Of a stretch of DNA of 64,000 nucleotides, positions 1-64,000 are shown in pieces. Source of the DNA: Tomocerus qinae (lineage: Eukaryota > Arthropoda > Collembola > Entomobryomorpha > Tomoceridae); NCBI GenBank assembly GCA_020055645.1, contig CM034548.1:15872001-15936000 (forward strand), given 5' to 3'. The position numbers were made by a program, and so were the translations under genes. Under the pieces are notes generated by a model that made no database searches, was not told the origin of the DNA, and saw nothing but the letters and a program-made list of their open reading frames with translations. The first letter of the stretch is position 1. Each line of letters opens with the position of its first letter.

Positions 1-1054
1 TTGACATGACCCATTGAGCACAATATGCAGACATTCATGTGGAGTTTTATCTTTGATTTATTAAACACTGCTGCTATTGTTTGCTTTACTATCGTACTCT
101 GTTTGCCCAAAATGTTTATTTGCCCATTATATATTACCTCTGCACACATTGGCGTGTGTCGGCTTGTTTAGCTTTATTTACCCATCGTTTAGTGTATCTA
201 GCTGAATATGTTTAATAGTACAAATAGGAGCATGCATCAAGTAGTACATTAAGATTAAAGATAGATCAAAAGCTCATAATCCGTAGTCAAGGCAACCTCT
301 TATCTCTATAAATGAATATATATTTTACAATGTTGTCTAAACTTTGAACCAAATTCACTCTAGCATTTTTCCAGTTATTTTTAAAAAATTTACTCAATAA
401 ATAAACTAAATATTACTATAAAATATTAAAATCTAATTTTATAAGTATTTCTATTTCATTTGGCTGAGGTAGAACGCATAGCATTAGTGAAAATATTAGT
501 TCATGAATGCAAATTGCGGAATATAAATAAATCCATATTTAAAATGTTTTACATGGAGATTTAAAACGTTTAGTTACACAAAGTGTCTTCTGCGTAAAAT
601 GAATTTATTCGAGTGTCATCTTTTTATTCGTGATTATTTCGGTTAGTAGCGACTAGCAATATGTATATTAACCTATTGATGTTGCGCACGTCTGAATACC
701 TATTTAGACGTGTAGTTCCAGCTCAGGTGGGTTCACATGATCTAAATCCTGTTTAGTATGTCCAAATCGAACTCATTTCTCATCGATTTTCTCGTTAGGC
801 CGGTGTTCGTCAGGGAAAGGAAAGGGAACAGCAAGTAGAATAGGGGATTTAGTAAATTCATAATCATCCGTAGCTAACATAACTGTATTGACGATTTGCT
901 GAAGTCCTTCAGTCTATTTGTGCCAGGTAGGAGATATATATTTAATCCTCCTTTTTGTCGTTTTGCTTTGTGTGTCTTGAGGAGATTGTTTTAGCAACGT
1001 TTAATCTGTCATCATCAGTCATAATTTGTTGTAATTTATTAAAAATGTGACAAA
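1..1054. other. AT-rich non-coding flank
   Basis: I see no gene, RNA or convincing repeat here. The sequence is AT-rich with only short ORFs. It may include 5' untranslated or promoter sequence for the small ORF that starts at 1055. Confidence 0.5.
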
Positions 1055-1387
1055 ATGGGTATTTGTTGTGGCAATCCAAGTGTGGTCGAAACTACAGAAG
1101 GTGTCAATCTAATGACCAGTAAGGCTGTAGGTTCGTTAGGGGCAATGTTCATGGACACTTGGAGTTTAAACAATACAAAAAATGGGCAGCCAGTAGACGT
1201 AGATACAGACTCAGCATTTGTTACCAGTGTATCCGATTTTATTGGACATAACGACGAAAATGAAAAGAACGTTGTGCCTAGCAATTTGAGTGACAATATA
1301 AATACAATTATAACTCAACCTGCAGGGGTAGAAATAAATAACGATTCCAATGAAAAATTGCTGATGGGTACAGAAAATTTTTATTAA
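1055..1387 (+). CDS. small hypothetical protein, MGICCG N-terminus
   Basis: This is an uninterrupted 110-codon frame with ATG in the favourable context ACAAAATGG and a TAA stop. I do not recognise the family. The N-terminus reads MGICCGN. Glycine at position 2 followed by a cysteine pair is the pattern of proteins that are N-myristoylated and palmitoylated onto membranes, so membrane tethering is a reasonable inference. The rest is polar and rich in Asn, Asp, Ser and Thr, with no membrane segment, and is probably disordered. It ends about 880 bp before the peroxiredoxin start on the same strand. It could be a single-exon gene, a first exon of something longer, or a chance ORF. The absence of low-complexity sequence and the good start context favour a real gene, but only moderately. 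Confidence 0.42.
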   Translation: MGICCGNPSVVETTEGVNLMTSKAVGSLGAMFMDTWSLNNTKNGQPVDVDTDSAFVTSVSDFIGHNDENEKNVVPSNLSDNINTIITQPAGVEINNDSNEKLLMGTENFY

Positions 1388-2270
1388 GCAGTTAAATTTA
1401 GTCCATGTGCTGACGTGTCCTAAGAAATTGGATTATCTTTGCATTTTCTCTCTTAAATATTTATAAACATCCGCTATAGGCAATTATCAACAACTTAATA
1501 AATACTTGTGTTACAGCGACCAGGAAATTTACTCGAATATTTAAACTGGCATTCAGACTGTGACTGGAAAAGTAAATTGGATTCACTAACAATCAGTCTA
1601 TTGTTTGATACTATTGAAAAAAAAATTAATATTTAGTTTTTAATTAATGACTTTTATTGCATAACAATATGGCAGAATGTAGAAATAGAGTTGCAGTCAC
1701 TATTGTTGCATCTTGCATTGCATGCTAGTCCTCGAGAAATAATCTGTCTAACTTCTTTTAATAACAGCTTCGACTAAATTCTATATTATTGTATGTAATA
1801 CATTCTAATTCTTCTATACTAGTGCATTGTTGTTATGTATGCATAATAGTATTTATGGTAGCCTAGTACAATTACATAGTTTAAATTGTTTCAGTTTAAA
1901 AATTAGGTTCACTGTCTTTGCATGTGGTTATAATAAGCAAATTAAATCATTACAAGTCATATTTTCGCGACAGCAGCCCTGAGGACAGTTCTTAATTAAG
2001 TAGAATGAAATGGTTGACATTCTACCATTGTAATCTAAAGGAAATGGTTTTATTTAGTTTAATTGAATTCTGCATAGTTGACATTTCAAAGCTAAATGGT
2101 AACGATTCTTTTTTTCCTGAGCAGAAACAAGCATAGTAAGCTATATTAATGTGCATTAACGTATTAGCGCTTGGGGCTCTCTGATACGCGAGAATATGAT
2201 ACACATTATGATACAATTCTAAGCAACTATATTAACCGTTTTTTCACTTTCGGACATTTTAGTAGATGAA
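1388..2270. other. intergenic or 5' region of peroxiredoxin
   Basis: This AT-rich stretch has no supportable ORF. It probably contains the promoter and any non-coding first exon of the peroxiredoxin gene, but I cannot place a transcription start. Confidence 0.4.
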
Positions 2271-3517
2271 ATGGCAGCAATTGGACAACTTGCAATTCAA
2301 AAGCCAGCTCCTAAGTGGACAGCCCAAGCTGTCGTCAATGGCGAATTCAAGGAAATAAGCTTGGATGACTACGCTGGAAAATATGTAGTCTTCTTTTTCT
2401 ACCCTGCGGATTTGTAAGACATTTTATAATAAATTTATACTTGGCTTTTACATTGTAAAGAAGTTTGAAGTTATGAAATTTACTCTGAAATTTGGTTTTA
2501 TTTTAGCACTTTCGTGTGTCCAACGGAAATAATTGCGTTTTCTGACCGCAAGGATGAATTTGACAAGATCGAATGTGAAGTTATAGCTGCGTCAACTGAT
2601 TCCCATTTCTCTCATTTTGCATGGTTAGTACTAAATAGTAATTTTCGCTTTCCCGTGTCTACTACCTTGACGGTATTCAATCTAACTAACGCCTATAGAC
2701 TGGAATATTTATGCTAAATTTTTTGTTCATAGGATTAGTACTCCAAGGAAACAAGGAGGCTTGGGTGATATGAAAATTCCGATTGTGGCTGACAAAAACG
2801 GCGATATTGCCAAAGCGTACGGAATTTACAAGGTAAAAACTTAGGTGCCAGACATAGTAATATATCAGTTCATATCTCTAAGCGTTTCGGTGATACAAAC
2901 GAGAGTAATCTAAAGTAGAAACGCGAGTGAAATTGGAATGTGGCGCAGTGTGGCGTTTCCAAAGTACTGTTGCGTTTCTATGTAAAAAAAATACGGAAAG
3001 TCTGGAAGTCAAGTAAATTTGATATATTTTTAGTAAAGAAATATTGCTTTTACGCTTTTAAATTTTTTTTCTTAATTACAGTTATTATTATTAATTCTGA
3101 CGTTTCATTTTGTTCATGCAATAGGAATTCTAAAGGCCACTTATTTCAATTGATTGTTTTGTAAGCTATTATTTGGGTATATCTGTATCTGCAGAATGAT
3201 GAAGGAATTGCCTACCGAGGATTGTTCATCATCGATGGAAAACAAAATTTGCGTCAAATAACTATCAACGATCTCCCTGTTGGTCGCAACGTTGACGAGA
3301 CTCTGCGTTTAGTGCAAGCATTCCAATTTACGGACAAGTACGGCGAAGGTATGTTTTATGTCAAAATATGTATAATGAATATAGTTAGCAGATATACTTA
3401 GTAGTCTATCTTAAAAATTTCATTTCTATTTTAGTGTGCCCTGCAGGATGGAAACCTGGGCAGAAAACTATCAAGCCGACCTTGACTGAAAGCAAGGACT
3501 ACTTTGAAAGTACCTAG
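2271..3517 (+). CDS. typical 2-Cys peroxiredoxin (Prx1/2 type)
   Basis: This is a thiol peroxidase that reduces hydrogen peroxide and is recycled by thioredoxin. It is probably cytosolic, as no signal or transit peptide is visible. Five exons join in frame: 2271-2413, 2507-2623, 2733-2832, 3195-3348 and 3435-3517, giving 198 residues, the usual family length. The peroxidatic cysteine is Cys52 in the motif TFVCPTE. The resolving cysteine is Cys173 in [14 protein letters not shown] motif lies at about 95-98 and a C-terminal Tyr-Phe pair at 194-195. GGLG plus YF is the known signature of eukaryotic peroxiredoxins that are sensitive to overoxidation. All introns are GT-AG and the first two are about 100 bp. 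The start is chosen because MAAIGQL matches the family N-terminus. Nothing looks broken. Assignment to Prx1 versus Prx2 is not meaningful in invertebrates. Confidence 0.96.
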
Positions 3518-4866
3518 GTCAGGTCAGGAGTGTGAGCTACAAATTGCAATCGGCAATTTAATTCCTATAACCCTTATCCTATTTAGTATACTTGTACTTT
3601 ACTGTATTCACAAACTAGCAACGTATATTGTATTAGCACATTGTATTAGCAATTATTTGTAAGTACCTACTTATTCCATGTCACCTAAAACCTTTATCAG
3701 TGATGAAATTGCTTGCTATACAACTGGCAAGATGTTTACTCATACTGCAACTTATAATATTACTGGTTAATATTGTATTAAATTCCTCTCCATCTCACTT
3801 TATATCAATTGCTTACTTATATTTTTTTGTTAACCTTTTCTTAATTGCGTCTGTCTGGTAGCATATGTTCTAGACTATACTGTCGGCAGGATACAGAAAC
3901 ACACCCCAAACTCAAATGAAATAAAGTGATGCTTCATTAAAAGAATGAATCGGTGTTTATACTTTTGTATTATTATTACATGGTCAGTACCATACTCTCT
4001 TAGCTATCTACTCTTCAATTGAATAATAACATGCGGCTTGTACTTGTAGAATGACAGTTAGTGACATTCCCATTTAAATACCAGTGGCTCCTGTTTCCTA
4101 TTTAACGCTTCTGTATAAATTGTGTTCAAACAATTATAGCTGGCTGTATCACTAGCATACTTACAAGTCATACTACAGTTCGGCATCTTTTACTACAATG
4201 ATACAATTGACCTCTCCATAATATTGAGTATCGAATGTGTCATAAATTATGTCCGTGCCTGACACATACGGTACTTAATTTACTTTTACACCATTACATC
4301 GGCATGTCATTGTAAAAGCGAGATTTAATCACTATTTTGAGTATTTTGGCATAAGCATGCTGTTGGATATATTATATAACAACATTAAAAACTGCAAATT
4401 CTGACAATCTTATCCATCAATTTATATTTACTTATTATGATGAATTAAACCGATTTAACAATACGTAATTTAGGAATACTTTTGGTTTGAAAGAATATTG
4501 GAATTATGTTTGCATGTTTATTTTTAGTAGATTTTATTAGTTCGTTATAGGTCTAGAAGTACAAAATTAATCATTTTAGGCTACATACTAAAATAGTAAG
4601 TCGTAACTACCAGTCTTTAAGGCCTTCAGGATCAGCAACTAGTTCATATTATCACATTTAATTTCAGTAATGATAGTTACTTTTTGATGTCTTCCATCGC
4701 ACACTATTCTCTAGTAACAAAACTTTTGCCAAATTTAATGTCCTTGGATAAAATGTCAACACTAAATCTCCACGAAAACTACAAAATGGTTTGAAATGGA
4801 AGATTTTAGCAATTAGTGGCAACACTAAAGACTATCATAATAGTTAATACATTTTTTAATAAAGTT
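3518..4866. other. 3' UTR of peroxiredoxin and convergent intergenic region
   Basis: The first ~400 bp after the peroxiredoxin stop are likely its 3' UTR, ending near the AATAAA at 3920-3925. The remainder separates two convergent genes, with the BRCA2 3' end at 4867, and holds only short chance ORFs. Confidence 0.5.
3920..3925 (+). terminator. candidate polyadenylation signal of peroxiredoxin
   Basis: A canonical AATAAA hexamer lies about 400 bp downstream of the peroxiredoxin stop, on the gene's strand. It is the first exact hexamer I noticed after the stop. In AT-rich DNA such hexamers also occur by chance. Confidence 0.4.
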
Positions 4867-7800
4867 TTATGATTTCTTCAGTGGAGGAACAAATTTTTTC
4901 GACGCCCGAGGAGTTGTTACCATTGTTAACTGTGGAATAGGTGGAGGATTCCCATAAGACTGTAAAAGTTTCATTCTCTTGGCTGAATTGGCACTGCCAG
5001 TCGGGGTAACGTTAAAACTGGCGTTGTTTCCAACGGAAAATGCAGGAGTCTGAGGAGTCCGGGCGCTGTCTTTTACAAAAGAAGTATTGAAGCTTGAATT
5101 TCCTGTAGACAGTCTAGAATCCAGTCTACTAAAAAGTATCATTTCAGAAGACGAAGCGAATGACTTGGGATTCTGAAAATAATTAAATAATAATTTTGTC
5201 GTAATGAAACGTATTGAAAGTAGTGTATATTCAAATTAATAAAGTATTTGCATATTCACATTACTAAGTATTTGTATATTCACATTACTAAGTATTTGTA
5301 TATTCAAATAGCTAAAAGTATGGTTTACCTGTATATTACTCTTTAGCGTATTCAAGGCAGCACACATTATACTTTCTTTAGGGTTTGTTTTAAAAATAGA
5401 TGTTTCCTGAAAGAAAGCTGTAGGAATAAATGATTTAGGGCTGGAAACTCGCCATTGTAAATTGAATATTGATAAGAAAGTTCCTTGTTGCAAAACGTCG
5501 TCCAAAAGTTGATCCTAAGCAATAAATTTTAGCTATATGAGAATTTTGCAGAGTAAAACTTTTTAATGACAGCAAAATTTCCAGTTAAAGAAAATAAGAT
5601 AATGGAAGTAGTAATGAAAAGACTATAATCTGTTAGTATACAGTAACATCTCCTGCCTTAAAACAACTGCTACCTAAATTTATAAGAAATAAAGTTAATG
5701 ATAAAAACGGTTAATTATTTGCACTAATTTAAAATGAGATTTGAAAGAATTTACTAGAAAATTGAATCCTAACAACAAGACCAGACATTAACAAAAATCG
5801 AGTTGGTAAATATTCGGAACAAGTAAGAATAAGCAATAGATTAATCATTTCGTAATCACGAAAACAAAATTTATGTGATTCCATCAATTTTTCCTTACAG
5901 TTATGGAGTTCCAAAACCGGATTGCTAGAAAATTGTTATTTTCATCAGATATATAAACGAGCTGGCCACTATTTCCTACAACAGGCCGTACAGACACCAC
6001 CAGTCCAACAACATCAATCTCCTTGAATAAAGCCGAAAAGTTGGGAGAGATTACATCACTTATAGCATGGCAAATTCTAACGGTTTTCCGGAATATTTCG
6101 GTTGACATATCCATAGCTTGGAATTGCGTTCGTACTGTAGTGTTAAGTTGAATTATATCTTGGTGCAATTTTGAGTTGGTGGTGAGATTACTAATTTCAA
6201 AAGTGTCACCCTCTTTAAGAGACGATAGGAGGGTTTCCGGAGGCTTCCAAAGTGATATGAACGCACAATTCTTAGCATCGGAAACATCTCCACAAGTTGA
6301 AGTATCAAGCACCAACAACTACAAAAAAAAACAAACGTTTCCTTACAAAAAAGAGAAATCAAAGTACTTGGTTATTTGCTAATCAGTAATGCCATAGCAT
6401 AGTATAATGTATTTTGTAAACGCTTACCTTAACTACTTGTGAAGGTTGACCTGCCATTAATTTTTTTCGTTGTGTCTCAAATTGGGACTGGATGGCACTT
6501 CGTATGGAATCTTCTCTAAGGATTTTTGCATTTTGGACCTCATTGAAAACCCCCGGCGACAGCATTGACTACAACATTGAATATTCTTTCTTTTAAAGCA
6601 ATAAAATATATGAAAAAGCCAGTCTATATTCCATTACTCTGCTAGTATTAAAAGTAAATTTTTCATCACTAGGAATAAACTGGAAAATAAAAAAAGTGGA
6701 TGTCGTTTTTCATCATTTCCTACAAACAAATATGGACATCAATTTGAAATTTGCCCCAGATTCTGTTCTATCTAAAATCAGAGGATCGGGAAGATTAGGG
6801 CCCCAACCCAATTATATGATTTGTTGAGTTTTCATTTATTATGCACAAATGCTAATAATTATATTCCACTATATGCTTATTTTAGATACAAGGTAAATTA
6901 GTAACCTCTATGTTCGTTATATCATCAGAACCTTCCATTAAATCCAAAATAGAATCCGGTGGCATTTTATTTAGCGTATTTTTGTTTAAGGATGACAGTC
7001 GACACTTTTTGGGGTCACTTTTATTTGAATATTGTTGCCTAACATCCTTCTCAATTTCAGCATAAATCTTTTCAGCATCATTTTCTGCATCCTGTTTCTT
7101 TTGCTGACTCTCGAACTGTTTTTGAGACAGAATCACTGAAAAATAAAGTAAAAATAAAACTTGTAGTAATCATACACCGAGATAAAAATGGTAATAACAG
7201 TGCCACTCCTTACAAAAAGAAGAGTTACCTGTTTTTCCTTCTGTATTTTTATTTATATATATTGATGGGTAGATGCGAGCCAAGTAAACATTGATAAGAG
7301 CTACTGTCTTTTGATCGTAGGTTATTAAACTAATTTTATCCGGTCGAGTCTCTACGCAGTCCTTTGAGTCGCCACTGGCTGGGACTTCAGTTTTCAACTG
7401 TTCTTCTGGGTCATCCTGAAGTAGTTGATCATTCTCTTCATCCGCCAACAATGCAGTGACGCTGTCCTCTATCTCTTTACCAATCTCATCTGCTTTAAAT
7501 GCCATTGAACTCCCATCCCCCAAATCGCCCAATTTATCACATTCAAAATGGTCATCAAGCATACTAACATCCTCTTTGCTGGTTTCTTCAATTTTGGTTT
7601 CTACAACAGTTTCAGGAGACAAAATACTTATTTTTCCAGATGTAAAAGGAATTGGACTTAGGGCACATTTTCGTAAATCTTCACTAGTTTCAGGTTTCTT
7701 TTTTTCCCATAACTTTTGAACTTCTTTAACCGATTCCACTTTAACAGAAATATTTTTTCCACCTGCTGTAGAAAATCCTGGACCTACTTTTGGCTTTGAT

Positions 7801-10316
7801 TCAACAAAGATATTATCCTTGACCTCTGAATTTTTCCATACATCTGAATCTTTTTTAAGTTCTTCCATTGAAACGGAGATATTCTTCACAGTTTCAGGAT
7901 CTGGTTTTATTTCGATAAAATCATTTTTGCTGGCCTCGATAAATTCCAATAATTTTTGTTCCTTTTTTCGTGCTTCCGTTGAAACTAAGGTATTTTTCCC
8001 AATTGCAGTAGCAAATCCAGGAGCTGTATTTGACTTTCTTCCAATAAAATCATTTTCGTTGACTTCAATATTTTCCATTAATTTTTGTCGTTTTTTAATC
8101 GATTTCTCTGAAACAGGGATATTTTTTCCACTTGCAGTAGCAAATCCCGCAGCAGTATTTGGTTTTATTTCGATAAAATCATTTTTGCTGGCCTCGATAA
8201 ATTCCAATAACTTTTGTTCTTTTTTCCGTGCTTCCGTTGAAACTGAGGTATTTTTCCCAATTGCAGCACCAAATCCCCGAGCGGTATTTGGCTTTCTATC
8301 TATAAAATCACTTTGGTTGTCCTCGATATTTTCCATTAATTTTTGCCGTTTTTTAAGCGATGCTTCTGAAATTGATATATTCTTTCCACTTGCAGTAGCA
8401 AATCCCACAGCTGTATTTGGTTTTATTTCTATAAAATCATTTTTACTGCCCTCAATAAATTCCAATAACTTTTGTTCTTTTTTACTTACTTCCGCTGAAG
8501 CTGATGTATTTTTTCCAATTGGAGTAGCAAATCTCGGAGCTGTATTTGGTTTTCTTTCAATAAAATCATTTTCATTGACCTCGATATTTTCCGTTGATTT
8601 TTGTCGTTTTTTAAGCGATTCCTCCGAAACAGACGTATTTATCTCACTAGCAGCAATTCCCGAAGTTATATTTGGTTTTCTTTCTATAAAATCATTTTCG
8701 TTGACCTCGATATTTTCCATTAATTTCTGTCGTTTTTTAAGCGATTCCTCTGAAATTAAGGTATTTTTCCCACTTGCAGCAGAAAATCCTAGAGCTGTAT
8801 TTGGTTGTCTTTCTATAAAATTATTTTCGTTGACCTCAGTATTTTCCATTAATTTCTGTCGTTTTTTAAGCGATTCCTCTGAAATGAAGGTATTTTTCCC
8901 ACTTGCAGCAGAAAATCCCGAAGCTGTATTTGGTTTTGTTTCTAATAAATAATTTTCGTTGACCTCAGTATTTTCCATTAATTTATGTCGTTTTTTAAGC
9001 GATTCTTCTGAAACGGAGATATTTTTCTCACTTGCAGTAGCAAACCCCGGAGTTGAATTTGGCATAATAAAATCATTGACAATTACATCTGTATTTTTCC
9101 ATAATTTTTGACATTTTTTAACTGCTTCCTTTGAGACGGAGATATTCTTCCCACTTGCGGTTGTGAATCCTGGAGCTGCAGTTGGTTTTATTTCGATTAA
9201 ATCATTTTCGCTGGCCTCGATAAATTCCAATAACTTTTGTTCTTTTTTACGTGCTTCCGTTAAAACGGATGTATTCTTCCCCCTTCCTCCTAATCCCGGA
9301 GCTACATTTGTCCTTCTTCTAATAAAATCGTCATTATTTATCTCTAAATTTTCCCTTAATTTTTGAACTTTTTTAATTGCTTCTGTTGAAACAGAGATAT
9401 TCTTCCCAGTTGTAGTTGCAAATTCCGGAGCTAATGTTTCATTTGGGTTTCTTTCAACAACATCGCTATTCTTGCCCTCGTTGTTTTTCCATAAATTTCG
9501 TACTTTTTTAATTGAATCGGTTGACACGGAAACATTTTTCCCACTAGCAGTGGATAATCCTTTGGTAAGCATCGTTGGCATTGGCGGCATTGTGGGCCAA
9601 CTAAAATCATCTTCCTCCTCCTCCATTGATTTCAAATCGTCTTGAGGCATTTCTATGTCTTCTGGAGCTACAGGAGTAACTTCACTGTCTGTATATCCTA
9701 TCTGTAAAGTATTTACGCTAACTTCTTTTACTGTTTCTTTCCGATTACTTTCAACTTTCTTTATAGCTTCAGTAGACTCAGCAATACTTTTCGCACTAAC
9801 GGTAGAAAACCCTGGCTTTGGGATCGATTTAGACGAATCAGAATTTTTATTTGGTTGATTTGTTGTAGCTAAGGCACATGTACTTATCTCACCCAAAATT
9901 CGGTCTTCGTCCTCTTGTTCCTCCTCTTTTTCGCGCAATTTAATTATCTTATTGACTCTTTTTCGTCTTTCTTTATTTCGAGCTTTCGTATTTGGTGTAT
10001 CCGCTTTAACAACGGTATTGAACGCCATTCTATTTAATTCATCTAATACTGGGTCTGTGTCTGAACTTGCATTTGACATTTCGTCATCAGAAGAAAATGA
10101 ATACCCTACAACTGGGCTTTTCAAAAAATCTTCACTGTCCTCGTTTTCGTTAGCAACTGCTTCCGCTACTTGGCACACTTCTTCCAGAGTTTTAGGAGAT
10201 ATTTGTTTGAAATATGCTTGGGTATATTCTGACATTTTCGGTTCTGGCTTCCCTGCAGGTTTGCTTAATACTTTTGGAGGAGTCATATAATTATCTTCCC
10301 AGTCCATTTTCTCCAT
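4867..10316 (-). CDS. BRCA2: BRCA2 orthologue with ~16 BRC-like repeats and compact DNA-binding region
   Basis: BRCA2 loads RAD51 onto single-stranded DNA during homologous recombination. Six exons join in frame (minus strand): 10316-7229, 7135-6906, 6568-6428, 6318-5899, 5514-5329 and 5172-4867, giving 1456 residues. The giant first coding exon carries BRC-like units of about 43 residues, one near residue 167 and the rest from ~250 to ~870. Units resemble GFATASGKNISVS followed by a basic helix (LKKRQKL). The later exons match the BRCA2 C-terminal fold: the end of OB2 (ARIYPSIYI...), a charged tower arm, the tower return (SAIQSQFETQRKKL), then OB2/OB3 (VVGLVVSVRPVVG, FLAIRFWN, NLQWRVSSPKS). 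The helical domain and OB1, which precede this part in vertebrates, are not visible. The tail is Ser/Thr/Pro-rich and ends FVPPLKKS. Human BRCA2 is 3418 residues with 8 BRC repeats. The transcript is unverified but all junction phases agree. Confidence 0.93.
5229..5309. repeat. short ~24 bp tandem repeat in BRCA2 intron
   Basis: About three copies of a unit resembling AAGTATTTGTATATTCACAT lie in tandem inside the last BRCA2 intron, ending about 20 bp from the donor side of the exon at 5329-5514. The copies are nearly identical. This looks like a small minisatellite with no evident function. Confidence 0.7.
7745..9570 (-). repeat. BRC-repeat coding array, ~129 bp unit
   Basis: About fifteen tandem coding units of ~43 codons make up the centre of BRCA2; one further divergent unit lies near 9815. 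Two sub-types occur. One has a helix like SLKKRQKLMEN followed by IEVNENDFIERKPN. The other has ARKKEQKLLEF followed by IEASKNDFIEIKPN. From about unit 10 onward they alternate strictly, so adjacent pairs (258 bp) look like the duplicated block. About nine units keep the FxxA tetrad that in known BRC repeats fits the RAD51 oligomerisation pocket (FATA, FSAA, FTTA, FSTA, FGAA). Several others are degenerate, for example near 9300, 8660 and 7890. Confidence 0.9.
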
Positions 10317-10834
10317 CTTTAATCAAAATTTATCAACCATTACGTATATTGTACTAAATTGCTATGCCGAATTATTTAAAAATGCAATTCTCAATACTTA
10401 AAAATTATCTTTCTGAAAAGTCGAAATAAGTATTCTTAGAATGATGACAAATAACCATATATTGAATGCAATAAAATATTTTACCGTCACACTGGTACTC
10501 TGGTACAATAATGCAACAATTAAATACGCCTCAGAGAGAGAATATTAAACATTGAAGGCTGTCTGATTGAATTTTGACGGCGTCGTTTCACGTCAGTTGT
10601 CAGTCTTTCGTCAAAAAAGATTCAAGTACTAACTTCCACTATAATACGACAAAGATAATACACATGTTTAATTCAACATCAACTATGTTACTAATAATAC
10701 GAATGGATATTAAATCAGACACACTTTCGTAGTTCTGCTTATTTATTGGGGATATTTATGTAATTCTAGATCTAGTGTAATGTAATTCTTGGTGAAAATG
10801 AAGATCATTTCCGCGGGTTGAGGTAATAATAATA
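10317..10834. promoter_or_regulatory. likely bidirectional promoter, BRCA2 / small ORF
   Basis: Only 518 bp separate the divergent start codons of BRCA2 (minus) and the 109-codon ORF (plus). No TATA box is obvious near either start, so position is the only evidence for a shared promoter. A short upstream reading frame (ATGAAGATCATTTCC..., closing with TGA) starts at about 10798, before the plus-strand ORF. Confidence 0.4.
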
Positions 10835-11164
10835 ATGTGTGATCTGATCAACATTCAATATTCGCTCCGGTTGTCGGAAGCAAAGAAACTCTTGTCGCAT
10901 CGGTTAGCATGGCTGGCTAATTTGGAGACCTGTTACAAAAGTTTGCAAGGAAAAAAGAAACCATCCTCAAATCTATTACGTGGTTACTTTTCAATGAAAA
11001 GAAAAATTATTGCACTGTCGACTAAGACAATTCGATTTCAAAAATCGAAGAAAGACAAACACCGGACGGAGGATATTCTTTTTCTGCTCTACATCAATTC
11101 TCGATTGTGCCTACATATGAGCAAGTATTTGTATAGAACTGAGTTTCGGAGAGGGCTATTATAA
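10835..11164 (+). CDS. small hypothetical basic protein divergent to BRCA2
   Basis: This is an uninterrupted 109-codon frame with ATG at 10835 and TAA at the end. I do not recognise the family. The product is strongly basic, with Lys/Arg clusters such as GKKKPSS, MKRKII and KSKKDK, and is predicted mostly helical (SLRLSEAKKLLSHRLAWL). It has no signal peptide or membrane segment. Amino-acid composition and lack of low complexity look protein-like. Its divergent arrangement with BRCA2 over about 0.5 kb suggests shared regulation, but gives no function. It may be a single-exon gene or the first exon of a longer one. A nucleic-acid-binding role would only be a guess from charge. Confidence 0.45.
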   Translation: MCDLINIQYSLRLSEAKKLLSHRLAWLANLETCYKSLQGKKKPSSNLLRGYFSMKRKIIALSTKTIRFQKSKKDKHRTEDILFLLYINSRLCLHMSKYLYRTEFRRGLL

Positions 11165-11663
11165 ATTTTACCGTAAAAATTTCTTGGGAGGTTAGCCCGT
11201 ATAGCTCCCCTCAATACATCATTGTATATGGAACAGGTTGAAAATTACTAAATCACACTGTACATAAGTATTACGTACACATAAACGACATGAGTATATT
11301 ACATGCTTAAAAATAATGCATTATTGAATTCTCCATTATACATTCTGATTCGATACAAGTTAACAAAGAAATAGTCTTGGCGTCCCTTCTCATGTTACTG
11401 CATTTTACAGAAACAGTCAAACTCTCACATAACAGCACCAGTCAATATCAATGAACCATAGTAGAGTATAGTAGATAGAAACAAGCAACTATTGATACAC
11501 TATTTCCATGCCACCAATGAAAATTATCTGTAGATTATGTGGATGTATGTTGATGCCTGTAACCAAAATCTCATCTTGACTTGACGCTGGCGGGCAAAGA
11601 TTTCTAAACGATGTGGTACTACCAAATTACAATCCGCCCCCAGTAGGGTTTATCACACACAGT
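11165..11663. other. spacer between small ORF and tandem array
   Basis: No ORF or repeat can be supported in this stretch. It leads directly into the ~130 bp tandem array. Confidence 0.4.
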
Positions 11664-12862
11664 CTACCCATGCAAAAAGTGTAAGCTAGTGCCTATTTTT
11701 CTACCGGGCAAAGTCCAACAAATGATTATTCAAAACGTATTCAAATTTCCAACCTCTGTGCGTTCCAGCCCCAGCTACAGAAAAGTTCTTTGTTCCCAAT
11801 GCAAATAGATGCAGGCTAGTGCCTATCATTCTACCGGACAAAGTCCAGCGAACAATTATTCAAAACGTATTCAAATTTCCAGCCTCTGTGCGTTCCAGCC
11901 AGCCCCCACTACAGAAAATTTCTTTGCTCCCCATGCAAAAATTGTAAGCTAGTGCCTATTTTTCTACCGGGCAAAGTTCTACAAATGATTATTCAAAACG
12001 TATTCAAATTTTGAACCTCTGTGCGTTCCAGCCCCAGCTACAGAAAAGTTCTTTGTTCCCCATGCAAATAGGAGCAGGCTAGTGTCTATCATTCTCCCGG
12101 ACAAAGTCCAGCGAATAATTATTCAAAACGAATTCAAATTTCCAGCCTCTGTGCGTTCCAGCCAGCCCCCACTACAGAAAATGTTTTTGTTCCCCATGCA
12201 AATAGGAGCAGGCTAGTGCCTATCATTCTACCGGACAAAGTCCAGCGAACAATTATTCAAAACGTATTCAAATTTCCAACCTCTGTGCGTTCAAGCCACA
12301 ACGACAGAAAAGTTCTTTGTTCCCCATGCAAATAGGAGCAGGCTAGTGCCTATCATTCTACCGGACAAAGTCCAGCGAACAATTATTCAAAACGTATTCA
12401 AATTTCCAACCTCTGTGAGTTCAAGCCACAACGACAGAAAAGTTCTTTGTTCCCCATGCAAATAGGAGCAGGCTAGTGCCTATCATTCTACCGGACAAAG
12501 TCCAGCGAACAATTATTCAAAACGTATTCAAATTTCCAACCTCTGTGCGTTCAAGCCACAACTACAGAAAAGTTCTTTGTTCCCCATGCAAAAAGTGTAA
12601 GCTAGTGCCTATTTTTCTACCGGGCAAAGTCCAACAAATGATTATTCAAAACGTATTCAAATTTACAACCTCTGTGCGTTCCAGCCCCAGCTACAGAAAA
12701 GTTCTTTGTTCCCAATGCAAATGGATGTAGAGTAGTGCCTATTATTCTACCGGACAAAGTCCAGCGAACAATTATTCAAAACGTATTCAAATTTCCAACC
12801 TCTGTGCATTCCAGCCCCAACTGCAGAAAAGTTCTTTGTTCCCCATGCAAATAGGTGTAGGC
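11664..12862 (+). repeat. nine-unit ~130 bp tandem array with octamer-type sites
   Basis: Nine successive copies of a ~130 bp unit can be followed by the shared string TTCAAAACGTATTCAAATTT or close variants, whose core (CAAAACG) starts at 11731, 11861, 11994, 12124, 12258, 12388, 12518, 12647 and 12777. Each unit repeats the same candidate sites. ATGCAAAT (octamer) is exact at 11799, 12062, 12196, 12326, 12456, 12715 and 12845, and appears as ATGCAAAA in three others. In most units CTTTGTT lies four bases before the octamer. Most also carry CAAAGTCCA, and many AACAATTATT. The array is non-coding; a frame through it (12476-12730) only exists because 130 bp units shift phase slowly. It ends about 85 bp before a TATA box, so an upstream activating role is plausible but inferred. 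Confidence 0.93.
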
Positions 12863-12945
12863 TGGACCCTAGACTTTGGACCTTCTCCTCATCGTCCATT
12901 TTCCAGTTAGTACATGTTGCCGTTTAAACAAAGGAAAAAAAATCA

Positions 12946-12981
12946 TATAAATAGGGGTTCTCGAACGATTAGAACTCACTG
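12946..12981 (+). promoter_or_regulatory. core promoter: TATA box plus initiator
   Basis: TATAAATA lies at 12946-12953. An initiator-like TCACTG lies at 12976-12981, so its central A is 32 bp after the first T of the TATA box, the spacing expected of a TATA/Inr promoter. Transcription would start near 12978. A 5' UTR then runs to a good donor (TTG|GTGAGT) at 13113/13114, with the acceptor at 13233, before the ATG at 13263. Confidence 0.7.
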
Positions 12982-13262
12982 TCACTCTGAATTTTGTGCC
13001 GATGACATCTAACTAAAAACGCTCTGCCAAGCTTTGAAGAGGTTTTCTTACTCTGTGTCACGACTTACGAATTTTGAAGTTTTCTATCTACCTGTCTCGA
13101 AAACTGCAAATTGGTGAGTAGTAAAATTTTTCACAGTCTCCGATTTTTCTCTCAAAAATCCATTTTAATTTATTTCAAGCGAGTAGTAAGTCATAAGTCA
13201 CATCAAATATTAATCTTTTGATTCCATTTTCAGTACGAAAGTGACTTCCCCCGGCCCAGAAG

Positions 13263-15927
13263 ATGCCTTCAAGGAACAAGAACGTCGCTCCGGGAAGGTA
13301 ATGCTTACTTATTTTATAATTGCTTAAAGTAAAATTTTCCATGTTCCATGTTAGTTTGAACATGATAATTTATTTTATTTTAGTTTGGTGTTTTATAGAT
13401 TGAAGCGCACTGTCTAATTTTCAAATTCTTATTTTATTCATTTTCCTAGATACAACTGTGGAAAATGCAAAGTGACATCCCCACCGCCAGTCAACAACGT
13501 CAGACGGAGTTTTACGAAGAAAAGACAGGCCGTCGTAAAGGAATTCATAAGACGTTATCCAACAGGACTTTCTGGACTTAAAGGACCCCGCTCAGAAGTA
13601 TTGGCTGCTGGACTCTACCATTTTATGGTTAACTCTGAAAATGATACGGATGTAAAACTCTCTGATGTCAAGAGATGGATCAAAGAGCATTCGTGGATTG
13701 CAGAAGTAAGCTATTTTTCATACTCGTAATATTTTCTATTTTTATTCGCCCAAGCTTGTGTAAGAAGAGACAGTCAATACGCTAAACTTATTTCAAACTA
13801 TACTTTAGATACGCTGTTTTTAAAATTTTATCTAAGAAGTTTTGTAAGAAATTTTCTCAGTCAAATTCGATATTTTTCAGTTTTCTCAGTGAATGTTACA
13901 ACAAAATGAAATGATAATTTTTTTATACAACTTATCTTTACTACTATATAAACGTAAAGTGGGACATGTGCGTGGAATTCTGTCGGTATTCTTGTATAAT
14001 TAAACGTTATACGTATGTCCGTTTCGTTTTGTAATAATTGAAAGTTGTATGTATGTCCGTATCGTTTTGTAATGAATGGACAACCAGTTTTGATTTTGTT
14101 TTACTTTCAACACGCTTAGGCATCAAAAATTGGTCTACTAAACAATCAACGATCTATCGATGAAATTCGAACCAATGCACAATTGCTAGAAAATTACTTA
14201 TTTCAACATTTTACTAGCGCATTGTACCAGGGATGCAGAAAGTGTTACATAAATGTCTTAATTTGGTCTGATAATTAAACTCTGAAGTTATGACTGTTGA
14301 TTTTTCTCAAACGTGATTTCTTTTTTAGGGCCTTCAGACTCCTCGACGTAGTTCTCGATTGGAATCTGTCGCTACTCCACCACATTCACCAGTACCGGTG
14401 CTAAATCCGACCCGGATGATTACACGGAATTCATTAAGGCGCTTGGGTACACAAAATGATCGTCGTCCAAATGACCCAATACAACAACAGAGAGTCCCTA
14501 CTCCAACACATCACAGCCCCCTCAACGTAGATCCACCAAATGTTCCTAATCAAAATGAATTACCTCAACAACAAGCCGTAGATGCACCAAATGGTCCAAT
14601 TGAAAATGAACAAGACATCATGGAAGTACCAAATGCTCCTATTGGAAATGAACAAGACTTCGTGGATGTGCCACTTGATCCATTTGGAAATGAACAAGAC
14701 ATCATGGCTGTGCAACTTGATCCATTTGTAAATGACGAAGACGTCGAGTATGTACCAAATGATCCGATTGGAAATCAACAAGCCGTCGTGGATGTACCAA
14801 ATGATCCGATTGGAAATCAACAAGACGTCGTGGATGTACCAAATGATCCGATTGGAAATGAACAAGACGTCGTGGATGTACCAAATGATCCGATTGGAAA
14901 TCAACAAAACATCGTGGATGCACCCAATGGTCCAATTGATAATGATGAAGACGTCATTTATGTACCACATGATCCATATGGAAATGACGAAGACGACGTG
15001 TATGTACCTCCAATTGGAAATGAACTAGACGTCGTGCATGTACCAAATGAACGAGAACAAGAAGCCGGGCCTGTTTCACACCGTTGTCCCTTATTGGTTA
15101 ATCCCCGAGTTCTTGCAAACTCATCACCAGTTTCGCGATTTTACAACCTCGTCTATCCTTGTTTTCCTTCAGGATCACATGCCTTTCAACGAACATGTAA
15201 GTTTCCAAAAATTAAATAAGCGATAAATTAATTTTCTATATATCTATATATCACATTAATGGAAACGGGTTAAGAACTAAAGAAACTAAAATTTTATGTT
15301 GAAGGTTACGGCACGGCTCAACCTGGAAATTGTCATAGCTGTTCAGGACGGAATACCACCCGCTATCAAAAGCAAAAAATCTTGGATGAATATTCTGCAA
15401 CCCTTGACAATTTGAAAAGGATGGATGCCTTTTTTTGTGCACACCCTCCACTCCGTCATGCCCTTATCCACCTCCACAAATTGGGAAGAGTATTGTATCG
15501 TTGCCAATCTACTTTCGTTAGTGCAGAGAGGCGATCCGAACTTTTTACCGAGTATGTGAAACAGAAAGGAGTCAATAATTACCAATTTGTGAAACCGGAA
15601 ACAAATCAGCCTGCAGCTTCGAGTTCAACTTCGGCAAATAATTCCGTTGCGCTTGCGATCCCTGCTACTCGGAGCACTGCGACTGCGACCGCGACCGCTG
15701 ATGAACAAAGCGCTGCTAACCATTCAATGAACGAAGACTCCAATCGTCCCTCTACTCCTCATGCAGAAGACTCCAATCGTCCCTCTACTCCTCATGCAGA
15801 AGACTCCAATCGTCCCTCTACTCCTCATGCAGAAGACTCCAATCGTCCCTCTACTCCTCATGCAGAAGACTCCAATCGTCCCTCTACTCCTCATGCAGCT
15901 CAACAACCCCAACCTCCGACTCAATGA
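13263..15927 (+). CDS. unrecognised repeat-bearing 593-residue protein
   Basis: Four coding exons join in frame: 13263-13297, 13450-13705, 14329-15196 and 15305-15927. A non-coding first exon at about 12978-13113 is likely. I do not recognise the family. Residues 12-130 are basic and include a CGKC pair (Cys15, Cys18) and a segment RRSFTKKRQAVVKEFIRRYP that looks helical. A Ser/Arg-rich stretch (RRSSRLES, RNSLRRLG) follows. Residues ~177-340 are 11-12 acidic repeats of 14 residues (DVVDVPNDPIGNEQ). Residues ~387-480 form a globular-looking region with Cys387, Cys396 and Cys399 (GNCHSC) and helices (HALIHLHKLGRVLYRCQS). The C-terminus has five identical 11-residue repeats (EDSNRPSTPHA) and ends QPQPPTQ. 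No signal peptide or membrane segment is visible, so a nuclear or cytoplasmic protein is likely. Splice sites are consensus and all phases agree. Confidence 0.8.
14566..15058 (+). repeat. in-frame 42 bp tandem repeats (14 residues)
   Basis: Eleven to twelve degenerate units of 42 bp encode variants of DVVDVPNDPIGNEQ within exon 3 of the unrecognised gene. The central units (14760-14930) are almost identical in DNA and the outer ones diverge. That is the usual pattern of unequal exchange. The array keeps the reading frame throughout except for one shorter unit near 15010. Confidence 0.92.
15733..15897 (+). repeat. five identical 33 bp coding repeats (11 residues)
   Basis: Five copies of a 33 bp unit encoding EDSNRPSTPHA appear identical at the nucleotide level. 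Perfect identity implies recent expansion or continuing homogenisation, so copy number may vary between individuals. Confidence 0.95.
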
Positions 15928-16075
15928 ATTAACCTCGTAATACAAGGTATGTGTGAAAATAATTAAATAGCCTTTACCTATTATCGAAAATATTTTGTAA
16001 ATTTTTGATGTGTTTGGATATGTAACATTTATTAAGTAATTGCACGCATTTCTATCTATGAAAATTATACCTATC

Positions 16076-16860
16076 TTTTCTTATTTCTGACCTTTCTTCT
16101 TATTATTCTAGTACATTTTTTGTTTTTGAAGTGAAAGTAACCTAATTATGATTTTGTAGTAGTGAAAGTAGTCCATTAGAGATGTATAATGAATTGTAGA
16201 AAGATTGTAATCAAAACTTAATAATTAATATCACTAGATAGATGGTAGATTAGTAAAATACAATATATCTTTCCTAAATCTGATCTTTGTTCTTGTTATT
16301 TTAGTACATTTAGCGTTTGTTATGGGAGAAAATTTAACTTAATTATAATTTTGTAGTGGTGAAAGTAGTACATTAGAGATATATAATGAATTGTAGAAAG
16401 GTTGTAATCAAAACTTAATAATTAATAAAACTAGATAGATGGTAGATTAGTAAAATACAATATATTTTTCCTTAAATCTGATCTTTGTTTTTGTTATTTT
16501 TAGTACATTTAGCGTTTGTTTTGGGAGAAAATGTAACTTAGTTATAATTTTGTATTGGTGAAAGTAGTGCGAGATATATAATGAATTGTTGAAAGGTTGT
16601 AATCAAAACTTAATAATATAAAACATTATATAGATGGTAGATTAGTAAAATACAATTTCTTTTCTTAAATCTGATCTTTGTTCTTGTTATTTTAGTACAT
16701 TTAGCGTTTGTTATGGGAGAAAATGTAATTTAATTATGATTTTGTAGTGGTGAAAGTAGTGTATTAGAGATATAATGAATTTTAGACAGATTGTAATCAA
16801 AACTTAATAATTAATAATCCTAGATAGATGGTAGGTTAGGAAAATACAATTAAGAGTTTA
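16076..16860 (+). repeat. four-unit ~195 bp tandem array downstream of the orphan gene
   Basis: Four AT-rich units can be aligned by the string TTTAGTACATTTAGCGTTTG, with the GTACATT core at 16111, 16304, 16503 and 16695 (periods of about 193, 199 and 192 bp). Shared parts also include TGTAATCAAAACTTAATAAT and AGATAGATGGTAGATTAG. The first copy is the most diverged. The array starts about 150 bp after the stop codon, so it may lie in the 3' UTR or just beyond. No ORF runs through it. Confidence 0.92.
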
Positions 16861-18309
16861 TCGTGTTCATTTGTGTAAACTTTTGTTATTTATTTTGAAT
16901 TTTAAATCAGGTAATTAATGATGTATGAAATAATTATTAATGATGAAAGTAAATTATATTTCTTGATTCTATTTGAAAACATTTAGTTCTTATTTCCATC
17001 ACTGCATAGCATTAGATAGAAAATTTAACTTCTTATATGGCATATTTAAAAATATATATCCATTTTAACACCCACCATTGGTTAGTAATTGAGTTCTAGG
17101 TGCCATGTACAATTAGAAAGCATTTATTGATGAAATCAGAAATAATTTTTAACAATGCTAGTTCATCATAAGTTTTTATTACTTTAATTTTAACAGGTGA
17201 CAGAATTCTACAATAACACTTGCATTGCAATTTCAGCCCGATAAATTGTTTCAGTAGTTAGATGCATTAAAATTCCGCATGAATGGGGCTACATACTTAG
17301 TGCACCGGGGAGATTTATGTCCATATTAGAGAGATAGTAAATAGCGCATTGCATCTATACTAACAGCAATTATTTCAATCAACTACAAGAAAATATTAAC
17401 AACCAAGAATATTAAACAGAATATTATCAAGAATATTTGGGGTAATAAAATAATAATATGCCATCTAACAGTATAGCATGAAAATGTTATCTTAAGTACA
17501 CTGCGTTGTAATGTAAAACTATCAGTAAAATTTGCAACCCCTGAAAATATCCACAAAACATAAAAAATTATACTAAGACTCAATAAATATAGACAAAAAT
17601 ATTAAACAATTCGTACATGAAAACAGTACGAAATTTTCTAGGTACTGATTGTGCAAAGCACTTAAATTACAGTCTAATATATCAGAAATATAGTTAAAGG
17701 TCCCGTCTAATTTGGCTTCTTGGATTTCATTACAAATACAATGAAGCCCGAAACTTCACCGTCGTCTTACTTATTAGATTCTCCTGAAAAATGGTCCAAA
17801 GATGTTTAATATTTAAGCTATTCTTTTATGGTTCCCTCATTTGGTCCTTCGACTTACAAAATCAGTATGCATTTAGGGAAAATAAATTGATTTAATAACA
17901 TAGGCTACAAGAAATCTACACTTTGTATAGAAAATTAACATGAAATGCTTTTGAAAGGATAAATACTTTCCTGAACTGATTAATTAGAATTATTACAACA
18001 GAATTTTGCCCCTGCATCAATGCATCGTAAGAGTTAAAGATATTTTCTATGATGCGCGTATTTCATATTGTGTAATGATGATCTATAGTTATTTAGGTAA
18101 AAGGATTACGTAATTGTTTAGCATACAATTCTAGAATCTACATATATTAAGACAGAGAAAGGTAAATTTATGTTCTCATTTGCGTAGTAATATATTATCA
18201 GCTAATTTGGCATATATTTTAATTGTCATGCATATTTCATATAGAGTTACTACAGAAAAACTATAGAATTGCATGGAGTTGACAATAAATGACTGCCACC
18301 AAAAGATGT
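16861..18309. other. intergenic region between convergent genes
   Basis: This is AT-rich sequence without a supportable gene or repeat. It separates the 3' ends of the orphan gene (plus) and tryptophan hydroxylase (minus) and probably includes the hydroxylase 3' UTR. Confidence 0.5.
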
Positions 18310-21300
18310 TCATTCGTCTCCCGGTTCAAGTTGCATCCCATCATGCAGCATATGGGCGATCCCTTCTATATCCACCGTCTCATCTTGCTCGTGTATCTTC
18401 TTCAGAGCATTTCTCACTATACAAAGATCTCCCCGAAGCTCGGATACCAGTGCTGCGATTTTCTGTGCATTACTTAATATATCGACACTTTGAGTGTACG
18501 GATTGTAACGTACTCCGAATGGGCGTTGAATCTTTCCAGCAAATTCTCTGTAGAAAAATCAATTTTGTACTCTTCTTAATAATCTATCATCATTTATCTA
18601 TGAAAATGTGAATAATCGAAGAAATTATAACTACGCAGAGTAAGCCATGGACTTTGAGATGAGATAGAGTTTAAAGTGTTCAAAAATTAGCCTTGAATAT
18701 AAAACCAATGCAATTTATATTACATATTTATCTATAATATGATATTGTGGAAGAATGCTAAACCTATTCATGTATATCAATCTTTTTTATTCATTTACGT
18801 CATTTACTGACCTCATCTTTTCCTTTGCGTCTTCGAATGAATCTGAATAAAAGTAGGCGTTTTGGTAGGATGTAATTATGCACTCTTCTTTAGCAGTAAC
18901 TTCAGGGTCGAAAGGTCTTGTTTTCTCAGCTGCATCCAAAGAGTGTTTCAATTCAGCCACGGACGACAATAAACCGGCACCATACACTCTCAGTTCGTTC
19001 CCTTGTTTGCACAGCCCAAACTCAACCGTGAAAAAATAGCACTAAAGGAAACCAGTCAAGTAAAGGAAGGATAAGAATATTTTGCTCAGAGGTTTAGACC
19101 TTATCAGATGCATTCTAATTGCTCAAACTCAAGAATGCTGGAGGAAATACAGTCAAATTATTACGAATTGACTGCTACGGCATGGCTTGCAACTACTTTG
19201 AGCATTTAAGATTGGAAATGATGCTATTTAACTAATTTATGTATAATATATATTTACAGTAGCTATTTTGCTGACTTCTTCATCAGAAGCTCCCAGAGAC
19301 GCCAGACCAATTTCTTGAGAAAACTGTGCAAATGATGGATTTGCTAACAACGGCATATGACCCAACAGTTCATGACAGCAGTCCCTAGTACAAAAAGTTA
19401 CGAAATACGTGCAAATATTTTGTTTTCTCTATAATATTTCTCTATTTTAAATGTAAAAATATTATCATTGTGTTCATGAAAACAAATCTAACGGTTCTGG
19501 AGTGTAGAATGGGTCTGAAGAATGTCGAATGTATTGAGTGCAATGAAACACCCGAAAAGCCAGTCCTGCCAAAAAATCTCGTGGCGATAGATATCCTGCC
19601 ACAGGGCGCAAGGTGAAACCAGTTTTCCCTAGTTTTTAGGAAGTACTGCCGGTCATTTTTAGTTCATAGTTCTCATTATTATATTAATAACAATTAAAAT
19701 ACAAAATTAATATTACTTTTCAAAAAAACGTTCAAATCTTGCAGCTGAGGAATGTTATCTTCTCTGTATCCGCAAAATTCAATAAGCTGGTCCCAATTCT
19801 CCAAATACTCTTTACAAGCATACTTTGGGTACAGCTTGTGCAACTCCAAGAAAACCGTTCCCCTACACATTATATACATGAAGTAGAAATCTAACAGAAA
19901 TTATACTGATTTACATTCGCAATAATGTTTCTGCTTACCATGTCTTGATTTCTTCTTTTGTGTACTCAATGCGAGGAATTGGTTGTCCACTAGAAAGTTT
20001 TATTACAAGAAGGAAGAAAGAAATTATATTTTTATATAAAAATTGGCAACATATTTAAAAACTGTACTGAAGATTTTAGAATGCTTCTTACTATTTATAT
20101 GCCATGGCCAAATCTGCAAAGTATTTACGACGTTTTCTGTACACCGGATCTTTGAATCCCTATAAAAGCAATTTCATTATTCATAACACAAATAAATGAA
20201 AGAGTAACTTGCGAACTATAGGAAGACGGCTACTTATAACCTAAGTTGCATATCCGGGAAATTATCTACAACATTATCTTAATAAATAGATCACATTACT
20301 GAAAATATGATTTATGCTACTGTATTACATAACCTTTGTATAGCCCAGTTTAGGGGATGATTTAAATTCCATTTAAGTGGACGTAGCGAGTTGGCATGTA
20401 GTGCGTGACTCATTTCGGCATAAATTATAGTTATAATGTGTATACAGTACAGTGGTTGGTGTAACTTATCAATATCATAACTATTTAGTACTTACCAAGG
20501 GTAAGTGGTAGGACTTAGCAACTATTATACCTTAAATATCTAAGCATAATTGGAAAAAGTTAGAAAATAGTTACGGGGTGATCTGCGTCCAAATCTGACC
20601 CGTACATAAGTACTCGTTGACTGTGATCCAAATCAGCAATTTTTCTTGGGAACCAAGGCATATCTCCAAAATCTGAAACAGTGTAAAGTATTTTATTTGT
20701 GCTGCCGGTGCTGTATAGTAGTTTAACATTTGGTTAGGCTTTAGATCTTAATGTATATTGTATATTTAAATAAATAACTCCAACAATATGCCGATATTTA
20801 TTTATCTGTATGAAATGTGCATGGCTTTCATGAAATGTGTGTATTTATGGTAAATACTGACTCCTCTCTGACTACTTCCTGCAACATATTATATCTTTTA
20901 TTACTTTATTACATATAGATATTGAAATCTTGGCGAATGACTATAAAAACTACACATAATTTACTAATCCTGACGTACCTACCCATTTTTTAACTAACAT
21001 CACTTATATTTTTGGATAAATATCCTGCTATTTAAAAATATTTTGTTTTTGTTACCTTGCTACCAATAATTAAATGAATATCGGTAGAAAAGGCATGGGA
21101 ACGTGAATTGTGATGAAAGAATGTTTTTACAAGATAGTCATTATGTTAAAGGAATTAAGACAATGCTTCCTTTCAAATTTCTCTGTAATCTGAATTAAAA
21201 AACACATTAAAAATGGTCCATTTCTGTGATTTTTGTCTCTTGACATTGTTTGAGATTTCTGTGACTAGTTTGCCTACTATGTAAACGGAATCAAAATGGA

Positions 21301-23434
21301 AAAATGGCCAAAAAGTTTTTATTACATTTCCCCGACGCCGTTTTAGAAAACAAAAAAATAAAGGTAAAATGCATATTAAAATTTGGTAGGTAAATTGTCC
21401 AGAAAAATTATGTATCCACATCAAGTATAGGTAGAAGGGATGCCATTGACGGTGCTATACCAGCTACTATGCTTTGCTGGTGAAAATGAGACAAATGGGT
21501 CTTACTCTTTGTTCTTTGATTTCGGCCCTATCCCAAACTCCAAAGTCGAATTCGAAAGATCGAAAGCAAAGTTGTGACGGTAAAGTTATTAATTTCCATT
21601 GTCTCATAAAATGATAAATTGGGTACCTCTACTCTTCAAAAACCTCCCCATTTGTAATGAATGACATAAAATGTTCAAACATATCTGGAATTAGTTCAAG
21701 CTTGGGTAAATTTATTTTCTCTTACAAATATCCTACGAAATAATATTCTTACCATCAATCCACCTTTTATTTCCCTCGCCAAATTTTCTGGTTTTTTTGA
21801 TAACAACAGCATTGCAAAATGCTCTTTCAGTACATGTCAAGTACTCTTTCCCTGGGCGTTTTGTCCGTAGTGTATACACATACTCGTTTCGTGCTAATTG
21901 CTGTGTTATTTTATTTTTAGAAATGAATAATCTTGAAAAAGAAGCCATTTTGGAAATTATTTTGGAAATAAGAAACTAACACGGCCAGCTGAACGATTGA
22001 GAATAGAATAAGAAAGACAACTAAACTAGTAATCGTCTTCCTTAGCATCACAGAGCTACTATGCTAACTAAGGGTTTCTCAAGATTCAAGAACAAAGCAC
22101 AAACTACTAATTATACTGTTCTCCTATTGAGCTGTCAATCACTTCAAATGAGCAATGAAGTAAGATAAGCTAGGGTCCAACTCGTCCTGCAGTGAAATGT
22201 ATGTAAAAAGTACTGCTAGTAACCTTGCACACGAATTACAATTTAACTACTTATTTTATGCTCCAAATATTTATCACGCACTTCTTGATATCGCAAATGA
22301 AAGTTTTCCATCTGTAACAGTTAGTAGTAACCTAAAAAATTCTACAGGTATTCCAATTCCTAAAGTACCAGAACTAAAAGAGCTATCTGTCCTACGATCT
22401 ATGCATTACTTGCCATTAGGATTGAAATTTTGTTATTGTAGTTAGGATTATATATCACCATACAAATCGAACTCCCGGTACTGATAATTGTGTAATAAAC
22501 ACCAATTGTACGTATTTTTATGTAGCTTAACTCCGTTTAAATTTAACTCCGTTTATCTGAGTATACTAGTAATTGTATCAGAATTGTTTTAATTTCCTAG
22601 AAATTTACAGATACTCAGCACATGATGAGATTTAAATCAACTGACTGACAAGTATTACATAAAATGAAACTGTTTCCAATCTATTGTTGCATAATAATAA
22701 TTGGTTACTATATAGCCCAATAACCTACTTACATATGGGCTTCTTATGTAACTTGGTGAAGTAGAGTCAGTAAAGTGCATGGATATTTTATTCACCTGTT
22801 AAGATAATTGCCAATGGATTCTGGGAATTAAGAGAAATGAGATTACCAAAAGAGCTGGTGCTAGAGAGCCCCGGTGTGGGTCGAGGAAACTTTTGCCCCT
22901 CTTCAAAAGAAGTCAAGTTGATAGCTGCCACTTCCTCAGAAAGAGTTTTCATGATTTCGTCCATCAGCCGATTGTCACAATCGACATCCACCATGATCTC
23001 AAACTCGGAAGGTTTTCGCTTTGACTTCCTCGATTCAATGTGAATCACATTCACTCCATTATCTTCAAAAACTTTCAAAGCTCTTGCCAAGCCTCCCACT
23101 TGATTTTTCAATGAAAATATTACGCAGTTGTGATTGGAATTTTTCTGGCTGTCCTCAACTGGCTCAATTGGCTAAATTAGCAAAAATTTTCATTGCTAAT
23201 ACTAAATGGAGGCTATATTGGCAAATTGGCAATCTTATTAAACTAAACTTAAAATATTTTATGAAAACCTAAATTTCTCTTTATTCCTTTTGATATGTTT
23301 TTAAAATCACTAAAATAGTGTATAGTTGAATAGCTTACCTGTTTACGATTAGTGCTTTCTTTCATGGTCCAGTCAGTGCTGTCTCCCATTTTGTAGAGCC
23401 AGAGTCCCAGAATACCTTTTCCTGACCCACTCAT
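18310..23434 (-). CDS. Trh: tryptophan 5-hydroxylase
   Basis: This enzyme hydroxylates tryptophan using tetrahydrobiopterin, ferrous iron and oxygen, the rate-limiting step of serotonin synthesis in neurons. Ten exons join in frame: 23434-23339, 23171-22796, 20672-20575, 20159-20092, 19989-19939, 19862-19717, 19628-19493, 19384-19258, 19041-18812 and 18547-18310, giving 521 residues. Residues ~45-120 are the ACT-type regulatory domain ([31 protein letters not shown]). The catalytic domain starts at [15 protein letters not shown]. The iron ligands are His328, His333 (CHELLGH) and Glu373 (FTVEFGL), with the family's exact 5 and 40 residue spacing. The C-terminal helix is [20 protein letters not shown] rather than phenylalanine or tyrosine hydroxylase is favoured by [28 protein letters not shown] and [12 protein letters not shown]. 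The intron at 20673-22795 is long; the others are mostly under 500 bp. Confidence 0.96.
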
Positions 23435-26400
23435 TTTATCTGTGATGGATCTGTTTAAAAGAGGAAGGGAATGGCAAAAAGTTGAAATGGAGATTGTGGC
23501 AGAACGTGGGCATTAACTTTTCTAATTCACAAATGTTTGCCTTGTTCTATATTTCTAAGTGTTTGGGTGTATCTTTGGGAAAGCAGGAACAGTTTGAAGG
23601 GACGGAGAAAGTTTAGGAGCTTTCCACGTCTCACAATGAACTGAGCGAGATGTAATGGAGATAAATAGCTTTCTTTTGTTGGATGCGGCCAGCGCAGAGA
23701 GGATGACTTTGACTCTGTGATGACGCTACGGAGAGAGTAGGACAGCAGAATTACTTGCTTAGTTAACAACAGCCTCCAGACACTAACTAAGTTCAATTCT
23801 GTCCAGCTCCTGGTCCTGTGAAAATCTATTCAAAGATGCTGAATCATAGTTCAGCAGGGAGGATAACGTTTTGCAACGCCCTTATTCCTCCTACCAATCT
23901 GTCGGAATATTCTATAGGTACCGTCATACAATGCACAGTTACATAATAAGATTCTATTGTCCATTAATGATAATCGACCACACAAGGGAATTTCCATTAA
24001 CTGCGTAAATATATCATTTTTACCGATAAATGCTCATAAAGTAATTTATTTCCCTTAAAACCTGTATTTCATTTTAGTCCCATAAATTTGCTTATTACAA
24101 CTCTTATTTTTGCTCTAATTTATATATCAAACCGTTTTTGAATTGAAAATCTGTCTCTTCTTGTTTTTTATGTTTACAGTACTTCAGACAGAAATTGCAA
24201 TGGTAAGTTTACAATGTTCCAAGTTACACCTAATCTTAAATCAAAAATTAAATTTAGTTGTAGTTAAGTAATCAGGACCTTCAAATTTTGTGAAATATAT
24301 TAATGGGAGTATCCCTTTTAAAATTAATGATAATTTGCTGCCTTTGAATTTACATGAACTAGCTTACCTCATTTTTCAATCTAAATTATAACTCTACGTT
24401 TAATTATAATAATTTTAGATTTTTCAGCTGGCGTAGGAATAGGAAAATGGGTATCAACATTATAAATGGCATATCCTGTGTAGAAAATCGTAACTGTGAC
24501 ATTTTTATGCCTTAGTGGCTTAGTGCGTATAGGTTGATAATAGTATCGTTTCATCATTCTGGCGAACTAATTATACAGATAGGTACACCTATATTATTTA
24601 AAAGGATACTGAGTTGGGCCAAATGACAGAATTTAAGGACATGATATCATTATCAATAAATAGTAATGAATGGCTGGACGGACGAAGCTGGAGTGGTAGC
24701 TACATTGTACAGCGAAAATGGAAATATAATAGAGTACCAGCATCATCTGTGTCATCTGGTTTCTTCGCTTGTTGTTTCCGTCCAATTTTGTTATGGAACA
24801 TTGAACAATCTATCTACCCGAACTGTGTAAGTGCTGTAACGATGGTCTCCTCTTATTCATCTACTCATCGTCGGTTGAATCTCTAATACCTTGCTTTACT
24901 TTGTTACCTCATTCACATCAATATTTCCCAGATACGTACGTTGCCTTTGCGTATTTCTTTGGAATTAATTAAAAAATTCAGAATTATCAAGTTCTTTTAT
25001 TGCAATTCAAACCCATTAGGGAAATGTAACTGAAAACACATCTCAATTGCGTTTAAAATCAAACATTATTAAATTTAATATCATATCTCCTCCAGATTCC
25101 AGATAATGAATATATTTTATCTTTTAAATCTTCAATGATTTTAAATTATTGTATCAAGGATCTTATAAAAAAAGGTTCTTGTATTTTTTCCATTTTTTGC
25201 TTATTTGATACCTAAAAACGTGATTGGCCAACTGGTCATCCTGTCAAAGATGTCGACGCGTTTAGTTTCTCGTAGGAAAAGATCGATTAAATGTTATCCG
25301 GATCCAGTCACGAAGTATCACACTAAACATATATTTATGTGAAGATACATTCAGCTAAAAATCCAACGCTATTACTTGTATCCAAGTCTGAGTCCATTCA
25401 TTATCAGCTAATTGACGCTATTATTGGATTATCGTTATTTGCAGAACTTCTGTCTCTGCCCAATGTGCGAGTCATTGATTTCCTAGCAAACCAAGCTAAC
25501 GAGCTCTGTCTTATTAGTTCAAGCTCATCCTTGTCACTTTTTTGCCATTTGGAAAATAAAAATACCTACAGTAATTGTTGATTCTCCGATCCCACTCATT
25601 CTGCTCATGTTCAGCGTCATCCAGTCACACGGTTACTGCATTGCTATACCGATTACTACAGACAGGATTGTTTTTTGCCTACCAGGACTCCTAATACAGG
25701 CAGGACAGTCGTCATTTATCGGTTTTATAGCCTGACCTTGTTTTTCTCATTCCTACATGGATATTATGGTTTTAACCATTATTTTTCTCCTAGAATTTGT
25801 TAGTATTTTCTGAGCAGAGTGTAAATATGACTGCTCGTTAATTTCCGTTTATTATGACACTACATTAATAATGACTCAACCTTTCTAGATAATAAAATTA
25901 TTATTCAGTTCAATTTTAGGCATGATTTATAGCTATAAAAAGTTAAGAGTTGTTTTCAGCACATAATTTTAAGATTTGTTAAGCTACAAGACGAATTATT
26001 TAAATATAGAAAGTATTATAATGCTTTTCCGCGAATATGTTTTAGGAATTCATACTTTTTTGGGGTAATAATACATTTTTATATCGAAGAGCGAGGAGAA
26101 TGTGGGTCAAATATCCTAGAAGTACAATTCTATTTAATTCTATTCAGTAGACCTTGGATTTATTTATTGGTGTCTGCAGTTACCCCTACGAACTATTTAT
26201 CTTTAGTGGTTCTATTTAATTTTCTGAAATCCATTTGATGTTTTATAGTGCCAATGATAGCCTCATGAATGTATATGCACTTAGTGCCTGTAAAAATCCT
26301 GGAAAGTGTGAATTGTATGTGCATTTGGACATGTGGGTGGACTGCAGAATTGTTTAGAGAAATGGATGGGTTAGTTGAGTAGGAGCTTCAACAATTTCAT

Positions 26401-29400
26401 TCTATCCAACGCCTACTGCAACTATCTCTTCACAATGACCATGCACGATAAGACAAGACATCCATTCTCTGATGAATACAATTCATGCCTTACTTTCCAG
26501 GCACAACTCTGCTGCGCGGAGGTTACATTTTATAGGGGGATGCACTGGAACAGGATGAATAGAACTTTCGAACTCATTCTATGTCCTAACTGCTAAGCTG
26601 TCCTTTAAAAGAGTTCTTCTAATGCGAGTCCCACTCTATTTAGGCACACCTGTATGAAGACAGGGCAATGCGCAACCATTCTGAATAAATCTATACATGT
26701 TATGCAACTTGAGTGTCCCTATCCCAAAAATAATACGCTAAAACTCACTCAACGCTAAAACTCATTCGTTTCAATAGTACAGTGATTACTATACATGGGA
26801 GTCTTAATGTCGATCAATCAAGCTGCGTCTTCATTACAAGATAAGAAATGAATTATGTCCTTTCTGCACATCGTTTATATACTATCTATTATTTGTAGAC
26901 TAGATATGAATTAGTATGGCGAGTTTCAATAGTTTAATTAGACCAAAATTGATTCTACTCTATAAAATTCTCCAAAGTATGTAGATATTTATAATTTCTA
27001 AAGCATTTCAAAGAAAGGACTCAGGCCATTGTTACAGGATTTATGTATTTTGTACATCACTCAAGTAAATTGCGGAGGTTGGATAAAAGCAGAAAATGGC
27101 ATCGAATCGCACTGTACTACGTAACTAACGTAAATCGTATTTTCGACCACTTGTACTGTTTCTACGGTACAGAGAACTTAGCCAGGCTCCTGTTAGCCAA
27201 TTCCAATGCCTGGACTGCTACGTGGAAGTAATAGTGGTACATTTGCAAGGTAAGTGTTATATTATAATATGAGATATCCCCCAGAGACACAGATTGATAC
27301 CCAGGAAAACCTTTCACTGTAATGTGCTGCATTCAAAATCAACGTTTATCGCACATCTCCTCTCTTAGGAAAATTGAATTCGAGGGAATCTGTCAGAGAA
27401 AAAAGAAGCAAAAAAGCAGAGCTCTTCCAACAAGTCGATTTCCCTATAACTTCCCACCTACTCACTTTCAACACCTTCCCGACTCTTTTTACTTCTTTAT
27501 TTTACTGTTCCTAACCATCATCTGGGGTTTTCCCTTTCGCTTCCTCGGCTACTCTTTGCTGTTCACATTTTTGACAGGAGTACGTCCGTCTACAGGGACC
27601 TTCTTAATAGCTACACTCTTTTCAGGGATGCCGACGTTCTAAAAATAGCCCATAGATAATAAATCACACGGTACAAAGTTACTAAGTTGTCAGATACGTT
27701 AACACTTCTATAAAATGCTATGAAATCTCAGATTCTTCTCATCAATTACGCTAACAGTTAAAATAAACAGTTAGAATGTGGTTTTCTTTGGAAAATATTT
27801 AATAAGTCAATATTTTTTTGTGAAAATCGTTTATAATTGTAGATTGAGTTTTTAAAAGATATTGTTGAATTAGTAAATGTGATAGTGAACTATGTAGCTG
27901 GATTTATTGATCTCCCTGTGTAAGGTCCATTCATCGCAAGCAACAAAACACAATCAAATACACTTGGTGGTAATTCAATACAAACCGAACTGACGATGTG
28001 GTAGTAAGGAAACCAACGGATTTGAACATTTGAAATACAAGAAAAGCCCATTTATTCTCTTCAAACTCGGAGTTTTACGGCCAAATGACGTCGTTGCCAA
28101 TCAAATATATAAATACATTACCCAAAGTACATAAAAGTATATCTGAAGATTGAACCTAGAAAATCCTCTCTTCGACAAACTAAAACTACTCGCCCCGTCC
28201 ATGCAAACTGCAGATACATTCAACTAGCAAACAGAATCTTTAAAACTTTCTCTGTCCTCGTAGCATTGTCTTGTACACAATCTCTTATCTAGCTAGACTA
28301 CTGCGTCTCACAGACTCTCCCATTTGAGTAGGTGTCTCTCCTACCTTTTATAACATTCACAAGATACTTGACTACAAGTCTTAAGCAAATAGTACAAATG
28401 TACATCTTCGAATGCAATGCAATCAAACATTTTCATTCAAACAAATAACATTTCTCTCATCATCTAAAATCATTAGATATTGTATTTACCTATCTCTGTT
28501 GAGGTTCTGAGTGCTTTCTCCTAACTGCGTAAATGAAAACAATCTGTACATATACGTAGCATGTAGCTCGTTTTATTACTTGTCATCGATTTATACAGAC
28601 ACTTGAGAGAATGGCTTTGACTACTTAACCTTGTACATTGCCTACCTTTGTGATCCATATTCCTCAAGTGCTACGCAGAATAATTACCTAAATGGTAAAT
28701 TGGTTTAGCTAATTTAATACTTCAAATGCCTACAGGACCTGAAAACCATTTATGTCTTTGCAAAGCATCTTGTTTGCCAAACTAACTCATCTTTCCACTT
28801 GGTGTATTCGGATGAAATCGTAATTACTATAAAAGGTGGTATTATGCCCACTAGAACCTTTCTAAAATAATAAATGGATGAGAGAACGGATTAGTACCGT
28901 CTTCAACAACTTTAATCTTTTGACATTTATTTCCAATTTCAAAAATGTACATTTACCTTCATACGTTTTGCGTTTTAAAGAAAGAGCTTTTAGTAAGTAA
29001 TGTGTTTAGCGTCAGATTACAACGATGATGACGACACAGCTAATAATTATTGTTCTTTCTTAAGTATTTTCTTCATACGTAATGTAAATAGAGGCGCCCT
29101 AGATTACAGTCACATTTAAGCAAGCACATTCCATTCCTTTTTGCATTTTCCTCAACATGAAGCATTTATTCAATTCCATTGAATATAGAGCAGTTAATCT
29201 AATTAGTCTTGTAAATAACGTTACGTACTATAAATTTGGAAGTACGGTATGGGTAAATGACGAAGAAAGCCTACAGCAAATGTAGTTGTAATTATTTTCA
29301 TTTCGGTGCTTATATATTATGTACTTACAGTGATTTTGTTTTTTGGTCTTTCATGTAATTCAGGCATTTCTAAAGTACGTTATTAGACTTATATTGTTAT

Positions 29401-32400
29401 AGCTGTACTGTACATTTAGGCATAGGTGTGTGTAGTTTACATTAGTGATTGAAATTAAGTACCGTGTTCCTAGTTCTATTTCATTTTTACATTGCTACAT
29501 AATTTTTACACATTAGTCTGTAATTTTACATTGACATCGACAATCTCTTTATAGAATAAATTCTTCCATGTGGGTGGTAATACACAGGTGACACAAATCA
29601 TATCTTCTCTTTGGCCGCACAATCTTCATATATTAATAACTAAGTTAATAGCTACTTTTCCAATAACATGTGCTTACTTCTACAGAAGCTATATAGCTAT
29701 AAATATCAGGAAGAATCGCTAAACACATACTATGCATGCAATAGTTGTTCCCAGTTACACGCAGTGGTAGCAAATTAAATATTTATAAACAGCACCAAAT
29801 ACACAAAATGCCAAGTACTCTATTTCCAATGATGATTGGATTTCAATTTATAATAATCTAATAACTATTTCAAATGAGTACCTACCAAGGCAGTCTTATT
29901 TCTAGAGTGGTACATTTTACTGCTATATAAACAAACAGGGAAAGTTGGGGTTTTTAGCACTGGAAGGAATAAGACTAACTTTCTGTCCTTAATTCTGTGA
30001 TAAATAAATCCAATTTAAAATGTCAATTCATTTCATTTACAAAATTAATTTAACTTGGTTGACAATTGAGACAAGGAGGGAATTTTATGTCTTATTGCAA
30101 TTCTTGGAATTGTACTGATTAAAAATTATGCACACAATTCTACATTATGTAGTTGTGTCATAAGGAACCTCCGACCATACCATCATAAGTAACAATTTTC
30201 ATATTATCATCATAAAAAATGCTTAAAAATTGCATAATATGTACAAGATATAAAATTGCAATGTTTCAAAGCATATAAAAATGATGCACAAATTAAAACT
30301 CCTTTCAAAATGTATTTTTGATCTACCAAAATCAACATGGGTTATTCCAATATAATAATTAAATTATATACCTAATAGCTACAAGGTTTAAAGCATTATA
30401 ACTTGAAATGAAGACTGTCGCTTACGATTACATGGCTTATGTCACTTATGATAAAATGTTTCGTTTGTTCTAGCTCTGGTCTGAAGTTAATTTTGAAGCT
30501 ATAAATTACACAACGTAATTTTCCATCAATGTTATTTGGCAAGTCTCTGTATATAACGCCATCAATTAATAAATATCATACATGGACTAAAATTAGTATT
30601 GCTTCTTTAGAGTTCGTGCTAGGGAAAGGTCCAACTTTCTCCATCTGCCTGTCACAGTAAAAGATATCTTAGAATAAATTGAACTGCCTTGGTGTCAACG
30701 TATTCTAAGCATGGGTCTCGAAAATATTGGATTTCGTGCAAAAATGAATTCATAATTTACAAAAGTCAATTTTCCTCATATACCTTAAGCTATTTGAGAA
30801 ACCACAAGTCTCACCAAAGAGTTATAAAAATTATATTTTAATGCCTTGTCTAAGTATAGCTATGTGTATAAATTATATTTATTAATAAGCTAAGATAATT
30901 TTTATTATTTTAATCAAGTTAAAGTTGAGAAATAGGTAAACCGACGGCGACAGTTTATCTGCGTTGAATAAATACGTTTACATTATCTGGATTTTTAATA
31001 CACCTGAACTGATTTGAATTTCTTTGCTTAGGAGTATTAAATGGCACCCTTTGGGAAATTAGAGCACGAGTAAGGTCATTCTCACGCGTAGTTAAAAATA
31101 TGGCATACAGATAGTACATGGCATTGCCTAAATCAGAGCAAACAGAAAGTTCAGGAAAAGTCTAGACCCAAACAAAGTTTGTAGAAATCGATATTTTCTT
31201 TTTCATTTGCTTGTATTTCGATAGCGTTCTATATTTTTACTGCTGGCTTAGTAATAACACCTTTCCATAGGCATATAGGTATCATTATATGATTTAGTGA
31301 CGTTGTAGCAATAATACGATTGTTAAAGTTGAACAGGGATTTTTTCTGATTTGCAGAACTTAGAACACATTTAGTAAAAAAGCAACAACAACGACAAATG
31401 TTGATACATTTTTCTGAAATCAGAGACGCAGTTATTTGTAGAGTGGAGATTGAAGTACGCGTATAATAAGCTGAATGAAATAAACATATTAGCATTATAA
31501 GTACATTGCCTAATTCAATAATTACTGTAATTAAATTCCAACAGTAATTTTTATGTATATAAAAATAGGAGAAAAAGGACTGACGATCGTCATTCTCGTA
31601 TCTTCTGCTCTTTTAATCCACTAAATAGGATTCAATCGTTTTCCTGATCAGCTATGACCAAAATGTTATTCGAGGAACTGCTTAAATTAGATAACTACTT
31701 ATTACTCTTTTATACCTACACATTAATTCACAGTAATCACAATTCCGAAGTTCCAAAGACAACTTCCAAATAATATTAACTCTACAGATATTACAGAAAA
31801 CTAACCTTGCCTCAATAATTTTAGTGTTGATACAATTACAAAAAGGGCATTTCTAAGGTGTGCACAGTGTCCAAAGGGAAATCATAGTGACACCTATTAA
31901 ATATAACAACACTATTGACCTGTAGACTAAATCCAGTTGACAAATCATTTTACTGCCATGATAATTAAAATTTTATTCGATGAATTATAGTTAATGGTTT
32001 TTTGTAATTTTAAGGTTCTTTTCACTTGAGCGACAATAATTATTAATGTATTTCCCAGGAACAGTAATATTTGGTTGTATTATTGACAAGGCTTTCCCAG
32101 TTCGGAATAAATATGTCCAAAATTACACAAAAATCACTCGAAAAGTCAAAAATTTTAGTTTAAGGTGGGTACCTTTTATGAAAATGTAAGGTAGGTACCT
32201 TATTTAAATCATCAAAATTTTAAGGCTGTTTTAACACTCATGGTTATAGTTAATATTTTCATTTTTTACAAATTAATACACTTTAAAATGTATTTGATCG
32301 ATTAAGATTGTACGCAGGAGAGGCACAGCCTCATGTATTTGATTGAAATCCAACGACATAATTATAGCTCCTACCCGATTATTTCTACTGAACTCTAAGT

Positions 32401-33123
32401 TAAAAATTTTAATCATACTTATTAAGTATACCATCGAGAGAATATTCATTGAAATATCTACAAATCCAATAAGACGTGCTAACTTTCTTTTGTTGAGCAA
32501 TTTAAAAATTCTCTACGGAAATAATTTTAATACTATATATACATTAAATGTAACAAAGTCTGGTGTTGGAATCTTTAATTATTAAAGTGGAACTAGTGGA
32601 ACATTGGAAGTGAGTAATAATGATAATAATTACCTATAAAAAGTACTCATTCTCTTTAGTATTACGACAGTACATATTTCCATAATTTAGAAGACATTGA
32701 TACTTCCAAGCATACTGTTAAATATATAATTAATATTTAACTATATGATTAACATATTTCCCTATAGGTATGTACGTATGTATAGTTAAGACGATTGGGT
32801 ATCAAACCAATTCTTTTAAATCGCTCAACTTAATTTAGGATTTGTCTCCTTGCCCTTCTTTTACCAAATCGATATTCCTATATTAATGATAAATGGTAGG
32901 TGGGTAATTAGTTTTCTGCAACACCGTCCAACTTCCTAGTAGTATAGGAAAAGGTTTTCCGGTAGTTGACTTTATAAGACCATTAAAGAGGCATTAGTAC
33001 TTATCGGTATGTATTACTATAGAGGTATTATGTACTACACTGTGTTTGGTAGAATCCAACTTGATTTCAGTAAAGACACTCATCCAGACCGTTTGCAGAT
33101 AGTCATTAGATGTTCAGCTGTCA
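23435..33123. other. 9.7 kb region without recognisable genes
   Basis: It lies between the 5' end of tryptophan hydroxylase and the 3' end of the JIP1 gene, both on the minus strand. I found only short ORFs with no family resemblance, no tRNA-like structure and no clear transposon. The first 1-2 kb probably contains the hydroxylase promoter and 5' exons, and the last part the JIP1 3' UTR. Distal neuronal enhancers would be plausible here, but nothing in the sequence shows them. Confidence 0.5.
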
Positions 33124-36100
33124 TCATTCCAAGTAAATATCTTCTATGGGATATGCCGTTTCAATGAACTTCTGATAAAAACGTTGGAACGCTCGTCTGC
33201 AAGTACAATACAATAAAAAACATTAAACATGCGAAATTACTACCATTAAATGTTTATAGATAATAGATAGATACTATTACAATGCAAAATTGGCATAGAT
33301 ATCTGACATGGAATACATTTAAATGGCTAAATCAAGTACATCAATCAATTTTCATGGAATTTTTTCAAACTTGTAATAAACTGTCAATTATAAAAAAATT
33401 ATTGAAAATCTCAATATGGCAATCATATTTGTTTTCATTATTTATTTTGATAGATGTCTTTTGGCTTGGACTGAGTTCAAGTCTATTAATTTAACTTTTA
33501 TATTGTAAAGTCCCTTAAGGAAGGAAGCGTGCCTCTTTTTTGTTATTTTCTCTTTTCGTGCATTCTAAATATTAATTTTGTTGGCATAGACTACTGAAAA
33601 GTGTTATGGTAAGTGCAAGGTGGAAGTGCCAAGTTGTTAATCGTAAATATTACCCGACTGCTTCTGCAACTGGGCGTGTTGAATCATCGGATATGAACAC
33701 ATGACACGCAAATCGATTTAGAGTAGGATGCTTGGTAACGAAGCCAAAGTACCGATGGTCGTTAGGATGAAACCCACAGAAGGACACATTTTTTAAAGCA
33801 TAAAAGTAGTCGTGACATGGAACGTGGTTTCCCTGCAACACAAAAAGCGACTATCATTTCTATTGTCTATATTTGAAAGATTTACGATGCTCACATTTGG
33901 CAAGGGAAATCATTGAACTAAACCACATAACAAAACGTTGCAATTATAGTCATTTGCAAAAATAGACCAACAATTTAGTAGAGGATTTGTTACCAATAGA
34001 ATTACCAATCCTTAAATTGTATTTTTGGAATTGTGTAATTCCAAGTTGACTTGAATGGACATGAAAGTAGTCTAGAATTTGTTGGTGGATATAAAATAAT
34101 TTAAAGAGTCACATGAGACTTACACTTGCCTTTCCCTTGTCTAACATTCGAATTCCTTGATCAGATATTTCTAAGATGCAAGGTCTTGTATGTGTTGCAA
34201 CATATCCTTCATGATCTGCTATTTTCCTGACAGCTTGGCACAAAACCTCATTTCCTTTGTGATAAAGAGTCTCAATGGATCCAATGTAGTTGATTAAGTA
34301 GCGCTCCTTTTTCACTTTATTTGCCGTGGGATCAAAATCATTGTATTCTACATCCACGACGTATGCAGCTGGGAATATTCCTTGCATTCCTGTCCTCAGA
34401 TTTACTCCTGCAACCACACAACAAGATGCCAATAAGGTCAACAAGAGCTAAACAAGAATTATGATTAAATAAAAATATAAGATATAAAAAAGAGAAACGG
34501 ACCTTCACACCATAAATCATCAGCCTCTTTTTGCATGTAAATAGGATCGCCAATGTCAACGTCAATTTCGTCGTGATGTCTGGGGATGAATTTGTGCAGT
34601 CCTCTGTGAGTTGCTTCTAGAATTTCCAAATGAGTAAATGGAATCCCGGACAAAGAAGGAGAGGAAGGCGAAAATGATTCTGAAAACAAGACAAGAGTGT
34701 AAGTAGGTCGGAAATATTCACTCTGGAATTTAATGTACCTAAACTTCTGCATTCATTTGTAGTAAAATATTTACTTTTATTAACCTTGCAGCTGTAGCTT
34801 TCTCGTACAGTATTATAGTAGGGAAATAGAACGAAAAAAAATACACGACCAAGAAACATGGATCATAAAAGCCAGAATGCACGTATTTGTTTAAGAGAAA
34901 GTAAAAGAGAAAGTTCTATCTCAGATAATTTGTTTCCTCTACAGAATACTAAAAAACGACCACTGAAAATTAGCAGTTGGCAACAAGTAAATTGGTTTTT
35001 GCACTCATTTAGTAAATAAATTGGTCTGGTAAATTAGTAATAGTGTAAATATTGTTAAAAAACTTTCTTGTATATGACCTAATTTTTTAGTAGCAATGTA
35101 AAGTTGTAAAGCGTTGTCTGGTAGTGAATAAGTAATTCTAGAATATTGCTTTGACAAAGATGAGACGTAGTAGTAGATGGGTCATTACCATTTATTGATG
35201 GTATCTGTGGTGAGTACGGTTTGCTTCCATCATCAGAATGAATAGTCGAGTGACCAGAGTCTAAGCTGGGGTATCTTTCAGATTCTGGAGAGCTTTCATC
35301 ATCTGCTAAAAGAAATAGGGAGTATAAAGTAATTTCCTCGGTGATTATAAAGTAACTGCTGATTACACGTTAGAGTTCCGCAACGCTCCAAGCATATCAA
35401 TTAGGTTAGTTCCATTTGGTAAGATACCTTTCATGCCATGATTAAACTTGAGGATGAATATAGGTCGATGAGCACAGGAAGAATTATCATTTCCAGGCAA
35501 ATTAAATTGATTCATTCCCAAACCCAAATTACTGCTGTTGTTCGAGTTGTAATAGCTATAGCGGTCCGCATCTGAAATCTCTTGCGCAAGAGACACTTGC
35601 CGAGTTTCCTCATTCCCTACAGATGTGCAACATTTTTATTGAGTCAATCATGTTAGTGCTTATTACTTGTATATACTTATCTCTACATAAGAAACACATA
35701 CACCGTCTCGTTGGATTTTTAGGGATTTCTGGCAATTTTCTCCGCTTTCTCTTTACAAGGGGACTGTCTCGCTCATCTCTTTCCGATAATACCATTTGTA
35801 AATCTCCAGAAAATGGCTCGCGTATTGCCTCCCCATTATTGCCGTCTTCCGAAATCCCTCTCAGGATACTACTTGACTGCAATGTTTGTGAATACTGCAG
35901 ATGACTAGGCAACTGTCCATTGTTATTTTGATTGTTGTCATTTAAAACTGGATTCGGTATATCGTCATCTAAATCTACATCGTGCACCAACCTGAAATAT
36001 TCGAAATATTAAGCAGAACTAATAAAAAATCTCATCCTTTCGCCTACCATAGAATAATTAACCCAATTAGGGCCTCTTATTTAAAAAATTAAGCTTAGAA

Positions 36101-36550
36101 AAAATAAACCATCCTTTCCACTCACTGCCGGTAGGCACGACAAACATATGACAGCTTTTGAAATTGAAGAAAATTTAATGTACGCTTTAAATAACATTAG
36201 CATAAAAAAGAAAGGTAGTAGGTATCAATATTTAAGACATATGGTGAAAGTTGCCTAAGAGAAGTAAGGGAAAGCCAGCTTTAGTAAAGCACACCCACAT
36301 ACATTAGGTATGATCTCTATGCTGAAATACTATTGTGTCTCTATCTACCTATCAAAGATTCTGACCTTAAGAAATTACTTTCCTTTTTCTACTCTCGATT
36401 TCTCAATTTGACAGACAAAAAATGCAGATTATTTTTGCACAGAAATATAATATGAATTTTTACTTACGTGTAGCAATGTGCTGGAGCTTTAATATATTGT
36501 GGAAGTTTGTCAAAATAATGTCGAAATTCTTCAAATTCACTATCTGCCAT
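33124..36550 (-). CDS. Aplip1: JNK-interacting protein 1 (Aplip1/MAPK8IP1 type)
   Basis: This is a scaffold for the JNK cascade that also links cargo such as APP family proteins to kinesin-1. The preferred model has eight exons: 36550-36468, 35991-35702, 35616-35428, 35302-35189, 34679-34503, 34407-34124, 33832-33654 and 33196-33124, giving 462 residues. It begins MADSEFEEF. An N-terminal basic segment ([12 protein letters not shown]) is in the position of the JNK-binding docking site. The SH3 domain (~247-303) reads [27 protein letters not shown] and [15 protein letters not shown]. The PTB domain (~315-455) includes [38 protein letters not shown] and [11 protein letters not shown]. The C-terminus IEDIYLE is the conserved kinesin light chain-binding tail ending in Tyr-Leu-Glu. 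The boundary at 35428/35302 is the least certain; a continuous frame runs past it to a stop at 35364. The protein is shorter than vertebrate JIP1 (about 700 residues), like insect orthologues. Confidence 0.94.
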
Positions 36551-39500
36551 TTTCACGGGAAAGTTTGCGCAAAGTTGTTCACTTGTCATGTGCTCCCAGT
36601 TTATACTCGCTACATACTAACTTGGGAGTCCTATTGATTTTAGCCTCCTGCCCTATCCTTGCATTTTCTATTAGGTAGATGTAGTCTGAGCTTTCTCCCG
36701 TCCTACACGGAGCTAGGCCAAGAACCACCGCAACCAACAATTTAATAGAAAGAACCCAGCCAGCCGATCCCACTTCAGACCAGAACTTACAACTAGATAG
36801 ACTGATGTCTGTGATGTCGGAATGGGGACTGAGTTCCACGCTCACGTCTACAGCCAACTAATACCCTTCCAGCCTACCACCAACTAAGTAAGAAACAGTA
36901 TCCGACTCTTTTCCTTCCAAGTCAAAGCAATCCATACTCAGCCAGCTCACCAACCACTCCGTAATAAAATAACCGGAGCAGAGTCCTTTCTCCCGCACCG
37001 ACCCACTCACTTTCAAACGATAAGTGAAAGCAAACTAACTCCCTAGTCACTCCGCTTTTATTTCCCAAGATCAAGACTGCCTATGTCGCATTTACACACA
37101 CCGACCCGACTCTGCCACATACAAAATTATGCATGCTCACACCCGGCTACAGCCCCACAATACTTTATTCAGACCTACCTGTGTGGTAGGCCAATCAAGC
37201 TATCTAGCATATATGGAATATACTTCATCCACTTAAAAAGAGAGCCACCTATTTAAACCTTCTACTACGCCTTTGTAGATGCAAAAGGGGCCTTTTTCTG
37301 CTTTATTTTGTTAAAAGTCACTTTTAAAGCTGGCAGACAGCCGAGCGTAGACTATTAACAAGTAATTCTGGTTATTTTTTACCAAACTCGTTATTTTGGA
37401 CCTAAAAATGCCGACGCTTGAATTAGAAAATGGTAGTAATACCTCTCCCTAAATTAATCTTTCTTGAAGGCATTTATGTTTCTGCGGTTTTATGGTTGTG
37501 GTTGTGATTTCATGGAAAAACAAACCTCGGACACTATTTTCTGATCTGATTTTTATTTCTATATGAAATATAACGTGTCTAATGCAATTTATGCAATGGA
37601 AAGAAGTTTAATATTATAAAATACATAATTAACATTTAATAATTGAAGTTATGTCCAGTGATGTTTTTGAGGAAGAGTAATTATCATTATAAGGGATTCA
37701 CCTGTACAAATAGACTGTGCTTTCACCTCTATAGCCCGGTTCCTCGGTGGCCTACTACACATTTAGTACAACCCTTACCACGTCGCACTGCAAAAGTACA
37801 ACTTTAATCTCATGTAAAATGACATGACTGGAATAAATTATTTTCTATGATGTTTAAAGTAGATAACCCTCAAATTTAGACAAATTAAATGCTTCTGCAT
37901 GAAAGTCATTATTTTCTGTATTTAAATATTTTAGACACTCTTAATTAACTACACAGATTCAAATGTGAGGTATTGAATAAAGAATTCCTCGGCCTATAGT
38001 TCAATCACATTACCAATACTTAAATCGCATTTGAAATTTTAAATAAATTAGTGAAGTTATCAATTCAAAGTGTCATAATAGCCAAATGGGGGATTGTGTT
38101 ATCTGAAGATTCACTCATTGTAAACATCGGTATTATAAACGCATCTTTAGCTTACATCCACACTCTACTCTGCACTAAGTCCATTTTGCAATTTCATGGG
38201 GCATTTTAAGCTCCTATTTTTAACCAATAAGGGCCAGTCTGTTCTCAAGGCATTCGTTATATTAACCCAGGTTTATTATGATACAATTCATACCTTTCAA
38301 TGAGATTCACTTCCAAAATTAGAAATAAGGTACATTTATGAGCTAAACTTAAACTGAGATATTGACGTCATCATCAGTATCCACATCCAGTCAAATGATC
38401 ATCTTAATGCCTATGAAAGAATATTTTGTCTTGTAATAGACTATCACAAATTATGATGCTTATATAACGTTACTATTTTTGCCATCTGCTAAAGAAAATT
38501 ACTATTTTTGTTATTTGCGTAGGACGTAGGATCATAGAAATGATTTGCTATTTGTGTAGGAGACATTATTATTTTTGCTATACTCCTTATAGAAGGTATT
38601 GTAATTCCAATTAAAGATTATCACGCTGCTTATGAAACACTGTGTTATGTATTTCAGTATTTCTTATAATAGACTAAGTGTTACACTGCTAACTGCTTAT
38701 GACAAAATCACATTATTATTCCCAACTAAAGGTATCTCGATGATGAAAGACAATTACTTGTAATTTCCAGTATTCCAGATAAAGACTTGTGCTGCTTATG
38801 AAAGACCACGTGAAAATTATTATAATACCCTTTTCAAATCATCGGATCGAATTGCTTATGAAAGACTACCCACTGATTATGAAAGATTATTGATCTTTTT
38901 ATTTAAAAAAAATATCTTTATGAATAGTTATATTATAAGACTAAGATCATGAATAATATTATCAAAGTGCATATGAAAGATTACTTGTTAAAGGTTACTG
39001 AGCTCAGTTTACGCAAGAATGAAGTCGACGGTCTTAGAAGAAAACTGTACAGACACAAATCTTAATTACAGCTATAAGGATTCAGGTCTTAATATTCCTC
39101 CACTGCAATTCTCATAGTAGAAGCTGCTAGGACAATTAACGGTAGCATGCAAAAATATGCCCTTATCTTTATCAATATTCCATGGGAAATTGGTTATGTT
39201 GAACGAAATAATCATAGCATATCTAAATGTACCTTAAAGTGTAAGTCCCTAGCAGAATCCGAAACCAAAGAGAAATTCATAAATATCAACAGTAAATGTC
39301 TTACCCAGATTTATTAGACACATCACATTCAAATGATTTTCTTATCTTTCGCACACCTTTGAAACATTTATTTTGCTTTTGCATAGCAAATGACAACGCT
39401 TATATTGCACCATCTTCTTTCATGTACAGAATAAACCTATACAAATATTTACATAGAAATCAAGATAATTGGCCTATTTTACGGAGAAAATGTTGTGAAA

Positions 39501-42181
39501 TATGTATATAGTGAAAGTTGTGTAAGAAATATCAGTGTGTAGGTGAGATTCTTGCTAAGATGAATAAGATAAGTAATTTATGAAGACACCACAAAGCTGG
39601 GCCCTACGCCTACTGCATTCTCGTTTGATGTCGAACTTTTCTAGCTGCTTTGCTTTAGTTACGTATTTATATTGTACCAAGAACTGGAAAAGTTTCCTAG
39701 TTCAAAGCAACGTAATCAAATCAAAAGATCTAAAGGGAGTCTTTGGTGCATATGAAACCAAAACTTATTGGCTTAACTAAATTATCGTTCATTTTCAAAT
39801 ACATAGCTACATCAAATAGTTTCTGCATGTACGATTTAGCTTAATACGTGATTCATGTTTATTGTGCCTCGAATTTAGATGAAATTGAGGTATTATTAAT
39901 CAAATGAACAGTGGACTTACACTATACCTTCCATAAATGCTATTGAGATGAATACTAAAAATAAATACAAAGTTAATGCCCTACCTGATTTATTATACAA
40001 GCTTTGAGTATAACATACTTTTAATTGGCAGTTTTAGTTTTGATAAACATCGATTAAATTTTTTCTAAATATTATTCATAATAATTATTAGGTTAGTCAA
40101 AAATTCGATGATGTCGGATGGGATGTTGTGGTGATATTTCTCAATGTAAGCAGTCGTAGCACTACACACACTCAAGTGTTGATGTATTTTTATTCCTTCA
40201 GAGAAACAATATAGTTATCTACATAAGTTATTATAATACACATTATCACATTGTTATATTTATGTGCTGTCACAATAACGAAATGATAAATCTCGTCTGC
40301 TAACGTATACCTTCATAAATAGTACATGGTATAAACAGTATCTACTTAAGTACAATTAAATTACACTCTAGCAATTATGCCTCATTAATTTTCCTTTGAT
40401 TACAAACCTTGATTCTATTATAAGTTGTGATGTAATTTTACATTCATCAGCTCAGAGTATTATTGGAGACCGGGCTCTACTGTAAATATAGGTAGGTACA
40501 CATATTATGTAAAAAACGAAGGAATACCTTCGACTATTATGCTGTCCTCATTATTACCTTCTTACCTATCTAATATTTCTACACATACCAACATAACGTT
40601 CAAAACGAGTCAGAATTAAAATTCCTTCGGAAACTTATGGTTTTGTCTTTGAAAAGACTAATTAAGGAATATAAAGTTTAGAGCTTATTGTAGGTATAAG
40701 TGAAGTAACATAACTCTGATTAACTATTAGACAAGAAATCATATACATTAATGAAAAACGAGATCCTTTCCGCACAGCACTTACTATACTACTATTATTA
40801 TTATTACAGATACGTACAAGAGTGTTGTTATTATACAATATTTTGTTCCAGTAAGCCACAACTATCATATCACCGCATATAATAAAAGATATAGTAAAAC
40901 AGTAACTTCCTGGTAAGGCAAAGAAATAACTATCGTTATTGCAGTATTAGACTCGTATAATGGAATATAATTTAAATTTGGAAGAGATGTTTTACAGGCG
41001 GAGATAAAATAACATCTAGTTAGGCACTATAGTGTGGACAACATTAAAGAAGCTTGCATTTGTTTTAAACATCAATAGAATTAAACTTTTAGAAACTATA
41101 AACGCGGTATGTTGCAAATACTATCAAAAATCATATTCAATGTACCTGTACGTCAAAACAAGTGCACATGTACTGAAATTCTATTATTATCATATGTACA
41201 CATTTAGCAAACGTGAACTATCCACAAGGGAAATCAGTTCAACATAAATATATGCCCAATAACTGCTATGTAATTCCTCCGACAATGCTCTCATTCATGT
41301 TACTTTACTTTAGCGCACTTGTATTCCATTTAACTACGTATGTTTGTGATTTCACGATGTTTTAACCTTGAGTATGTGTAAAGTTAAAAAACTACATTTA
41401 ATCCCAACAATATCATATAATATTATGCCTAAAGATTTAATACGAATGTAACTACATGTACGCAAAAGTAAGGTAAGCAGGTAAAAAGCACTATCTACAG
41501 TTGATCAATAATTATTGTTACAAGAGCCATATTTACTGTCGGCTACCACGGTTTTCTCCACTAACATTTTAAATCAAGAAATTGCACAACACAATATTAC
41601 AAACGCGTTTTTGAAAATATATTGCTCTATTAACGCTCAAGTATCGGAATTCGGTTTACCACAAAAAAGTTGTGGCAGCTGAAAGTTGTTGTGCTCCTAC
41701 ATTTTTAGTGTGAAAACCCAGGTTAAAAATTAATAGCTCTAGGGGTATATTATGCGAAACAGATTTCTAAATTTCAGATACATTACACTAAGAGTTGAAT
41801 TGAGACTACAGAATACTTCAATGAGTGACAAATATTACAGATACAATAAAAATGAAAATTGCAATAGTATTACATAATTTCTAAAAGTAAAATCCTACAA
41901 TGCAGCTTCTAAAAATGTTCTTGAAATGCATCATTATTATTGCTTTATGGATGCAGAACTGACAAGCAAAGGCGGTATGCTCTGAAAGCAACTTTGGACG
42001 TCATAACAAGGAAAATGTCTAAAAAGTTTTTTTTTTTATAAAAATAGTCAGATTAAAAGGCCAAAGCTATAGGAATAAGGCATAATGTTCCGAATTAAAA
42101 CAATTTGTTTGTCTGTTGGTGTCTACACAACTCTACAACTAAATCCTAAAAGAAGGCTAGATTCTCAGTTTTTCGGTACTG
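36551..42181. other. 5.6 kb intergenic region
   Basis: No gene can be supported between the JIP1 start codon and the HDAC3 stop, which are on the same strand. The JIP1 promoter should lie in the first kilobase. A degenerate recurring motif occupies about 38.4-39.0 kb and is listed separately. Confidence 0.5.
38408..38985 (+). repeat. decayed array of a TGCTTATGAAAGA motif
   Basis: Variants of TGCTTATGAAAGA recur at about 38408, 38457, 38627, 38694, 38793, 38853, 38874 and 38968, often followed by a run of T/A with TTATTATT. Spacing is irregular (about 20-170 bp), so this looks like an old, eroded tandem repeat rather than a living satellite. Confidence 0.55.
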
Positions 42182-44230
42182 TTAGGAATCAGTTATATCC
42201 ACTTCGGCATCTTGATCTTTTTCGCCGTCGTAGAATTCGTTGTTCGGTTCTATTTTCTTGTCCTCCTCACTTTGATGCAATCGCTCGTCAGGATTAAATT
42301 CTTCTATATTTTCCAAGCTTAGTGCATCTGAGGGAACATCTTGCATTTGCACACTAAAAGATTGTAACGAGAATTTTAGTTGAAGGATATAAAACTCATG
42401 ATGCTATCAATTTTTGAAATTGTGAATGCTAACCTTGGGGCATGCTGCAACATTTTCAGGTTTTCACAAACATGTTTAACAATCAGTTCTAAATACTGCT
42501 TTGTGTTTGCATTCTCTTGCCTTGTAACAACATCAGGATGTAACGTAAAGTCAGGAGCAAAATATTCGAAGTATTCTGTAATATACCATTACATTGTATA
42601 TAAAAATTACCCACGTCAAACACTTAAATATAAATAGAAGGTAGCTTATTAAAAATTATTTGCCTGTGTAAGGAAGCTCGTTATTTATCCCTTCGTCTAC
42701 TAGTAGAGATGTTTCATAAGTCCAACACCTAGCAACATTTCTAACAGTATAACCTCCACCTCCCAACACTAACAACGGAACATTTAACTCTTTGACAAAC
42801 TTGACACATTCCCTATAGATATAATTAAACATTAGAACATATTTTAAATTACATTGACTATATTTTGAACAAAAATAGCAAAGTATTGTCTTACCCGTGC
42901 CCTTTAGTACTTAAGCTAAAACAACCCAATCGATCATTCGCTAAAGAATCCGCCCCACATTGTAATACAATTGCCGTTGGCTGATAGAATTCCATAACAC
43001 TCTGAAATATTCATTAATCAGTATTAAAAATACTTTTAAGTCCAGTCGGTCGGTTAAACCGTAGAGACAGCTTAAATTAATTACAAAATGATTTCTGTGA
43101 GCGTACCTGTATTACTGGTTTGAAAATTTGGACGTAACTTTGATCATCAATCCCTTCCTTCAATGGGACATTAAGAGAATAATAGCGACCACTTTCAGCC
43201 CCAATTTCATACATATCCCCTAAAAGTTTTAAATATCAAAAACATCGGTCAATATTAATTGTTGTGACATGATAACTTAGTTGTTGAAATACTTATTAAA
43301 ATTGTCATACCAGTCCCAGGAAAGAAATAATTTCCGTATTTGTGAAATGATACAGTCATTACTCTGTCCGTTAAATAAAAAGCCTCTTGTACTCCGTCAC
43401 CATGATGAATATCAATATCGATATAAAGAACTCTAGCATGATACCTAGCCAAATCATTATAAAACGTTACAAATAATATTACAACAGTGTACATTTGATT
43501 CTAATTAGGTTGGCATATGAATTACTTTAACATCTCTAGTATTCCGATCACAATGTCATTAACATAACAAAACCCAGACGCTTCTGTTTTCTTGGCATGA
43601 TGCAGTCCGCCAGACCAATTAATGGCAATGTCACAACATTCGTTATTTAGTTTTACTGCACCTTCCAGTGAAGCTCCAGTGTACATTGAACAGAAGTCAA
43701 ATAGACCATCAAAAACAGGACTAACAAATAAAGTAGATCTTAATTAGTAATTTTACTTCCTGGGAGTCATTGCACCATTGCATGTAAATTCTGACAACAA
43801 CATAAATAATATTTCTTACCAGTCGTCGCCAACATTAAACAGACTTAAACACTTGGTGAAATTTTGAATATTTTGTGGAGTAACCCTCTGAAGGAATTCG
43901 ATGTATTCTTCTGAATGAAATCGACACATATCATGTGCACTAGCTCTATAGGGCCTATAAAGCTGCATCTTCTTATAAAGGCCATAATTTAAAACTAAGC
44001 TGTGGGTAACAGCTAACCTATGAGGTTTCATGGGATGACCTGGACCTAGTTGATTTATATGTTGTCAATTGAAAATCGTGTCGATTAAATAAATCCTGGA
44101 ATCAATATAAGTGGACCAATTTTTACAGTAGGCAAAAAGTTGATACCGTACCATACTTACCATAATGAAAATTCCCGACATCAGAGTCGTAGAAATAGGC
44201 AACAACTTTATTCTGGCTTGCAGATCCCAT
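42182..44230 (-). CDS. HDAC3: histone deacetylase 3
   Basis: This is a zinc-dependent class I lysine deacetylase, the catalytic subunit of the SMRTER/NCoR corepressor complex in the nucleus. Nine exons join in frame: 44230-44161, 44045-43820, 43720-43526, 43444-43311, 43219-43107, 43001-42895, 42812-42664, 42575-42434 and 42353-42182, giving 435 residues (human HDAC3 is 428). Class I catalytic motifs are all present: [12 protein letters not shown] (active-site histidines), [17 protein letters not shown] (zinc ligands Asp and His), [14 protein letters not shown] (zinc Asp) and [19 protein letters not shown] (catalytic Tyr). HDAC3 rather than HDAC1/2 is shown by [24 protein letters not shown] and the acidic tail after NEFYDGE. 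The intron after codons for LPYT has a GC donor; all others are GT-AG. The C-terminus ends VDITDS. Confidence 0.97.
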
Positions 44231-46679
44231 AGTATAATATCTACATCAAAATTGTAAAAAGTTACATTTAATATTACAAGCGACGAGGAAGCGAAAAGTA
44301 AATAGTAATAAAATTTATTTTTAATTACTAGATTCGTTCATTAACCCTCAACCATTGACAAATTTTTATTTTTTTGAAATTGTAAATTTGTAACCTACCA
44401 TAAAAATGTTGTTTACAATGTGTTAGTTGGATTACAAGGTTATTTCAATTAAAAATATAGGTGAAGTTGGAAATGATTAGATTCTATTCACTGAACATTT
44501 GACATTGAAAATTAATCTTAAAATTAACAATATAGACAATAAAAAATAATTCGAACCGAACCCAAGTAACATAAAACCTAAGAAAAAACCCTCCAATTAA
44601 TCACAGTTATATAATATATTTTTTACTGTTATATTATGCACGTCAATTAATAAACGAAACTGATACACAGCCAACAGAGACACTTACTATATTGTACTGT
44701 ACATATGTACGCCGCCGTGGTCAACTTGCAAGTGCATCTGCAAGCTAGCCTGTTCATGGTTATAGCCATAGTAGTATAGTATAATGAACTTCCTTATCCT
44801 TATCCCCCAATATTTATAGCTCTTTACTATATACGTATAGAAACATACGTATATTTTTTTATGCACTTTAGGAAGAAGAAATGGGTATATGTGAGAGGTC
44901 TGATGCTGAAGCATCATTAGGCCTGGGCGCCAAACTCGGTTGACAGAGTGTGGTAATATGATTAGAAATGAGACGAAGGTCGTTTCAAGTCTAAACCCTT
45001 TAAAAGTTTTGATTGTACAAATGGCTTAGTTTATAAAACTCACAGCATGCCATAGGGCCATTACAATATCTCAATCTAGTAATTATAATTAACATCCTAA
45101 TAATTTTACAGGGAACACGAATACAAAATATACAGCGCTTTAATTCCAATGACTTAATGAGCCTTATTATTGATCTAAAGAATGTCATTTAATCAGATAA
45201 TTTGAATTACCCCTGTCTACAATAAACATTGATATTATCGAAAATAACCTAATAGTTTTCATGTTGTTAAAAACCCTAAGTGCCAACGGCCTAGAGTGAC
45301 AGTTATCCCACTTCATATACTCCCACACACCACAGCTTCAAGCCATCATCACCATCACTTTTATACAGTAACTAACTACATTACTACACTTCACTGAAAC
45401 CAACATTCTAACCCTACCGCTGGAATGAAACGCCTTATGAAACAGGAGCAGAATTTATTCCCATGTAATAGAGTAGACATGATAGAAGCAACAATGACAA
45501 AATGTACCTTATTGTTAGCATTTTAAGGAACCGAACTCAGGAATCAGACAAAATCAGAAAAATTAACTATTAATATAGTAATTATTATGACAACTGGACT
45601 ATATATTTAAACATGCAAATAATAACCCTTGTTTTTTTATTCAACTAGGAGAGAAATAGAAATTCAATGTCAATAACACAAAGTATAGTATAGGCATGAA
45701 AGAAATTAATAATGGTATATCGTCGTGTACTACTTATTTTGATTTGCTGATTGCTACATTTAGGGACGACTTAGTCATTCATATAAAACCTGCATTTTCT
45801 AAATGGATACTTCAATTAGTTACAATAATTAAGCTCTGAGTCGTCGATATAAGTTTATAGCAAATAATACCTAGAGATTCATCACAAATTGTCATTGGTA
45901 ATTGATTTATGTCCAAGGCATTTTTCAATACCTCGTGTGTTGGAATAAAAATAATTTTTGGCTTCTGATGCCATGATCTATTTTAAAATATTAGCACAAC
46001 ATTATACTTGTCGCCCTATTCCGGTATATAATGTGTGGATAGTATATGTGCAAATATAATATAGGTAGATAATTACATATCCGCCAATACGCGATTGCGT
46101 TGTCATTTTGGTTGCTAATCCGTATGTTTAAACCCAATTGTACTACCAATTTATTTACACTCTTTATATTTCACTTATATCATGGGAAACCGGGAGATGA
46201 ATGTGAGAAGCGAAAATGAATAATTAATGAATTGCATTGTAGGAATCATATACCATAGTGTTTATGACTATAAGAATTGCTCTCAATTTCGTCAGTCAGT
46301 AATAGTGACCTAAATCCTACTTCACCACTGTTCCAGGACACAATTTTCATGAAACTGTATCATAGAGCTGTAGCTACTGTAGAAAACCTAAATTGTAGAT
46401 AACAATTGTAAATAACAATTTCTAAAACAAAAAGTAAAGCATTTAAAATATGTCGTGTCTAGTGGACAATAAAGTTACCGCCATCCATTAATAAATGAAA
46501 ACTGGTGTTCAATAAGGATATCATTGATGATCTTTAGTACGAAAAAACTAGCTAAAACTGGTGGGCAGAAGCTTTCGTCTTCATTCGTCCCACCAGCCAC
46601 CAGTCACTGCACCTACGGCTCCGACTACTCCTACAACTTCAGCCAATTCTACTACTCAAAAAACTTCTGAAACAACGAA

Positions 46680-46770
46680 ACTTCGTCCTCTTTCCACCAT
46701 TTGTCCCCATTCGTCCTCTTTCCTCCATTTGTCGCCATTCGTCCTCATTTGTCCCCATTTGTCTTCATTC
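46680..46770 (+). repeat. pyrimidine-rich minisatellite (TTTGTCCCCATTCGTCC type)
   Basis: About six imperfect copies of a 12-17 bp unit such as CATTTGTCCCCATTCGTCC lie in tandem. The strand is almost pure pyrimidine plus scattered G and A, so strand asymmetry is strong. An inverted repeat follows immediately. Confidence 0.75.
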
Positions 46771-46812
46771 ATAGAAAAGCGTAGTATATGATCCAAAACT
46801 ATGCTTTTCTAT
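46771..46812. repeat. 15 bp inverted repeat with 12 bp loop
   Basis: ATAGAAAAGCGTAGT (46771-46785) and ACTATGCTTTTCTAT (46798-46812) are inverted copies with one mismatch, separated by 12 bp. The structure would form a stable hairpin. It may be the end of a small inverted-repeat element or a chance palindrome; no target-site duplication is obvious. Confidence 0.7.
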
Positions 46813-47353
46813 TTGCTTAAACTGGCATACAAAATCCAGCCTGCCAGTAAAGAATATATTGCCATAAATTCTAAGACAATTTCGTTTAACCTAAACTATA
46901 CAAATGCAGGTGTCTGCAATATACATGAACACGCACGCATTCAATAAATTCTACTGGATGTAACAACTGCCAACTGCCTTTGTTTCATGGCAGTCTGTAG
47001 TATAATATTTGGTCGTTAAAATATTCTTTACTAATACTGGGCTTACATTACGAGTCTGACCACCATGAAGATGTGAAACAGTAAATAAATAATAGCTTAC
47101 GTCTACACACGCTCAATGCTTACGAATTCTTAGGTAAAATTTTATAGTAGGGGACATCCAATCGTAAACCTTTATTAAACATTTTGCTTTTAAATATCTA
47201 ACACACAGCAGCAGATAGATTTTTGGAACCGCATCAAAAAATAGTTTGTAATTGATTCACGTTGATATAAGCTAACAAATTTGCATATTTTCATACAAGT
47301 ACGATATCGTATACAAATAATAAATTATTAGCTTATTTACCGTTTGATATATA

Positions 47354-50300
47354 ATGTACACTAAAGCAAGCATAGTGATTTTGTTCATGGCAAGTTTAAC
47401 ACTCTTTTTTCATACCACAAAATCAGCACGCTCCCAAACAAATCCAGTGTGGGGAAGGTGAGTGAAATTTTGTTGTCTCTTAGCGAGAAAATAGTGTGAT
47501 GCATAACTGTTCCACTGTATTTCATTTCAGGAGTGACAAAATAGAAAATAATTAACTAATAGCAGAGCATAAGAATGCTACTGGCCGTGTTAATACTGTT
47601 TAGTTGCAACTTATATCACGAGGCAATAATTTTCATTTTAACTAATCTTTTCCCATGGAATTAAATGAAAGTATATATGCAGTCCAATCTGTCCAAATGA
47701 GTTCAATACAATCCAATTCAGTCCAATTCGGTGTAATTCTGTTCAATTCAGTCCAACTATATTATATTGACCTGTTCATTAATTAATTTACCTACATGCA
47801 GCATTATTTTATTTAATTCCTAACCTGTTAAAATGGGATTAAAGTAACCTAACCTAGCACTTCATATTTTTCTTTTTATAGATTAGTTAGCAGTTGGAAT
47901 TCAAATGCTGACATGGGAAAATTTCTTCTAGATGCCTTTCTGAAAATGGGAGATATAGAGTAAGTTTGAAGAGTTATAAAAGTTGAAAAATAGCCCAATT
48001 TGTAATAGTACGTATACTATACTTCATTTTTTTGGAAACTGATTACTCATTAATGATATTTGAACATCTGCTAATACAAATTCTAACAAACTTTTGTAAT
48101 TTAAGCTGCACAATTGTTATTTACGATGGTCGATTTTCGAAAATGCTAGATGCGATAACATTTTGCCACCCGACTCTACCCCGCTGTGCTCATAAGTATA
48201 TAGTTAATTTTAGTGGTAAGCAATTAATATCTTAAAATTGACATACCCACTAACTGTTACACTCGTCAAAGTTGATTCATATATACAATAGGTGGGCATA
48301 TGTAATCAATGTTTAAATTGACAATGAATGGTAGGGGAGAATATTACGGATTCTATAGAGACAACATTGAAGGCAGCTTACCAGGAACAATGCGGTGGTT
48401 ACATTATACTATTGACCAAAACGACTACAGTGACAACTCTTTTGCACATCGGCGATGATTCAAGAATGATAAATACGAGGGCAAGGTAACTCAACCGAAT
48501 CTATCTGATTATTACATTGTCAGAAGACGATCTGGCGTTATTGTATAATTACATCTTATTTTTATGACATGGCTGACAGGTTTCTTATATGGTACGGGAC
48601 ATTTGACATTGGTTTTGAGTCGGATGAAATCTGGAAGAAAATTCCCAACGTGATACTGATTTACTCTAAAACAAAAAAGAGAAACACTTAGTAAATTCAT
48701 ATTGCATAACAAGATAGTGACACTATTTGTTCTTTTTTAACTGTAGTTCTAAAATATATGTTTTAATTTACCATTTCGTTTACTGCAGTGGAATGACTTT
48801 CACGATAATGAGTATGATCTGGCCAGTAATTCCAGGGAGCAAAGACCAAACAAAAATTCTTGATTTTTGGAGACATGGGAAACTTCGTAAAAATGACGAA
48901 AATTGGTTTTACGACAAAACTACTGATCTAAAAAATGCAACGATTCGGGTCTTGGTCGTTGAACATCCTCCAGGCGTCATTAAATATACTTCCCAAGATG
49001 AGATAACAGTAAGTCTTCGGCCTAGCTTACATTAGTAGCTTATCTACAGGGATAGTCAAAAATATAAATATTTTTGAAATGCATAGTCTCTAATTTATTG
49101 TGAATTTTCTTAATTTTCCAGAATGTTAACTTTTTATCTAGTAAAGAAACCCTTGAAATTTAAAATTTAAACATGTTACATTTAAAAGCATGCAAAAGTT
49201 AACCTAGAAAAATCTTGGAATATTTTATGTTCCTCATCGATAATATTTTATGTATGAAATTTTTATAGCGCTTCTTCAGTTTCGAACTTTGACAAATGAA
49301 TGTTAAAAGACTTAAAGTTGTACATGGTTAAAATATACTGATTTTTACCGAAGTGATTATTATCCGTATTTTTCCAGGTGGAGTATGCCGGTACGGAAGT
49401 TGAATTGGTGAAGGAACTATCTGGGATCATGAATTTTAATTTTGCAATAGTGGATGCGGATACGGAGAACAAATGGGGTGGCCAGAATAATAGAAATTCT
49501 TCTCGGAAGTTTTATGGAGCTGTAGCGAGATTAATATATGGAGAGACGGACATGGCCATTGGTTCCTTTTTCATTTTGAAACACTATTTGGAATTTCTAG
49601 ACATGAGTGTTCCTTTGGACGTGGCGTGTACATCGTTCTTAACTCCAACTCCACTGCCTCGACCTCGCTATCTAGCTCTAATTCTGCCATTCCGCTACAG
49701 ACTTTGGGCACTGGTCGTTTCCATCGTTCTTATTTTTGCTCCTGCAGGTTTGTACCTTCTGACCAAGGCGCCTCTATTGATAAGGGAGTACCGTGCCTTC
49801 AGCGGACGTCTTAATGCAGTTTTCTCTTCAATAAGCATAATGTCTCAAGTGGCTCTGCACGTGTGGCCAAAATTTTGGCCCGTTCGAATGTTCATTGGAT
49901 GGTATTGGATTTTCTGTCTTCTAGTAACATTGGTCTATCGAGGAGCAATGGTATCTTTCCTCACCATCCCACTGTACGAAAAGCCCTTGGACAATTTAAA
50001 TGACTTGGCTGCATCGCCACTTCGATTCGGAGGTTGGGGAATCGAACTTCAACGACTTTTCACTAGACATCAAAATTCCTCCTCGTCTGTGGCTGCTTCC
50101 AATATAAATCTACTTACTAAACGATACGAAGTACGAATTTCCTTTCATCCAACGAAATTAAAAAAGTTATTAAACTAAAGTAGTTAAATATCTGCAGAAT
50201 CTTATAAAAACAACTTAGATAATTGTGCATTTGTAAATTTCCTGAGGTATCTTGGAATATTAAATATTCACAATATTTTAAAATAGTAATTTTATGATTA

Positions 50301-51941
50301 GGTGATAGAAGATGTCGAGGAAGGGATATCGATGGTGGCTGATGGAAAGTTTGCACTGTATGAAAATATTCGCTACCTTAAGTTTATACTAAAGACAAGA
50401 AATCTAACTAAATTAGGATCCCCTTCTATGAGACTCATGAAACAGTGCATTGTACCCGTTCACATTGGAATTGCTTACCAGAAGAACTCACCCATCACAG
50501 CAACAATTAACAAGTAATCTATACTCGCGTTTAGAATCAATATAGTATATTTCCATTTACATTGATGTGAATTGCCTATTGCGTATGAAAATACTGAATG
50601 AGAAATGATATTCGTAGGCATATCAGACGATTTCAAGAATCTGGATTAATGAAGCGATGGTCACAGAGACTAATTTCCACTACTAAGGCACACTATAAGC
50701 ATCTAGCAGCAGAGGAAGAGGATGAGGGATTACCAACAACCGAGGAAGGGGATGAAACGGATGATTCATTTGGATCCAATGACAATCCTTCAAGTTCGAA
50801 GCAACAAAGAAAGCAAAGGATCTTGTCTATTACCGATCTTCAGGTAATACTTATTATTTATTTTATGGCTACAACCTTAAAATTACAAGGCTACAATATA
50901 GATTTACAAAGGAAAATTTTATGGAATTGTAAAACTGTAGTGCATAATGATTATGGACTGCTGGATGCAGTAAGAAACGGTAGGTCACCATCACAACAGA
51001 GTTATAATATGGCTATAATATAAGTTAATTTTGACTAAAGTTAAGTGGAATCCTGTCATTTCCCAATCCAAGCAGAGGAAAAGCTTTTAATTTACTGGAT
51101 TCAACTTAACGCTATTTTACGAGTGATGAGATTATCTGAATTTTGATGAGACGACGTGGAGTTCGGCCAAAAAGATTTTATAAACTTTAATATAGTTAGT
51201 AGAGAAACAATTATAGGTCTTCAAATTATATGAAGGATGAACCAAAATCCATTTTAAAGCTTATGGATGACGTTCATGATGCGATAGCTATGATAAATGA
51301 CACTTGGAGATATCATTAAATGTAATAGCTTATCTATGCATAATGTGGCATCCTAACTGGCTAAATCACAGAAGAACTGAAATAGCTTTCTATATAGTCA
51401 ACGATATGTCATTATTTTAAAAGTTTTCTTTATAGTGTAAGTGATTTACTTACTGTATAATATACATTAATGTAAAAATTAAAGTAAATGACATAATATC
51501 AGTATTACTAGTAAGAGGCATGAAGCTGAAATTTTATCACTCTAATTTATTACATAGCAATTTCAGGATAGAGATATTAGGTTAGTATTATTACATAGTT
51601 CTGGTTGAGGAACGATATTAAGTAACGTATGATATAATTTTTAGGGATCGATCTATTTAATTCTGTTTGGAGTGATTTTGTCCTTTGTGGCTTTTATAAC
51701 CGAACTATTGGTGACGCATTCGAAACAAACTGCTCTTAATGTCAACAAAGAATTGAAGAAAATCGTGGAAAAGTCAGTTAATGAGAAATCCAAAATTACA
51801 AATATCCCACAAGAAATCATTCCAGTCTTGGATCAGAAACAAAGAATGAGTGTAAATATTTTTTTCCGGAAAATGTTACGGAAATTACGCAGAAGAAAGC
51901 CGAAGAAAGAGAAAATAACTCTGTACCCTTATGTAGAATGA
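47354..51941 (+). CDS. ionotropic receptor (variant ionotropic glutamate receptor)
   Basis: This is a ligand-gated cation channel subunit of the protostome IR family, usually used in chemo-, thermo- or hygrosensation. Ten exons join in frame: 47354-47457, 47882-47959, 48106-48215, 48359-48485, 48580-48690, 48789-49008, 49378-50130, 50302-50513, 50618-50843 and 51645-51941, giving 745 residues. A signal peptide is clear (SIVILFMASLTLFFHTTKSA). Residues ~28-220 form a short amino-terminal region. The S1 lobe follows (IRVLVVEHPP..., ETDMAIGSFFI). M1 is WALVVSIVLIFAPAGLYLL, then a pore loop, then M3 with YRGAMVSFLTIP in place of the SYTANLAAF of true iGluRs, which is typical of IRs. The S2 lobe contains VIEDVEEGISMVADGKFALY. 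M4 is YLILFGVILSFVAFITELL. The cytoplasmic tail is basic. Residues ~620-640 carry an unusual acidic insert. The IR subtype cannot be assigned by eye. Confidence 0.93.
47681..47760 (+). repeat. 10 bp-periodic repeat in receptor intron 1
   Basis: Eight successive decamers resembling TCCAATTCAG (for example AGTCCAATCT, ATCCAATTCA, GTCCAATTCG, GTTCAATTCA) lie in strict 10 bp register in the first intron of the ionotropic receptor gene. Confidence 0.8.
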
Positions 51942-54459
51942 TTACCGTTTTCCCTGCTGGTGTTTTATTTTTTCTCTATTCTATGGTTATAAATAGCTCC
52001 ACTGAAATATTATAGCAGTATGATTTACAGGCATAAAAATTTTAAGTTAACTTCACAAACTTTCCGAAAAATTTTAAAATTTATTATTCCTATTTTACTT
52101 AATTAAGTTATCTAATTTCTGAACTCTAATAATTTTATATTGGCTTGCTAACAATTAAAGTATGCTAAATAATTATTTTGACTAACGTTGGATTTATTGA
52201 TTGAGTTTATTTCAGGGACATTTTATTCACAGGTACAATAACATTGCAATTAGTAAACGAAATTCAACAACACACACATATATAACAAATAATAATTGAG
52301 AAATCGTGGGAACACAATGCTTCAACCTTTTTAAATATGTATTACTACTGAGATTTTATAACACTTACTTACACATTAAAATATTTATTTACACGCAGAA
52401 TACTTTAAACTTTTTTCTGAGTAAAACATTGAATTACTACCACATATATTTATTAATGTACATATACACTTATACACATCATAGATATAGGATTTCTAAA
52501 CTAATACATACACTTAGTATTATAATTATAATTATTAATTACTACTACTCCTGTAGGACATGCTAAATGAGTTTTAACTTGAATGTTGACATATTCTTAA
52601 AGTGTAAGTATATTTAAGTATATTTGTCAGTAGAAGACAGACCGGTTCGTGAGAGTGAATTGGGAGGTGTGGGAATAGTGGGATTCTGGAGAACAGTCTC
52701 AGCATGTTTTAAAATTTTGCATGTCTCCCTCGTTAACGTTTGGAAAAACCTGCATTTTCTACCGTCTACGTAAAGAATTAAAAAGAAAACCGTGTCAAAC
52801 ATTTTTATGAGAAAAATACAAAAATACAGAAATCAATTTGTTCTGTGTAACGAAAATTGTTTCCAACTGGCGTTTGCTACAGTAATCTCCGCAAGCATAG
52901 AAAGAAATATTTTCGTTCCAACTTATACCGAAAAAGTAATCAATCAATTGGTAACCTATTTTAGAAATAAAATTGAAAAACAAATGGCTCATGAATACTA
53001 CGTATTCAAAAATTTCACTTTGATAGATCCGTTTTTGCTGCACATTGTTGTATTGATTCGAAGATTACGTAGGTCAACTTATTTAACTTACAATATTTAG
53101 TTAAGTCAACTTACAATATTTATTAACAAGCATTATATAATAAATCTATTAATTACTTATTCATATTTTTAGGTTGAGATACGGACACAGATGCAATTAC
53201 AGTATTTAAATCAGATAATACGTAATATTTTCTGGTGAATATGCCCGTGCATATTCTAATTCATTTCCTATAACATTATAATGCACAAGTCATAAATCCA
53301 AGTAGTAGATTTATTAACTTTTTTTCATTTTAAATCGTCTGAACCGTTTACCATGCTATGAGTAGACATACCTACGTACTAATATAAAATTGCATTCCAT
53401 TTACAATACTCAATATACTCAGATCTTCTGAAAAATGTAAACATCTTTTCTATCATGGCCTCTTCTCAATATTCTTTAAAATTAAGTTTCTACCCTGATA
53501 ATTACATATCTATCCCCAAGAAGTATTTAAAATAATATTTGTAAGTAACTGAACACCATAAAGACATAACCATTACAGCTCTTAGCTGGTTATATGGCAA
53601 AATATACCACAAACTACATAGCTACATACCAACTTTTTTGTGTATACCTATGTAAGTAGATGCTCGCTACTTTCTTATTACTTAGACAAGCTAATTTAAA
53701 ATAAAAGATAAATATCACAATGAAAAATATTTACATTATATAATTATGGAACACTATTGATAAGCATCACTACTGCAATTGTCAACATAGTATCTCGAAA
53801 TGAGTTTGTAAAATAGTCTTTAATTAACAGTAGTTTTCAAAATGCCGACATAAATTAACATACTGAATACTGGAATAATTTCATCATATGTAGTTCACTA
53901 TATTATGGTAGAAATTAATCCACAAGGAAGCTGAACACCTGTACAGGAGATATAATTAGCTTAGGTACATTTTTGAATACAAGACGAAACAACAATTATT
54001 TATTTGACATTTTTATAAGTTGTAACACACATGCATAGAAATAGTCAATAATAGGAGCATCAATTCTTCTGAGATCCGTAGAATTATAATATATTATTAT
54101 CATGACAAATTCCATCCTGGAAAGGATGATTATCCTATTTAAACATCATAAATTAAATTGTACTACACAGAAAAGTTTTTCCTGTACAACTACTTTCTAA
54201 TATATTTATAAGTGATACTATTTATAGCGTTTAATAATGATAGCTACTATAGAACTAGCAATAATAAGCTACATAGTATATATTTATTGCACAACAAGAA
54301 ATGCAATAGTAGCGACTGAAAGTAATGACTTTGCAATGTACAGTATAGCAGTCTTAGAATAAAAATGGTACGCAGAAGAAAAGAGTAAATATTCTTTCAG
54401 CTATAATGAACAGCCCTAATGATTTATAATAAAATACTACTCAATGTCAATTTCTACTT
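51942..54459. other. convergent intergenic region, 2.5 kb
   Basis: This lies between the ionotropic receptor stop (plus) and the adenosine-like receptor stop (minus). It should contain both 3' UTRs. A plus-strand frame from 52808 to 53100 has a protein-like look but no recognisable homology or context and is not called. Confidence 0.45.
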
Positions 54460-55964
54460 TTAAGTCTGGGGTACTTTCAATTCGACAAGGATTTTAATTG
54501 GGTCGGTTTTAGAATTGTGTTCTGGTGATTGCGGTGGCTGGACATGAGTCTCCAGTATAGCTTGACATTTGTTAACATTATTAGGATTTTTACAATTTCC
54601 TCCTTCGGCTGCCGGGTTGTGGACAGGGGAAGTGGAAGGAGCGGTCATGGGTCTTGTTGTAGGAGCCTCTGCAGGAGTTATAATCACAGAGGACTCAGAG
54701 ACTGCAGAACTGGAGCAGTCGATTATGCTATGTATTTCTTGAGGAGATTTGTCAAGATAATTCTCGCCCGAGTCCAACATATTGTTGTCTCTAACGGAGG
54801 AGAGAGTCGTGAGAGATTTTTCAGCAGCTGCCACCGTAGCAAAGAGATTGTCTTTGGGAACCATAGGTAGCAATATACATTCTCTAGGGGAGATGTCCTT
54901 CCGACTTTCTTCCGGGCCAGGGACCTTCCGGAATTTTATAGAGAACTTCCCCGTCTGAGTGGAAAGAGACGCATTGGCCAAAGAGGGCATCGTCTGACTC
55001 CGACTCACTCCACCAGAAAATGGATCCTTTTGGGATTGAGTATTAACGTGACCACATAGCAAGAATCCGAATAGGGCACATAGAGAATTCTTCATGGCCA
55101 CACGAAATTCTTTCAGATGGTACGCATACAGAAAAGGATTCAAAGAACTATTTACATGAGACAAAATTATTGTAAAGTTCAAAATGGGCATTGGAACTTC
55201 GCATGTTGGACAAAATGCCTGCAAAAAAATTTTAAAAAAACTTTTAGCTTCATTAATTTAATCATCACTTTCAAAGTATGTGAGTAGTAGGTGAATTTAA
55301 ATACACGTAAAAAGGTTGGCAACCTGAATGCAATTGATAGTGTAGAGAGGCATCCAACAAATCATGAAAAAGAGGACGATAATTCCCAATTTCTTTGCAG
55401 CTTTGGCTTCTCTCCGTTTCTCCGACACCATTATCCTCATCATTTGTGTAGATCCTCGATTTTCAGAATTCAACGATCCAGATCTAGATTGCTCTGACGG
55501 TCTGCGTCCTTGTGGAGCTAAAGTTCCTCTTTGGCGAATCTGTGATGATCAGATAGATACGATTACCAAAAATGGAAGCTAAACAAGTATATAGAAATAT
55601 ATCTACATAATTGAGAGTTATAAAAACGTTTCTTGTGCCTAATAATTCCCCCTGGGAATAGAATTTGGCTAGGAAGACACCGGAGAGGAAGTAGACATCT
55701 GAGAAACGTGTTAGAATTAAGCTTAAGCAATAAATTATGTGGTGACCTTAATTAAGACCACATGGTAGATGTATCCGTAGAAACCAGCCATGAGTAGTGC
55801 AGGAAATACAATTGTGGCGAAGTAGAGGAAAACTAGATAGTCGTAGTCCATCACTTTTGTGAAATAGCAATGCTCTTTTTCTTTCCATCCTTTGTCATCG
55901 TACCATCCGAAAAGTGGCAGGAATCCTATTATCGCTCCAACAAACCAGCAGCATAAAATGATCC
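54460..55964 (-). CDS. AdoR: adenosine-like G-protein coupled receptor, 3' portion
   Basis: This class A GPCR is most like adenosine receptors. Three exons are visible: 55964-55747, 55539-55324 and 55218-54460. They encode TM4 to the C-terminus (about 397 residues). TM4 is GIILCCWFVGAIIGFLPLFGW, then an extracellular loop with a Cys (EHCYFTKV), TM5 LVFLYFATIVFPALLMAGFY, a third loop ending EKREAKAAKKLG, TM6 IIVLFFMICWMPLYTINC and TM7 FTIILSHVNSSLNPFLYAY with the NPxxY motif. HVNSSLNPFLYAYHLKEFR is characteristic of the adenosine family. The exon start just before TM4 matches the known intron position of vertebrate adenosine receptors. The C-terminal tail is long (over 200 residues) and Ser/Pro/Thr-rich, as in insect AdoR. 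Exons for TM1-TM3 were not found in the following 8 kb, so the gene is partial here. Confidence 0.88.
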
Positions 55965-57284
55965 CTGCAATTTCATTAATCATTGTCAATTGGTGCATTA
56001 TAATTTTTCTAAGATCACCCAAGGATTCTCATCTGTCAACCCTGAGTCTCTCTATTAATTAATAGACATGCCAAATGCTTTTGTTCTTTATGTACACATT
56101 TTTACATCTTTAACCTTTATTTATTGTTTGAGCAACATAATAGCTTCCATATCAAAATTAAATGTGGTCAAGAATGAGTTTTATATATTTTGATCTGCAA
56201 GATGGGTATATCTGGCAGATTATTAATAAATCCAAATAGCATCTGGTCTAGTTACTGATTCTATACAATACATTCATTAGGTATAGATGTCTGGGAGTCA
56301 GGAATTCTTACATTCCTCGGCCAAGTCAATTTCATTTTGTCCAGTGATACATTACTGACGCAAACAATTCTGGATACGTGTTGCGGTACATATTTTATGT
56401 ATCTGAACATCGCATTCTACACTTGCTTACAACTCGTGAGGAGACAACTTGCGTGGACTGGTTTGGCATTCTGCCTGTCTGCTTTGTTCGTGGCATAATA
56501 AGTTTACCAAGGCGTTTCTCGCTATTATCCCTTTAAGTATAAACAGGCGATGCCTAATTTTTTGTCGCCGATGTCTACTACTCTAAAAATTTATTGTGAA
56601 AACGAAGAAACTCCTTTTCTAATAATTTTACATGTCGTTCTTATTGTCATATTTATAGCGTTTTCTATTTGTTGTCCACTAATAGCTGCTTATTGGACAT
56701 TTGGCTATTAACTCGGCCTTTTAGCTTTCATAAAGTTTTCCATGAAATTATCATTAGGGGCAAGTCTACAAACAAGGACAAAAGTTATTGCCACGTGAAG
56801 TCTTATTCTGACCAAATTCGGAACACTTTTTCATTAACAGTGCAGTAACTATTTCTACTTATTGCGAAATTATTATAACCATTCTTCATGCAATTTGTTT
56901 ATATCCTCATTTAAGTAGTATTTCATATTGTAAGCTGCATGCAACTTTTTGTATACACATAAGTATAATTTTTTATCGTCGTTTCTGCACAAAGTTATTA
57001 TCAACATACCAGAAAGTAAAATAATACTTGGTAACTAGAGAAATCAGTATTTGCATTGGATTTCCTAATTGCTAGTATTTTCCTTAGTTCAACATTTGCA
57101 TTTTTCAGAATCAGAATAATGCCCTTCGATTCTTATGCATTTGGCTAATTGGGACTTTCCTGGATTCGTTATGAGGGATAATGGGTATGCCAATTTTATT
57201 ATAAAACCTTAATTAAACCCTGTCGGTCGTCTTTCATTTAGTACAAATGAAAGTGTCTAGATCGAAGCTGTCAAGCACGTAGTC

Positions 57285-57440
57285 AGTAGGGGGCAGGGGG
57301 GCCGCCCCCTAAATCTGAATAAAGGAGAAGTTTTATCCTGAAAAATGCAAATTTTTGAGCGTTCGTGCAAATATGTTATATTTTTGTCATTATTTTTGGT
57401 TGTGCCCCATTGACCAAATTTCTGGAAACGTGCATGGAAG
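57285..57440. mobile_element. possible DNA-transposon remnant with G/C-rich palindromic end
   Basis: A G/C block in otherwise AT-rich DNA contains a 7 bp inverted repeat, AGGGGGC at 57288-57294 and GCCCCCT at 57304-57310. Context of the type GTAG...GGGGGCAGGGGGGCCGCCCCC is common at or near the ends of invertebrate DNA transposon copies (hAT-like families in particular). No transposase or matching far end was found, so this is a tentative call and the downstream limit is arbitrary. Confidence 0.3.
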
Positions 57441-59233
57441 ATGTTAATTATATTTTATTCCGAGTCTAGTCGAATTTGAGTGTAAAATCTAAATACATGG
57501 CTTTTGCTTTAGGTTTGGTATTTGTGTGGAAATAAAAATGAAACATAGTACAGTTTTTCACTTGTACTATTGAGACACGCAAAATACATTCTGGCTACGA
57601 ACTCCGCCTACACCTCACATGACTATGGCTTCTCATTTCCAACAATAGTTAGTCCATCTATGTCCACACACAATTTTATAGTATCTGGTTCACCTACTAC
57701 ATAATAACATTGCATTCATTTGGAAAAAAACAATGATTGGTAGTCACATTGCGGGAGTTCCGGAGGATGAGTCGGAAGTGGTCACACCCAATTTATCTAT
57801 ATCTACAAGAAATATCCAATGCAATTGAATTTGAATTCGGGAATCATGCAAAAACTATTCAGACATTATCCGCTTTCATTGAATGCAAAATAATAATCCT
57901 AATTAGGGTATAATACTACTCTGAATTCATGCAAACAATAGTAACCCAATTCCTACTTTTGTTTGGAGCAACCTATTTAGGTATGTATAAGAATGCATCT
58001 GTCAGGAAGCCATGTATGGGCAATATGTATCACCCACTGATATGGACAGACTTTTAAATTGAACAAAATGTAAAAACTGGGGTATAGGAAAGAAAGTTAT
58101 TGTAAATGATCAATCTACATAATTTATGATAAACAATAATATAGAGTTTGACCATGTACGAAGCTAAAGAAACTTTTGGTCGTAAGTGAAAATAAAATTT
58201 TTAGGTAAATATTTAATAGTATTTGCATGACGCAATTTGTCCTTACAAGTATGTAAAAGATGCTTTTAAAAGATAGACAAGTTGTAAGGTATGTAAGTAC
58301 TGCGCATTAAATTACTGCAAATATTGTACTTAGTCCATTTTGAATTTAGTAGAGAATGGAGTAACGAAATGTATGAAAAAGGACACCAAGTGAGGAGATC
58401 TGTGAGAAAGCGTCATGAGATCTCGGAGTAGCCTTAAATCATCGTAAATGAAATTGTGAGGACAAATGGAGCAACTGATCCTTATGCTCGTTTAACAACC
58501 CTATGATCTTAGTTTGACTGTGCTCGTTAATATTTAATGAAGTAGCTGGTCCCCAAGGATGAAAACAAATTCTGTAGACAAGCAACCTGTGTACAATATA
58601 AAGTCGTATCGCACAATCAGTGTCAAGAGAGCTGAGCCATTCCACAGAAGGCTCTCATTTACAGGCAGACAACACTTGGCATTGATTTTATACGAAAGTA
58701 AACTTTATCATCCGATGCTGGACTTTCAAATGCAGGTTATTCATATACCTCTGGAGTTAGGAAGAAAGGGGAGGGAGATGATATTTGAAGCTACAACCAG
58801 AGCAGTCTGTGCCATAAAGAATTTTATTAGCATGATAACATGTCATCTTATCTGCAGATTCCTCCTGTCGCTATAGATAAGTGATTCACAGTCTAATGTA
58901 ATTCAAAGCAATGCACGACTCTCCTTCCATTCTCCACTTATCCAAACTTTCTCCAACCAAGCCGCATTCAAACAAGTCGCATGAAATTCAAGAGATGAAA
59001 CTTCCGTCTCCTGCCTTGTCACTCTCTCCACTTTAGTTTTCCATACCATCAGTATTATATGAATATTTTGATTATGGCTACAGACATACGTAGCAGATTG
59101 AATTACGACCAAGTCTTATTTCTCCAACTCATAAAACACACTCTAATATCATCGTAAAACAAAAGTAGCAATGCAGAAGCTACATTCCTTTTGTAAATAT
59201 CACATCAAAATTTACAATTCAAATATCTAATAA

Positions 59234-59654
59234 CTCAAATACTCAAAATTTATTGCGTTTGATTAAATAAAACAGAATTTCAAGTACAAACATCTTAATT
59301 AAAATACATTAAAATTTCATTTAATTGCCAACCTCCAATTAACCAATTATCTTTGAAAGTTATTACCTTCTCAGCGATAAATAAGGAATTTATTCTATTT
59401 AAGTTCAGAGTAAAACCCCAAATATTGGCAAATATTTGCATCTCAAATACTCAAAGTTTATTACATTTGATTAAATAAAGCAGAATTTTAACTACAAACA
59501 TCATAATTAAAACCCATTAAAATTTAATTTGTTTGCTAAACTCCAATTAACCAATTCTCCTTGAAAGTCTACCTTCTCTGACTAATTAGTAATTCCTTCC
59601 ATTTAAATTCATAGAAAAACCCCTTAAGAATATAATATTGGCAAATATTTGCAT
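59234..59654 (+). repeat. tandem duplication, ~210 bp unit, two copies
   Basis: Copy one (59234-59441) and copy two (59442-59654) both start CTCAAATACTCAAA and end AATATTGGCAAATATTTGCAT, with shared internal blocks such as TTTGATTAAATAAA and CTCCAATTAACCAATT. They are diverged by substitutions and small indels, so the duplication is not recent. A short third partial start follows. Confidence 0.88.
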
Positions 59655-62600
59655 TTGAGAGACTCTTTAAACTTTATTTATATTAATTGAGCTATTTGCA
59701 ATTAAAACATTCTCTTCCAAATAAACAGAGTCAAGAGAAGAGTAGATATTAAATTGCAAAAGTAGGTGGATGTACAGAATGTAGTCCAGAATTATAGAGT
59801 CAGACAGCGTAAATAAACTAATCACCAAATTCTGTACACTCGAATACCCAGTGATTAAAAACAGATACGTGGCTACTGCAATGGTACAATAAATTGGATC
59901 ATATTAAATCTAGCTCCATCATTTGATTTCCTATCTAATAGTAAATACGCGAGAAGTTGTAGAGATAGAGGCAAGAACAAGCAATATTATACTTTGTCGG
60001 ATTGCCAAATTCTCAAGTGATCCACCCACTGGAATTCCGTCGCAAAAGACAAGGTAAGTAAACTACATCCAAAGTCAAACAAAATTGTTCGCTAATCTTA
60101 TTATGGGCAATGCTTATGACATCAAGATAACAAAGTACCTACAGAGAATGAAGATTTCCTATATTCACTCTATCAAGTTGTTATTCTGCATCAAACAGTA
60201 ATTTGTCGTTGTGCCTATAACAGTAAGCATTAAATAATCTCTTCTTAGTTTCAATTTGGAGTTTTACGTAATAGGTTAAAAACTAATGTAAACAAATAAA
60301 TGTTTTTTTCTAAAGCTAATTATCTTTTCCTTAAACGTGTATTATTTGACATTGATATTGAACTTCATGTGACCATATTCTCCTTTTTTACTCATACTTA
60401 TTTTTACGGTTATTTTTCATGCAATTTCAGTAAATGCCTCCATAAATTCACCTAACATGACATTAGGATAGTTTGGTAAATTAAGAAATGCTTTTAATTC
60501 ATACCTGCAACATTTTACTAAAAGGTCTAAGTAATTATCTTAGATGAGGTTGGTTACTCTTATTATCCATACGGAGAAGTAATTAAAAATTAAAAGATCC
60601 AGGATGTCTTTTTTGCTAATTATTTTTTCGTAGACTGTTTTAAATTTACATCTATACTACTCACAGGCTTATAATATTTCGGTAAGCACTAGCAGTAAGT
60701 CGCATTGATCGTCAAAAAGACATTAATTTAGCTTTATTAATGTATGACTATATTTGTAAGGCATTCTGAAAGTGAACCAGTCTCACTCGTACGGCGGCAC
60801 TACATCTATACGACACCAACGCAATAACAACGCCTACAAAGAAGAAAACAAAACAGAAAAATAACAGCAAGAGACATGGCATTATTGATTAGCAAACTGT
60901 CTGACTTTCAATTAATTACTGCATGACCTTCCTCTAATGAAATCCTATTCACTCTACAGAAAACTCAAGAAACCAAAAAATTCTATTAATTGGAAACCAT
61001 AAAGCGGCTTTCAGACTTTTCGATTTTCTTAAGCTTAATCAAAAGCCTACTTTCAAGCTTCTTCTCTTAATTGTTTGCTGTAAATACGCTCTAAGTAAAT
61101 ACTATCATACTTATAACTACAAATATTTCTTAACAGTCTTGGCAAAGGAACTTAAGGAGGAGTATAACCTATGGAGGAATTTACTTTGCTTGGCATTTTT
61201 GTGAAGGGCACTAGTACGATTAGAAATTGTAGTTTTAAAAAAAGTTTAGGTCATTTGCTTGTATAAAGACTGCATTTTAATTGCTATTTCAACGTTTTGC
61301 TTTAAAAAATTATTTATAAGAGTTAAGGATAGTGTTTAGTAATTAATCTCTGAATTTTCCTGATCTTGAGAATCGGGTAATATTCTCATTTTACGATTTT
61401 TAGCAGTTAAAAAGGTTACAATTTCTAAGTTCTATGCTATTAGGCCCTAAGTATGGTTTTGAATTTCGAAAGGGTGTAATCTAGGATAGATAAGCATACA
61501 TGCGAAATAATTTTATATATAGAGTAACTACACAGCAACTATAACTGCAGCAAGTTGTATATTAGGGAAGGGAAGTAAGGACAGGAAGTTGTTATTGGCG
61601 ATGCCCAGTGGAATAGTGAGCGAATGCATTATGAAGTTTATTACAGCTAAATACAAATAACATGATTATTGCTGAAATGATAACTAATGAAGAGACGGCG
61701 TGGATGAAACAGGCGGAAGATAATGAAATGAAATGTGGGCCTAATTTTGCAGTTTTGGGTTTGTGAGCTCATTGCCTTTTATTAGCTAACCTCTTCGGTT
61801 TCAGTTTAGTTATGGCGTCTATCGATTATTTTGGGCAGAGTTTCTATATTTGTATAAATATATATTTTGTATGCGTGTTTGAAAATGCAGAAAGAAACTG
61901 GCAGTTTAATTTCCGCCTAATTAATTGATTTGATAATGTCAATGACCTGAATGAAGAATATCAGAAGTGGAGACATGAGTGACCCAGCCCTGGACTTGAT
62001 CAACGCGATGATTTGGATTAACTAGCTGTTGCTCCCGACTCTCTTTCACTACAAATAATGCTATCTAAATGGTGAAAACAGCAGACATTGTTCCGTGCAC
62101 GGACGCCACGCCACGCCGCACGTCATACCCGTATTCACTTTATTTCACTTGCTCTATTTTCGTATTGAGGATCAACGTCAGCTCTATCAAAACCTACAAT
62201 GATATATACTAACGTTTTGTATATATGAATGATTAACAATAATTCTTTTGTCTATGCATATAAACTCTCACGCAAATGCAACACAATAAATACACACATA
62301 AAAGCTCAAAGTAGCTTTCACTCTGTGTGAAGTTATTTTCGCTGACGCAATTGGTCACGCATCAAGTATCACAGACCAAATCAAAGACGATTAGAACTAT
62401 TTCCTAGAAAATATACAGAGGAATTACTCCAAATCCCCATGAATTACGTATTATTTCCAACTACTACTAAATTACAAGAAACGTGAACTATATATTTCCC
62501 TCTACGATTTCTTAGCCCAATGTCTACATAGTGGTTACTGCATAATTAAAAGTACTGATTGTGACCCAATATTTACCTAATAAGCATACAGTCACTGGAT

Positions 62601-64000
62601 TAATTAATATAATTTTTGGTTTTATCTTTCCTTTGAAATTTAGTCACAAGTCTCAATCTAATTTTTACGGAGACTAGTTCTTTGACTGATTTTATTTTAA
62701 TTAATCATAGTCAAAGGAATTAATATTGTTTAGGGATCATTATAACCGCGTACAAAATACTTTGTGCTAAAATTTTCTTGTACGAAACGAGAATAGGTAG
62801 TGATTTTCCAATGCTTGATCATTGGCGTCCAACCTACTCCATTACACAGCCATTATTTTTTACAGTCTATAAAGTCAAAAACAATAGAAACGACTATAGG
62901 CATATAGCCTCTATATTCCATTTTTTGAATACCTACTCCATCAATAGATAAGTATCTGACATAACAGATAAATTCGAATAAATTAGCTGTATGTCATTTA
63001 AAGTTCTTATAAATTAGCTGGTTATCTACTTACGTCATACGTCAAGAAAACAAAAACGAAATAATTGCGTAGGAAATATAGGGGAAAGTTGTACGCATTT
63101 CATTATGATTATGAGATGAATAGCTTAAGGTGGTTTAAGTTTGACGTTCGTATTGAGCTGACGTAGTAAACTTAGTTCCACCTAAATTACCTAAAACAGT
63201 GACGCCGGGGATATGTTAAACTGGATCTGAGAATTCGAACTGCGTATCTACAGTCACGCAAAAAACAAATTTTCAAGAAAATAGTGCATGACATTTTGAG
63301 CACTACATTATGCATAATGCTTCTTGTCTTTATTGAACAAAATGGACATATAGAGAAGCTAGAGATAGTGTAACCATTGAAAGTAAATACATCCATCTCT
63401 CTATGTGGAAACTGTCTTCAAGTATGATTTATAATAAATGTAGAGTAAGGGTTCTCTAGTTTTAAGGTCTAAATATTTAAGAAATTCAACTTTTGAACCT
63501 TTCTAACTGCAAACAAAGATAAACGTACATAGTCTATGCTTTCAGTATAGTAAGAGAATAATTCAGACAACTTAGCTATTCATATCCTGTGAAAATATTT
63601 TATCCATAGTAGAAAGTTGCTCATCCCATTATTATGCTGCTCTATAATGTCTCCAATATCAAATTGTCAGTTGGCGTTGATATGTTTTCCACTACCCAAC
63701 GTCATTTCTCAGAGAGTCACTGACTCTTCTATCCAGCTCCAATTTCATGTAACCACATGCCGATGCCGCAACATTAAATCACCACATCCCATAAATAAAA
63801 TATGTACCTACATTATGTTGTGGACATGAAAGGGTGGCTAATCTAGCGAACGGTGAAGGTCAGAATAGCCTAATATGTATTTTCAGACCATTAAAGAATT
63901 CTATAATATCTTACAAATAAAAGGATTTTAAATAGCTTTGGGAAGAAGAGAAAGGAAATGACTATCATTCTACAATAAAATTCCCAATATTGTCAATATC

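What the first reader, a model, noticed from the sequence alone, without database searches (positions are those of the whole stretch)
11664..12862. Tandem array repeats a SOX-OCT-like composite site about nine times upstream of an orphan gene
Seen directly: nine ~130 bp units. Most contain CTTTGTT, four bases, then ATGCAAAT, together with CAAAGTCCA and AACAATTATT. Established knowledge: ATGCAAAT is the POU/octamer site, CTTTGTT and AACAAT are SOX-type sites, SOX-OCT composites with a short spacer drive genes such as vertebrate FGF4, and CAAAGTCCA resembles the HNF4 site. Inference: the array could be a multi-copy enhancer rather than a neutral satellite, since the same motif combination is carried in each unit and the array stops just before a TATA promoter. 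A four-base spacer is not the classic 0 or 3, so cooperative binding is unproven.
Basis: partly seen in the sequence, partly recalled or inferred. Interest (0 to 1): 0.85.

Follow-up and report, generated by a model that had tools for sequence, protein, structure and literature searches.

The report
Repeated regulatory switch before insect genes
A 1.2-kilobase stretch of nine repeats in front of an unknown, probably insect gene multiplies a short DNA word that many of its sister genes also carry before their start sites, and a few sister genes appear to have built different repeats around the same word, which makes a repeated on-switch more likely than meaningless repeat DNA, although no experiment has tested it.

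Summary
The array is real: nine ~130-bp units (11667-12863) ending 83 bp before a TATA box. It is single-locus in the 334-Mb genome, apart from decayed units before the closest paralog. The 'orphan' gene belongs to a multigene family (42 domain hits, 27 below E 0.001). CTTTGTT/AACAAAG is the top 7-mer in nine paralog promoters (9 of 9, p=3.8e-10), and stays first without the two where it was first noticed (7 of 7, p=4.7e-8). 26 of 35 held loci carry it. Other family loci have unlike tandem arrays (148, 35 and 215 bp) upstream, each repeating the box; the 215-bp one, at a weakly supported member, also repeats ATGCAAAT. The same AACAAAG-TATA-TCAYTCT core lies beside nine copies of an amplified PIWI gene.

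So the enhancer reading gains support, mainly for a SOX-type HMG box. The fixed 'SOX-OCT composite' does not: spacing is not kept, the paralog's octamer is changed, octamer presence is not enriched family-wide, HNF4 sites do not recur. Within-array motif conservation is suggestive, not significant. Best reading: a promoter-proximal, multi-copy SOX-type activator platform, grown repeatedly by tandem duplication in a possibly germ-line gene network. Neutral duplication of box-bearing promoter DNA remains possible. No expression data.

The parts
11667..12863 (+). tandem array, nine ~130-bp units plus a partial tenth; CTTTGTT, ATGCAAA(T/A), CAAAGTCCA, AACAATTATT and an invariant ATTCAAAT
12834..12852 (+). 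promoter-proximal copy of CTTTGTTCCCCATGCAAAT, 93 bp before the TATA box; the ACAGAAA..TTCTTTGT..CCCCA element around it is shared with the C3:22.8-Mb paralog cluster
12926..12934 (+). AAACAAAGG; AACAAAG ends 12 bp before TATA. AACAAAG or CTTTGTT lies 9-12 bp before the TATA position in 10 of 13 promoters printed (two of the 13 are the PIWI locus, found through this pattern)
12946..12988 (+). core promoter: TATAAATA and ..CGATTAGAACTCACTGTCACTCT, homologous to paralogs (TATAAATA..CGATTAGAAGTCATTCT)
13234..13297 (+). predicted exon 2 of the family gene, ATG at 13263 (exon 1 is taken as 5' untranslated, donor after 13113)
   Evidence: splice sites and open frame; inferred, no transcript data
13450..13705 (+). 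predicted exon 3: family-defining ~70-aa domain
14329..15196 (+). predicted exon 4, includes 14-aa (42-bp) tandem repeats
15305..15927 (+). predicted exon 5, 11-aa (33-bp) repeats; the spliced model gives 593 aa
16072..16850 (+). 197-bp x4 array downstream of the gene; CTTTGTT in 3 of 4 units. Not upstream of a known promoter, so it counts against the box being multiplied only at promoters

Best explanation
The array is a promoter-proximal, multi-copy binding platform for a SOX-type HMG-box activator, with POU-type sites (ATGCAAAT, perhaps ATTCAAAT) as a secondary component in this array and some others. It drives a member of an expanded gene family. Shown: array, core promoter, gene family, enrichment of the AACAAAG box in paralog promoters, and unlike arrays carrying the box at other family loci. 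Inferred: tandem duplication starting near an ancestral box-bearing promoter element raised the number of sites and so promoter strength or the probability of being on. Because the same AACAAAG-TATA-TCAYTCT core also lies beside an amplified PIWI gene, the likely place of action is the germ line. The identity of the factor (SOX rather than TCF or forkhead) is inferred from the AACAAAG core only.
For: Array abuts the promoter. AAACAAAGG + TATAAATAGGGGT occurs twice in the genome, here and at the closest paralog, which has decayed units of the same array. AACAAAG/CTTTGTT ranks first of 1890 7-mers in nine paralog promoters (-300 to TATA, 9 of 9, 26 copies, p=3.8e-10) and first of 1723 without the core (8 of 9, p=1.4e-8). 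Without the window and L040, where the box was first noticed, it is first of 1578 (7 of 7, p=4.7e-8) and first of 1428 without the core (6 of 7, p=1.7e-6). 26 of 35 held family loci have at least one and 24 of 35 at least two in 1500 bp (its background of 0.219/kb would give about 28% and 4%; many of the 35 are close copies). Arrays upstream at other family loci: 148 bp x~8 (L038-L042, L047), 35 bp x2.8 (L043/L044), 215 bp x4.8 (L046). Pairwise, these and the window array share at most a 36-bp stretch above shuffles. Arrays ending within 250 bp upstream: 4 of 10 promoters against 3.7% of random positions (p=3e-4), or 3 of 9 without L046 (p=3.6e-3). 6 of 6 upstream arrays hold two or more AACAAAG or ATGCAAAT against 2 of 26 other arrays (Fisher 3e-5); with L046 counted among the others and the PIWI locus left out, 4 of 4 against 3 of 27 (1.1e-3). 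Core pattern: 29 hits in the genome against 6 control; 12 are this family, from which the pattern was made, and 9 lie 3.9-4.3 kb from a PIWI exon. HMG-box (31 matches) and POU (8 matches, apparently 4 loci) genes are present. PMC4419465 (passages seen) gives CAAAG as the Drosophila Sox core and links motif number to conserved binding.
Against: Motif columns are not significantly slower than the rest in any array with the motifs named beforehand: window 0.072 vs 0.120 (rotation fraction 0.146), L046 0.111 vs 0.197 (0.107), L047 0.056 vs 0.087 (0.338); the SOX and octamer sites alone give 0.21. Box density in arrays is about that of the promoters, so neutral duplication would also multiply boxes. 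9 of 35 family loci have no box in the 1500 bp held. L046 is a weak family member (E 0.0016, not found), its TATA was picked by eye, and no box lies between its array and that TATA's last 35 bp. Without the window, L040 and L022 and without the core, the box is third, not first, of 1232 7-mers (5 of 6, p=1.8e-5). With L046 added it is second of 2074, behind the overlapping ACAAAGG. Two other arrays at family loci, not upstream of a promoter, also carry the box (window 16072-16850; L028). Of about 14 similar PIWI places in the listing, only 9 have the core pattern nearby. Paralogs are not fully independent (window and L022 align over 84 bp). No expression, chromatin or binding data.
Confidence: 0.6

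Rival explanations
1. Neutral minisatellite: promoter-proximal DNA of this family is prone to tandem duplication; because the ancestral promoter already holds AACAAAG boxes, any array born there multiplies them without selection.
For: Units show subtype blocks typical of unequal exchange; within-array motif conservation is not significant; box density in arrays resembles that of promoters; the gene's coding exons also hold tandem repeats and it has another array 3' of it.
Against: Units 78-99% identical and, in L046, 74% matches by TRF still keep the box in most units; arrays of unlike sequence carry it; two or more octamers occur in four of six upstream arrays and in 0 of 26 others (2 of 4 against 1 of 27 under the stricter sorting, p=0.04), although octamer presence is not a general feature of these promoters.
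Confidence: 0.28
2. The AACAAAG box serves core-promoter or chromatin opening (TATA-proximal factor, nucleosome exclusion, or tethering), and the array is a boundary or opening element between the BRCA2 gene and the family gene rather than an activator platform.
For: The box at 9-12 bp from TATA is the most regular one; the array lies between two divergently oriented genes.
Against: 8 of 9 promoters have further boxes between -300 and -35; no AACAAAG or CTTTGTT within 4-20 bp of a TATAA was found on the minus strand of 10301-11700.
Confidence: 0.1

Closest known systems
Clusters of transcription-factor binding sites near promoters (homotypic or heterotypic clusters)
   Same: many copies of one short site within about 1 kb of a start site
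   Different: here the copies are made by tandem duplication of 35-215-bp units and this seems to have happened separately at several family loci
SOX-OCT composite enhancers (vertebrate FGF4, UTF1; recalled)
   Same: CTTTGTT and ATGCAAAT lie side by side at 6 of 10 unit starts
   Different: spacer 4, not favoured elsewhere in the genome; octamer altered in the nearest paralog; no shared spacing in L046
Group B Sox binding intervals of Drosophila (PMC4419465; passages seen)
   Same: CAAAG core; binding conservation rises with motif number
   Different: genome-wide DamID intervals of Sox factors studied in the nervous system; no tandem arrays in the passages seen
Amplified PIWI genes of the pea aphid (PMC3230593; title and start of abstract in a listing)
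   Same: expanded PIWI repertoire in an insect

Membership tests
SOX-OCT composite enhancer | SOX and octamer sites both present | tested here: met
   6 exact CTTTGTT-N4-ATGCAAAT in the array
SOX-OCT composite enhancer | 0- or 3-bp spacing (recalled) or at least a spacing kept in relatives | tested here: not met
   spacer 4 here; nearest paralog ATGAAAAT; L046 13-15 bp; no spacer-4 preference in the genome, 5 of 56
SOX-OCT composite enhancer | cooperative binding of a SOX and a POU protein | not testable with these tools
   needs EMSA or ChIP; genes with HMG box and POU domain exist
Transcription-factor binding site cluster at a promoter | several copies of one site near a start site, above background | tested here: met
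   7 CTTTGTT in 1.2 kb against 0.219/kb background; same word first-ranked in paralog promoters
Transcription-factor binding site cluster at a promoter | sites under constraint | tested here: inconclusive
   motif columns less variable in three arrays, none significant with motifs named beforehand
Satellite DNA | long arrays or dispersal at many loci | tested here: not met
   single locus plus one relative at the paralog
HNF4-bound enhancer | CAAAGTCCA site shared with related promoters | tested here: not met
   1 of 12 other promoters within 1000 bp (L055) and one copy near L046

The most novel reading that the evidence does not exclude
In this insect a germ-line regulatory code of SOX-type (AACAAAG) and POU-type (ATGCAAAT, ATTCAAAT) sites at a stereotyped TATA promoter is shared by amplified PIWI genes and an expanding orphan family, and promoters of both gain new strength by repeatedly growing private minisatellites around these words: satellite-born enhancers arising in parallel within one gene network.
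Probability: 0.32. Interest if true: 0.8.

Novelty: new variant of a known kind. Interest (0 to 1): 0.6.

Why it matters
Tandem repeats near promoters are often set aside as noise. Here different repeat units multiply the same word in front of related genes, so the question whether minisatellites are a recurrent raw material for enhancers can be tested inside one genome. The link to an amplified PIWI gene, if borne out, would also give a handle on how an insect coordinates expanding germ-line gene families.

Tried and rejected
Fixed SOX-OCT composite: rejected on spacing and on the paralog. Octamer as a family-wide element: rejected, 8 of 35 loci. HNF4: rejected. Dispersed satellite or mobile element: rejected. 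Of the seven 24-mer relatives outside the array three were fetched with flanks (L019, L020, L021); only L019 was read and it looks like coding sequence by eye; the other four share one sequence and were not examined. Core pattern with CTTTGTT in the other orientation: 11 hits against 8 control, 2 in the family, so not general. A divergent AACAAAG-TATA promoter on the BRCA2 side: none found. Expanded POU genes: 8 matches in what look like 4 loci, no expansion. Pfam for the orphan domain: nothing above a cut-off; PDB: no match for the L022 paralog, the only one tried. Naming the species from chromosome lengths in papers: no hit. The listings of paper searches, of which I saw titles and abstract starts, showed no report of such arrays; only PMC4419465 was opened (passages). 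Two further core-pattern hits (C1:12.95 and C1:4.67 Mb) were read and I saw no family domain by eye; the other six were not read. Seven of the 42 family hits were not fetched. One search leaves out family lineages in which I could not locate a core promoter (L029/L035/L036, L030, L045, L054, L056-L059) and L046; one search adds L046, and one search covers all 35 held loci. In some searches the units were cut at exact matches of a short word, which favours that word; no unit was lost by it in the window.

Full report
Observation. The array is there and as described: nine units of 129-134 bp from 11667 to 12863 with a partial tenth. Six of ten unit starts read CTTTGTT-N4-ATGCAAAT exactly, 8 of 9 units carry CAAAGTCCA, 5 of 9 AACAATTATT. 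Units come in subtypes with block order, the mark of unequal exchange. In the 334-Mb genome the array was found once; a 95-bp relative lies on C1.

The gene. Downstream are a TATA box (12946), a presumed 5' untranslated exon ending at 13113 and coding exons that give a 593-aa model (inferred from splice signals). Exon 3 carries a ~70-aa domain with nothing above a Pfam cut-off; the paralog domain has no PDB match. It has 42 hits at E up to 1, 27 of them below 0.001, in its own genome, many in clusters on C1 and C3 (36 hits with another query). The gene is therefore a member of a family. On the other side of the array, on the minus strand, is a BRCA2 gene (BRC repeats, OB2 and OB3 folds). That the genome is an insect's is an inference from gene content (PIWI closest to Siwi; ionotropic-receptor-like channel).

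The promoter. The closest paralog, on C1, has the 95-bp array relative in front of a promoter with the same AAACAAAGG-TATAAATAGGGGT core, a pair of sites found twice in the genome. Its upstream region holds what look like two decayed units about 140 bp apart (by eye; one aligned): there CTTTGT and flanks are kept, the octamer reads ATGAAAAT. Aligning the promoters and scanning for TATA with a TCANT start (which did not ask for AACAAAG) located the core at further paralogs; L022 and L040 had been noticed through the box itself. AACAAAG lies within 60 bp upstream of TATA in 11 of 13 promoters (two of the 13 are the PIWI locus, found through that pattern).

Is the box special? I ranked every 7-mer present in nine paralog promoters against 131 kb of other sequence of this genome. 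CTTTGTT/AACAAAG is first of 1890 (9 of 9 promoters, 26 copies, p=3.8e-10) and remains first of 1723 when the core is removed (8 of 9, p=1.4e-8). Dropping the window and L040, where it was first seen, it is still first of 1578 (7 of 7, p=4.7e-8) and of 1428 without the core (6 of 7, p=1.7e-6). Dropping L022 too, it is first of 1368 with the core but third of 1232 without it (5 of 6, p=1.8e-5). With L046 added it is second of 2074 with the core, behind the overlapping ACAAAGG. The segments share only short stretches, apart from window and L022 (84 bp). Over the 35 family loci held (of 42), 26 have at least one box in 1500 bp upstream of the exon and 24 at least two; nine have none. Many of the 35 are near copies of each other. 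The octamer is different: 8 of 35 loci have one, about what background gives, and four have two or more.

Other arrays. Tandem arrays directly before the core promoter occur in the C3:22.8-Mb cluster (148 bp x~8, AACAAAG twice per majority unit, plus ATGCATAAAT and ATTTGAAT) and at C1:68.67 Mb (35 bp x2.8, TTTTCTTTGTTCTCGCC.., a single ATATGCAAAT nearby). At C1:65.74 Mb (L046) is a 215 bp x4.8 array with 9 AACAAAG and 6 ATGCAAAT. L046 is the richest parallel and the least certain: its domain scores E 0.0016 and is not found, and its TATA, 193 bp after the array, was picked by eye. L055 has a 17-bp x3 array of ATTTGCAT/ATTTGAAT, 279 bp before its TGTAAAT. The arrays are unlike: pairwise, the window array exceeds shuffles only with L046 (36 bp), L043 with L046 over 20 bp around the box, and L055 with the PIWI array over 44 bp of octamer repeats. 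Four of ten promoters have an array ending within 250 bp, against 3.7% of random positions (p=3e-4); without L046 3 of 9 (p=3.6e-3). Six of six upstream arrays multiply one of the two words against 2 of 26 other arrays; sorting L046 with the others and leaving out PIWI gives 4 of 4 against 3 of 27 (p=1.1e-3). The two exceptions are at family loci but not before a promoter (window 16072-16850; L028).

PIWI. A genome-wide search for AACAAAG-TATAAD-TCAYTCT, a pattern made from these promoters, gave 29 hits against 6 for the reversed pattern. Twelve belong to the orphan family. Nine on C3 lie 3.9-4.3 kb from a Piwi-domain exon, facing away from it; about five similar PIWI places in the listing have no such hit. 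One was read (L060): a PIWI N-terminal exon (Siwi, E 5.5e-25) with its own CTTTGTT-TATA promoter, and between the two divergent cores a 20-bp x9 array with ATTCAAAT and four ATGCAAAT. The genome gave 153 Piwi-domain exon matches, 71 places after merging 73 starts that I picked from the listing (fragments and Argonautes included). The remaining eight pattern hits are about the control number.

Constraint. With motifs named beforehand, motif columns vary less than the rest in the window array (0.072 vs 0.120), L046 (0.111 vs 0.197) and L047 (0.056 vs 0.087), but rotation fractions are 0.146, 0.107 and 0.338. Adding ATTCAAAT after seeing the data gives 0.045 and is not counted.

Reading. What recurs is the AACAAAG word, at a regular place by TATA and in additional copies upstream, in unlike repeat units. 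That favours a multi-copy activator platform for a SOX-type HMG protein (CAAAG core as in Drosophila Sox, PMC4419465 passages). TCF would prefer CTTTGAT and forkhead TGTTTAC (recalled), so these fit less well. POU sites are a plausible second input in this array, L046, L055 and the PIWI locus. Germ-line action is an inference from PIWI only. The main rival is that promoters already rich in the box tend to duplicate, with no selection on copy number; nothing here excludes it.

Noticed in passing
L060 (C3:23542400-23546400), 1525-3341: 41-bp x44 tandem repeat just downstream of the AACAAAG-TATA core that faces away from a PIWI gene; might be a non-coding transcript unit. Eight more places on C3 have the same core beside a PIWI exon, not read.
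   Followed up: partly
genome, C1:45.55-46.32 Mb, C1:61.07-61.23 Mb, C3:18-37 Mb: Very large expansion of Piwi-domain genes: 153 exon matches, some with in-frame stops.
   Followed up: partly
window 7170-10322 (-) and 5884-6318 (-): BRCA2 with nine BRC stretches in one open frame, DNA period 129/258 bp; likeness to the 130-bp array period not tested.
   Followed up: no
window 14577-15050 and 15733-15898: The family gene's exons hold 14-aa and five 11-aa tandem repeats, the latter with 100% DNA matches, so probably recent.
   Followed up: no
window 16072-16850: 197-bp x4 array 3' of the gene, CTTTGTT in 3 of 4 units.
   Followed up: partly
L022 (reverse strand, about 4735-5201): Closest paralog seems to end in a hydrophobic helix (by eye), unlike the window gene's repeat-rich tail.
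   Followed up: no
window 49357-50178 (+) and 22788-23171 (-): Ionotropic-receptor-like channel (Lig_chan) and an ACT domain, weakly of the tyrosine hydroxylase kind.
   Followed up: no
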